A stretch of 44,722 bases of DNA from contig JAPLCX010000109.1 in the NCBI GenBank assembly GCA_026392035.1, forward strand, positions 1 through 44,722. Reading direction: 5' to 3'. The notes beneath the pieces are model-generated. The model saw only the letters and a list, made by a program, of their open reading frames with translations, had not been told where the DNA came from and did not search any database. Source of the DNA: Candidatus Auribacterota bacterium. Lineage in GTDB: Bacteria > Auribacterota > Tritonobacteria > UBA1439. A program made the position numbers and the translations under genes. Shown one piece after another: positions 1 through 44,722 of this stretch; the first letter of the stretch is position 1, and every line of letters starts with the position of its first letter.

Positions 1-722
1 CCCAATTGATTCACTCTATTAACCTGGTCGACGATGTTGTTCGACGAATCGCGCAACACCAGCAGCTCGCCGCCATCGTCAAGCTCCACGGAGCTGTCAC
101 AATAATCTTCCACAATGTCATTATCACTGAATACATTTGAATTATCGGCGATAATGAAAAACCCTTTTGCGGCGATGCTTTTCCCCGACGGTATTGTAAT
201 CGCATTCGATCCGGCCCCCAATCCCTCTATCTGCCAGCCGGAAAGATTTACAGACGCATTCGTGTTGTTGTATAGCTCGATCCACTCATGCTCAGGGTTG
301 GCCCCTGTTCCCATCCAGGCAACCTCGTTAATCACCACGCGCGGGGGCTCGATGACACTGTTGAATCTCCTGGGTGTACCGTCGATTGGATCACCAGTCG
401 CGTCCAATCCGTTACGCCAACCCAGATTATTGTTTTCCCAGTTCCGATCATAATCTCCCGATGCGGGATTAATCCTCTCCATGCTCAGTTTTGGCGGTGG
501 GGCATTCTCCCCGGCCGGCCAGCAATTGTACTCCGGATGGTTATGATCTTCCATGTTAGCGCTGTCTATGACGCCGCCTTCTCGATCTTTAAGCCGCAGT
601 TTCTCGCCGTCATTGTCGAGCCCATACCCTCCGTAGGGCATGATCAGATCCGCGGCAATATCAGTCACTGCTCCGTCGTGCCGCTCTATCAGATAGTAAC
701 CTCCGGGTCCTGTGGACTCGCC
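1..722 (-). pseudogene. 3' remnant of the giant PQQ/lamin-tail surface protein gene, out of frame with its upstream part
   Basis: Reading the minus strand from about 722 to the left edge gives an open frame with no stop. It encodes the second half of one lamin-tail-like (LTD) domain (GGYYLIERHDG, then IAADLIMPYGG and SMERINPASGDYD) and then a further domain starting VVINEVAWMGTGANPEHEWI. These match the two preceding INE-type domains of the gene encoded at 689-3607, but the frame is shifted relative to it. The natural explanation is one gene with an out-of-frame deletion near 705-740 that removed roughly 40-50 codons of an LTD domain. LTD modules are immunoglobulin-like folds found in nuclear lamins and in many bacterial secreted proteins. 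The gene continues beyond the window, so its true C-terminus is not seen. Confidence 0.75.
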
Positions 723-3607
723 GCTGTCCCCATCCAGGCAACTTCATTGATAACAATATCCCCGGCGTTCACAGTGTAGATGGACGAGCCGGCTGAGACG
801 CTGTTGAGATTTTTGGGCGTGCCATTGATAGGATCACTGTTTGCATCCAGGCCGTTCCTCGCGCGCCTGTCGTTATAGATCCAGTTGGAATCAATTCCCG
901 GCGAGGCTGGATTGATCCGCTCCATGCTGTATTTTACAGGCTCGTTGCTGCCCGCAGGCCACGGCCCGCCATCGCTGTTCGCCGAGTCTATAGTCTGCCC
1001 CGTGTGATCTTTCAGCTCAAGGCCCTCTCCATCATTGGAGAGAGCGCCCTGATAGATCTTGTCAGCGGCAATGTCGCTGATTGTCATGTCATCCCCGCAT
1101 TCGAGAAGGTAATAGCCATGTGATGGAATCGTCCCGCTCAGAGTAAGATACGGGCTCCCGCTCGATGCCCGAAGCGTCCAGCCGGCAAGGGATATAGCCG
1201 CGGCAGTATTGTTGTACAACTCGATCCACTCGTCATTGAAACTCGCCGTGGTCCCCATCCAGCCGATCTCGTTGATCACGACACTGAGCGGATCGGCGGG
1301 CGGGGGCGTCGTGGTCGGCGTGGCCGTAGGCGGGCCGCCGGAGGTGATCGTCGGCTCCGGAGTGTCCGTTGCCGTAGGTGTAGGAGAGATTGTCGGAGTG
1401 GGCGTTATCGTCGGCGTATCCGTCGGCGCGACAGTCGGCGTTTCCGTGGGCGTTGGAGTAGGCTGTACCCCGACCGCCATCCCGGGATTCGGTATCTGAG
1501 GCTCGAAATCCGCCGCGTTATCGCCGGTATCGCTGTATCCCGCCGGATGCCTTCCAAGACTCAAGCCCGCTCCGGAGCTTCCCGCCGCCGTTCCTTCGCC
1601 GTGGAAATATGCGAAATGATTATTATCGCCCGGCGAATCAAGATCGTACGCGAGAGAATCCACCACCTGTCCCCACGCATCCCTCAGCTCCAGGTTATCA
1701 GGGCCGTTCGCGAGATCGATCTCCTCCGCCGCGTAATCATAATTCGCAACTTCCGTCTGCCCGTTATTCAAATCGGCGACGACCAGCATCCCTAATCCGT
1801 TCCCGTCGTCAGGAATAATCGCATGCTCCGGGAATCTGTAACTCTGTGTCTCCTCTCCGGTGTCCCCGTCAATCCCCACGAGATACCATTCCCCGGCGTC
1901 GGTCCCCGCAGGGCCGATTATCTCGATGAATGCACGCCCGTCGTCGTACCCGGCGGGATTGTAATACAGCTCGCTGATCTTCACTTCAGGCGGCGCAGGC
2001 GGAGTGGGTGTGACGCTCGGCGTCGCGCCGGGTGTCGGTGTTGGCTGCACGCCTGCCGCGGCCCCTGGATTCGGCGCCTGTGGCTCAAAATCAACCGCAT
2101 TGTCATCTGTGTCGCTGTTCCCCTCAGGATGCCTCCCCAGGCTGTATCCCTCGCCCGAGCTCCCCGCCGCATTCCCTTCACCGGCAAAATGCTCGAAGTT
2201 GAAGTTCGAGCCGGGGGATACCGCATCGTATCCAAGCGCATCCACCACGTTTCCGTCTATGTCCTTAAGCTGAATATTGTACCTGCCGTTCGGCAAATTC
2301 ACATTCGGCGCCGTATAGTCGGCATGTGTCACATAAGTTATGCCTGAGGCATCGGTATCGGCCACCACGAGCAATCCCAACCCGTTCCCCTCGTCACTGA
2401 ATAGTGCGCCTGCCGGGAACATGAAGATGAGTTCCGACTGTCCACTATCGGGGTCGACTCCCATCAGCCGCGAGCCGCTTATATCCGTTCCCGCAGGCCC
2501 CACCAGCTCTACAAACGTCCGCCCCTCATCCTGCCCCAGCGCGTCATACAGCACCTCGCTTATTTTTACGGGGTCAGAGGCGGGCGGCTGCACGCCTGCC
2601 GCGTAACCCGGATTCGGGTAATCCACCACAAAATCATATGTGTTATTGTCCGTATCAAAGAGCGCCGGATATCTCACAAGGCTGAATCCTTCTCCGGATG
2701 TTCCGGCGGCTGTCCCCTCACCGGCAAAGACTCCGAAATGGCTGTTGTCTCCGGGCGTGACACCGTCATAAGCGAGCGCGTCAATAATCCTGCCGTAGTT
2801 ATCTATAATCTGCACATTATCAGGGCCGTTGGAAAAGTCCATGTCGGGATCGGTGAAGTCGTAGTGCGAGACATAGGTGACGCTATCAGCCTCATCTGCC
2901 ACCACAAGCAGCCCCAGCCCCCCGCCATCATCGGGGAATACCGAGCCCGGCGGGAATGTGAACTGCTCATCAATACTTCCATCATCTCCGTCAATCCCCA
3001 CTATCTGCCACCCGCTGATGTCCCTCCCCGCAAAGCCCACCAGCTCTATAAATGAGTGCCCATTATCCTCGCCATCCGGGTTATAAAGGATTTCGCTTAT
3101 CAAAACTATCGGCAGCTCGGGTTCAGGCGTGGCTGTTGGGATAGCGGCACGGAGCGCATAGACGGCATTGTCGTGGGAACCGACATAGACACGTCCGTCA
3201 TCGCCGATCGCCGGGGAAGAGTCAAACCAGCTCCCGCTCTCGTAGCTCCCGGCGAGCGTCCCGTCGGAATTGAGCGCGTACAACATCTTGTCCTGCGCGC
3301 CCACGTACACCATCCCGTTGCCGCCTATCGCGGGAGAGGAATCAATGTTCATGCCCGCTCCGTAGCTCCAGAAGAACGCTCCCACAGAGGTCAACACATA
3401 AAGGTTATTGTCCCTGGAACCGGCATAGACATTTCCGGAAATGCCAATCGCGGGAGACGAGTACACATCGGACCCGGTCAGATATGACCAGGAGAGCGCA
3501 CCCGCCGATGTGCATGCATAGACATTGTTATCATAGCACCCGATGTAGACGCTGCCGTCGGAGCCGATCGCGGGGGATGATTGCAGTGTGCCGCCTGTCC
3601 TATAGCT
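689..3607 (-). pseudogene. Middle part of the giant surface protein: last PQQ blades plus lamin-tail-like domains
   Basis: This segment is in the same frame as the CDS ending at 3608 and follows its TGA directly, so it is best read as the continuation of that gene. The first ~160 codons are beta-propeller blades of the pattern SSPAIG...VYVGS.DN.LY.L.S.G.L.WSY. Three LTD-like domains then begin ISEILYNPDG, ISEVLYDALG and ISELYYNPAG. Two long Pro/Thr linkers and two further LTD domains beginning INEIGWMGT and INEVAWMGT follow. The last is truncated and runs into a stop at 689-691. The first internal Met is at 3466, with no convincing ribosome binding site, so independent translation is doubtful. 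The domains suggest an adhesive or scaffold-like extracellular protein. Its function is unknown. Confidence 0.7.
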
Positions 3608-5497
3608 TCACACGAGCGATCTGCCGGAGTTGATTGCATACACAGTGTCCTTATCACCGGTGCCCCAGAATATCTGACCGTCAGTCCCCACCGCGGGCGA
3701 CGAGGGATGAGCATTGGTCGCCGCGCCGGTAGTGAAGCTCCATGCCATTTCCCCCATGGAGCCGTCCCACAGGCTGAACGCTATGAGGCTCCGCCGCGCC
3801 TGGACATAGACTTCACCCGCAGTGCTTATCACGGGGGACGATGCCCAGGTGTCCTCCGCTCCATCGCCCGGATGGGTATAGCTCCACAACAGGCCGCCAG
3901 TGGAATTGAACGCATAGAACCGGTTGTCTTTCGAACCGATGTAGACTTCCTGAGTGGCGCTGATCGCGGGAGACGAGGATATGGCGCCTTCGGTCGCGTA
4001 GCTCCATGCAAGCGCTCCGGTTGAAGAATACGCATAGAACAGATTGTCGTCGCTCCCGACGTATATTGTCCCATCCGTACCCATGGCGGGTGAAGAGGCC
4101 ACGTTGTCAGCCGCCAGATAACTCCACGCGAGCGCGGGCAGCGAAGGCCCCGCGTAGCTACTCCGGCCCGTATGCTGGAGATCGGAATGGAACATCGGCC
4201 ACGGGCCCTCCGGCCTCGGCGTCGGCGTGATGGTCGGCGTCGGGGTAATCGTGGGGGTTTCAGTGGGGGCCGTGGGCGTGGGGGTCGGTGTCTCAGTGGG
4301 CGTAGGAGTTTCCGTCGGGGTCTCGGTCGGAGTAGGTGTAACTGTGGGGGTTTCCGTCGGCGTCAATGTGGGTATCGAAGTCGGCTCGGTGAGCACGTAC
4401 AGGAAGGTATCATCTGAGCCTACGTATACATTGCCCGCATCTATTGCCACAGACGATTCGACCACACCGCCAGTCGCGTATGTCCACGCCAGTGTGCCAT
4501 CAGAGTTGAGACTATAAATTATGTTATCCCTGGATCCAACATACACCGTATCAATTCCGCTCACTGCCGGCGAGGAAGAAATATCGCCGCCAGTCACATA
4601 GCTCCAGGAGAGCGCCCCGCTCAGGTCAATCACGCAGTACAGACAGTTGTCATCAGAACCCACGTACACCGTGTCGGTGCTTACCGCAGGTGATGAGGAA
4701 ATAGGCCCTGAGGCGGCATAGCTCCATATCAAGGCGCCGGCTGAGTCAATGCGGTAGAGCTTGTTGTCTCTCGAGGCGACGTACACCGTGTCGATTCCGC
4801 TCACCGCAGGAGCGGAAGAGATATCACCAGCCGTTGCGTAGCTCCACGAGAGCAGGCCCCCCCCGTCAATCACGCAGTACAGACGGTTGTCATCAGAACC
4901 CACGTACACCGTGTCGGTGCCTATGCCTATCGCAGGCGACGAAAAGATAGGCTCGGAGGCCGCGTAGCTCCACAATAATGAACCGACCGAGTTGAGACTG
5001 TAGAGCCGGTTGTCCTCTGACCCCACGTACACCGTGCCGGTGCCGCTCACCGCAGGCGAGGAGGATATGTCGCCGCCCGTCACATAGCTCCACAGCATGG
5101 CGCCGCCTGAGTCAATGCTGTAGAGGCAGTCGTCATCGGCACCGATGTTCACCGTGCCGGCGCTTATTGCCGCTGATGAGGAAACAGGCCCGGAGGCGGC
5201 ATAGCTCCACAGCAATGCGCCGCCTGAGTCAATGCTGTAGAGTCGGGCGTCCTCGGCGCCCACATAGACGGCGCCTGAGGAACTCAACACGGGAGCGGAG
5301 GAAATCCCACCGCCTGCTCCGTAACTCCAACGTAGCGCAGGGATGAGAGGGCCTACGGCGGAGCTCTTACCCGTGCGTTGAGGGTCATTACGGAACATCG
5401 GCCACCAGCCGCTGGCGGGATAGACGCAGTGGAGAATGATGCACGAAACAATGAGTGCGAGGACAGTCAAACGACAGCGAGGAATTGACTTTTTCAT
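3608..5497 (-). CDS. Secreted PQQ-like beta-propeller protein, N-terminal part of a nonsense-interrupted gene
   Basis: The start at 5497 is chosen because a strong Shine-Dalgarno (AGGAGG, 5' of GGGCGC) precedes it and the product begins with a signal peptide (MKKSIPRCRLTVLALIVSC..., about 27 residues). The first propeller opens with WPMFRNDPQRTG and contains about nine blades with the BamB/PQQ-enzyme-like signature (SSPA...VYVGS.DN.LY...G.LLWSY). A Pro/Thr-rich linker spans about residues 366-429. A second propeller opens with WPMFHSDLQHTG. The frame ends at TGA 3608-3610, exactly where every other blade has the Trp of WSY, and stays open for another 970 codons. These blades lack the recognisable quinoprotein dehydrogenase active-site context, so a structural or binding role is more likely than redox catalysis. 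Confidence 0.8.
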   Translation of the reverse strand: MKKSIPRCRLTVLALIVSCIILHCVYPASGWWPMFRNDPQRTGKSSAVGPLIPALRWSYGAGGGISSAPVLSSSGAVYVGAEDARLYSIDSGGALLWSYAASGPVSSSAAISAGTVNIGADDDCLYSIDSGGAMLWSYVTGGDISSSPAVSGTGTVYVGSEDNRLYSLNSVGSLLWSYAASEPIFSSPAIGIGTDTVYVGSDDNRLYCVIDGGGLLSWSYATAGDISSAPAVSGIDTVYVASRDNKLYRIDSAGALIWSYAASGPISSSPAVSTDTVYVGSDDNCLYCVIDLSGALSWSYVTGGDISSSPAVSGIDTVYVGSRDNIIYSLNSDGTLAWTYATGGVVESSVAIDAGNVYVGSDDTFLYVLTEPTSIPTLTPTETPTVTPTPTETPTETPTPTETPTPTPTAPTETPTITPTPTITPTPRPEGPWPMFHSDLQHTGRSSYAGPSLPALAWSYLAADNVASSPAMGTDGTIYVGSDDNLFYAYSSTGALAWSYATEGAISSSPAISATQEVYIGSKDNRFYAFNSTGGLLWSYTHPGDGAEDTWASSPVISTAGEVYVQARRSLIAFSLWDGSMGEMAWSFTTGAATNAHPSSPAVGTDGQIFWGTGDKDTVYAINSGRSLV

Positions 5498-5533
5498 GCG
5501 CCCCCCTCCTCTGCTTCGGCGCCTGAGAAACAA

Positions 5534-5958
5534 ACGCTATCGAGTGTGGGAAGATTCCTGTAAGTTTCTGTTACTTTCAGATGTCACAAGGCAGCCCGCT
5601 TGACTTTGCCGCGCTTCTTTTGGTAGTATAATAAACACACCCATTTCATCTCCGCAACACCACTAAATAATCCATAAATCATCCATACTGAATGGGTGCC
5701 GGCATCCCGATTGATATTATGCATAACCGCTTTTATCTCAGTCCATTAAATCTCGGAATCCCCGAAGGGGCAGAAACGCACGGGCTTACCCGTGGGAGAA
5801 TGAATAAGCGGCGAGATGGCATAACGGCATGTGGAACTTGACCCCTGCCCGCCGTCTCGGGCGCGGGGCGTATCTTGCGGATCATCATGTTACGTGCTAT
5901 TTTTATAATGAGGGATGATACATCCCTGACGTTCTCAGCATGCGGAGAATCAGACGCC
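5534..5958. other. Intergenic region between the divergent giant surface gene and the glycoside-hydrolase-like gene
   Basis: No gene is recognised here. TTGACT at 5600-5605 and TATAAT at 5627-5632 look like promoter boxes, but the 21-bp spacer is too long for a standard sigma-70 promoter, so this is only a weak candidate. A short perfect hairpin CACGGG-CTTA-CCCGTG lies at 5779-5794. It resembles the hairpins of REP-like or IS200-type debris, but no transposase gene is present. Confidence 0.3.
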
Positions 5959-7581
5959 ATGAAAAGGATTTTGGCGGCGGCCCAATTTACTCTCATCGCG
6001 ATGAGCGCGCTGCCGCTCTTCGCCCAGACCCGCCATTTTCCAGACACCCGAAACGGCATACACCTCTTTTCCGACCAGCTCCAGGACGGGATGACCGCAT
6101 CGCAATATTCGTTCGCGGCCGGCAGGTATGCGGGATGCCAGAAGATGCGCGTGAGCGACGTGCGGAAATTACGGCTGTACAACCCGACCTTCATCGTGCT
6201 GCATTACCAGCTCGGCTGCGGAAACGGTCCCGCGCCCTTCATTGACGGGGATAACTGGATATCCGACTGGGATTACGTGACCGGACAGGAGGGCTGGTTC
6301 ATGCATCAGGGCGGATCACGCCTCCACCAGTCGGCGTGGGACTGGTACCTGATGGACATCAACAATGCCGCCTATCGAACATACTGGATCGAAAAATGCA
6401 AGGATCGCATGCGCGACACGGAATGCGACGGGGTCTTCGCGGACAGCTTCACCGTTGACGGCTATTTCGATCAGCTCACCCCCGCGCATCCCTGGTTTAC
6501 CGATACCAACCTGTGCCTGGATAACTGGCTGCCGCGTCTTGAGTCTTATGCAGACTCCATCACGAGCAACTTCGCCGCGTCACCCGAAAGGTTTTACTTC
6601 CTGCCCAACCTCGGCGGGTTGGTGACGGGCTGGGATACCACCGACTACGCGGCGCTGGGCGATGGCGGCATGGTGGAGGGGTTCGGAGCCTGGGGGAACG
6701 GAGACTATTTCAGCCCTGATGACTGGAATCTCCAGATGACCCGCGCCCTCCAGCTCGTGCGGCTGGACAGGATCGTCATCTGCCAGTCGTACACGAGCGA
6801 TGATAATCTCCGCGAGCGCATGTTCCTCGTCGGCTGCTACCTCCTCATCAAGGGGAACCATACCTATTTCAACATGATCGGCGCCGAGCACGGCGAGGAG
6901 CTGCTGTACTATCCTGAATACGGCGCCGCCCCCGGTTCATACACGGGTGAGATCCCCAGCAGCACGGCTGACCTCTACGATTCCGCCACGGGGTGTTACC
7001 GGAGGGAATATTCAAACGGCCGGGTCTTCGTCAATCCGGGAGAAACAGATGTCCACATCGGCAATCCGGGCGGCACCTACCAGCTCGTCTCCGCGAGCGG
7101 CGGCGGCTCGGTGGACACACAGGGGGGGAATGCAGGCAGCCTCTCATACAGCGCGGTGACGAGCGTCGATCTCCCGGCGCACAGCGCGGCGATACTCCTC
7201 GGCGAAGTGCCGTCTACACACCATACCGTGACGCTCGCGCTCGACCGGGCGAGCTTCTCAACCGCCGACGCGCTCACATTGAGCTGGCAGATCGGAGCGG
7301 CTTCCGGCGCACCGATACACGTCGCGGACGCCTATGTGGCGGGCATGACGCCGGGAGGAAAACTATATTTCTACAGGCGGGGATTCACCACCAAGACAGC
7401 CCCCATCGCCCCCTCGCTGCGGGTGACCGACCGCTCGGGAACACTCGGGCCGTTTTCGCTCGCCGGACTCTCTCCGGGCAACTATGCCTGGTACGCCGTG
7501 CTCGCAATCCCGGGGAGCGATCCGCGGAGCGCTTCAAACCGGCTCAGCAACCTGGGCACTATCCCCTTCGCGATCAATTGA
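5959..7581 (+). CDS. Secreted glycoside-hydrolase-like (TIM-barrel type) protein
   Basis: The start at 5959 gives a clear signal peptide (MKRILAAAQFTLIAMSALPLFAQ) and has a GGAG about 11 bases upstream; an in-frame start at 5875 would add 28 residues in front of the signal and is less likely. The mature part begins with HFPDTRNGIHLFSDQL and contains blocks typical of putative glycosyl-hydrolase families that act on polysaccharides: NPTFIVLHYQLG, W.LMDINNAAYR, and CDGVFADSFTVDG, whose acidic residues could be catalytic. It resembles the hypothetical glycosyl hydrolase group near Pfam GHL15, but the exact family is not certain. The last ~115 residues (from about 425: LALDRASFSTADALTLSW through PGGKLYFYRRG to SPGNYAWYAVLA) form the accessory domain found in several other secreted proteins of this window. 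No Pro/Thr linker precedes it here. Confidence 0.65.
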   Translation: MKRILAAAQFTLIAMSALPLFAQTRHFPDTRNGIHLFSDQLQDGMTASQYSFAAGRYAGCQKMRVSDVRKLRLYNPTFIVLHYQLGCGNGPAPFIDGDNWISDWDYVTGQEGWFMHQGGSRLHQSAWDWYLMDINNAAYRTYWIEKCKDRMRDTECDGVFADSFTVDGYFDQLTPAHPWFTDTNLCLDNWLPRLESYADSITSNFAASPERFYFLPNLGGLVTGWDTTDYAALGDGGMVEGFGAWGNGDYFSPDDWNLQMTRALQLVRLDRIVICQSYTSDDNLRERMFLVGCYLLIKGNHTYFNMIGAEHGEELLYYPEYGAAPGSYTGEIPSSTADLYDSATGCYRREYSNGRVFVNPGETDVHIGNPGGTYQLVSASGGGSVDTQGGNAGSLSYSAVTSVDLPAHSAAILLGEVPSTHHTVTLALDRASFSTADALTLSWQIGAASGAPIHVADAYVAGMTPGGKLYFYRRGFTTKTAPIAPSLRVTDRSGTLGPFSLAGLSPGNYAWYAVLAIPGSDPRSASNRLSNLGTIPFAIN

Positions 7582-7633
7582 TCCATGCCGATGCCGCCAC
7601 CTGGGGTTCTCAATTGGATAATGCAGCAGAAAA

Positions 7634-7703
7634 TGTGGGCTTCTCTCAGAATACGGTCATTGCGAGGGAGTGTAATGACCGCAATGACGGCCTAAAGCCC
7701 ACA
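7634..7703. repeat. Dispersed hairpin repeat of the GTCATTGCGAGG class
   Basis: Perfect outer arms TGTGGGCTT (7634-7642) and AAGCCCACA (7695-7703) enclose a second dyad built from GTCATTGCGAGG and GACCGCAATGAC. The motif recurs at 28730-28767 and 36273-36340. It lies between convergent genes (the hydrolase-like gene and smpB) and may act as a transcript end, but there is no good T-run. Confidence 0.5.
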
Positions 7704-7770
7704 CTTATGTGTCCATCATCCTCAATCATGGCGCGATCACCAAGGCGGTGATCGGGACGGCGTGGGCTCC

Positions 7771-8229
7771 TCACCTCACCCGCCCCTTCATGGCGCGCTC
7801 GATTTCCCTCTCGGCCACACGCCTCTTGATCGTCTCCCGCTTGTCGTGGGCCTTTTTGCCTTTCGCCAGGGCCAGCTCCACCTTCGCCCTCCCCTCTTTG
7901 AAGTAGAGCTTCAAGGGGATACAAGCGAGCCCCTTCTGGGCGGTCTGCCCTTCGAGGTATGCGATCTCGCGCTTGTGGAGGAGGAGCTTCCGCTTCCTCA
8001 GTGGATCGGGATTTTCGCGATTGCCGAACTCGTACGGGCTCACGTGGGCGTTGCAGAGAAACGCTTCCCCACCCGCGACCATCCCGTAGCTGTCGTTGAT
8101 GTTGGCCCTTCCCTGGCGGAGGGACTTCACCTCGGTCCCCTTGAGGGCGAGGCCCGCCTCGAATGTCTCCAGTATTTGGTAGTCGTGGCGGGCCTTCCTG
8201 TTTGTCGCAATCAGTTTGGTCTCTGTCAT
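7771..8229 (-). CDS. smpB: SsrA (tmRNA)-binding protein SmpB
   Basis: SmpB binds tmRNA and delivers it to stalled ribosomes for trans-translation. The product from the ATG at 8229 is 152 residues, the usual family length. It carries the conserved blocks IATNRKARHDYQI, FEAGLALKGTEVKSLRQG, NAHVSPYEFGN and the basic C-terminal tail GKKAHDKRETIKRR needed for tmRNA accommodation. A TTG nine codons upstream (8256) is also in frame, but the ATG matches the family N-terminus. It is transcribed alone, convergent with the upstream hydrolase-like gene. The tmRNA gene ssrA was looked for in the adjacent intergenic region and not seen. Confidence 0.95.
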   Translation of the reverse strand: MTETKLIATNRKARHDYQILETFEAGLALKGTEVKSLRQGRANINDSYGMVAGGEAFLCNAHVSPYEFGNRENPDPLRKRKLLLHKREIAYLEGQTAQKGLACIPLKLYFKEGRAKVELALAKGKKAHDKRETIKRRVAEREIERAMKGRVR

Positions 8230-8305
8230 GGGATGAAAAAGGCCCTCATCCGACAAAAGCCCAGGTATAGAAGCGCGCTACCTAAGTTAGCCCTGCCTTT
8301 TTTGT

Positions 8306-8482
8306 GTGCACCTGATCTCTCTGATCAACCTGATTTTTCAGAGTAATCAGGTCAATCAGGTGCTCATCTCAAAGTTCATTGAAATTCCGAATAGGGAGAT
8401 CCCACATACTCGTCATTTGAATCTTGTCATTGGGGATTTGGGATTTGTTTGGGATTCGGAATTTGGGATTTGGGATTTATTC
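8306..8482. repeat. Short-word repeat island (CCTGAT/TCAGG words and GGGATTT words)
   Basis: Two blocks of reiterated words lie between smpB and the PEGA lipoprotein gene. The first (8308-8367) is made of CTGATCAACCTGAT / AATCAGGTCAATCAGG words that face each other. The second (8419-8480) is made of GGGATTTG words separated by a few bases. The GGGATTT word also occurs, in opposite orientation, directly in front of recR (13610-13632). No reading frame of interest is present. Confidence 0.6.
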
Positions 8483-9223
8483 CTATTCCTTCCCTCCCAC
8501 CGTCCCCGGGACCTGATCCTCCTCCAGCTCCGCCTCCTTCCCGGATGGGCTGAGATCAACCTTTTCGGCTTCAATCGTCGCGGGCGCTTCGGCGCGCTCC
8601 CCCGAGGCCTTCTCCAGCTTGGCGCTGATCGTGAGATCATTATCAGCGAGCACGCTGATGACCCTGGCGTACTGTTTATAGCCTGGTTTCCGGATCTTCA
8701 ACACGTAGCTTCCTGCCGCGAGTTTCAGGAGGGATGTCTTCCCATTGCCGATGAGGCTGTCGTTGATATAAATCTCGGCATCGGGTTCCTCGGGGACTGC
8801 TGAGATGATCACGTTTCCGTACTCCTTCTCCGCCGCGAGCTCCTTTTCATCCAGGTAGAGCGTGATAGCGCCCTTGTATTTCTTCACCTGATCGGTCACT
8901 CCCTCGTTCTCCAGAGAGAGTTTCTTGTAACAATTGGCGACGGTCACGGTTTCGACCTCGTCATCATAGCCGCGCTTGCGCGTCACGATCTCGGAAAGAT
9001 CAGCGGCGATAAAATGCGCGGACGAATCACCCTCATTGACCGCCGTGTATTTGTACGGAGTGCGGCCCACATAGTGGCCGTTAAAGTAAAGGCGAGCTCC
9101 CTGAGGCATCGAATATATCCAGACCTCGCACACCGTCTTGCTCACTCCCTTCAGGTATTTTGTCGTGCAACCGAAGATCGCGCACGCGCCGAACGCCAGC
9201 CCCCACAGCATCGCCCGTTTCAT
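8483..9223 (-). CDS. PEGA-domain lipoprotein
   Basis: This is a predicted outer-membrane or periplasmic lipoprotein. The N-terminus MKRAMLWGLAFGACAIFGCTT contains a hydrophobic stretch and a plausible lipobox ending IFGC (Cys19). Two PEGA-type modules follow: VWIYSMPQGARLYFNGHYVG.TP (about residues 33-55) and VIISAVPEEPDAEIYINDSLIG.GKT (about 137-163). Each has the short beta-hairpin pattern in which a surface-repeat domain decorates envelope proteins. The C-terminal 30 residues are very acidic. AAGGAG lies 8 bases before the ATG. It is monocistronic in appearance. Function beyond envelope association cannot be inferred. Confidence 0.8.
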   Translation of the reverse strand: MKRAMLWGLAFGACAIFGCTTKYLKGVSKTVCEVWIYSMPQGARLYFNGHYVGRTPYKYTAVNEGDSSAHFIAADLSEIVTRKRGYDDEVETVTVANCYKKLSLENEGVTDQVKKYKGAITLYLDEKELAAEKEYGNVIISAVPEEPDAEIYINDSLIGNGKTSLLKLAAGSYVLKIRKPGYKQYARVISVLADNDLTISAKLEKASGERAEAPATIEAEKVDLSPSGKEAELEEDQVPGTVGGKE

Positions 9224-9401
9224 TTGCCAGCTCCTTTCATGATCACACCGTCAAAGAAAAGCGGTTCCCTCTCCCCTGACTTTCATCTCCACGGCATTTT
9301 GCAATTCTATCACAAGGGTCACGCGGGGCAAATTGTTTTCAGGTGAGGCCATTGCGCGCGATCCCGAGCGGCAACTCGCCCCCCCCGCGCGGGTGCTGCG
9401 C

Positions 9402-9668
9402 TTAGTGGACCCGAAGGTCGGGAGGGAAATGCAGGTAGCAGTGCCGGTTGCGGGAGAGTATCGAGTAGAGCAGATCGACGGATTTACTTTCCGGGAAGGG
9501 GCTGTCGAATCCCCCGCTCATGGATGAAAAAACCAGCTCCTTCAAGCTGTCGATCGCCTCGTCAGGCGATCTGCCCAACGCATCGAGGGAGAGCTCAGGG
9601 CATCTGGCTTCGTAGTCCCCGCAGGGTCTTTCCGTAATCTCTATTGTGAGATGCAGCCGCTGAACCAT
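9402..9668 (-). CDS. HicB-like small protein (orphan)
   Basis: The product (about 88 residues from the ATG at 9668) has the HicB-like core: a short beta strand LHLTIEITE, then YEARCPELSLDALGRSPDEAIDSLKELV, as in the partial RNase-H-like fold of HicB antitoxins and related stand-alone proteins. A longer start at 9716 is possible, but the shorter product matches the family N-terminus. There is no C-terminal DNA-binding domain and no HicA-type toxin gene on either side, so this is an orphan rather than a toxin-antitoxin pair. The ribosome binding site is weak. Confidence 0.55.
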   Translation of the reverse strand: MVQRLHLTIEITERPCGDYEARCPELSLDALGRSPDEAIDSLKELVFSSMSGGFDSPFPESKSVDLLYSILSRNRHCYLHFPPDLRVH

Positions 9669-9707
9669 AGGTACCCCATCCCACCCAGTTTTAAATATAT
9701 CAAGTTT

Positions 9708-9749
9708 GTAGCGCACACCTGTAGCTCACCCTTTAGGGTGAGGCGCTAC
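9708..9749. repeat. Two-tier inverted repeat downstream of porB
   Basis: Outer arms GTAGCGC (9708-9714) / GCGCTAC (9743-9749) enclose a perfect inner hairpin CTCACCCT-TT-AGGGTGAG (9725-9742). It sits 15 bases after the porB stop and may end the por transcript or stabilise its 3' end. A T-run is missing on either strand, so classical intrinsic termination is unlikely. Confidence 0.5.
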
Positions 9750-9763
9750 GCCCGTGGACAATC

Positions 9764-10699
9764 TTATGGCGCTATTTTCTCGCCGCACAGCTGGAGCAAC
9801 TCGCTCCAGCGCCTGTCGACGTCCGCCTGTATCTCGGCGACCGCGGGCGCGTTCTCCGGCTTGAGCAGGTGCTGAAACCGCTTCTGAGTTTTGAACCATT
9901 CGATGATCGGCACTTTCGTCTTCGGCCGGTAGTTGAGCTTCCACACGCCGTTTTCGATCTCGAAGAGCGGCCAGTAGCACGTTTCGACAGCCATCCTGCA
10001 CACCTCGAGCGAGTTGCTCATCGGGACGCGCCAGCCCCGGTGGCATGAGGAAAGCGCGTTTATGAATTTGGGGCCTTCGATCCTGAGCGCTTTCTGAACC
10101 TTGGTCATGAGATCGAGCCACCTGTGCGGGGAGGCCTGGGCGATGTACGGGATGCGGTGGGCGGCCATGATCCTGGTAAGATCTTTGGGATACTGCTTCT
10201 TCCCCTGCGCCGCCTTCCCCACAGGTGACGTGGACGTGGCGGCGCACATAGGTGTTGAGCCGGAGCGCTGTATCCCGGTATTCATGTACGCCTCATTGTC
10301 GTAGCAGACGTACAGCATGTCGTGGCCCCGCTCCATTGCCCCTGAGAGCGACTGGAGGCCTATGTCGTAGGTGCCGCCATCCCCGCCGAACGCGATGAAC
10401 TTGATGTTCTTGCCGATCCTCCCCTGCTTCTTCAGCGACCGGTACGCTGACTCGATTCCGCTCATCGTCGCCGCGGCGTTCTCGAACGCGTTATGCATGA
10501 ACGGGACGCGCCAGGCGGTATACGGGTAAATGGTCGTCACCACCTCCATGCATCCCGTGGCGCAGGCGCAGACGATCGGATCCTCGGCGGCCATGAGGAC
10601 GAGCTTGATCGTGATGATGCTCCCGCAGCCGGCGCACGCCCTGTGCCCAGGGCTGATCGGTATCGGTTTCTTCGAGAGCTCCTTCAGATTGATCGCCAT
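9764..10699 (-). CDS. porB: 2-oxoacid (pyruvate-type):ferredoxin oxidoreductase, beta subunit
   Basis: This is the thiamine-diphosphate-binding subunit of the enzyme that oxidatively decarboxylates a 2-oxoacid to acyl-CoA and reduces ferredoxin. From the ATG at 10699 the product is 311 residues, as usual for PorB. It shows the N-terminal CAGCG cysteine motif, further conserved cysteines (CACATGC), and the ThDP/Mg motif GGDGGTYDIGLQSL...YDNEAYMNTG. The open frame extends 55 codons upstream through an intergenic inverted repeat, but the family N-terminus (INLKELSKKPIPISPGH) fixes the start. It is the last gene of porC-porD-porA-porB. Pyruvate is the most likely substrate from gene order, but other 2-oxoacids cannot be excluded. 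Confidence 0.92.
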   Translation of the reverse strand: MAINLKELSKKPIPISPGHRACAGCGSIITIKLVLMAAEDPIVCACATGCMEVVTTIYPYTAWRVPFMHNAFENAAATMSGIESAYRSLKKQGRIGKNIKFIAFGGDGGTYDIGLQSLSGAMERGHDMLYVCYDNEAYMNTGIQRSGSTPMCAATSTSPVGKAAQGKKQYPKDLTRIMAAHRIPYIAQASPHRWLDLMTKVQKALRIEGPKFINALSSCHRGWRVPMSNSLEVCRMAVETCYWPLFEIENGVWKLNYRPKTKVPIIEWFKTQKRFQHLLKPENAPAVAEIQADVDRRWSELLQLCGEKIAP

Positions 10700-10712
10700 A
10701 ACAACGTCTTTC

Positions 10713-10794
10713 AAACCACTGAGAACACTGAAGCCACTGAAATTATTTTTTATAACAACTCGGTTTTCAGTGTATTCAGTGCCTTCAGTGGTTA
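10713..10794. repeat. ACTGA-word inverted repeat between porA and porB
   Basis: The left arm begins AAACCACTGAGAACACTGAAG and the right arm ends TCAGTGCCTTCAGTGGTT. Each arm is a series of CACTGA(A) words, and the arms pair over about 30 bases around an AT-rich loop. A second, related copy lies at 15859-15939. Its position inside the por operon suggests an insertion that was tolerated, or a structure that tunes expression of porB. Confidence 0.75.
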
Positions 10795-10802
10795 ATTCAA
10801 AT

Positions 10803-11972
10803 CTATTCCCTGACCCCCAAATGAATCGCTTGGCGCGCGTCGGCACGGCCTTCGGCCAGATCATCGAAGACAGAGCGGATCATCACGGGGCTCAGGTCCC
10901 TGCCGCCGAGGCCGTAGACGTAGTTGCACACGTCCGCGTCGCTTTTCTTATAGAGGGCCGATTTCACTTCGGGCGCGAGCGGCCCGCCAACCGCGTTAAA
11001 CCCCTCAGCCCTGTCCAGCACCGCGATCGCCCTGGCGTGCCCTATCGCACGGGCCAACTCCCCATCGGGGAATGGGCGGAATACGCGCAACTTCAGGACG
11101 CCGACCTTCCGCCCCCTGTTCCTCAGCTCGTCCACCACCGATTTAACCGTGCCCGCTGCAGATCCCAGGCACAGGATGATATACTCCGCGTCGTCCGTCC
11201 GGTACTCATCGAAGAACCCGTAGCCGCGCCCCGTGAGTTTTCCGTACTCCTTCCCGATCGCCAGAATCACCTCTTTCGCGCGCGTCATCGCCTCCGCCTG
11301 CTGCTTCTTGTGTTCGAAATAGTAGTCCTGCAGGTCGAGGGCCCCGAAGGTAATCGGGTGGTCCACATCGAGCAGTGGATATGCGGGCCGCCACTCGCCG
11401 ATAAACTTCTTCACCGCATCGTCGGCCAGGGTCTCGACCCTCTCGAGCGTGTGGCTTATGATGAATCCGTCGAGCGTGGGCATGACGGGAAGGAGGACGT
11501 CCGGGTGCTCGGCGATCCGCACCGCCTGCACGACATTGTCGTAGACCTCCTGGGGATTCTCGCTGTAGAGCTGTATCCAGCCGCTGTCGCGGCAGCCCAT
11601 GGAATCGCTGTGGTCGCAGTGGATATTGATCGGGGCGCTGAGCGCACGGTTGACCACGGTCATCACGATCGGGAGGCGCGTGGAGGCGGCGATATACACA
11701 ATCTCCCACATGAGGGCGAGGCCCTGAGAGCTCGTCGCCGTCATCACGCGCGCGCCGGCGGCGCACGCGCCCACGCAGGCGCTCATAGCGCTGTGCTCCG
11801 ACTCCACGAGGACCACTTCGGTCTTCACAATGCCGTCGGCGACGAACTGCGCAAATTTCTGCATCAGCTCGGTCTGAGGCGTGATCGGGTAAGCCGCGAC
11901 AACGTCAGGCTCAATCTGGCGCATCGCCTCTGCCGCGGCTTCATTTCCCGTGAGGGCTGCAATTCTTTGCAT
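10803..11972 (-). CDS. porA: 2-oxoacid (pyruvate-type):ferredoxin oxidoreductase, alpha subunit
   Basis: This subunit contributes the N-terminal pyrimidine-binding domain and the substrate/CoA-handling domain of the enzyme. The start at 11972 gives MQRIAALTGNEAAAEAMRQI, the normal family N-terminus, with GGAG 11 bases upstream. Family hallmarks are AAYPITPQTELMQ (substrate and ThDP pocket), ESEHSAMSACVGACAAGARV, ATSSQGLALMWE and the long domain III ending. Length is 389 residues, normal for PorA of four-subunit enzymes. It follows porD after 38 bases. In an anaerobe the enzyme links pyruvate fermentation, or acetyl-CoA assimilation in reverse, to reduced ferredoxin. Confidence 0.93.
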   Translation of the reverse strand: MQRIAALTGNEAAAEAMRQIEPDVVAAYPITPQTELMQKFAQFVADGIVKTEVVLVESEHSAMSACVGACAAGARVMTATSSQGLALMWEIVYIAASTRLPIVMTVVNRALSAPINIHCDHSDSMGCRDSGWIQLYSENPQEVYDNVVQAVRIAEHPDVLLPVMPTLDGFIISHTLERVETLADDAVKKFIGEWRPAYPLLDVDHPITFGALDLQDYYFEHKKQQAEAMTRAKEVILAIGKEYGKLTGRGYGFFDEYRTDDAEYIILCLGSAAGTVKSVVDELRNRGRKVGVLKLRVFRPFPDGELARAIGHARAIAVLDRAEGFNAVGGPLAPEVKSALYKKSDADVCNYVYGLGGRDLSPVMIRSVFDDLAEGRADARQAIHLGVRE

Positions 11973-12010
11973 GGTATTAACTGCTCCCGCGACGACCGGG
12001 AGAGAATGAT

Positions 12011-12346
12011 CTACCCCTTCTTCTTTGAGTGGAAGCACCCTTTCCTGTCGGCGTCCACGGATCCTTCGGTTTCCAAAACCATTTTAATCGCCTTGACGGG
12101 GCAGATGGTGGCGCAGATGCCGCACCCCTTGCAATGATCGTAGTCGTAGCCCACCATTTTCCCTCCCTCCACATCGATGCACACGTCGGGGCAAAACAGC
12201 CAGCATTGAAGGCAGTTGGTGCAGGTATCCTTATCAACGAGAGGACGATAGGTTCTCCAGCCGCCGGTTTTGTACGCGGCGGCGTTCCCCGCCTCGAGGA
12301 TGAGCCCGCCGATCGCCAGTTCCTTATATCCCTTTTCCTTAGCCAT
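12011..12346 (-). CDS. porD: 2-oxoacid:ferredoxin oxidoreductase, delta subunit (2x[4Fe-4S] ferredoxin-like)
   Basis: This is a 111-residue electron-transfer subunit with two [4Fe-4S] motifs: CTNCLQCWLFCPDVC and CKGCGICATICPVKA. It passes electrons from the ThDP site to soluble ferredoxin. The start has GAGGTG six bases upstream and overlaps the end of porC by eight bases, which indicates translational coupling. The N-terminal segment of about 40 residues before the first cluster is normal for PorD. Confidence 0.93.
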   Translation of the reverse strand: MAKEKGYKELAIGGLILEAGNAAAYKTGGWRTYRPLVDKDTCTNCLQCWLFCPDVCIDVEGGKMVGYDYDHCKGCGICATICPVKAIKMVLETEGSVDADRKGCFHSKKKG

Positions 12347-12905
12347 TCTTCTTCACCTCGGCATAGGCCCGCCGTATGGCCCTGAGGTTGCCTTCAATCG
12401 TTTTCTGGTCAAATTTTTTCGAAAATTCACCCTTCACATCCTCGCAGAGCGCGTCCAGATCGAGCAGCCCGGCAACCTTGAGGAGCGCCCCCACCATCGG
12501 CATGTTTGGAATGGGCCTTCCTATCTCATCAAGCGCAATCTTCGTGGCATCGACGGTCCAGACCACGCCGTGGCACTGCGCGCCGAACGCCTTCCCCGGC
12601 TTCTTCGTGTTGACGATGATCGCCCCGTCGTCTTTCAGCCCCTCGCACACATCCTCGCTCCCCACCAGGCTTTCGTCGAGCACCAGCACCAGATCGGGGC
12701 TGTACACGGAGCAGTGCTCCATGATCTTTTCAGAGCTGATCCTCGTAAAACCCTTCATCGGCGCGCCCGAGCGCTCGGGGCCGTATTCCGGGAACCCCTG
12801 GCTGAATTTTCCCTCGTGTATGGCGACGGCGGCGACAAACTCGCAGGCGGTCTTGACCCCCTGCCCCCCCCGCCCGTGCCACCTGATTTCGGTGAGATTT
12901 TTCAT
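12339..12905 (-). CDS. porC: 2-oxoacid:ferredoxin oxidoreductase, gamma subunit
   Basis: The product is 188 residues and starts MKNLTEIRWHGRGGQGVKTA, the signature of the PorC/IorB-type subunit. Other family blocks are FPEYGPERSGAPM, a CoA-side loop, and IPNMPMVGALLKVAGLL. It is the first gene of the operon and lies 106 bases beyond the divergent boundary with recR. A separate gamma subunit with the order C-D-A-B is the classic arrangement of archaeal/anaerobic four-subunit pyruvate oxidoreductases. Confidence 0.92.
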   Translation of the reverse strand: MKNLTEIRWHGRGGQGVKTACEFVAAVAIHEGKFSQGFPEYGPERSGAPMKGFTRISSEKIMEHCSVYSPDLVLVLDESLVGSEDVCEGLKDDGAIIVNTKKPGKAFGAQCHGVVWTVDATKIALDEIGRPIPNMPMVGALLKVAGLLDLDALCEDVKGEFSKKFDQKTIEGNLRAIRRAYAEVKKNG

Positions 12906-13011
12906 GGTTTCAGCCTTGTGGCGAAGAAATTACGGTTGAAACATGATATCACGGAGAGAGGGGAAAGGCAAACGGAAAACCCCACCCGTGGAGAGCCGGG
13001 CCCACCGCGAG

Positions 13012-13608
13012 CTACATCTCCTGTCGGCCGTCCAGGGCTTTGCTGATCGTCACCACGTCGCTGAAATCGAGGCTGCTCCCCATCGGGATCCCGTGGGCGA
13101 TGCGGGTCACCTTCACCGGGGACGCCTTCAGCGCCTTGGCGAGATAGAGGGCCGTCGCTTCACCCTCGACATCGGAGCCGGTTGCGATGATGACCTCCTT
13201 GATGCCGCCCCGCTTCACCCGCTCGATGAGCTCCTTTATCCGCAGGGCGTCCGGCCCGACGTTGTCGAGAGGGGCTATTTTCCCCATGAGGACGTGGTAG
13301 AGGCCGCGGTAGCTCCCCGCCTTCTCTACCGCCACCATGTCAGCCGGGCACTCGACGACGCAGAGGGTATGGGAGTCACGGCGCGCATCGGAGCAGATCG
13401 GGCAGGGGTCAGCTTCCGCCACGCTGTAGCAGACCGAGCAGTGGTGAATTTTCTTCCTCAGCTCCGCGAGCGCTGCGGCGAGTTCGGCGCTGTCAGACGC
13501 AGGCGCCTTGAGGAGGTGGAAGACAATCCGCTCCGCGCTGCGCGGCCCTATGCCGGGGAGCTTGGTAAGCTCCTTGATGAGTTTCGCAATTGGCTGGGGG
13601 TAGCGCAT
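13012..13608 (-). CDS. recR: Recombination mediator protein RecR
   Basis: RecR works with RecF/RecO to load RecA at single-strand gaps. From the ATG at 13608 the protein is 198 residues, the standard size. It has the helix-hairpin-helix LTKLPGIGPRSAERIVFHLL, a four-Cys zinc motif (CSVCYSVAEADPCPIC), and a Toprim domain with CVVECPADMVAVEKAG and IIATGSDVEGEATALYL. No Shine-Dalgarno precedes the ATG. The bases immediately upstream are a GGGATTTG word repeat, and the frame is open back to a GTG at 13716, two bases after the ybaB stop. A 36-residue N-terminal extension is therefore formally possible, though not family-like. Confidence 0.93.
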   Translation of the reverse strand: MRYPQPIAKLIKELTKLPGIGPRSAERIVFHLLKAPASDSAELAAALAELRKKIHHCSVCYSVAEADPCPICSDARRDSHTLCVVECPADMVAVEKAGSYRGLYHVLMGKIAPLDNVGPDALRIKELIERVKRGGIKEVIIATGSDVEGEATALYLAKALKASPVKVTRIAHGIPMGSSLDFSDVVTISKALDGRQEM

Positions 13609-13609
13609 A

Positions 13610-13632
13610 ATCAAATCCCAAATCCCAAAATA
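13610..13632 (-). repeat. GGGATTTG word repeat abutting the recR start
   Basis: On the minus strand this reads TTTTGGGATTTGGGATTTG and ends two bases before the recR ATG. It is the same word as in the island at 8419-8480. It occupies the place where the recR ribosome binding site should be. Confidence 0.6.
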
Positions 13633-13718
13633 GAATGAATAAGAAGGCCGACTCTTAAAACCGGCGAGGCTGGAATAATGATCATGTATAGGAAACCGTA
13701 AAGAGATCGGTGACACTG

Positions 13719-14024
13719 TTAAAAGGGCAGGGGCAGATCCCCGGCGATTTTCTTCATTGATTCGGCGGCGAGCCCCTTTACCTTCTCCCGGGCTTGGTGT
13801 GCTGCTTCGAGCACCATCTCTTCGAGCGCGCGCGCGTCGCCACGGGCGAGCAACTCAGGCCCGATGGTGACCTTCGTGATCTTCATCGTGCCATCCATCC
13901 TGACGCTCACCGGCCCCTTGCACGAGGTGCCCTCCGCCTCCACTCCCGCGAGTCCCTCGCTCACCTTGCCCATCTCGCGCTTCAGCTTGTGGGCCTGCTT
14001 GAGCATATCGAATATGTTCGCCAC
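13719..14024 (-). CDS. ybaB: YbaB/EbfC family nucleoid-associated protein
   Basis: This is a 101-residue DNA-binding protein of the YbaB/EbfC family, almost always encoded between dnaX and recR. The product starts MANIFDMLKQAHKLKREMGK and contains the conserved VSVRMDGTMKITKVTI strand region. The start is a GTG with GGAGG eight bases upstream. It follows dnaX after 23 bases, so the three genes form the common dnaX-ybaB-recR operon. Confidence 0.92.
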   Translation of the reverse strand: MANIFDMLKQAHKLKREMGKVSEGLAGVEAEGTSCKGPVSVRMDGTMKITKVTIGPELLARGDARALEEMVLEAAHQAREKVKGLAAESMKKIAGDLPLPF

Positions 14025-14047
14025 GAACCATTCCTCCAGGGCAACCG

Positions 14048-15832
14048 CTATTTCTTAATGTCAATCACCTGCGCCTGGAACATCTCCAGTGCCGACTGGA
14101 TCAGGGGATTCTTCTTAAGGTTCTGGATCTCCTTGCGCGGGGCGGAGCCTCGCTCCACTGTTTCTTTCTTCTCTATTTTCTTTTTGATGTCAAAACGGAT
14201 GCCAACGTCAGCCCCGAGCCTCTCGCAGAGGATATTCTTCAGAAGCTTTTTATGCTGGGGGTGATCCAAGGAATCGCGGTGATACGCGCGATCCTCCGCG
14301 AACTCAACACACAGCACCCCCTCCGCGAATTCCGCCGGCCTCCCCTCAATGAGATAGGATTTCAGCAGCGGCCGGACTGTCGCAACACGCTCCAGCACCT
14401 CAGACCAGACCGCATGGACGCGAGCCAGCACCTCTCCATCAGCTGGTGGGCTGCGACGAGGCCCCTCAGTATCACCAGCCACCTGCGGGACTTGAGGTTT
14501 CACCGGGGCTGCGGCAGCAGGCGCGTCCGGTGGAGTATCATTCTTGACTTCCGCGGCGGCGCCTCTCCCGGCCGTAGCCTTCTTCGCCTCCGCGCGATCC
14601 CTCCCCGCCGAGGACGCGGATGGCCTGAAGAGATCTCCTGCCGCGCCATGGGCATCGCCCGGGGGGTTACTATCCTCCGCTGATCCCGTGAGCCTGCGCT
14701 CGAGCATCCTGATCTTATTCAGAATCTCGGGGAGCGAGGCAACCTCTTTCACCTTCGCCGCCTTCAAGAAGGCCAGCTCCAGGAGGATCCTCGGCGAGAG
14801 GGCCCACTTCATCTGCTGATCGGCCCTCGTGAGCACCTCCAGCACATAGAGTATCCCTTCCAGTGTTATTTTTTTGCTCTGGCTCGAGATCGCTTTCCAC
14901 GCCTCCGGAGAGACACCCGCCCCGCCCTCATCGCCTCCCTGTACCAGAACGAGCATGATGGACCTCATGTACGTGATCCAGTCAGCGAGGAAGAGGGGCA
15001 GCTCCTTGCCCTCCCCGGCGATGGCCCCGATGAGTTCGAGCCCCTTGCGGAAATCGCCATTGATGAGGGCGTCCGTCATCTCACGGAGGACGGATTCCTT
15101 CACGAGCCCGAGCATGGAGATGACATCCTCCTCTCCTATCCTCCCCTCGGAAAATGAGACGAGTTGATCCAGGATGCTCTCCGCGTCCCTCATGCTCCCC
15201 TGGGCGTAGCGGGCGATCGCGAAACAGGCCTCCTCATCGATGGAGATCTTCTCTGATTTCGCGATGCGGGTGAGGCGGTCGACAATCTCTTTCGGAGAGA
15301 TGCTGCGCAGGTCAAAACGCTGGCAGCGGGAGAGGATCGTCGCCGGAACCTTGTGCGGCTCGGTCGTGGCGAAGAAGAACTTCACGTGCGGGGGTGGCTC
15401 CTCGAGCGTCTTGAGGAGGGCATTGAACGCGTCCGTGGTGATCTGGTGGACTTCATCGATGATGTAAATCTTATACCTGCTGGAGCTCGGGGCAAACTTC
15501 ACATTCTCCCTGAGCTCGCGAATCTGATCGATGCCCCTGTTCGACGCGCCGTCAATCTCCAGCACGTCCATGCTGTTGCCGGCGATAATCCCCTTGCACG
15601 AGGGGCAACGGTCGCAGGGGGCGGCGGCTGAGCCCTTCTCGCAATTGAGCGCCTTCGCCAGTATGCGCGCCATGCTCGTCTTGCCGATGCCCCGGGGCCC
15701 GGTAAAGAGGTATGCGTGCGCCACCCGGTCCCTGGCGATTGCGTTTTTGAGCGTCGTGGTGACATGCTCCTGGCCCACGACCTCGTCGAACTGCTGCGGC
15801 CGCCACTTCCGCGCGAGTACCTGGTACTCCAT
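14048..15832 (-). CDS. dnaX: DNA polymerase III subunit gamma/tau
   Basis: This is the clamp-loader ATPase of the replicative polymerase. The 594-residue product starts MEYQVLARKWRPQQFDEVVG. Walker A is GPRGIGKTS (about residue 45), followed by a zinc module CEKGSAAAPCDRCPSC, Walker B IIDEVH (about 125), sensor I FATTEPHKVP and the arginine-finger SRC motif in LSRCQRFDLR. The collar domain ends near residue 370, then comes a Pro/Ala-rich linker and a C-terminal domain with AEDRAYHRDSLDHPQHKKLL. AAGGAG lies six bases upstream of the ATG. No clear -1 slippery heptamer for a gamma product was found. Confidence 0.96.
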   Translation of the reverse strand: MEYQVLARKWRPQQFDEVVGQEHVTTTLKNAIARDRVAHAYLFTGPRGIGKTSMARILAKALNCEKGSAAAPCDRCPSCKGIIAGNSMDVLEIDGASNRGIDQIRELRENVKFAPSSSRYKIYIIDEVHQITTDAFNALLKTLEEPPPHVKFFFATTEPHKVPATILSRCQRFDLRSISPKEIVDRLTRIAKSEKISIDEEACFAIARYAQGSMRDAESILDQLVSFSEGRIGEEDVISMLGLVKESVLREMTDALINGDFRKGLELIGAIAGEGKELPLFLADWITYMRSIMLVLVQGGDEGGAGVSPEAWKAISSQSKKITLEGILYVLEVLTRADQQMKWALSPRILLELAFLKAAKVKEVASLPEILNKIRMLERRLTGSAEDSNPPGDAHGAAGDLFRPSASSAGRDRAEAKKATAGRGAAAEVKNDTPPDAPAAAAPVKPQVPQVAGDTEGPRRSPPADGEVLARVHAVWSEVLERVATVRPLLKSYLIEGRPAEFAEGVLCVEFAEDRAYHRDSLDHPQHKKLLKNILCERLGADVGIRFDIKKKIEKKETVERGSAPRKEIQNLKKNPLIQSALEMFQAQVIDIKK

Positions 15833-15858
15833 AATAACTCCTTAATAAAAATACTAGG

Positions 15859-15939
15859 AAACCACTGAGAACACTGAAGACGTTGAATTCATGGGATATT
15901 AATTGGTCCTTTCAGTGTACTCAGTGCCCTCAGTGGTTC
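15859..15939. repeat. ACTGA-word inverted repeat between the PsbP-like gene and dnaX
   Basis: The left arm starts AAACCACTGAGAACACTGAAG and the right arm ends ACTCAGTGCCCTCAGTGG. It is the second member of the family seen at 10713-10794, with the same arms and a different loop. It lies between the stop of the PsbP-like gene (15944) and the start of dnaX (15832). Confidence 0.75.
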
Positions 15940-15943
15940 ATAC

Positions 15944-16576
15944 TCAGTTGTTCTTTTTCCGTGGTGATTGTAGCATAGCGGGCGTTTTCTCACCAGTTGT
16001 CCTGAAGCTCCCGACCCCGAGTTCGAATTCTCCAAGGTGTTTCATGAAAAGCGCCGGGGTTGAGGTATAGGTGATCGTGTAGAACCTATCCCCCTTGATG
16101 AGCATCACCTGCTTGCTCTGGATCTCAGTTTCCATCTCCTGATGGCGCGCGGAGAGGCAGAAGGCCTTTGCCCCGTCCAGTTCACGCCACTCCTCTGCCG
16201 TCACCGAGTAGCCGGGGTAGCTCTGCCGGAACATATCTTTCATTTCTTTCACCGCAGCCTCGGTGAGTTCTTTCTGCCCGCCGGCAGAGGCCCAGGTAAC
16301 GCTCATGTTCATGCCGGGATCAGCGCGGCAGAAGAAGATGACGTCTATGGGCCGGATATCTCCCTCGTGCCTCGCCCAACCCTCAGGGCAGGTGATACGA
16401 TACCCGCCGCTGCTGCTCACGTACTCGCGCTTTTCCGCTTTCACTGCGGTGCTCACTTCTTTCCCTTTAGGCGTGCCCTCCCCCTGTGCCCCGGTAAAAG
16501 GAACGGGTGCTGCAAAAAAATACGCGAGCACAAAAATTGCCGGCGTCTCTATTCGCCAAAAAGGAGATCGGGCCAT
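15944..16576 (-). CDS. Secreted PsbP/Mog1-fold protein (DUF1795-like)
   Basis: The product is a 210-residue exported protein. A signal-like hydrophobic segment (TPAIFVLAYFFAAPVPFTGA) is followed by a low-complexity spacer. A domain then runs from YRITCPEGWARHEG through IFFCRADPGMNMSVTW, KEMKDMFRQSYPGYSV, REDGAKAF-like W-R-E-L-D-G-A-K-A-F and YTITYTSTPALF to a final VGSFRT. That order matches the PsbP/Mog1/DUF1795 fold found in periplasmic proteins of many bacteria. The molecular role of these proteins is mostly unknown. The start lacks a good ribosome binding site, so it could lie elsewhere. Confidence 0.6.
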   Translation of the reverse strand: MARSPFWRIETPAIFVLAYFFAAPVPFTGAQGEGTPKGKEVSTAVKAEKREYVSSSGGYRITCPEGWARHEGDIRPIDVIFFCRADPGMNMSVTWASAGGQKELTEAAVKEMKDMFRQSYPGYSVTAEEWRELDGAKAFCLSARHQEMETEIQSKQVMLIKGDRFYTITYTSTPALFMKHLGEFELGVGSFRTTGEKTPAMLQSPRKKNN

Positions 16577-16886
16577 GGCCGTATGCGAACCCCCGGTGAT
16601 CGGTGGAGAAGACTATCGATTTTGCGCAAGGATAATTTATCACGCCGGCGGGTGCGGGGCAAGAACTTGTTTCCCCCCATAGCACAGCGGGACCACGCAG
16701 TCCAAAAATGGCGGATAACATATCGAAACGGGCAGCGCGCAGGTTTGACGATTGCTGATAAATGATGTATATTGTATGTGGATAGATAAAACTAGCGAAG
16801 CTGCGCCTCCCCGGCGCGTACCGGCACGGGGCGGGCAAACCGACAAGGAGCAAGCCATGGTAACTGCTCGGTCAAGGGGAGATCGC

Positions 16887-18320
16887 ATGAATAAAAAACA
16901 GATATCCATGGTGGCGCTCATACTAATCTTCTTGGGAGCTTTCTCCACTTCCGGATCTCTGGCGCAGAATCTTGAGATCTACTGCGTGTGGGGAAATAAC
17001 CACCAGGGGACATGTACGATGGTCAGGGGACCCAACGGGACGGTGACGCTCCTCGATGAGACCGGTGGATCGCCCGAGGCAAACTTGCTCTACAACGATA
17101 TCCTTGTCCCCAAAGGGATTACCTATATTCGCTACGCCACCGCCTGTCACTATGACGGCGATCACATCGGCGGGCTCGACGACCTTGTGTCAAAGATGGG
17201 CGGCACAAGCCATTTTGGTACCTTCTATGACCGCGGAGGTACAGTGGATGATGATGGCAATGCAATATCAGCGGCTTACCTCGCCACCGTCTCAGGCAAG
17301 AGGCAGACGCCGAGCCTGGATGGATCAAGCGATATCGATCTCGGCAACGGCGCTATCATCCGCTTCCTCTCCCTTGGCGCACCAAACACGACACCGGCGC
17401 TCTACATAAGGGGGAGGCCTAACGTCACCTCGGGGATATCGGAAAATAATAAATCAATCTCCGTTCTTGTCACCTATAACTGCTTCGACTTCTACTTCGG
17501 CAGCGACCTCGAAGGCACAGGTGAACAGGCTGTAGCGCAGGTGGTAACCCAGGACTTGGGCAGAAATATTGATGTTCTCCACGTGGATCATCACGGATCT
17601 GACACCCACGGCATAAACTCGCTGACATTCTTTCAAACCATGGATCCGGAAGTAGCGGTGATCTCTGTCTGGAGTAACTCCTACGGGCATCCGAGGAGAG
17701 ATACGGTGGAAAACCTCGAACAGGTGGTGGAGCCGCTCCCCCAGCGCATCATACGCCTCGCCCCGGGCGACGTGGGCGACCCTGACTGGGCCCCGGAAGA
17801 TATGCCTTACTGCCTCACCACGAACAGGCACCTGGTGATCACCACGGATGGAATAACCTACACGGTGAGCACTGTCCCCCGCAGCGGCGGTAATGACATA
17901 ACCGAGCCGGGATTGAACAATCATTCAACTGACCAGGGATGCGTTGCTCCTACCGCCACACCACCACCTCCTCCCACGCCATTGCCGCTCATCCTGCGTC
18001 CGGATAAAACAGTTTTCGCAACGGCCGGCAGCATAACGATCACCGCCGATGTCAGGGCGACTGCAAACTTCACGCCCTATGTCCGTCTCGCCCTGCCGGG
18101 AGGTAAATATCTCTACCTTATGAACGGCGGCCGGTTTGCGCGGGGGGCGAAACCCTTCATTAAGGGACATCTTACATTGCGTACGGCCATCGCCGGCTAC
18201 AGAGTGGCCCAGATCGCGTTCTCCGGGATAGCGCCCGGCAACTACGCGCTCCAGGGGGCGCTCGTGAGGAGCGGTCGTATCATTGACGGCATAAACGAGA
18301 CGACGCTCACCGTGCAATAG
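16887..18320 (+). CDS. Secreted metallo-beta-lactamase-fold (ComEC-type) protein with C-terminal accessory domain
   Basis: The start at 16887 is supported by AGGGGAG five bases upstream and by the signal peptide MNKKQISMVALILIFLGAF...LAQ. Residues 28-300 form a metallo-beta-lactamase fold of the ComEC C-terminal type: LEIYCVWGNNHQGTCTMVRG, the metal-site motif HYDGDHIGG, and HVDHHGSDTHG followed by VAVISVWSNSYGHP. The usual HxHxDH is HYDGDH here, so the second His is replaced by Asp; ComEC-like proteins vary at this place. There are no membrane helices, so it is a free secreted hydrolase, perhaps a nuclease or phosphodiesterase. After a Pro/Thr spacer (TPPPPPTPLPL) comes the recurring accessory domain (ALPGGKYLYLMNGGRF...IAPGNYALQGALVRSG). 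Confidence 0.75.
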   Translation: MNKKQISMVALILIFLGAFSTSGSLAQNLEIYCVWGNNHQGTCTMVRGPNGTVTLLDETGGSPEANLLYNDILVPKGITYIRYATACHYDGDHIGGLDDLVSKMGGTSHFGTFYDRGGTVDDDGNAISAAYLATVSGKRQTPSLDGSSDIDLGNGAIIRFLSLGAPNTTPALYIRGRPNVTSGISENNKSISVLVTYNCFDFYFGSDLEGTGEQAVAQVVTQDLGRNIDVLHVDHHGSDTHGINSLTFFQTMDPEVAVISVWSNSYGHPRRDTVENLEQVVEPLPQRIIRLAPGDVGDPDWAPEDMPYCLTTNRHLVITTDGITYTVSTVPRSGGNDITEPGLNNHSTDQGCVAPTATPPPPPTPLPLILRPDKTVFATAGSITITADVRATANFTPYVRLALPGGKYLYLMNGGRFARGAKPFIKGHLTLRTAIAGYRVAQIAFSGIAPGNYALQGALVRSGRIIDGINETTLTVQ

Positions 18321-18359
18321 TACTGGGAGTTTCCCCTTTTTTGCTAAATACCTTAAATG

Positions 18360-18720
18360 TTTTACCACGGAGTACACAGAGAAGTTCAAGAGTTTAACCG
18401 CGGATTAATATTAACCACAGATGAACACAGATACACACAGATTAATCTCTTCCCAGAAACCAGAAACTAGAAACTGTTGTTGCTGTTTTAACAATCTCCG
18501 CTCTCTCCATGCCTCAATAAGTGGAACATTACCCCATCCGCGGCAAAACCTTAATCCGTTTCTCCGTGAGCCTCAGTATTACAAGTGTGCAAAACCTTTT
18601 TATTTGAGAAAGTTTTTCAAACTGCATGATGATCTTTTTACCACTGAATAATCTGTGTCTATCTGTGTGAATCTGTGTCACACGTTAATCTCTGTGTCCT
18701 CTGTGCTCTCTGTGGTTACT
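18360..18720. repeat. ACACAGAT-word inverted repeat island with a nested CCAGAAACTAG block
   Basis: The left arm (about 18415-18446) is a run of CACAGATGAACACAGAT-type words. The right arm (about 18645-18718) is the reverse complement, reading AATCTGTGTCTATCTGTGTG and ending CTCTGTGGTTAC. The interior holds CCAGAAACTAGAAACTG and TTGTTGCTGTT, the words that also lead into the R-elements at 23252 and 39825. No protein is credible inside. The region separates the metallo-beta-lactamase gene from the convergent lipoprotein gene. Confidence 0.7.
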
Positions 18721-18732
18721 TGAATCTTGGTT

Positions 18733-18754
18733 GCGGCCCCGCATGCGGGGCCGC
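18733..18754. repeat. Perfect GC-rich palindrome (22 bp)
   Basis: GCGGCCCCGC followed directly by its mirror ATGCGGGGCCGC forms a perfect dyad between two convergent genes. No T-run follows, so it is a strong hairpin rather than a standard terminator. Confidence 0.55.
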
Positions 18755-18889
18755 GCTGTACTCTCCGTGGTGGAAACGCCATGGCTACTTTCCATAATCT
18801 TCAGTTCAATTGCCACAGCTCGCTTCCCATAAGAAATGAGGGGGGATTTGAGTCCCCCCCCTCATCACAGGTGCCTCCTGTTCAGACGA

Positions 18890-19489
18890 TCAGGACTTCG
18901 CGCCCATCTTGGCCTTTAACTGCTGCATCTTGCTCGGCGTCGGCGTGTGCGCCTCGTTTATGAATTTGGCAACGCTCGCTGCGGCAGACTTCATGAGCGA
19001 GGTCTCATCGCCGCGGAACATCGAGGTGAGCCTGCCGCGGGCAATCGCGCGCCCCAGCTCCTGCCCGCTCGCCTTGTCCTTGACAAACGTGTTCACGGAG
19101 AAGAGGCCGGCCTTGGTCACGACCCGCTTCGCCCCCTTGTCAGGCGCCTTGTAATCCGTGACCATGCCGCCGACAACGAGCGTCGGCTCTGCCGAAGCTC
19201 CCCCGGTTGCAGGCCCGACGTTCGGGAACAGTCCGCGCGCCTTGATCGCCGCGATGACCTCGTTCTGCAGCTCGTCCACCAGTGCCGCCGGCGCCAGGTC
19301 ACCCACGCCGCTTGTGAATTTCTCCACCTCGACGTTTTTGTACGTCTTGAGATCAGCGGTGATCGGCTTGATCACCTCAACGTCCGCCTTCTGTCCGGTG
19401 GCCTCCTCAAATCCCATCTTCGCGATTGAGAAACACCCCGCCATAGAAAGCGATAGCACCAACAGCAACACGTACCACAGGTACTTCAT
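18890..19489 (-). CDS. DUF4410-type lipoprotein
   Basis: This is a predicted lipoprotein of 199 residues. The N-terminus MKYLWYVLLLVLSLSMAGC contains a canonical lipobox (SMAGC, Cys19), and AAGGAGG precedes the ATG. The mature part matches the DUF4410 pattern: a strand after LKTYKNVEVEKF, then LQNEVIAAIKARGLF, TLVVGGMVTDYKAPDKGAKR and a Gly/Ala-rich C-terminal helix SAAASVAKFINEA. Related proteins are envelope lipoproteins of unknown role. It is transcribed alone. Between it and the next gene lie dyads such as CCCGCCTCAGGCGGG. Confidence 0.7.
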   Translation of the reverse strand: MKYLWYVLLLVLSLSMAGCFSIAKMGFEEATGQKADVEVIKPITADLKTYKNVEVEKFTSGVGDLAPAALVDELQNEVIAAIKARGLFPNVGPATGGASAEPTLVVGGMVTDYKAPDKGAKRVVTKAGLFSVNTFVKDKASGQELGRAIARGRLTSMFRGDETSLMKSAAASVAKFINEAHTPTPSKMQQLKAKMGAKS

Positions 19490-19797
19490 GGATGCCCTCC
19501 TTTCTTGTTACTCTCGCCACATGCAATTCACACTCAATTATGCCGATGCTATCTTAAAAGTCAATAGTGAGCCGCACCCCGAAATGGAGGACAATGTAGG
19601 GGTCATCCTACCCGCGTGAGCAACGCGGCAAGCTTGATACTCGCCCGCCTCAGGCGGGAAACTTGTCCTGAGCGAAACCGAAGGATCACGCCCCCACAAA
19701 TTGCGGTGATACTCATCCCATCATAATTGAGGGACTACGCTCCGGAATATATAGAGTAGTACGCCGAGGGAGAACATGAGATAATTTCTACGTCATT
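19490..19797. other. Intergenic region with a dispersed-repeat fragment
   Basis: No gene is seen. A hairpin CCCGCC-TCA-GGCGGG lies near 19660 within a stretch ending TTGTCCTGAGCGAAACCGAAGGA, a type of dispersed intergenic repeat common in environmental bacterial genomes. This region separates two divergent genes, so it should contain their promoters, but no convincing boxes are visible. Confidence 0.35.
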
Positions 19798-21465
19798 ATG
19801 GAATCCATCCGTTTTTTCATCCTTGAGAAACGGGGACGATGGGGCGCCGATGTCCTCATCCTCTCCCTTTTCTTTGCCTTCGCATTCTTTCAATGCCTGG
19901 GAGAATATCCGCTCATGGACCCTGACGAGGGGCGCTACGCGGAGGTTCCTCGGGAGATGCTCGAGAGCGGGGGATTCGTCACGCCGCACCTCAACTATGT
20001 GCACTTCTTCTTCAAACCACCCCTCTTCTACTGGATGAACGTGATCTCACTCAAGGCATTCGGCGAAAGCGAGTTCGCCGTCCGCTTCCCGAGCGCCCTC
20101 TGTGGATTCCTCGTGCTCGTGCTGACCTATTTCATCGGGTGGAAGGTGTTCGGGCGCAGGGCGGCGCTACTGTCCGCCGTCATCCTGGGGACCTCCGGAG
20201 GCTATTACACCTGTTCGCGGCTCAACCTCATCGATATGCCCCTGACACTCTGCGTAACGGCAGCCCTCGGTTTCTTCCTTCTCGCGTCCATTGAAACGGA
20301 GCGACACAGGGGTTTCTATTTCCACTTCTTCTATATCTTCATGGCGCTCGCGGTGCTCATCAAAGGCCTCATCGGGATCATCCTGCCCGGCATGGTGATC
20401 TTCTTTTACATGCTCCTCATGCGCCGCTGGCGGCTCCTGCGGGAAATGCGCCTTCTTGCCGGCGCGCTCATCGTCATCGGCATTTGCGCCCCGTGGTTCA
20501 TACTCGTCTCGGTAAAAAATCCAGGTTTCATGAAGTTCTTCTTCCTCCGCGAGCACGTGGGAAGATTCATCTCGCAGATACACCAGCGCCACGAGTTCTT
20601 CGGGTTTTTTGTGCCCGCGCTATTGGGGATGATGTTCCCATGGTCATTCTTCCTGCCCGCGGCTGTTGCTCGATTCTGGAGTGCAAGAAAATCAGATGAT
20701 TATGCCGCCTGGCTTTTTCTCGTCCTCTGGGCGCTCGTCATTCTCATTTTCTTTTCCTTCTCTGAATCGGCGCTCCTCACCTATATACTTCCGATCTTCC
20801 CGGCAGTCGCCCTGCTCACAGGCGCAACACTCTCGGCCGCTTTTGACCGGTGGTCCGGATGGATAAGATGGCCGTCGTTAATCATTGCTCTCGTGTTCTG
20901 TGTCGGCGGCGCCGGTGTGATTATATATCCCCATCTCGCTCGCATAACCGAAGTAACCCCGGGCATGTGGATCGCGCCCGGCATCATAGGGATTGTCGGA
21001 GGGGTTCTCTCTTTCAGGTTCACGCGGAGGGCGAACGCGGCGGGGCTCTTTTTCACGCTGTGCGTCATGCTGTACCTGATCCAGGTGATCGCGGCTAAAG
21101 TGATCCCCACCGTATTCCTCGCTGAGCGAACGACAAAAAAGCTGGCGCTGATCGCGAGGGAGAAAGTGGGGTCGGACACGCTGATCGCGAGCTATATGTA
21201 CCAACCATCGCTCGCGTTTTACACGCACAGGAAATTCGTCATGGTGGATGCCGATAGCACAATAGACCTCGATCCCAGCCGAGGCCCGGGAGGAGATACC
21301 TCCCTGTTCCTTGATATCAACCAGTTCATACAGGCGTGGGACTCAGGCAAACCGATAATCGTCCTCTTGAAGGAGCGCGATCTGGCATCGCTGCGGGAGA
21401 AGGTCAAAGCGCCGGCGGTTGTCCTCGGTCAACAGGGCGATAAGATCCTCGCCACCAACCGGTAG
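19798..21465 (+). CDS. ArnT-like glycosyltransferase, GT39 superfamily membrane protein
   Basis: This is a polytopic membrane glycosyltransferase of the ArnT/PMT (GT-C) superfamily, using a polyprenyl-phosphate sugar donor on the periplasmic side. The first periplasmic loop has the signature YPLMDPDEGRYAEVPREML with the catalytic-type acidic residues. FFKPPLFYWMN and RFPSALCGF follow. About eleven hydrophobic segments cover residues 20-420, and a soluble C-terminal domain follows (SYMYQPSLAFYTHRKFVMVD). Length (555) is normal for ArnT-like proteins. The acceptor may be lipid A or, as in the PMT branch, Ser/Thr of exported proteins; the sequence does not decide. The ribosome binding site is weak. 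Confidence 0.88.
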   Translation: MESIRFFILEKRGRWGADVLILSLFFAFAFFQCLGEYPLMDPDEGRYAEVPREMLESGGFVTPHLNYVHFFFKPPLFYWMNVISLKAFGESEFAVRFPSALCGFLVLVLTYFIGWKVFGRRAALLSAVILGTSGGYYTCSRLNLIDMPLTLCVTAALGFFLLASIETERHRGFYFHFFYIFMALAVLIKGLIGIILPGMVIFFYMLLMRRWRLLREMRLLAGALIVIGICAPWFILVSVKNPGFMKFFFLREHVGRFISQIHQRHEFFGFFVPALLGMMFPWSFFLPAAVARFWSARKSDDYAAWLFLVLWALVILIFFSFSESALLTYILPIFPAVALLTGATLSAAFDRWSGWIRWPSLIIALVFCVGGAGVIIYPHLARITEVTPGMWIAPGIIGIVGGVLSFRFTRRANAAGLFFTLCVMLYLIQVIAAKVIPTVFLAERTTKKLALIAREKVGSDTLIASYMYQPSLAFYTHRKFVMVDADSTIDLDPSRGPGGDTSLFLDINQFIQAWDSGKPIIVLLKERDLASLREKVKAPAVVLGQQGDKILATNR

Positions 21466-21651
21466 GGGAATAGCGATTCACCATCCCCACTATTTCCCGG
21501 AACAGACGTAATGCGAGAGGAAGCGCGGTCCCACGCAATTACGACATAGTTCTGGATGTGTCGAAGGGCGGTTGTGAGGCGCGTGATAAAATAGCTACCC
21601 ACACTACGGAAATAGGAAGCGGCCATTGCCAATGAGCAGGAGAGTATTCCC

Positions 21652-23139
21652 ATGCGCATATTCCTGATTCACATCCGAGACCCACAGTTTTACGCGCTCC
21701 CGGAACGAACTCGTGTTAAAAACGGAAATATCCGTGTGACAGGCTTCCCGCCGATCGGAATCATGTCGCTCTCCGCGGTGCTCAGGCGCGCCGGCCACGA
21801 GTGCGTCCTGTTCGACCAGGCTAATCCTGAAACACCCCGCGAGGTTATCATCGAGGAGATCCACAGGCAGCGACCGGCCCTCGTCGGCTTGAGTTTCTTG
21901 AGCACTACCAGTTACCCGTATGCGAAGATCCTCGCCCGCCAGATCCGCGCCGCCGACGCAAAGGTGTTGCTGGCATTCGGTGGTGTGTTTGCCACGCTGA
22001 ACGCCGAGCATATCAAGCTTCAGTGCCCCGAGGTGGACTTCGTCTGCCGCGGCGATGGCGAGCAACTCATCCTCGATCTCGTGGAGCGTCTGGACGATCC
22101 CGCAGGCGTCGCGGGGCTCACCTGGATGAAGGATGGCCAGGTGGTACACAACCCCAACCGCGAGATGGACCGCGACCTCGACCAGTGGCCGTTCCCCGAC
22201 CGTGACGGCCTGCCGTTAGAGTTCGTCGAGTCGATGCCGCTCGACGTGCCGGTGGTTTTATCCATGGAGCGCTTCACGACCATGCAGACCTCCCGCGGGT
22301 GCCCGTGGCAATGTGTATTCTGCGACGTTCCGATTTTCAGCGAGGGGAAGTGGCGCTCTCGCAGTCCGCAGCACGTGGTTGACGAGTTGGCACACCTGCA
22401 AAAACTTGGCTACGGTTCGGTCTACTTTGTCGACGATAACTTCCTTCTGCAGCCCAAGCGGATCGAGGCGATCTGCAAGGGGATCAATGACACCGGGATC
22501 ACCATCCGGTGGGGCTGCGAGGGGCGCGTTGACTCAGTGGTCCAGCATCTTTTCCCCGCCATGGCCAAGGCACACTGTCATGCCCTTATGTTCGGGATCG
22601 AGAGCGGCAGCCAGAAGGTGCTCGATCGGCTGGGAAAGAAGCATACGCTGGCGGAGGTTGAGAGCGCGGTGGCGAACGCCAAGCGGGCGGGAATCGATAT
22701 CGTCCACGGGTTCTTTGTCGTCGGCAGTCCGGATGAGACCATCGAGGATATGAAAGCAACCTTCGATTTCGCATCAAGGATCCGACTGGATACCTTCTCG
22801 TTCAACCGCCTCTGCGTCTACCGCGGCACACCGCTCTGGCAGGAGTACGTAAAACGCGGCTTGATACAAGACGAGACCGATTGGTACAAGTACTTCAAAT
22901 GCTCCGAGATCGATCCCACCTGCCTTTCGGGCGAGGTGATCAACCGCGAGCGCATCGCCGGCATGCGGCGGCTCTTTCTCTACAAGATGACGCATTACCC
23001 GGGCCAAATGCTGCGCATACTTCGCCGCTTCGCCCGCTCTATGCCGCTGTGGGACATTCTGTATCTCATTATTAAGCCCTTCCTCGGGAAGAAGCGCGGC
23101 AGGACGAGGGCGGAACGGGTGTCGCGCGCGGTCACGTGA
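21652..23139 (+). CDS. B12-binding-domain radical SAM protein
   Basis: The product (495 residues; AGGAGAG seven bases before the ATG) has an N-terminal cobalamin-binding Rossmann-type domain (about 1-160). It includes GFPPIGIMSLSAVLRRAGHEC and a later FGGVFATLNAEHI, without the canonical DxHxxG base-off motif. The radical SAM core follows, with TSRGCPWQCVFCDVP (CxxxCxxC, about residues 217-229), FVDDNFLLQPKR, MFGIESGSQKVLDRLGK and HGFFVVGSPDET. Enzymes of this subfamily carry out methylations, hopanoid or lipid modification and other radical chemistry; the substrate cannot be read from sequence. A downstream dyad AACCGGAG...CTCCGGTT (from about 23174) may end the transcript. Confidence 0.88.
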   Translation: MRIFLIHIRDPQFYALPERTRVKNGNIRVTGFPPIGIMSLSAVLRRAGHECVLFDQANPETPREVIIEEIHRQRPALVGLSFLSTTSYPYAKILARQIRAADAKVLLAFGGVFATLNAEHIKLQCPEVDFVCRGDGEQLILDLVERLDDPAGVAGLTWMKDGQVVHNPNREMDRDLDQWPFPDRDGLPLEFVESMPLDVPVVLSMERFTTMQTSRGCPWQCVFCDVPIFSEGKWRSRSPQHVVDELAHLQKLGYGSVYFVDDNFLLQPKRIEAICKGINDTGITIRWGCEGRVDSVVQHLFPAMAKAHCHALMFGIESGSQKVLDRLGKKHTLAEVESAVANAKRAGIDIVHGFFVVGSPDETIEDMKATFDFASRIRLDTFSFNRLCVYRGTPLWQEYVKRGLIQDETDWYKYFKCSEIDPTCLSGEVINRERIAGMRRLFLYKMTHYPGQMLRILRRFARSMPLWDILYLIIKPFLGKKRGRTRAERVSRAVT

Positions 23140-23251
23140 GGGATGAATCGAAGGCCTGATGCCACAAAAAATAAACCGGAGATTCAAGGCAGTTTTACCC
23201 CAACCCTCCGGTTCGAATACTTCCAAGCGGTATTTTTCTAACGCTGCTTTT

Positions 23252-23450
23252 ACCAGAAACTAGTGACTATTGACTGTTGTTGCTGTAGTACTGGCGCCCC
23301 ACACGGTTGCCAGTTGGAACCAGATTGTCAATTGGCTGAACGAAATGAATATCCTGAGAGAATCCTTTGCCGAATCCGCTATTTAGCGCCCTTCAGCCTG
23401 CTTTACTCACACCCCTCTTGGGTTTGGAACCTCGATCCTGATATCACTAT
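23252..23450 (+). repeat. R-element copy 5 (3' half, with conserved 31-codon frame)
   Basis: It begins with ACCAGAAACTAGTG words and TGTTGTTGCTGTAGTA, then enters the block GGTTGCCAGTTGGAACCAGAT and ends at CTTGGGTTTGGAACC. The frame 23294-23386 encodes APHTVASWNQIVNWLNEMNI... and stops at TAG, at the same codon as the other copies. It lacks the GGGGTCAA start and the A/T-flanked hairpin seen in copies 1-4. It lies directly before a mobile element (23474). Confidence 0.7.
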
Positions 23451-23473
23451 TATTTCCTCGCTGTATGGCAAGC

Positions 23474-23673
23474 GTAACTGCTCAGGAGCCAGAATTCAGG
23501 AGTCAGGAGCCAGGAGTTGGAATGAGGACGCCGGCGGCGACATTTGAGGACTTGGGATACGGCGATGTTTCCGAGTTAATGCAGTTACTCGAAGAGGTCA
23601 GCAAGCTCCTGGAAGCTTATGCGCGATCCATTCCGGATTCTGGCTCCTGACTTCTGACTACCTGAGTAGTTAC
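23474..23673 (+). mobile_element. 200-bp TIR element, copy 1, carrying a 42-codon S23-like ORF
   Basis: The ends are GTAACTGCTCAGG and, inverted, CCTGAGTAGTTAC: a terminal inverted repeat of 13 bases with one mismatch, followed on both sides by AGGAGCC/AGGAGTC words. It is about 98% identical to the copy at 27180-27379 (three differences by eye). No target duplication is evident at this copy. The interior contains a small ORF (23522-23650). The element has no transposase, so it must be mobilised in trans. Confidence 0.8.
23522..23650 (+). CDS. 42-residue S23/four-helix-bundle-like peptide within mobile element (copy 1)
   Basis: The ATG at 23522 is preceded by AGGAG at five bases' spacing. 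The peptide begins MRTPAATFEDLGYGDVSEL and continues LMQLLEEVSKLLEAYARS. The second half resembles the C-terminal helix of the four-helix-bundle family typified by the 23S rRNA intervening-sequence protein (LGY..., EEV..LL..L.RS). It lacks the first three helices, so it is either a remnant or a minimal peptide. The same frame is intact in copy 2. Confidence 0.45.
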   Translation: MRTPAATFEDLGYGDVSELMQLLEEVSKLLEAYARSIPDSGS

Positions 23674-23769
23674 GAGTTTTGACACGAAAGGGCCACGCTC
23701 TTTATCTGGCATCCGGAATGCGGTATAATTTGGGGGCCCGCCACCTTATCACAGGCGGACGGTAATCCC

Positions 23770-26073
23770 GTGGCATTTATGCGACGACCCTCGCACAATC
23801 GCCCAGGCGCCGTGCGCCTGGCTGTTGCTCTGCTTTCTACCGCGCTGTCCCTCTGCCTCCCCGCACGCGCCTGGGATAAGGGCACGGCGGATGCGATCAG
23901 GGGAGCGGCCCGTTCGTCCCTACCCGGCGAGATCGCGGCCTTTCTCGAACGGGAGAACTCGTTTTTCATCCAGGGGTGGGAGGCCGACGAGGAGACCCTC
24001 GCACGCTACGCGGGCTTCGCCACATACGACAGCGCGGGCTACGCCGCGGGGAAGCTGGGCTCCCAGATAACGCTGCTGCGCGACCTGTTCCCGCGTGAAC
24101 GAACTCCTTACATGGCATACCGCCTGGGGATCCTTGCGCGACTCGTGGCGGACCTCAACTCTCCCTTTGCGACCGCCTCCTCTCCTCAGGAACAGAAGCT
24201 GCGCGGCCGGTTCATGCGGGATGTCGAGGCCCACCGTGCCGCGCTGCGAGGCGCGCCGCAGCCGCCGCGCGTTCTCCGTAACCCCGGCGCGGCCGTCGCG
24301 ACCGCTGTGAAAAGGGCCTCCGGGTGGGCGGGCCCGGTGCGGGCGCAGTATCTCTCGGGCAGGGGGTACAACGTCATCGTGCAGCAGGCCGCTGCGACAT
24401 TCTATCGGGCGTCTGCGCAGATGGTGCCGGATGTACTCTTCACAGTCGGGTCCGGCGGAGGCGGCACAGCGGAACTCGGCGCGCGATACGGCTACTATAA
24501 CGACGCCTGCGATTACTATCTCCGGCGTGGAATGGCGCAGGATGCGCTCGCGGCGTACAACAGTGTTGCAGACATTGCCCCCGCGATCCAGGCCGGCAGC
24601 ATGGTCTCTCTCCAGGACGCGGTGGAAAAGTACAGTCTCAATCTCCACATTCTCTCACTGGAGGAGAACCTGCGGAAGGCGGGGATCTCTCCGGAGCGGA
24701 AGGCGGGGGAGCAACTGATGGCGTCTTTCCTTTCAGGGCTCGCACGATTCGCGGTGCGCAGCCTGGACGCCCGGCGGGAGGAGGACTCCCGATTCGCGCT
24801 GTCGCTCTGCCTGCGCGAGGGTTACCTCCCCGACCGGACGCTGCAGAATTGCCGGCGCCTCTACGGACTGGAGGGGCTGAAGAACCTTGATGTGCCCGAG
24901 AACGCGTGGAAGATCTACCGAGAGGCCAACAGCTTCGAGGCAGCTGCCGGCAGGGCCTGCGATGAGGGGAAACTCTGGGTGGCCAACGACTCGTTCCTCC
25001 ATGCGGCGGCGCTGTACTCCGCCATCCCCGAGAGCGTGCGGGAGCTGAACCGTGCGAGCAACGCGAGAATAGAGCAGATCAGGGGAATGATGCGATCGCT
25101 CCCGCTGTCCGCGCTGCTCTCGGAGAATCTCTTCCATGCCGCCGTTGACTCCCTGGCAGCCGGGAACGGGGACGCCGCGGTACGCGATCTCCAGCTCATC
25201 CAGACCTGGAAGCCCGGCGATGCCGAGGTGCGCGCCACCATCGGCGATGCTGAGGCGCTCCGGATTTTCACACAGGGGAAACAATTCGTGGAAAGCGGTG
25301 ACTACGCACGCGCCGCAGAACAGTTCCGCGGACTGGTGCAGCGCTACCCCGGCAGCCCGCTCTCCGCCTCCGCCCGGGAGATGCTCAAGCTATACGAGAA
25401 GATGCAGGCCGAGAATAGAGGAAAGCTCCTGACCCTGCTGCGGTCGGCGTACGAGGCGTCGTTCGTCGGCGACGAAGACACGGTCTACCAGCTCTGCGAC
25501 GAGATACTCGCCTCCCATCCCGAGGACGACCTCCGGGACAGGGCGCAGCTGCTGATCGCGGTGGCGTGGTACGAGTCCAACGGTAAGGGCTACCAGAAAA
25601 TCGACCGGATATTCAGGGACCTGCTCAAGCAGCAGGTCATTGAGCAGGATGGTGACGAGCTCGTCATGAAAAAGAGCATGGATTTTTATTTCGGCCTCGC
25701 GGATCCTTTCCCGCGGATGGAGCTCTCGGAGTTCAAGGAATCTGTCCTGGCGAAGCTTGGCCCCAAGGGCGCCGGGCTTCTGTCGTCGGAAGAGGGTGCC
25801 GCCTCGGCGAAGGAGTTGGAGAGTGCGAAGGACGAGGCGCAGGGGGCCCTTGACGATATCGACGCGAAAATCGAGCAAGCGGAGGAAGCCATCTCGGAGG
25901 TGGAGAGCGATCGCAACATGGAGCTTGAGAGTCAGGGGGAGGACCTGGATGATGCGCGCGACATCCAGAGCGAGGCGAAGACCCTTTTTGAAGACGGCGA
26001 CTACGAGGGGGCGAGGAAGAAGGCGGAGGAGGAGGCCGCGGAGGTGGAGAGGATCACGGAGCAGATGGAGTAA
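23770..26073 (+). CDS. Secreted TPR-repeat protein with C-terminal coiled coil
   Basis: This is a 767-residue exported protein from a GTG at 23770 (an ATG three codons on is equally possible). The signal peptide ends LPARA. The N-terminal 200 residues (LPGEIAAFLERENSFFIQGW; LLRDLFPRERTPYMAYRLGI) are unique. TPR-like helical hairpins run from about 235 to 620, including FVESGDYARAAEQFRGLVQRYPGSP. The last ~100 residues are a highly charged coiled coil (ALDDIDAKIEQAEEAISEVE...). It is the first gene of a cluster with a TonB-like protein, ExbB and ExbD, spaced 50 bases from the next gene. It may be a periplasmic scaffold or energised partner of that complex. No enzymatic motif is present. Confidence 0.6.
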   Translation: MAFMRRPSHNRPGAVRLAVALLSTALSLCLPARAWDKGTADAIRGAARSSLPGEIAAFLERENSFFIQGWEADEETLARYAGFATYDSAGYAAGKLGSQITLLRDLFPRERTPYMAYRLGILARLVADLNSPFATASSPQEQKLRGRFMRDVEAHRAALRGAPQPPRVLRNPGAAVATAVKRASGWAGPVRAQYLSGRGYNVIVQQAAATFYRASAQMVPDVLFTVGSGGGGTAELGARYGYYNDACDYYLRRGMAQDALAAYNSVADIAPAIQAGSMVSLQDAVEKYSLNLHILSLEENLRKAGISPERKAGEQLMASFLSGLARFAVRSLDARREEDSRFALSLCLREGYLPDRTLQNCRRLYGLEGLKNLDVPENAWKIYREANSFEAAAGRACDEGKLWVANDSFLHAAALYSAIPESVRELNRASNARIEQIRGMMRSLPLSALLSENLFHAAVDSLAAGNGDAAVRDLQLIQTWKPGDAEVRATIGDAEALRIFTQGKQFVESGDYARAAEQFRGLVQRYPGSPLSASAREMLKLYEKMQAENRGKLLTLLRSAYEASFVGDEDTVYQLCDEILASHPEDDLRDRAQLLIAVAWYESNGKGYQKIDRIFRDLLKQQVIEQDGDELVMKKSMDFYFGLADPFPRMELSEFKESVLAKLGPKGAGLLSSEEGAASAKELESAKDEAQGALDDIDAKIEQAEEAISEVESDRNMELESQGEDLDDARDIQSEAKTLFEDGDYEGARKKAEEEAAEVERITEQME

Positions 26074-26123
26074 CTCAAGGATTAAAGTATCCGGGTGAGC
26101 GATAATGATGAGGTGAGCGAGGA

Positions 26124-27119
26124 GTGAGAACGAAGAAAGCGGCAAAGGTGTACCGAGCCTTGTCGGAGGCATGGGAGCGCAACAGGATGCTGTATCTCTG
26201 CGTGCTCGCGTCCGTGCTCGCTCATTTCTTCGCCCTCGTATCCGTGGGGCCTCCGTGGAGGGCACGGGAGTCGCGGTTAAAGCCCCGGGCGGTGAAAGTC
26301 GTCTCGCTCAGGATCATGCCGAGGATGGTCGCCCCCGCGCACCCCGAGGAGAAGCGCCCGTCGGCACCGACCGTCAGCGCGCCCCCCGCGCCTGCCCCCC
26401 GCAAGGCCCCGGAGAAGGTGTATACGCGGGAGGCTGAACGGGATCTCGCACGACGGCGTTCGCAGGAGGTCATGGGCAAGTTCGCCCGCCCACCGGCCGC
26501 AAGGGCGAGGGACGTACTGTTGGAAAAGGGCAAGGAGGCCCGGGCGTGGGCGTCGCGGGAGTTTGCCGCGTATGAGGAGTCCCTCACGCATGAGGAGGCG
26601 GGTGAAGTGGGCTTCCGGCGGGTCGTAGATCTTAAGGCGAGCTCTGATTCCCAGATCTCCCGGCTCATGGAACACTACAAGATGAAGATCGGGTACGGCA
26701 GTCGCGCCGTCACCGATCTTAACCTCCAGTTCACCTCCGCGTGGCTCCTCACAAAGGGGCAGATCAGGAACTATCTCGCGAGACACACCGTCGCAGGGTC
26801 CAGGAAGATCCTCGCATCCCCGTCCCCCGGGGTATCGGAGGTAGCGCTCAGGGAGTCGGGGGAGGGGGCGCCGCGGCCGTACATCGAGCCCACTATCGCC
26901 GCGCTCGCGGCGCTTCTCGCGGCGGAGGAAAAATATTTCTCCTCCACCGGGGCGTCGCCGGAGGAACTGGAGTGCCTGGTGTTCATGCCGGTCTGGAGCT
27001 ACCGCGGGCCGGCGTTCACCGTCGCGCGGGCGGAGAAGAAAGGCGTCCCGCAGAAAGAAAAACAGAGGGACGGGATAAGGATGGCGGATGGCACGGTGGC
27101 ACAGGATGCGCGCAGATGA
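26124..27119 (+). CDS. TonB-like single-pass protein (proline-rich periplasmic arm)
   Basis: The start is a GTG with AGGTGAG upstream. Residues 1-22 are cytoplasmic and basic. One transmembrane helix (MLYLCVLASVLAHFFALVSVG) follows, then a basic and proline-rich stretch (APAHPEEKRPSAPTVSAPPAPAPRKAPEK). That architecture matches TonB/TolA-type proteins. The C-terminal part (about 140-331) is not recognisable as a TonB C-terminal domain. Its neighbours are a secreted TPR protein upstream and exbB-exbD downstream. The inference is that ExbBD energises this protein to act on an unknown envelope partner. A mobile element lies between it and exbB. Confidence 0.55.
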   Translation: MRTKKAAKVYRALSEAWERNRMLYLCVLASVLAHFFALVSVGPPWRARESRLKPRAVKVVSLRIMPRMVAPAHPEEKRPSAPTVSAPPAPAPRKAPEKVYTREAERDLARRRSQEVMGKFARPPAARARDVLLEKGKEARAWASREFAAYEESLTHEEAGEVGFRRVVDLKASSDSQISRLMEHYKMKIGYGSRAVTDLNLQFTSAWLLTKGQIRNYLARHTVAGSRKILASPSPGVSEVALRESGEGAPRPYIEPTIAALAALLAAEEKYFSSTGASPEELECLVFMPVWSYRGPAFTVARAEKKGVPQKEKQRDGIRMADGTVAQDARR

Positions 27120-27171
27120 ACGCGGATAAGGGAAGGGATCTTCTGCACGCCGATGAACACAGGTAGGCACC

Positions 27172-27387
27172 ACAACAGGGTAACTGCTAAGGAGCCAGAA
27201 TTCAGGAGTCAGGAGCCAGGAGTTGGAATGAGGACGCCGGCGGCGACATTTGAGGACTTGGGATACGGCGATGTTTCCGAGTTAATGCAGTTACTCGAAG
27301 AGGTCAGCAAGCTACTGGAAGCTTATTCGCGATCCATTCCGGATTCTGGCTCCTGACTTCTGACTACCTGAGTAGTTACACAACAGG
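27172..27387 (+). mobile_element. 200-bp TIR element, copy 2, with 8-bp target-site duplication
   Basis: The element body is 27180-27379, with ends GTAACTGCT...and...AGTAGTTAC. It is flanked on both sides by ACAACAGG (27172-27179 and 27380-27387), a perfect 8-bp duplication that shows recent insertion at this site. It carries the same 42-codon ORF as copy 1 and lies in the gap between the TonB-like gene and exbB. Confidence 0.85.
27228..27356 (+). CDS. 42-residue S23/four-helix-bundle-like peptide within mobile element (copy 2)
   Basis: Same frame and Shine-Dalgarno as copy 1 (AGGAG, then TTGGA, then ATG). It differs by one residue (AYSRS for AYARS). Conservation of frame and ribosome site between the copies is compatible with translation, but two near-identical copies cannot prove selection. 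Confidence 0.45.
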   Translation: MRTPAATFEDLGYGDVSELMQLLEEVSKLLEAYSRSIPDSGS

Positions 27388-27458
27388 AAGCAAAAGGGGA
27401 GGCATCGAAAATGCGGGCGATGCGAGTTCTAGGGATAACAGAGAAAGGAGGCGATGCT

Positions 27459-28187
27459 ATGCGAAGGTTAAAATGGGGCCGGGTGGCATTTGCCGCACTG
27501 GCGGCGGTCGCTGCGGCGGCAACTGCACTCGGGGCGGATGATTCCTGGCTCTCGCTGCGGTATCACTCGCTGGCGAAGGGGGGCGTGCTCATGATCCCGC
27601 TCGCGGCGTGCTCCGTGCTCGCCGTGGCGTTCGCCGCGGAGCGGTTCATCATGATGCGGCCGGACAAGATTGTTCCCCTGGATTTCGTAAAAGAGGTGAG
27701 GGATCTCACGGCGCAGGGGAAGTTCGCGAAGGCCGTCGAGCTCTGCCGGGCGCACAAGAACCCGGTCTCCTCGGTTTTCCGCGTGGCCCTCATGCTCAGC
27801 GAGAAACCATCGATGACCAACGACATCATCCGGAGCACCGTGGAGGACCTGGGGGCGCGCGCGATCGACGAGCTCGCCCTCCGGATCAAGCCGCTGCTCA
27901 TGATCTCCAACATCAGCCCGCTCCTGGGGTTGCTGGGGACGGTGTTCGGTATCATACAAGCGTTCAACGTCGTGGCGTCTGAGGCGGGGCTGGGGAGGGC
28001 CGACCTCCTGGCGGCCGGCATCTCGATGGCGCTGATCACGACCGCCGCGGGGCTCACGATCGCCATCCCCGCTCTGGCGTGCTTCTATTACTTCAGGGGA
28101 CTTCTGGAAGGCAGTATTTCCGAGCGGATGGAGATCACGCTGCGGGCCTTTATGGAGGATTTCGTTGAGGGAAGGGGGAAAAAATGA
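27459..28187 (+). CDS. exbB: ExbB/TolQ/MotA-family proton channel protein
   Basis: The start at 27459 is preceded by AAAGGAGG at eight bases. The product (242 residues) has an N-terminal signal/anchor region (FAALAAVAAAATALGAD), a first transmembrane helix GVLMIPLAACSVLAVAFAAERF and a cytoplasmic domain. Paired helices follow around LLMISNISPLLGLLGTVFGIIQAF and GISMALITTAAGLTIAIPALACFYYF. The L.NISPLLGLLGTV.GI and LITTAAGL.IAIPA motifs are diagnostic of ExbB/TolQ. It forms an inner-membrane proton-driven motor with ExbD. The ATG of exbD overlaps its stop (ATGA), so they are coupled. Confidence 0.9.
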   Translation: MRRLKWGRVAFAALAAVAAAATALGADDSWLSLRYHSLAKGGVLMIPLAACSVLAVAFAAERFIMMRPDKIVPLDFVKEVRDLTAQGKFAKAVELCRAHKNPVSSVFRVALMLSEKPSMTNDIIRSTVEDLGARAIDELALRIKPLLMISNISPLLGLLGTVFGIIQAFNVVASEAGLGRADLLAAGISMALITTAAGLTIAIPALACFYYFRGLLEGSISERMEITLRAFMEDFVEGRGKK

Positions 28188-28591
28188 GGATCTTGCGCAG
28201 GAAGTCAACCGAGGGGGACGAGCTCAACCTGGTTCCCCTCATTGACGTCGTCTTCAATCTTCTTGTCTTCTTCCTCGTCGCCACCTCCTTCCAGCGGGTG
28301 CAAAGGGAGCTGCAGGTGGAGCTCCCGCGGGCGAAGAGCGCGGAGACGGCCGCGATGGACATGCAGCCGATCTACGTGACAGTGGACCGGGAGGGCGTCA
28401 TCACGATGGGCGAGAAAAAGGTGTCACTAGAGGAGCTGCCGAAGACACTGCGCGAGTCGGCCCGGGAGGTGCGGAGGCCGAGGGTTTTCGTCCGCGGTGA
28501 CGCCAAGACCTACCACCAGAACATCGTTGCCGTGTTGAATTCGTGCCAGGAGGCGGGGATCACGGACGTTTCCCTGGCGACGGAGAAATGA
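28184..28591 (+). CDS. exbD: ExbD/TolR-family protein
   Basis: This is a 135-residue biopolymer-transport protein. A cytoplasmic segment EGDELNLVPLIDVVFNLLVFFLVATSF contains the single transmembrane helix and the essential Asp (LIDVVF). A periplasmic domain with VEL.R.K.AE and VFVRGDAKTYHQNIVAVLNSCQEAG follows, as in all ExbD/TolR proteins. It overlaps exbB by four bases. Together with the upstream TonB-like and TPR genes it forms an energised envelope complex of unknown target. Confidence 0.92.
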   Translation: MRILRRKSTEGDELNLVPLIDVVFNLLVFFLVATSFQRVQRELQVELPRAKSAETAAMDMQPIYVTVDREGVITMGEKKVSLEELPKTLRESAREVRRPRVFVRGDAKTYHQNIVAVLNSCQEAGITDVSLATEK

Positions 28592-28758
28592 ATCCCCACA
28601 ACAGTGGGGTGTGGGGTCAGTAACCCCTCAGTTATAGGGGGGAAACAGTATGGACGATCATCCACTGATTTCACGGATGAGCGCGGATTTTATTAATGGG
28701 AGTGCCTAATCTTTTACACATCCACGCGCTGTCATTGCGATCCCGCAAAGCGGGAGAA
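28592..28758. other. Intergenic segment after exbD
   Basis: No gene is recognised. It contains a fragment of the GTCATTGCGATCCCGCAAAGCGGGA-type dispersed hairpin near 28732-28767 and degenerate 'ATCCACTGATTTCACGGATG' words. It leads into the inverted 160-bp repeat. Confidence 0.4.
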
Positions 28759-28918
28759 GCAATGACGTATCAAACATTTCCTGCTCTCAGTAATAAACGG
28801 GTCATCAGTGTAAATCCGTGCCTGCACACCGGAGTGCGTTTTGGCACGCAGGCGTGTCAATCCGTGGATGAAAACACTGAGTGGAGTGAATTAGTGCCCC
28901 CCATAAGTGACCCATTAC
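28759..28918 (-). repeat. 160-bp inverted-repeat family A, copy 1
   Basis: It is the reverse complement of 36122-36281 with about five differences in 160 bases by eye. Inside is a dyad between CCTGCGTGCC and GGTGTGCAGGC-like arms. It directly abuts R-element copy 1 and together with copy 2 brackets the secreted-protein block 29351-36069. Confidence 0.85.
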
Positions 28919-29230
28919 TGGGGTCAAGTCTTTATCCTTGACAATTGGAAGCATCGTGAAGCGCCGGCGTTTTCCGGACAAGGCACTTCGGCTCATTCAG
29001 CCTCCGGCTTCATTCGCTCAGTGCCAAAATAAAAAGAGCCCGCATCAGGGCTCTTTTTATTTCGGCGCCCCACACGGTTGCCAGTTGGAACCAGATTGCT
29101 ACTTGGCTTCGGGGAATCAACACCCTTCGGGAAGCAGAAGCTGCTTGTGCGGTATAGAGGCTCGTCCCCACCTGCTTCCTCGCCTACTCAGAACGTCCCT
29201 CTTGGGATTGGAACCGAGATATTGATAGAT
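28919..29230 (+). repeat. R-element copy 1 (complete)
   Basis: Order of parts: GGGGTCAAGTCTTTATCC, then TTGACAATTGGAAGCATC, then a dyad GGCACT...AGTGCC (about 28982-29025), a long hairpin with A/T flanks (29024-29064), and then a block starting GGTTGCCAGTTGGAACCAG. The frame 29065-29157 encodes APHTVASWNQIATWLRGINT... and ends TAG. It lies at the 3' side of the minus-strand PQQ gene. Confidence 0.75.
29024..29064 (+). terminator. Bidirectional terminator-like hairpin in R-element copy 1
   Basis: AAAAGAGCCC-GCATCA-GGGCTCTTTT with A/T extensions gives an almost perfect stem. It has a T-tract on the plus strand and an A-tract that serves the minus strand, where it could end transcription of the PQQ gene from 31021. 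Confidence 0.6.
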
Positions 29231-29350
29231 TATCCAGGAGGCACAGCGAGACGATCTGTTCACGCAGGCGGCATGACGATTGCGCTCACCTTAGCCCTGC
29301 TACTTCTATCCGCCTCAATTCCACACCTCAGCATTGTGCAAATACACCCT

Positions 29351-31021
29351 TTAGTGCAGATTGAAGCCGTTCGAAACCTCGACCGGCGGCTTGGCCGGGT
29401 ACTGCCTGTTGTCGCGACGGATCAATGCCGCAGCGAACACCCAGCGCCCCGCCGCGCCTCTTGGCGCCCTGAATGAGAGATTGCCGCTCGACTTGACGCC
29501 GTTGACGGGGAATTTCACGCGAGAATATGTCGGCTTGAGAGTTCGCGGATTATAGCGCACGGGTTTGAGCTTCGAGTTGAAGATGAACAGGGCCTTGCTG
29601 GATACAATCTGCTGCACGGTCAATGGACTATTCTCCGAGGGCGGATTGAGGACGGCGGCAATGTACACCGCGCAGGGCACGCCGGTGAACCCGTACCTGT
29701 CCTGGAAAGATTCCCATGTGAGGTTTATCTTCTCTCCTGGATTAAATACTGCTCCATTGGTAACTCCCAGCTCAAGGTAGTACGGGGTAGGTGTCGCGGT
29801 GGGCGTAGATGTCGAGGTGATAGTGGGTATCGGTGTTGTGGTCGGCACTTTAGGTGTCGGGGCGATCGTGGGTGTCGGTGTAGTGGTCGGCGCCTGCTGA
29901 ATGCTATAGAGGCAATGATCATACGAGCCAACATACACCTTCCCATCCGAACCTATCGCGGGCGAGGAATATATCCAGTCCCCGGTTTTATAACTCCAGT
30001 CAAGGCTCCCGTCTGAATTGACGCTATAGAGTGAATTATCCTGTGAACCAACATACACCTTCCCATCCGAGCCTATCGCGGGCGAAGAATATATCAAGTC
30101 CCCGGTTTGATAACTCCAGTCAAGGCTCGCGTCTGAATTGATGCTGTAGAGGGAATGATCCTTAGAGCCAACATATACCTTTTCATCCGAACCTATCGCG
30201 GGCGAAGAAGATATCTGGTCTCTGGTTTTATAACTCCAGTCAAGGTCCCCTTTTGAATTGATGCTGTAAAGGGAGTTATCCAACGAGCCAATATACACCT
30301 TCCCATCCGAGCCTATCGCGGGCGAGGACCATTCCCATATTATGGCGTTCCCTGTTTTATAACTCCAGTCAAGGCCCCCGTTTGAATTGATGCTGTAGAG
30401 GGAGTTATCCCACGAGCCAACATAGACTTTCCCATCCGAACCTATCGCAGGCGAGGAATAATATATCTGGTCCCCGGTGTTATAACTCCAGTCAATGCTC
30501 CCGTTCGAATTGATGCCATAGAGGGATTTATCGTCTGAGCCAATATACACCTTCCCATCCGAACCTATCGCGGGAGAGGAACGTATGGAGAATCCGGTTT
30601 TATAACTCCAGCCGAAGGCCGCGTTGGAATTGATGCTATAGAGGGAATTATCTGCAGAGCCAACATACACCTTCTCATCCGAACCTATCGCGGGAGAGGA
30701 ATCTATCAAGGCCGCGGTTCTATAACTCCAGTCAAGGCTCGCGTCCGAATTGATTCTATAGAGGCGATTATCGGGATAGTAAGAGCCCACATACACCCAC
30801 CCGTCCGAACCTATCTCGGGAGAGGAATTTATCCAGCTCCCAGCTTTGTAGCTCCACGCCAGAGACGGTATGGACGGGCCGGCGTAATCGCTCAGGCCCG
30901 TGTGCCGGAGATTCTGGTGAAACATCGGCCACTGGCCAACAGGTTGAGCAGATGCAGGATAAACGAAAAAGGCAGCGATAAAAAGAGACGCCGCTGCTGA
31001 GATAAATGTACATGACTTCAT
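29351..31021 (-). CDS. Secreted PQQ-like beta-propeller protein with C-terminal accessory domain
   Basis: The 556-residue product has a signal peptide (MKSCTFISAAASLFIAAFFVYPASAQ) and GGAGG five bases before the ATG. Residues 30-380 start WPMFHQNLRHTG and hold about nine blades ([24 protein letters not shown]). The blades are nearly identical at the DNA level, suggesting recent expansion or homogenisation. A Pro/Thr linker (TTTPTPTIAPTPKV...) follows, then the accessory domain (LELGVTNGAVFNPGEKINLTW ... GAAGRWVFAAALIRR). It is a paralogue of 42099-43871 and of the giant gene at the left edge. Likely an extracellular ligand- or surface-binding protein. Confidence 0.8.
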   Translation of the reverse strand: MKSCTFISAAASLFIAAFFVYPASAQPVGQWPMFHQNLRHTGLSDYAGPSIPSLAWSYKAGSWINSSPEIGSDGWVYVGSYYPDNRLYRINSDASLDWSYRTAALIDSSPAIGSDEKVYVGSADNSLYSINSNAAFGWSYKTGFSIRSSPAIGSDGKVYIGSDDKSLYGINSNGSIDWSYNTGDQIYYSSPAIGSDGKVYVGSWDNSLYSINSNGGLDWSYKTGNAIIWEWSSPAIGSDGKVYIGSLDNSLYSINSKGDLDWSYKTRDQISSSPAIGSDEKVYVGSKDHSLYSINSDASLDWSYQTGDLIYSSPAIGSDGKVYVGSQDNSLYSVNSDGSLDWSYKTGDWIYSSPAIGSDGKVYVGSYDHCLYSIQQAPTTTPTPTIAPTPKVPTTTPIPTITSTSTPTATPTPYYLELGVTNGAVFNPGEKINLTWESFQDRYGFTGVPCAVYIAAVLNPPSENSPLTVQQIVSSKALFIFNSKLKPVRYNPRTLKPTYSRVKFPVNGVKSSGNLSFRAPRGAAGRWVFAAALIRRDNRQYPAKPPVEVSNGFNLH

Positions 31022-31137
31022 AATCCCTCCTCAGGGACGCCGCTTCGCACATTACTGTAATTCAGCCCATCAACTCCGGATAATATCTCAAATCCTATGC
31101 AGCAGCAAGTTTGAAGTGTCCCACTCTCAGCAAAGCT

Positions 31138-31209
31138 ATATTGCTCGCCACCATATATGGTATTTTTGTGTTGTGGATAAACGCCTGCATGATCCTGCGG
31201 GGCGCGACA
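31138..31209 (+). promoter_or_regulatory. Conserved upstream block, copy 1
   Basis: It starts TATTGCTCGCCA and contains ATATGGTATT, GTGGATAA and GGGCGCGAC. It aligns to 41987-42056 at roughly three quarters identity with almost no gaps. Both copies lie 45-50 bases before a plus-strand gene for a secreted protein. Neither contains a clear -35/-10 pair. The function is inferred from position only. Confidence 0.35.
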
Positions 31210-31257
31210 TTGCAGGAGTGGAATCTGCTAGATAAGATATGCTACACTAAAATATAA

Positions 31258-31731
31258 ATGGTGAAGTACATGCTCTGTTTCGCAGCAGTTTTCGCGCTCG
31301 CCGCTCTTCCCCGCGTGGAAGCGGCCTTAGATGCCGACCCTGCCCTTATCGTGGTGAGTCCTGATGCGTATGTCGGGGAGGCCGTGACGGTCGCGGTGAA
31401 GTTTACAAAGATCGACAACGGGAGCGAGCCGTGGGAGGAGCAGGCCAACCTGAAGGCGAGCTCGAAGATCAAGTTCACGGCCGCCCCCCTCGCCGAGATC
31501 AAGTGCTATGCCAGCCGCACGCCGCGGAACATGGAGGTGATCGAGGGGCTCAAGAAAGGAAAGAAGCTCATCCTCACCGGCGCCATCAGAAGATACCGGA
31601 TGGAGGTGAAAACAACCCATCATCAGATGGTGACTGCTACCGGCAGGAGGCGTACGGTGGAGCGCGAAGAGAAGGGGCGCATACGCACACGGTATGCGTT
31701 CATTGTCGAATCCATTGTGCGGGCGGAATAA
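31258..31731 (+). CDS. Secreted OB-fold-like small protein, paralogue 1
   Basis: This is a 157-residue exported protein: signal MVKYMLCFAAVFALAALPRVEA, then a small beta-rich domain. The pattern DAYVGEAVTVAVKFTKIDN ... IKFTAAPLAEIKCYA ... KLILTGAIRRYR ... YAFIVESI is typical of OB-fold (tRNA_anti-like) periplasmic proteins. The central ~135 bases are almost identical to the next gene, while both ends differ. No strong ribosome binding site is seen. Function is unknown; nucleic-acid, oligosaccharide or peptide binding would fit the fold. Confidence 0.65.
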   Translation: MVKYMLCFAAVFALAALPRVEAALDADPALIVVSPDAYVGEAVTVAVKFTKIDNGSEPWEEQANLKASSKIKFTAAPLAEIKCYASRTPRNMEVIEGLKKGKKLILTGAIRRYRMEVKTTHHQMVTATGRRRTVEREEKGRIRTRYAFIVESIVRAE

Positions 31732-31801
31732 GACCTCTCACCCCTGGACAGGGGTTCGAGGTCAACAATTCGCAGGGCGAATTTTTAAAGGAAGTGGGGG
31801 T

Positions 31802-32278
31802 ATGAGAAGAGCAGTCGCGGCGGCGCTGTGGGTCATTGCGGGCTTGGAGGTGTACGGCCCGGCGTGGGCGGCGGTGCTTAAGAAGGCAGACCCCGCCAGG
31901 ATCGCAGCAGATCCGGGTGCATATGTCGGGGAGGCCGTGACGGTCGCGGTGAAGTTTACAAAGATCGACAACGGGAGCGAGCCGTGGGAGGAGCAGGCCA
32001 ACCTGAAGGCGAGCTCGAAGATCAAGTTCACGGCCGCCCCCTTCGCCGAGATCAAGTGCTATGCGGACCGCACGCCGCGGAACATGGAAGCGCTCACGGG
32101 CATTAAAAAAGGGAAGCAGCTCATCCTCACCGGCGCTATCAGAAGATACCGGACGAAAGTGCACGTAACGTACCATCGAAAGGTAAAGGCTACCGGCAAG
32201 TGGATTACGGTGAAGCGTGAAGAGAAGGCGCGCATCCGATATGCGTTCATTGTCGAAACCATCGCGCGGGCGGAGTAA
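31802..32278 (+). CDS. Secreted OB-fold-like small protein, paralogue 2
   Basis: The start at 31802 has AAGGAAG upstream and gives a signal peptide (MRRAVAAALWVIAGLEVYGPAWA). It is a tandem paralogue of the preceding gene: GAYVGEAVTVAVKFTKIDN to IKCYADRTPRNM is the same at protein level and nearly so at DNA level, whereas the signal peptide and the C-terminal 50 residues have diverged. The two genes are 70 bases apart and co-oriented, so they are probably one transcript. Confidence 0.65.
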   Translation: MRRAVAAALWVIAGLEVYGPAWAAVLKKADPARIAADPGAYVGEAVTVAVKFTKIDNGSEPWEEQANLKASSKIKFTAAPFAEIKCYADRTPRNMEALTGIKKGKQLILTGAIRRYRTKVHVTYHRKVKATGKWITVKREEKARIRYAFIVETIARAE

Positions 32279-32514
32279 GAGCTCGCGTTTCCGGCAAGGA
32301 GCATCCGCGATCAAATTAGCTACGCACTCACTAATGTTCGCCGGATTGATGTTGCGTACGGTTCTTCCGGAATCAGGAGTAACCCAGATATATGATAAGG
32401 GGGGACGTGGTGGACGAAGAGAAGGCGCCGCGCAATCGCAACAGGTAAGCCAGCAGGTAGGGGGCCTTCCGACGATTCACTCCTCCTTTGAGGGAGTCCG
32501 ACGGTGGTTCCCGG

Positions 32515-34101
32515 TCACTGTCCTATTGTGAATCTACCGCTAGCCTCCAGGAACGCATCCTGCCTGCCCGTGATTCTGGTCTGCGAATCGAAGAACGCCG
32601 CAACCACCTCGTAGGCGCCGATGGGTGCTCCTCCGGAAATAGTTGTAAAGATCAATCGAAAGTTAAACGGGGCGTTGAGCCTTGGCACATTCGCCGCTAC
32701 TGGCGCAAGCTTGGGGGTGAGCGTAAGCGCATTGAGCATCGAACCGCCGGGGAGAATGATTATCGCAAATGCCGTGAACGGCCTTTCGATCGACTCATTC
32801 AACTGGAACGTGGCCTCGAAATGGTCTCCGGCTTTCAAGCTGCTTCCGCTTAGGAGCATCTCAGCCTGCGGAGCGGACAAACCGAACGAAAACACGGTGC
32901 CATTATAGAATGTCCCACCGCTATAGGTCATCCCGTAGAGGTTGTTCCCGATCGACAGCAGAGGCCCGGCAAATCCCACCGGGCCATCGCGCTGGGAGTC
33001 GTTGAAGTTATGGAGGATTGTATAGCCCGAGCCGTCGGTCTGAATGGAATAAAGGGTTCCGCCCTCGGTCGACCCGCCGGTACCGGTCAAGCCATAGAGC
33101 GTTCCGCCTTTCAGAAGCACGTCGCCCGGGTTTTCGCCGTCACCGGGTTCGCCGATAAAACTGTGGAGAATTTGATAGTTCGCCCCATTTGTGCCTATGG
33201 AAAATATTGTCCCCTTAGAACTAGAGCCCCCGGTATTGGTCACGCCGTAAAGCGTTTGCGTCCCGCTGTCCATCACCAGAGTCCCATCCGCTCCTACTCC
33301 GTCGGATGGCTCGCCGGTAAAGTTGTGCAGTATCGTATGACCGCTGCCATCGACATTCATGGAGAATATAACCCCCGATCCCCAGACTCCCGGGCCGGTG
33401 CCGCCCTCGTGGGTCATCCCGTAAAACTTGCCTCCATCCAGGATCAAGGAACCGAATGGCGACATCCCATCTCCGGGTTTGCCCGCAAAGCTATGCAAAG
33501 ACGTACAACCAGTACTCACCTCGCCCGTGGTTTTTGAGAATACCACGCCTACATGATTCGCGCCGCCGTAGCGGGTCATGCCATAGAGTTTCCCGCCCGA
33601 TAAAAGCAAACTGCCCTCGGGCCCTAAGCCTGGGTTAGCCGGTGTATCACCGAAATCGTACAGGTAGCCATAACCCGAGTCGCCGATATTGACGAAAAAT
33701 ATCATTCCCTTATCAGCAAAGCCGCCATAACAGGCCATCCCATACAATCTATTATTAATGCTATCCAATGTCAGGCCGCCGAACGGCAGTCTTCCGTCAT
33801 CGTCATATTGGGTGCCTGCAGGATGAAAACTGTGAAGAACTGAATAGTCGGAACCGTCCGGTTTAAGCGAGAATATGGTCCCCCACCCCTGGGCTGTGTC
33901 TCCGCTTCCTCCTTCTTGCGTCATCCCGTACAGTTTGCTGCCATCCGTTATCAAGCCCTGGCCCATTGGTCGCTGCCCGTCGGATAGAGCGCCTGCGAAC
34001 GAGTGGATAATGTTCAGGCTCTGGGCACACATACCACACCAGGGGATGAAACAGCTGAATGTCATTGCCAACAATCCCGCCGTTAGTCTCATGTGCCGCA
34101 T
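32515..34101 (-). CDS. Secreted GloVer-repeat protein with C-terminal accessory domain
   Basis: The start at 34101 (MRHMRLTAGLLAMTFSCF...) has AGGAG seven bases upstream. Residues 30-400 are tandem ~45-residue repeats of the GloVer type (TIGR03803): LYGMT..GG....GTIFS...DGS.Y..LHSF.G.P.DG. Eight or more copies predict a beta-propeller. There is no long Pro/Thr linker. The last ~115 residues are the accessory domain (AEMLLSGSSLKAGDHFEATFQ ... GAYEVVAAFFDSQ). Such proteins are known only as secreted repeat proteins with a variety of C-terminal anchors. Confidence 0.8.
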   Translation of the reverse strand: MRHMRLTAGLLAMTFSCFIPWCGMCAQSLNIIHSFAGALSDGQRPMGQGLITDGSKLYGMTQEGGSGDTAQGWGTIFSLKPDGSDYSVLHSFHPAGTQYDDDGRLPFGGLTLDSINNRLYGMACYGGFADKGMIFFVNIGDSGYGYLYDFGDTPANPGLGPEGSLLLSGGKLYGMTRYGGANHVGVVFSKTTGEVSTGCTSLHSFAGKPGDGMSPFGSLILDGGKFYGMTHEGGTGPGVWGSGVIFSMNVDGSGHTILHNFTGEPSDGVGADGTLVMDSGTQTLYGVTNTGGSSSKGTIFSIGTNGANYQILHSFIGEPGDGENPGDVLLKGGTLYGLTGTGGSTEGGTLYSIQTDGSGYTILHNFNDSQRDGPVGFAGPLLSIGNNLYGMTYSGGTFYNGTVFSFGLSAPQAEMLLSGSSLKAGDHFEATFQLNESIERPFTAFAIIILPGGSMLNALTLTPKLAPVAANVPRLNAPFNFRLIFTTISGGAPIGAYEVVAAFFDSQTRITGRQDAFLEASGRFTIGQ

Positions 34102-34227
34102 GTGCCATCTCCTCTCTAGGGTATATATGAAGTTTACATCATCCATGCAAATATATCAAACCCATAAATGCATTTTGAGGGAATGCACGGGTACATTGTA
34201 AACAGGAAGTGGGATGGCGCCCGGGGT

Positions 34228-34400
34228 GGGCCGTTTGGGGTCAAATCTTTATCCTTGACAATTGGAAGCATCTTGAAGCGCCGGCGTTTTCCGGACAAGG
34301 CACTCCGGATCATTCAGCCTCCGGCTTCATTCGCTCAGTGCCAAAATAAAAAGAGCCCGCATCAGGGCTCTTTTTATTTTGGCGACGCAAACAGAGTTTG
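34228..34400 (+). repeat. R-element copy 2 (5' half)
   Basis: It carries GGGCCGTTTGGGGTCAAATC, TTGACAATTGGAAGCATC, the GGCACT...AGTGCC dyad and the hairpin (34341-34382), then diverges shortly after GGCGACGCAAACAG. The 31-codon frame is lost here. It lies between two minus-strand secreted-protein genes. Confidence 0.75.
34341..34382 (-). terminator. Bidirectional terminator-like hairpin in R-element copy 2
   Basis: The stem is CCAAAATAAAAAGAGCCC paired with GGGCTCTTTTTATTTTGG, with loop GCATCA. It is downstream of no plus-strand gene and upstream of the GloVer gene on the minus strand, so it would mainly block read-through from the NUP-like gene (36069-34552). Confidence 0.5.
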
Positions 34401-34551
34401 CTCAAACCATCCAGATTGTTCTACCTAACTTGATACATCATTGCAAAAAGAGGAATCCCAGCCGCTGATTCCCAAAGAAATCTTCTCGCTATTCCCGGCG
34501 GTCGAAATGGCTAGTTTTGAGTGCCCGGCGCCAAATTCCAGGAAAAGTCAG

Positions 34552-36069
34552 TCATTTGATCGGCGGGACTCCTCCCTTCCACGTACCCCAGTGTGAAATT
34601 ATATAGCGTGTGACCTCGCTCCCGACACGGTATGCGTTTTCAATCGCAAGTGGATATCCGGGATTGTCCGAGCTGAGTGCCGCACCGAGGGATTGTATCG
34701 CAGACTGGCCGGGGTACTGCTGGTCAAAATCAGCAGCACAACGCAATATCATAACCCGGTTGGGATCCACTAATCCTGCCTGGGCGAGGCGCATCAGTGC
34801 CGTCGAAATGCCGCTATCCTCCATGCTTGTCATAGCATAACTGCCGGCGCCTCCCGTCCATTGCGTCATCCACCACTCAGACCATTCGCTCATAATTGCA
34901 CCTACCTTGAAAGTACTTCCCGCGATGCAATCTCCTTTTGTCACAAATGGCGGTTGCCGGGCGGGAAGGTCAGCCGGGTAATTATTCCGGTAATCCTGGG
35001 CCTGTTGACTATCGAGCAACGGAGTGTCCTTTGAGAGACGATATGCCCATTCAACCAGTACAGGATTGAGGTGAAAAACCTCGGTTCCTATGAACATGCC
35101 GTCGCACCAGGGCTCGGTGCAACCAAGGCGGAACCTGGGGTAGGTCCATTCCAAGGGCATCTCGCGGACGTCGATCTCGTGACATAGATCGCTGTCTACA
35201 ATCCATTCCGCCCATGCCGCCGCACCAAGGGTGCCGGCGCGTGGTACCGTTCCTGCCAGACCTGCCACCATGCAGTAGGCATTTCGAAGGTCCAGATCCG
35301 GGTTGAGGCCCACTGCCATAAGCGACGCCGTCGCATTAGCCGTTCCCATGCCGGTGATAGTGAGGCAATGTCCCGCATCGTTGCAGTAGAGCTTCGAATA
35401 AGCTCCGGGTATTTGGAGCTCCCGGGTCATCCCCTCATTTTCGACCCAGAGCTGGGCTTCTCCCGGGAAATCGCCACGCACATCCCCATCTTCGAACACA
35501 ACTATCGTGAGCACCTTGATCGGGAACCTGCCTGGCTTCACAACAGTCAGTGCATCCGCGTCGTAGGTCAGCACATTCTTCCGCAGGGGGTCCGCACCTT
35601 CGGGGAGGACTGCAATGAGGGCTGTCCACGTGCCGAGCTGCATGTTCTCATTGACGGTGAACGAAGACTGGCTCTCGCAACGGCACGCGGATGGATTGAC
35701 GACCCCTTTGTAATAAGGTTGAAAACCTCCCACCATTTGACCGGCCGGCGTAATAGAATAACTCTCTCCTGAAGGGGATATGAGGGATAGATAAACATCC
35801 ACCCTTTTTTCCCCAAGGGGAGGGATACAACCGTAGCAATCTAACTGATCCCCTGGAGATACGACATTTTCTTCAAGAAAAAGGAGCGCATTATTGCATG
35901 CGACGGGTGTGGGGGTGGGGAGGATATAGGGGTCCAGAATTGCATCCCGCCTGCTATGGAATGGTGTACGCCGTGAGTGTTCGGCCGGCTGAGCATGACA
36001 TACACTGATGTGGTTAGACGCAATATATAACAGAACAAACACGATAAACGGATGAACAAATTGTTTCAT
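34552..36069 (-). CDS. Secreted purine-nucleoside-permease (NUP) family protein with N-terminal accessory domain
   Basis: From the ATG at 36069 (AGGAG four bases upstream) the product starts with a signal peptide (MKQFVHPFIVFVLLYIAS...) and a short TPTP spacer (LPTPTPVACNN). Residues 55-175 are the accessory domain seen elsewhere C-terminally (FLEENVVSPGDQLDCYG ... GTWTALIAVLPEGADP), here placed N-terminally. Residues 180-505 match the NUP family: KVLTIVVFEDGDVRGDFPGE, TITGMGTANATASLMAVGL, AGLAGTVPRAGTLGAAAWAEW, DSDLCHEIDVREMP. NUP proteins have a nucleoside-phosphorylase-like fold and no membrane helices; despite the name they are soluble nucleoside-binding or phosphorolytic proteins. Confidence 0.75.
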   Translation of the reverse strand: MKQFVHPFIVFVLLYIASNHISVCHAQPAEHSRRTPFHSRRDAILDPYILPTPTPVACNNALLFLEENVVSPGDQLDCYGCIPPLGEKRVDVYLSLISPSGESYSITPAGQMVGGFQPYYKGVVNPSACRCESQSSFTVNENMQLGTWTALIAVLPEGADPLRKNVLTYDADALTVVKPGRFPIKVLTIVVFEDGDVRGDFPGEAQLWVENEGMTRELQIPGAYSKLYCNDAGHCLTITGMGTANATASLMAVGLNPDLDLRNAYCMVAGLAGTVPRAGTLGAAAWAEWIVDSDLCHEIDVREMPLEWTYPRFRLGCTEPWCDGMFIGTEVFHLNPVLVEWAYRLSKDTPLLDSQQAQDYRNNYPADLPARQPPFVTKGDCIAGSTFKVGAIMSEWSEWWMTQWTGGAGSYAMTSMEDSGISTALMRLAQAGLVDPNRVMILRCAADFDQQYPGQSAIQSLGAALSSDNPGYPLAIENAYRVGSEVTRYIISHWGTWKGGVPPIK

Positions 36070-36121
36070 ATACTCCTGCACTGTTTATAACAAATTGTCT
36101 GTAATAGACAACAGAAAATTG

Positions 36122-36281
36122 GTAATGGGTCACTTATGGGGGGCGCTAATTCACTCTACTCAGTGTTTTCATCCACGGATTGACACGCCTGCGTGCCACA
36201 ACGCACTCCGGTGTGCAGGCACGGATTTACACTGATAACCCGTTTATTACTGAGAGCAGGAAATGTTTGACACGTCATTGC
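36122..36281 (+). repeat. 160-bp inverted-repeat family A, copy 2
   Basis: This is the mirror image of 28759-28918, with about five differences. It ends in GTCATTGC, after which a dispersed hairpin (CCCGCTAAGCGGG) follows. The pair in opposite orientation could recombine to invert the 7-kb segment between them. Confidence 0.85.
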
Positions 36282-36419
36282 GAGAACACCGAGTCCCGCT
36301 AAGCGGGACGAGGCGGACGTGGCAATCTCAACTCTATGGGTTTTCGATTCCCATTTGTGCGGTTCATCTCTTCTGGAATGTTAGATCTCGCCCAGCGTAT
36401 CAGATGAAGTGATCTTCTC

Positions 36420-36548
36420 CTATCTCTGGCATTTTAAAGCTTTGTACGTCTCCTTCCTCTTTTCTCTATCGCGGAAAGCTCTGGAGTGGATACTCTTTTT
36501 CGTGCCGGTTTCCTGTCTTTTGTGTCGCCCTTTGGCATAACTAGTCAT
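36420..36548 (-). CDS. Possible 42-residue basic small protein, coupled to an 8-codon leader
   Basis: The frame encodes a Lys/Arg-rich peptide starting MTSYAKGRHKRQETGTKKSI. Its ATG overlaps the stop of an upstream mini-ORF (MKCKLEND, ATG at 36564) in the string ATGACTAG. The mini-ORF has a perfect AGGAGG about six bases before its ATG. Coupling by termination-reinitiation would explain translation of the second frame, which has no ribosome site of its own. No family is recognised. It is divergent from the hydrogenase genes. Confidence 0.3.
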   Translation of the reverse strand: MTSYAKGRHKRQETGTKKSIHSRAFRDREKRKETYKALKCQR

Positions 36549-36739
36549 TTTCTAATTTGCATTTCATCTTTATCCTCCTGATTACTCATGGTAAGATTTG
36601 TTTTATAATCTCGCTGAATCATTTTGAAAAAGCGATGGGAAAAAGTGCCAAGAACAAAGATGTTGCCTTACCTTCTCGTTAAGATTTGAGGTTTAAGTCT
36701 GATTACTTTCAAGGCCTTGAAACTTATCATTTGTCCGAA

Positions 36740-37705
36740 ATGAGCAAGAAGATGTTAACCCGCAGAGAATTTCTAAAACTCTGTGCCAACTCCGCAGCCG
36801 GTTTAGGGTTATCCCGCATTTATGTACCCGCGATTGTGGAAGCCCTGGGGAATGCTGCGAGGGGCAACCCGCCGGTTATCTGGCTTCAGGGCGCCGGTGA
36901 GAACGGATGCTCGGTATCTTTGCTGAACACTACTTACCCCAAGCTTGCCGATGTTCTTCTTAAGTTGCGGTATCACCCGACAATTATGGCCGGAGAAGGA
37001 GAACTTACTCAACGCGTCGTAGTAGAGCTGAAAGAAGAATATGCGGGAAAGTTTATCTTAGTTGTGGAGGGCGCAGTCCAACCGGGAGAGGATGGGTTTT
37101 ACTGTATCATCGGAGAGAAGGATACAAAGCTGTTTACACTCCCCGACGTTCTCCAGCGCCTGGCTCCCGCGGCGAGAGCGATAATCGCTGTTGGCTCGTG
37201 TGCTTCTTTTGGAGGTGTCGTCAAAGGCAAACCCAACCCTACAGGGGCTATGGGCGTAAGAGAATTCTTAGGGAGGACTGTGGTAAATATCCCTGGCTGT
37301 CCCGCTCATCCAGATTGGATCATAGGGACCCTTGTTCATATGCTTCTCTATGGGCCGCTGCAGCTGGATTCTCAAGGTAGGCCTATTTTATTTTATAGCA
37401 CCCTTGTACATGGAGAGAACTGCCCTAATTACCCCTACTACCTGAGGGGAGAATACGCCAATTCTTTTAGCGAAGGTGGGTGCTTATACCAGCTCGGGTG
37501 CAAGGGGCCGATTGCCGAGGCCGATTGTCCTATAACAAAGTGGAATTCAAAGACTAACTGGTGCAATGAGTGTCGAGGGCCGTGTATCGGATGTTGCTCT
37601 CCTGAATTTCCGGATGGGAGAACATCTCCTATCTACACCCCGATACATTGGGACGCCGCCCAATTCCGTGACATCATCACAAAAGAACCAGCACGCGAAG
37701 AATAA
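36740..37705 (+). CDS. hynB: [NiFe] hydrogenase small subunit, Tat-exported, atypical proximal-cluster ligand
   Basis: This is the electron-transfer subunit of an uptake-type group 1 [NiFe] hydrogenase. The start at 36740 puts a twin-arginine signal LTRREFLKLCANSAAGLGLS at the N-terminus, so the enzyme is periplasmic. Iron-sulfur ligands: GSC (Cys154), PGCP (about 187), distal HGENCPNY...CLYQLGC, medial WCNECRGPCIGC. At the first proximal motif the usual GAGCTGCSxS is GAGENGCSVS, so the first Cys is Glu54 and only Cys57 remains. No C-terminal transmembrane anchor is present and no cytochrome b gene follows. The 42-bp gap to the large subunit indicates an operon. GC content is visibly lower than in neighbouring genes. 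Confidence 0.9.
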   Translation: MSKKMLTRREFLKLCANSAAGLGLSRIYVPAIVEALGNAARGNPPVIWLQGAGENGCSVSLLNTTYPKLADVLLKLRYHPTIMAGEGELTQRVVVELKEEYAGKFILVVEGAVQPGEDGFYCIIGEKDTKLFTLPDVLQRLAPAARAIIAVGSCASFGGVVKGKPNPTGAMGVREFLGRTVVNIPGCPAHPDWIIGTLVHMLLYGPLQLDSQGRPILFYSTLVHGENCPNYPYYLRGEYANSFSEGGCLYQLGCKGPIAEADCPITKWNSKTNWCNECRGPCIGCCSPEFPDGRTSPIYTPIHWDAAQFRDIITKEPAREE

Positions 37706-37747
37706 GAAAGCCCTGGTACCTAATTGAGCTAAAGGGGTAACACTTTC

Positions 37748-39157
37748 ATGTCAAGAAGAATAATAATTGATCCCTTAACACGAGTAGAAGGTCACCTGGG
37801 AATTGAGGTGGAAGTTCATAATGGGAAGGTAATAAATGCCCGCTGCAAGGGAAACATGTTCCGCGGCTTCGAGATAATCTTGAGAGAAAGAGATCCTCGC
37901 GATGCGCTGCATCTCACGCAAAGAATATGCGGTGTATGCTCTTCTTCTCACGGCAGTGCAAGTGCGATCTGTTTGGAAAATGCCTTTAATGTAACACCGC
38001 CGGATAATGCAAGGATTATCCGAAATTTGGTCGCGGGGGCTGACTTCCTTCATTCGCATATACTTCATTTTTATATCTTGGGAGCACTGGATTATGCCAG
38101 GGGTCCCTATGCCCCGCCTTACATCCCTCGCTATAAGGGAGATTATCGCTTGCCCAAGGAAGCAGATAGGGTTTTTAGGGAGCATTATCTCAAAGCCCTT
38201 ACTATTCGCAGATTGGCGCATGAGTTGCGTGCAATATGGGCAGGAAAGGCTCCCCACCATACAGGTTTTGTGGTAGGTGGGGTTACGCAACGACCCAGTG
38301 CGGAAAGCATCAGTGCCTGTTCATCGAGATTGATTCAAATACAAGATTTCATTGAAAATACGTATATACCCGATGTCACAGCTGTTGCCCGTGCATACGA
38401 AGATTACAGGCATATTGGCGGAGGATATGGGAATCTTCTCTGTTTTGGGGGTTTTAATCTGGATAGCGAAGGGACAAAGAAATTTTTTGCAGCAGGTGCG
38501 TACATAGGGAGCAGTTATGTAGAGGTAGATCCCAATATGATAACCGAATATATTTCTTATTCCCGGTATAACGACCACACGAGCGGAAGAAATCCGGCAG
38601 ATGGAGAGACCCTGCCAGAGCCGAAAAAGGAGAGAGCGTACAGCTGGCTGAAGGCCCCTCGATACAATCGTCAGCCAGCTGAAGTAGGGCCTTTAGCAAG
38701 AATGTGGATAAAAGGTGTTCATCGAGAAAGGATATCCGTAATTGACAGGCACATAGCCCGGGCCCTGGAGGCAAGAGAAATCGCTACCGCTTTAGGGGAG
38801 TGGTTAGAAGAAATTAGAATTGGCGAGCCAATATACACGGAAGCAAGCGTACCGGATGAGGCTGTCGGTGTGGGATTGACAGAAGCGCCCCGTGGAGCTT
38901 TGGGACATTGGTTAAGGATAGAGAATTCTAAGATAGCTCATTATCAGATTGTCACACCTTCTACTTGGAATATTTCACCCCGTGATGATGAAGGTATTCG
39001 CGGACCACTTGAAGAAGCATTGATTGGCACCCCTGTCGATGATCCAGATAATCCGATAGAATTGGGTAGAGTGGTTCGTTCTTTTGACCCATGTATTGCC
39101 TGCTCTATCCACCTTATAAAACCTAATGGGGAGCTACGGGAATATCGCGTAGCTTAG
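37748..39157 (+). CDS. hynA: [NiFe] hydrogenase large subunit
   Basis: This is the catalytic subunit. The N-terminus RRIIIDPLTRVEGHLGIEVEV is classic. The L1 motif is RICGVCSSSH (about residues 59-68) and the L2 motif is DPCIACSIH (447-455), giving four Cys ligands for the Ni-Fe(CN)2CO centre. A 14-residue extension after the His (LIKPNGELREYRVA) is the peptide removed by the maturation protease encoded next. Length 469 is short for group 1 but complete. It is preceded by AAGGGG. No Hyp maturation genes are nearby, so HypA-F must act from elsewhere. Confidence 0.95.
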   Translation: MSRRIIIDPLTRVEGHLGIEVEVHNGKVINARCKGNMFRGFEIILRERDPRDALHLTQRICGVCSSSHGSASAICLENAFNVTPPDNARIIRNLVAGADFLHSHILHFYILGALDYARGPYAPPYIPRYKGDYRLPKEADRVFREHYLKALTIRRLAHELRAIWAGKAPHHTGFVVGGVTQRPSAESISACSSRLIQIQDFIENTYIPDVTAVARAYEDYRHIGGGYGNLLCFGGFNLDSEGTKKFFAAGAYIGSSYVEVDPNMITEYISYSRYNDHTSGRNPADGETLPEPKKERAYSWLKAPRYNRQPAEVGPLARMWIKGVHRERISVIDRHIARALEAREIATALGEWLEEIRIGEPIYTEASVPDEAVGVGLTEAPRGALGHWLRIENSKIAHYQIVTPSTWNISPRDDEGIRGPLEEALIGTPVDDPDNPIELGRVVRSFDPCIACSIHLIKPNGELREYRVA

Positions 39158-39162
39158 CTACA

Positions 39163-39630
39163 ATGGTACTAATAATTGGTTGTGGGAACATCCTTCTTGG
39201 AGACGAAGGGATAGGGGTTCATCTCATCAAGGAGCTCAAGAAAGCAAGGCTGCCTGATACTATTGAGCTTCTTGATGGAGGAACGGCGGGATATGATCTT
39301 ATTCCTTATATTGAGGCGGCAGAAAAGGTAATCATTGTGGATTCTGTTAAAGGAAATGGGAAGGCGGGCGAGATTTATAGATTTACCCCCCATGATTACA
39401 AAGAGGAATCATGCGCCAGCCTTTTTTCCTTACATGAAACTAGTTTAAAAGATGTATTTATAACAATGGAGCATCTAGACATCCAAAAAGAGATTTTTAT
39501 TTTTGCAGTAGAGCCCGAGAAGGTAGAGGCAAGAATAGGCTTGTCGAAGAAGCTACAAAATCTACTCCCTGATCTTGCAAAGTTAGTTATTGAAGAATCA
39601 AATGTCTCAGAAAGAAATACGAAAAGGTGA
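39163..39630 (+). CDS. hynD: Hydrogenase maturation protease (HyaD/HybD family)
   Basis: This endopeptidase cleaves the C-terminal extension of the large subunit after nickel insertion. The 155-residue product has GCGNILLGDEGIGVHL with the Ni-sensing acidic residue, DGGTAGYDL, and SLHETSLKDV containing the third ligand (His). The ATG lies five bases after the stop of the large subunit gene, so translation is coupled. It completes a compact three-gene hydrogenase operon. Confidence 0.92.
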   Translation: MVLIIGCGNILLGDEGIGVHLIKELKKARLPDTIELLDGGTAGYDLIPYIEAAEKVIIVDSVKGNGKAGEIYRFTPHDYKEESCASLFSLHETSLKDVFITMEHLDIQKEIFIFAVEPEKVEARIGLSKKLQNLLPDLAKLVIEESNVSERNTKR

Positions 39631-39824
39631 TTCTAATTTTGTAGTGCCCATTGGCGAGCCAAATGTTTTATTCGCTCAATATAATTGAACTTACTGCGCG
39701 CGCCTTTGAAACTTTACCGACCCGACAAGGTCGGGACGAAAATAAAAACTGCCTTTCCGGCCCCCTAAAAATTGGGTCAGAAAAGCAGTTCGAAGCTAAT
39801 CCTGCGGCAACTTCGTTTTCCTCA
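39631..39824. other. Intergenic segment after the hydrogenase operon
   Basis: No gene is seen. A short dyad CCCGAC-AA-GTCGGG lies near 39721-39734, and AAACTGC...GCAGTT arms form a larger dyad around 39747-39790. Either could end the hydrogenase transcript. It leads directly into R-element copy 6. Confidence 0.35.
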
Positions 39825-40030
39825 ACCAGAAACTCGCGACCAGAAACTGTTTTTGCTGTAGTAATGGCGACCCAAACGGTTGCCCGTTGGAACCAGATTA
39901 TCACGTGGCTGGGGGAAGTCAATATCATGCGGGAAGCTACGGCAGCTTGCGGAGTGTAGGGCCTTATTTCCCCTACTTCCTCCCCTGATAAGAATATCCC
40001 TCTCCTATTTGGAACCAAGATATTGACATC
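39825..40030 (+). repeat. R-element copy 6 (3' half, with conserved 31-codon frame)
   Basis: It starts with ACCAGAAACTCGCG words and TGTTTTTGCTGTAGTAATGG, then the block beginning GGTTGCCCGTTGGAACCAGA. The frame 39867-39959 encodes ATQTVARWNQIITWLGEVNI... and stops at TAG. Here an ATG is present one codon before the frame's first codon. Confidence 0.7.
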
Positions 40031-40125
40031 TATACGGGGTATTTCAGTGAGAAGAGCTGCTGCTGCAGGTCACCAACTCTACTGATGACCAGTGCGATTT
40101 TGAAGTCCCCTCCCCCGCCCCTCGC

Positions 40126-41172
40126 CTAGTGCACCGTCACGTCCGTCACCGCCGCATACCCCTCGATCGGGACGAGGGGATCAAAGCCCGCAGGAACGAG
40201 CTCCACCACGACGGTGTACTCCCCTGAGGCCCTGCGAGGAATCGTCAGGTTGAGAAGGCGGGCGGTGTACGCCGCAGAGAGCTTGGGGACGTTCCTGACG
40301 AGCGGGTGGGTGCCTCTCTGGAGCGCGGTCGGCTTGCCGAGCGTGAACGAGTGCGCGGAGGGGCCGGGGCCGAAGATGCAGCCCCACGCGTCGAACTTCT
40401 GCGTGATCGGCTGCACCACTACGTCCACGGTGAAGGTGTCCCCGGCCGCCGGCGTGAGCGAGCTGCACGTCACGCTGAGAGCAGGCGTGGGTGTCGGCGG
40501 GGGCGCGGCGAGGTACTCGATACAGTTCTCGAGCAACTTCTCCATGTCGGGGCCGAAAAGCTCCGGGGTGATCCCGAGGAGGATCGTCCGCCCTCCGTTG
40601 CCTATGACGATCGCCGCCTGGTAATCCGCGGCCGCCGGGGTGTATCCGGCCACTGCGGTCGCGTCATCGCACGGCTGGAGATAAAACCCGTCAACGGTTG
40701 AGGGGGAATCCCCCCCTACCGGCATGAGGTTGGGGATGGCGTTCGGCGTGGTGAGGAGGGGGTTTGCGGGTTCCCACCGCAGCACGGGGATCGGAGTCGT
40801 GTAGCTGTAATCGCTGGGCCGCATGTTCGCCCCGAGGATGTTCGCGAGCGCCCAGTCCATGTCCCAGTAGTTCACTGCGCAGCGGCCGCCTTTCCCGATG
40901 TAGTTCATGAGGGAAACGAGCGTGCTGTCGTCAAAAGTGCCGTCATAATTATCAACCAGCACCAGGCCCCATTCCGTCCCGCCCGTCAGGGCCGCGTGGA
41001 AATCAGTGACGTTGCTGGTCTTGGTAAACGTGTATCCCCGGGCGTTGAGCGCCGCCGGGTAATACGCAGGTATCCCGGCGGGTATGTTGAGCAGCAGGAT
41101 GTTCGGGGCGGCCGTCACGGACGCTGCCGCCGTGAGAATCAATACTGGTACAAGGATTGTGATCGCTCTCAT
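40126..41172 (-). CDS. Secreted amidotransferase-like protein with C-terminal accessory domain
   Basis: This is a 348-residue exported protein (signal MRAITILVPVLILTAAASVTA; GGAGG nine bases upstream). Residues 22-225 look like a flavodoxin/class-I glutamine-amidotransferase-like alpha-beta domain: NILLLNIPAGIPAYYPAALNARGY, WGLVLVDNYDGTF, LVSLMNYIGKGGRCAVNYW, VIGNGGRTILLGITPELFGPD. That resembles ThuA-type or BatA-like domains, but no catalytic Cys-His pair is visible, so it is probably non-enzymatic. A short PPPTPTPA linker leads to the accessory domain (LSVTCSSLTPAAGDTFTVDVV ... SGEYTVVVELVPAGFDP). Codon use is GC-rich, unlike the adjacent hydrogenase operon. Confidence 0.65.
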   Translation of the reverse strand: MRAITILVPVLILTAAASVTAAPNILLLNIPAGIPAYYPAALNARGYTFTKTSNVTDFHAALTGGTEWGLVLVDNYDGTFDDSTLVSLMNYIGKGGRCAVNYWDMDWALANILGANMRPSDYSYTTPIPVLRWEPANPLLTTPNAIPNLMPVGGDSPSTVDGFYLQPCDDATAVAGYTPAAADYQAAIVIGNGGRTILLGITPELFGPDMEKLLENCIEYLAAPPPTPTPALSVTCSSLTPAAGDTFTVDVVVQPITQKFDAWGCIFGPGPSAHSFTLGKPTALQRGTHPLVRNVPKLSAAYTARLLNLTIPRRASGEYTVVVELVPAGFDPLVPIEGYAAVTDVTVH

Positions 41173-41663
41173 GATGCGCGGCCTCCTTTACCCGTTGAGA
41201 ATGGTACATTCCGCCCATATGACGGGCGCGCGATAACGGGGGTCAAGTCCTCATTTGCTGCATAGTGGTTTTGCTGCTGTTTTGCCTTTATCCAGCAACG
41301 AGCAACTATTGCGCGTCACCACTATTTCCTCACCTAAGCAGTACATGCCTCTTGGGTTTGGAACCATAGATATAATATCAATTGGGGTGGGCAAAAACAA
41401 TTGACTATCACAGATATATTGTTGTTTCCGGCTACTTTGGATAGAATTTACATTCGGAAGGGAAGTTGACAGCCTGGTGGCTGGAACAAAGCAGGTACAT
41501 AATGAGGACAGCGGGAATGAAGGAGAAGTGCAGAAGAAAGACGGTCGCGGAAAGGCGCAATTACTTGATTCTGACTGTGGATCAGGCAAAGGCCGTCGTT
41601 CTTGAATGGTTGCGCCAGATAAGGTTGGAGAGAGCCACGCGCTTCGGCCTACCAGAGGTTGAG
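41173..41663. other. Intergenic region with R-element fragment (copy 7) and a doubtful short ORF
   Basis: From about 41265 to 41400 there are degraded R-element parts (TTTTGCTGCTGTTTTGCC; CCTCACCTAAGCAGTACAT; TTGGGTTTGGAACCATAGATATAATATCAAT). A plus-strand frame from 41466 (MTAWWLEQSRYIMRTAGM...) runs into R-element copy 3 and ends at 41732. It has no recognised domain and overlaps the repeat, so it is not called as a gene. Confidence 0.4.
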
Positions 41664-41980
41664 CGGGCCGTTTGGGGTCAAATCTTTATCCTTGACAATT
41701 GGAAGCATCTTGAAGTGCCGGCGTTTTCTTGACAAGGCACTTCGGCTCATTCAGCCTCCGGCTTCATTCGCTCAGTGCCAAAATAAAAAGAGCCCACATC
41801 AGGGCTCTTTTTATTTTGCCGACCCATACGGTTGCCAATTGGAACCATATAGTCGCTTGGCTTCGGGGAATCAATATCATTCGGGAAGCAGAAGTGTCTT
41901 GCGCGGTCTAAAAGCTCCTCCCACCTGCTTCCTCACCTGCTCAGAACATCCTTCTTACCTTTGGAACCACGATTATAGCG
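41664..41980 (+). repeat. R-element copy 3 (complete)
   Basis: It has all parts: GGGCCGTTTGGGGTCAAATC, TTGACAATTGGAAGCATC, the GGCACT...AGTGCC dyad, the hairpin (41778-41818), the GGTTGCCAATTGGAACC block and the frame 41819-41911 (PTHTVANWNHIVAWLRGINI..., TAA). It ends just before the conserved block upstream of the PQQ gene. Confidence 0.75.
41778..41818 (+). terminator. Bidirectional terminator-like hairpin in R-element copy 3
   Basis: Stem CCAAAATAAAAAGAGCCC with GGGCTCTTTTTATTTTG, loop ACATCA. It lies between the divergent genes 41172 (minus) and 42099 (plus), where a terminator has no upstream plus-strand gene to end. A role other than termination should be considered. Confidence 0.45.
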
Positions 41981-41986
41981 AAATAT

Positions 41987-42056
41987 ATATTGCCCGCCCC
42001 CCCCGTGTATGGTATTCATGGTGTGGATAATGGCTTGTGACCCTGCTGGGCGCGAC
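41987..42056 (+). promoter_or_regulatory. Conserved upstream block, copy 2
   Basis: It reads TATTGCCCGCCCC..., GTATGGTATTCATG, GTGTGGATAATGG, GGGCGCGAC, and aligns with 31138-31209. It lies 43 bases before the ATG of the secreted PQQ gene at 42099. Confidence 0.35.
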
Positions 42057-42098
42057 CGAGTCGAAAGAGGGGAGCAGCGCAAACCGAGGGAGGAAGAG

Positions 42099-43871
42099 AT
42101 GAGGGCAAAGCTGATCATGGCATTGAGCGCGGCGGTTATGATTTCGGCGATATCCTTAACATTTGGCCAGCTCATGATCAGCCCATGGCCGATGTTCCAT
42201 CAAAATGCCAAGCACACGGGCCTGAGCATTTATTCGGGGCCTCCGACAGTCTCTATCGCATGGAGTTATCGAACGGGGGATGAGCTGGAATCATCTCCTG
42301 CCATAGGCTCTGACGGGAGAGTCTGCGTGGGATCTTATGACAACAATGTGTATGCCCTTACTTCGACAGGTTCACTTACATGGTCATATGTGACGAATGG
42401 CAATGTGCAGTCATCTCCCGCCATTGGCTCTGACGGGAGAGTCTCCGTGGGGTCAAGTGACAACAATGTGTATGCCCTTACTTCGATAGGTTCACTTACA
42501 TGGTCCTATGTGATGGTGGACGAGGTGGCGGCAGACGCAGTGTATTCATCTCCTGCCATAGGCACTGACGGAACAGTCTTCGTGGCGTCTAAGAAACAGA
42601 GGGTATGTGCCCTCACTCAGACAGGTTCACTTACATGGTCCTATAGGACGAGCAACGAGGTGAGATCATCTCCTGCCATAGGCTCTGACGGGAGAATCTA
42701 TGTGAAGTCCTTTGATAAGAGCCTCTACGGCCTCAATTCGACAGGTTCACTTACATGGTCCTATATGACGGGAAGCCCGGGAAGCGATGCCTATGAGGAA
42801 TCATCTCCTGCCATAGGCTCTGACGGGAGAATTTACGTGGGGGCAGGTGACAACAATCTGTATGCCCTTACTTCGACAGGTTCACTTACATGGTCCTATG
42901 CGACGGGATTGCATGTTAATTCATCTCCTGCCATAGGCTCTGACGGGAGAGTATACGTGGGGTCTTATGACAACAATGTGTATGCCCTTACTTCGACAGG
43001 TTCACTTACATGGTCCTATGTGACGGGACTGGATATTTATTCATCTCCTGCCATTGGCTCTGACGGGAGAGTCTACGTAGGGTCAACGGATTACAGGGTG
43101 TATGCCCTCAATTCGACAGGTTCACTTACATGGTCCTATGCGGCGTGGCGGGAGATTTGGTCATCTCCTGCCATAGGCTCTGACGGGAGAGTATACGTGG
43201 GGTCTTATGACACAGTGATCTACGAGTTTCAAAGCGAGCCATCGGCAACGCCAACCGGCACACCCACCAATACGCCCACGATCACGCCGACTCAGACGCC
43301 GACTCAGACGCCGACTATAACCTCCACGCCGACAAATACTCCGACAGCGACGCCAACCGGCACACCCACCGATACGCCCACGATCACGCCGACGGTGCCG
43401 ACGCCCACGCCGACGGCCCAGATGTCTCCTACGTCGACACCTTCGGCTACCCCGTCTGCGACGGGGGCGCCCACGGCCACGCCGATACCGCCACTGATCA
43501 TTGTTCCGGGGGCATTGACGGCCGGGCAGACCTTCTCGCTGTACGTGGCACTGACCGAGGATATTACCCAGCCATTCGACTTCTATATCCTCGCCGACAC
43601 CCCCGCGGGGCCCTACACGCTCTACCTGAACGGCAAGATCAAGAAGGGAATCACGCCGCTCTACAAGAACGTGAAGAGCTTTACTAAGGATTTCATAACA
43701 ACGGTGCGGTCGGCGGTCAAAATCCCATTATCTATGAAGGGGAAGACGATCACCTTCTACACCGTCGCAGTTAATGCGGGCAAGAAACCGCCGGTGAGGA
43801 AGCTCTCTGAGCTCACGCCGACCACCAAGTATGTGAACCTGATGGCTAAGGCCGCAGCAGTGGTTAACTGA
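42099..43871 (+). CDS. Secreted PQQ-like beta-propeller protein with C-terminal accessory domain
   Basis: The start at 42099 has GGGAGG six bases upstream and a signal peptide ([23 protein letters not shown]). The first motif is [12 protein letters not shown], followed by about nine blades ([32 protein letters not shown]) encoded by nearly identical ~120-base DNA repeats. Residues 387-470 form a Thr/Pro linker ([18 protein letters not shown]...). The accessory domain ([20 protein letters not shown] ... [21 protein letters not shown] ... [13 protein letters not shown]) closes the protein at 590 residues. A strong terminator follows. Confidence 0.85.
42290..43215 (+). repeat. Near-identical ~110-130-bp coding tandem repeats (propeller blades)
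   Basis: Units share TCATCTCCTGCCATAGGCTC and GGTTCACTTACATGGTCCTA with only local differences. The degree of identity at synonymous positions points to recent unit duplication or gene conversion, and predicts length variation between strains. Confidence 0.75.
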
Positions 43872-43895
43872 GCGGGATCGTTGTTCTATCAATAG

Positions 43896-43925
43896 CAGGG
43901 GGGCCTCAAGGCCCCCCTGTTTTTT
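43896..43925 (+). terminator. Intrinsic terminator of the PQQ gene
   Basis: A perfect 10-bp stem CAGGGGGGCC-TCAA-GGCCCCCCTG is followed by six T residues, 25 bases after the stop codon. It is the clearest rho-independent terminator in the window. Confidence 0.92.
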
Positions 43926-44011
43926 CTCCTCATGCATTCCCACCCGCAATGATCCAGACAGTGCGCTTCCCCCACCTCCCCATAGGGCCGTCCAGTAACG
44001 GTAAATTAAGC

Positions 44012-44360
44012 CGTCTGGGGTCACTTGACAATTGGAAGCATCTTGAAGCGCCGGCGGTTTCTTGACAAGGCACTTCGCACCGAGCGAAGCCGAGGTGCTC
44101 AGTGCCTGAAGGGACCTCAGCTCGCTTCGCTCGCTCAGTCCCAAAAATAAATGGCGGGCCAACTTCAAAAGGCCCGCCCTTTATTTTTGGCGACCCAAAC
44201 GGTTGCCAGTTGGAACCAAATACGCACTTGGCTTCGGGGAATCGATACCTTTCGGAAATCAGTAGCGTCATGCGCAGTATAGAGCCTCATCCCCCCTGTT
44301 TCCTCACCTGCTCAGTACATCCCTCTTGGGGTTGGAACCATGGATATAACATCAATGGGG
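44012..44360 (+). repeat. R-element copy 4 (complete, diverged hairpin)
   Basis: It has TTGACAATTGGAAGCATC and an enlarged dyad region (GCACTTCGCACCGAGCGAAG...). Its hairpin has a different stem sequence (GGCGGGCC/GGCCCGCC) inside the same AAAATAAA...TTTATTTT frame. The frame 44190-44282 (ATQTVASWNQIRTWLRGIDT..., TAG) is intact. Confidence 0.75.
44141..44190 (+). terminator. Terminator-like hairpin in R-element copy 4, with compensatory stem changes
   Basis: CCAAAAATAAA-T-GGCGGGCC pairs with GGCCCGCC-C-TTTATTTTTGG around an AACTTCAAAA loop. Compared with copies 1-3 both sides of the inner stem have changed together, which indicates that the structure itself is maintained. Confidence 0.55.
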
Positions 44361-44722
44361 GGCGGGGCGAAACAATTCCTTTTGTGGTTAATTCACGGGA
44401 GCACAACGCTATGTTGAATATCGGATAGGGCTTACAGCTAATTTTTGGGGCTAAAAATTGCAGCTAAGGCCCTTATCTAGCCTTAAAATAATCCCATCGC
44501 ATTCCACAGCAACACAATATCGTGGTCCGACCCGAATGGCGCTTACTTAGCCCATGATAACCCGCCATAACCATCACCGTATCAATGTATAGCAAGAAAA
44601 GGGCACGCCGTCTATCCACACGCAGGATTTATTCCTGCCTCGATCGTCACATCCGCACGTAACAGTCAGCGGTTTTGTGACCCTCGCTTTCGTTTCGGAA
44701 CCCCTGAGCCGAAGAATAGTAT
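44361..44722. other. Right-edge non-coding stretch
   Basis: No credible gene is found up to the window end. An imperfect dyad CAGCTAATTTTT...AAAAATTGCAGCT lies around 44433-44465. The rest shows no recognised structure; a gene could begin beyond the edge. Confidence 0.3.

Follow-up and report, generated by a model that had tools for sequence, protein, structure and literature searches.

The window analysed here, a whole stretch of 44,722 nucleotides, is contig C109 of a 2.8 Mb Candidatus Auribacterota genome in 122 contigs. In the intergenic DNA between a protein gene (26124-27119) and exbB (27411) lies a MITE of 200 bp, an ordinary mobile unit with an unusual ancestry. Its parts, and a sister copy elsewhere in the window, are as follows:

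27172-27179, no strand: left copy of the 8-bp target duplication ACAACAGG, identical to 27380-27387
27180-27379: the MITE, 200 bp, starting GTAACTGCTAAGGAGC and ending CCTGAGTAGTTAC
27180-27188, plus strand: left terminal cap GTAACTGCT; left-end positions 1-13 are 87-100% conserved in 73 copies
27189-27230, plus strand: left arm of six 7-bp words (AAGGAGC CAGAATT CAGGAGT CAGGAGC CAGGAGT TGGAATG), from the sequence and a lag-7 array scan of the window
27228-27356, plus strand: 42-codon fossil ORF, with an IVP N-terminus (codons 1-11) in frame with an IVP C-terminal helix
27252-27261, plus strand: deletion junction GAGGACTTGG with FEDL/xDL coding microhomology, from nucleotide alignment to the relatives L175 and L070
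27335-27370, minus strand: right arm of words, reading CAGGTAGT CAGAAGT CAGGAGC CAGAATC CGGAATG, which pairs with the left arm
27371-27379, minus strand: right terminal cap GTAACTACT; right-end positions 1-13 are 93-100% conserved in 73 copies
27380-27387, no strand: right copy of the 8-bp target duplication ACAACAGG, identical to 27172-27179
23474-23673, plus strand: sister copy, differing at 3 of 200 positions (98.5% identity)

The initial annotation had described a mobile element with terminal inverted repeats, a perfect 8-bp target duplication, a 98% identical sister copy and a 42-codon ORF with an AGGAG, and had found no transposase in it; all of these points hold. The AGGAG (27218-27222) is part of the fifth heptad word, a few bases before the start, and ribosome site and start codon both come from left arm words. 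The words are of seven bases, with one of eight in the right arm, and the arms pair as an inverted repeat (I8) of 83% over 29 nt. No ORF of more than 67 aa exists across the element, and thus no transposase is encoded inside it. The flanks of the sister copy are unrelated (TGGCAAGC / GAGTTTTG), i.e. it shows no duplication.

We observed 35 matches to the MITE in its own genome (G000), where full-length copies number about 14 and shorter or interrupted copies some ten; GTAACTRCTSAGG ends, exact or with one mismatch, occur 60 times compared with 19 for a reversed control pattern, so that chance does not account for them. Of two relatives, G001 and G004, both belonging to one other genus, G001 has roughly 65 copies and G004 fewer, and in one of the two there are about 130 MITE ends as opposed to 12 in the control. 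When the 26-base left end was compared with GTDB species, it was found only in two Candidatus Auribacterota MAGs from Lac Pavin sediment, the element's own record possibly having been left out, and a search of the MITE DNA in plasmids gave no match. The annotation had also proposed tabulating the 8-bp duplications: among 73 distinct copies from the three genomes, 27 are flanked by a perfect direct repeat of exactly 8 bp, and no copy by one of 5-7 or 9-12 bp. Flanks agreeing at 7 or more of 8 positions were seen at 42 of the 73, compared with only 12 of 7140 mismatched flank pairs. Such strictly 8-bp duplications are the mark of a DDE transposase with an 8-bp stagger. About 40% of the copies, the sister copy included, have no good duplication, and for these decay or recombination must be invoked. 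Copies with duplications of their own occur among the size classes of 200, 193, 182, 168 and 126 bp. Copies of 252, 224 and 161 bp have the caps and first words in common with the rest but lack the ORF, so that it is the caps that define the mobile unit.

Fused-end units of only 23-33 bp were also seen (L089, at G000:C45:10321 and 24311, L090 and L093); two of the four have a duplication agreeing at 7 or 8 of 8 positions, and they are best read as deletions after insertion. In another case (L095:3442-3827) the right end of a MITE copy is interrupted by another small element, which has AAGGTGTGAAAAAATC ends and lies between two CTGAG copies; in L285 (856-2816) a weak PF01609 match is bordered by ends of similar sequence.

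The annotation had held that mobility would be refuted if relatives lacked empty sites and no further copies had duplications. Besides the 27 perfect duplications, empty sites exist in G001. There, a 94-bp copy (L160, G001:C141) with the duplication CAACATTT has inserted into a repeat, and paralogs of this repeat on several other contigs continue through the site without a break. The sequence that a 186-bp copy (L154, G001:C135) interrupts is found again on that contig, 87.5% identical, unbroken and with a single AAAGGATA. The gene pair around the window element is kept without the MITE in three further genomes (G002, G003 and G006), where the intergenic regions are too diverged for a single target copy to be recognised.

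The ORF product, MRTPAATFEDLGYGDVSELMQLLEEVSKLLEAYSRSIPDSGS, corresponds to the N-terminus and the C-terminal helix of intact relatives, joined at FEDL/xDL codons. Against the L175 protein, BLASTP gave 68% over 34 aa (E 2e-13), and E 6e-4 for the N-terminus; by nucleotide alignment, about 80 internal codons of the two parent relatives are missing from the MITE ORF:

L175, in G001: intact, MREPARNFQDLIVWQKAHK...QDLHYGDSSELMPQLEEVSRLLESYSHSI, with CAGGAGT/CAGAATT-type arms
L070, in G021: frame now broken, MRQPATKFEELLVWQKAH...ARDLGYGDVSELWCLIEEVSKLLESYTRAI, with CAGGAGT/CAGAATT-type arms

Judged by these alignments, the ORF arose from a four-helix gene (23S rRNA IVP/S23, PF05635) by an in-frame deletion of its interior. 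A Pfam scan of the 42-aa product found no match, in keeping with a fossil fragment that is not a complete four-helix protein, and a home-made IVP profile gave only 7.8 bits, yet more than any of 2000 shuffles; the claim of descent therefore rests on the close relatives. The annotation was therefore right about S23 ancestry and the C-terminal helix, but the 11 N-terminal codons are kept as well, making this an internal-deletion product, and its neutral evolution shows that it is not a working small protein. The annotation had also taken at least one class of short-word repeats for the end of a transposable unit. The words do lie in the subterminal arms, but the CAGGAGT/CAGAATT heptads are inherited from the parent four-helix element and the mobile ends are the GTAACTRCT caps. 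The longer relatives that it anticipated exist, with a full four-helix gene (L175, L070 and loci on cyanobacterial plasmids), but GTAACT caps are absent from all those found, and none of the searches yielded a transposase with matching ends. The parent protein had no match in phages.

In several phyla, PF05635 genes are flanked by inverted arms in which words of 7 or 8 bp are repeated in tandem (L031-L039, L166-L184, L219-L245). Our survey took in 46 PF05635 loci, drawn from about 25 genomes in several phyla, and at about 38 of them, orthologs set aside, left and right arms matched beyond other-locus controls. In the 92 flanks the best self-match lag was 7 in 43 cases, 8 in 14 and 14 in six, with almost none at other lags, as against one of 56 control flanks of other genes at lag 7 and none of 56 at lag 8 or 14. 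The words are specific to the locus (ATGACAA, AAATCCC, GTATCTC, TAAGGAC, CCATGGT and so on). Between loci whose proteins are less than 45% identical, the arms resemble each other no more than background; above 60% identity, 32% of pairs reach arm scores of at least 20, some of these pairs being orthologous loci. IVPs of cyanobacterial plasmids (Aulosira, Trichormus, Scytonema, Nostoc) share 68-75% identity with the L175 protein, and their loci have the same CAGGAGT/CAGAATT words; word and protein lineage thus seem to have crossed phylum borders as a pair, Auribacterota and cyanobacterial plasmids being an example. We offer only as a conjecture that an IVP protein acts on the words of its own lineage. 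Independent support for the word-arm pattern at four-helix genes comes from the rRNA intervening sequence of Coxiella, where tandem heptamers (GACAGAT), variable in number among strains, precede the S23 ORF (PMC4990558); among the papers searched for any connection of heptads with four-helix genes, it is the only one to note heptamers. Different four-helix genes with different words lie in L035 (G000:C64:58736), L166 (G004:C94) and L167 (G001:C103), three loci from three genomes, in a gap between an ilvN-like and an ilvC-like gene that by eye appears to be the same one. In the window itself, a lone GGGATTT-like heptad array (8433-8479) lies without an adjoining four-helix gene and is possibly a stripped arm.

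Intact four-helix elements can also be caught as presence and absence. Cyanobacterial plasmids provide one example, where two genes have one IVP element between them at L247 and L251 (filled sites) but none at L252 and L253 (empty sites), in surroundings that are about 98% identical; the filled site reads AAAAAGTAAT[AAATCAG...TTCTTCTTT]GTAATTAACAAATA and the empty one AAAAAGTAATTAACAAATA. Similarly, a type III-B CRISPR operon of Picosynechococcus PCC 7003 (L249) has an IVP element between its cas10 and cmr3 genes, and this element is absent from PCC 7002 (L257). One may consider that the MITE moves just as these elements do, with an IVP protein acting in trans on the heptad arms and the caps being incidental: arms and ORF remnant are common to both, intact IVP genes reside in all three MITE-bearing genomes, and word and protein lineage co-vary. 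However, duplications of 7-10 bp flank the arms of intact elements at none of 36 loci (a weaker test than that of the MITE, as arm ends are ambiguous by about one word), and at the best resolved empty site, that of the plasmids, the repeat is at most 5 bp, whereas the MITE makes strictly 8-bp duplications at caps that intact IVP loci lack. We therefore regard this route as improbable. On this evidence the parent element inserts differently from its capped offspring, and the 8-bp mode would have come with the caps.

Elements of the IS66 family have ends that start with GTAA and make 8-bp duplications (PMC11946415; PMC12888890). The MITE has both features, its ends being GTAACTRCTCAGG, and this points to an IS66-type transposase acting in trans; encoding no IS66 transposase, the MITE is at most a substrate of an IS66 and not an IS66 itself. 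A single IS66 is present in its own genome; it measures 1842 bp, stops at a contig end, and has ends (GTAATGGGTCAG, GTAATGGGTCAGTTTYGGTAGG) that have GTAAYnnnTCAG in common with those of the MITE. As the ends agree only at GTAAY and TCAG, this resident IS66 was rejected as the exact partner. G001, with its many copies, has only a weak IS66 remnant, and no IS66 was found in G004. No autonomous element with GTAACTRCTCAGG ends was seen at the orphan GTAACT ends inspected in the three genomes, and partial MAG searches of the own genome, the relatives and the phylum gave no cognate autonomous transposase with MITE ends. MAG assembly tends to lose IS elements. Among other candidates, an IS4-like (PF01609) element, L280, was rejected for its TAATACTGCTCATTT ends and 10-bp duplication, and the other PF01609 loci have no matching ends. 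That some DDE transposase moves the MITE in trans is very probable; that this enzyme is of the IS66 type we consider an even bet.

The reading that we think likely is that of a MITE with a four-helix-derived interior and GTAACTRCT caps, moved in trans by a DDE transposase, for which the IS66 type is the best candidate. A four-helix (IVP/S23) element with heptad-word arms lost about 80 codons by in-frame internal deletion, giving the MITE interior. The caps, probably together with the first words, would be recognised in trans by the DDE transposase, most likely of the IS66 type, and insertion at 8-bp staggered cuts would leave the 8-bp duplications. More internal deletions would then produce the 126-bp and smaller forms, some of which spread. 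In this reading the anatomy, the copy number, the length of the duplications, the empty sites, the descent from an IVP gene and the neutrality of the ORF are established by the data, while the family of the transposase, its action in trans and the source of the caps are inferred.

As a single plus strand, the MITE is predicted to form a long and very stable hairpin (z = -7.0), and it lies in intergenic DNA before exbB, so one may ask whether selection retains it for its hairpin, as a structural RNA or a regulatory repeat of the REP/ERIC kind, with its spread as a by-product. Such stability is what the inverted arms alone predict, the window contains no rRNA and no Rfam match, and 8-bp duplications, full-length inverted ends and empty sites are marks of DNA transposition; we consider this explanation very unlikely. 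Least credible of all is the view that the element spreads a small protein that has a function, despite a good ribosome site and a frame open in many copies, since Pfam has no match for it, other copies with the same caps lack the ORF, and the substitution spectrum is indistinguishable from neutral: variants in 31 ungapped copies comprise 32 synonymous, 69 nonsynonymous and 3 stop changes, where random hits with the same base spectrum would give 32.5, 68.4 and 3.1. The ORF is a neutrally drifting fossil, with no selection on the protein detectable in these copies.

The capped MITE resembles other bacterial MITEs mobilised by IS elements in being short, without a transposase, with GTAA inverted ends (IS66-type), 8-bp duplications and internal-deletion size classes, but no IS gave rise to its interior, which comes from an IVP/S23 gene element with heptad arms. 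The 23S rRNA intervening sequences with an S23/IVP ORF (Leptospira, Coxiella) represent its parent gene family, and the Coxiella one, with heptameric repeats before the S23 ORF and terminal inverted repeats, has the anatomy of the dispersed parent elements (PMC4990558); the window copy, in contrast, lies outside rRNA, is capped, has 8-bp duplications and retains of the gene no more than a neutral fragment. REP elements are not known to have fixed-length duplications. The 8-bp duplications of the window MITE set it apart from REPINs and REP elements with RAYT transposases (PMC3116915), which are likewise small, palindromic, non-autonomous and present in many copies.

Cyanobacteria have short tandemly repeated (STRR-like) heptanucleotides and small dispersed repeats. 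Heptameric intergenic repeats are known from Xanthomonas and Nostoc (PMC4692102). All of these share with the present arrays a seven-base period, an intergenic and partly inverted placement and very short mobile derivatives; no four-helix link was found for them in the literature searched, whereas here the arrays are the arms of four-helix elements, which possibly explains part of the unexplained heptameric repeats in bacterial genomes. Since the early 1990s it has been supposed that S23/IVP intervening sequences can move, and where they come from is still described as unclear (PMC4990558). In the present case the descendant of an S23/IVP gene element has demonstrably transposed. Its parents have a defined anatomy of inverted heptad arms, with a word that varies with the protein lineage, and near-identical empty sites in cyanobacterial plasmids, so that a vague question becomes testable by binding and mobility assays. 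Ancestry thus leads from a 200-bp element to a common four-helix element anatomy that includes the rRNA intervening sequences. More tentatively, and with the odds somewhat against it, IVP/S23 genes with inverted arms of 7- or 8-base words may constitute a widespread, cross-phylum mobile class with a particular matching word for each protein lineage; rRNA intervening sequences would be members that landed in rRNA, and the window MITE a deletion derivative with caps that an IS transposase had captured.

A second dispersed repeat family (CTTGACAATTGGAAGCATC...) occurs in the window at 28919-29168, 34236-34485, 41673-41922 and 44024-44348 and includes a 44-bp palindrome, AAAAAGAGCCC..GGGCTCTTTTT. 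The window also has beta-propeller ORFs (PF13570/PF13360) at 689-5533, 29351-31021 and 42009-43871, several of them with internal repeat units of 120 bp.
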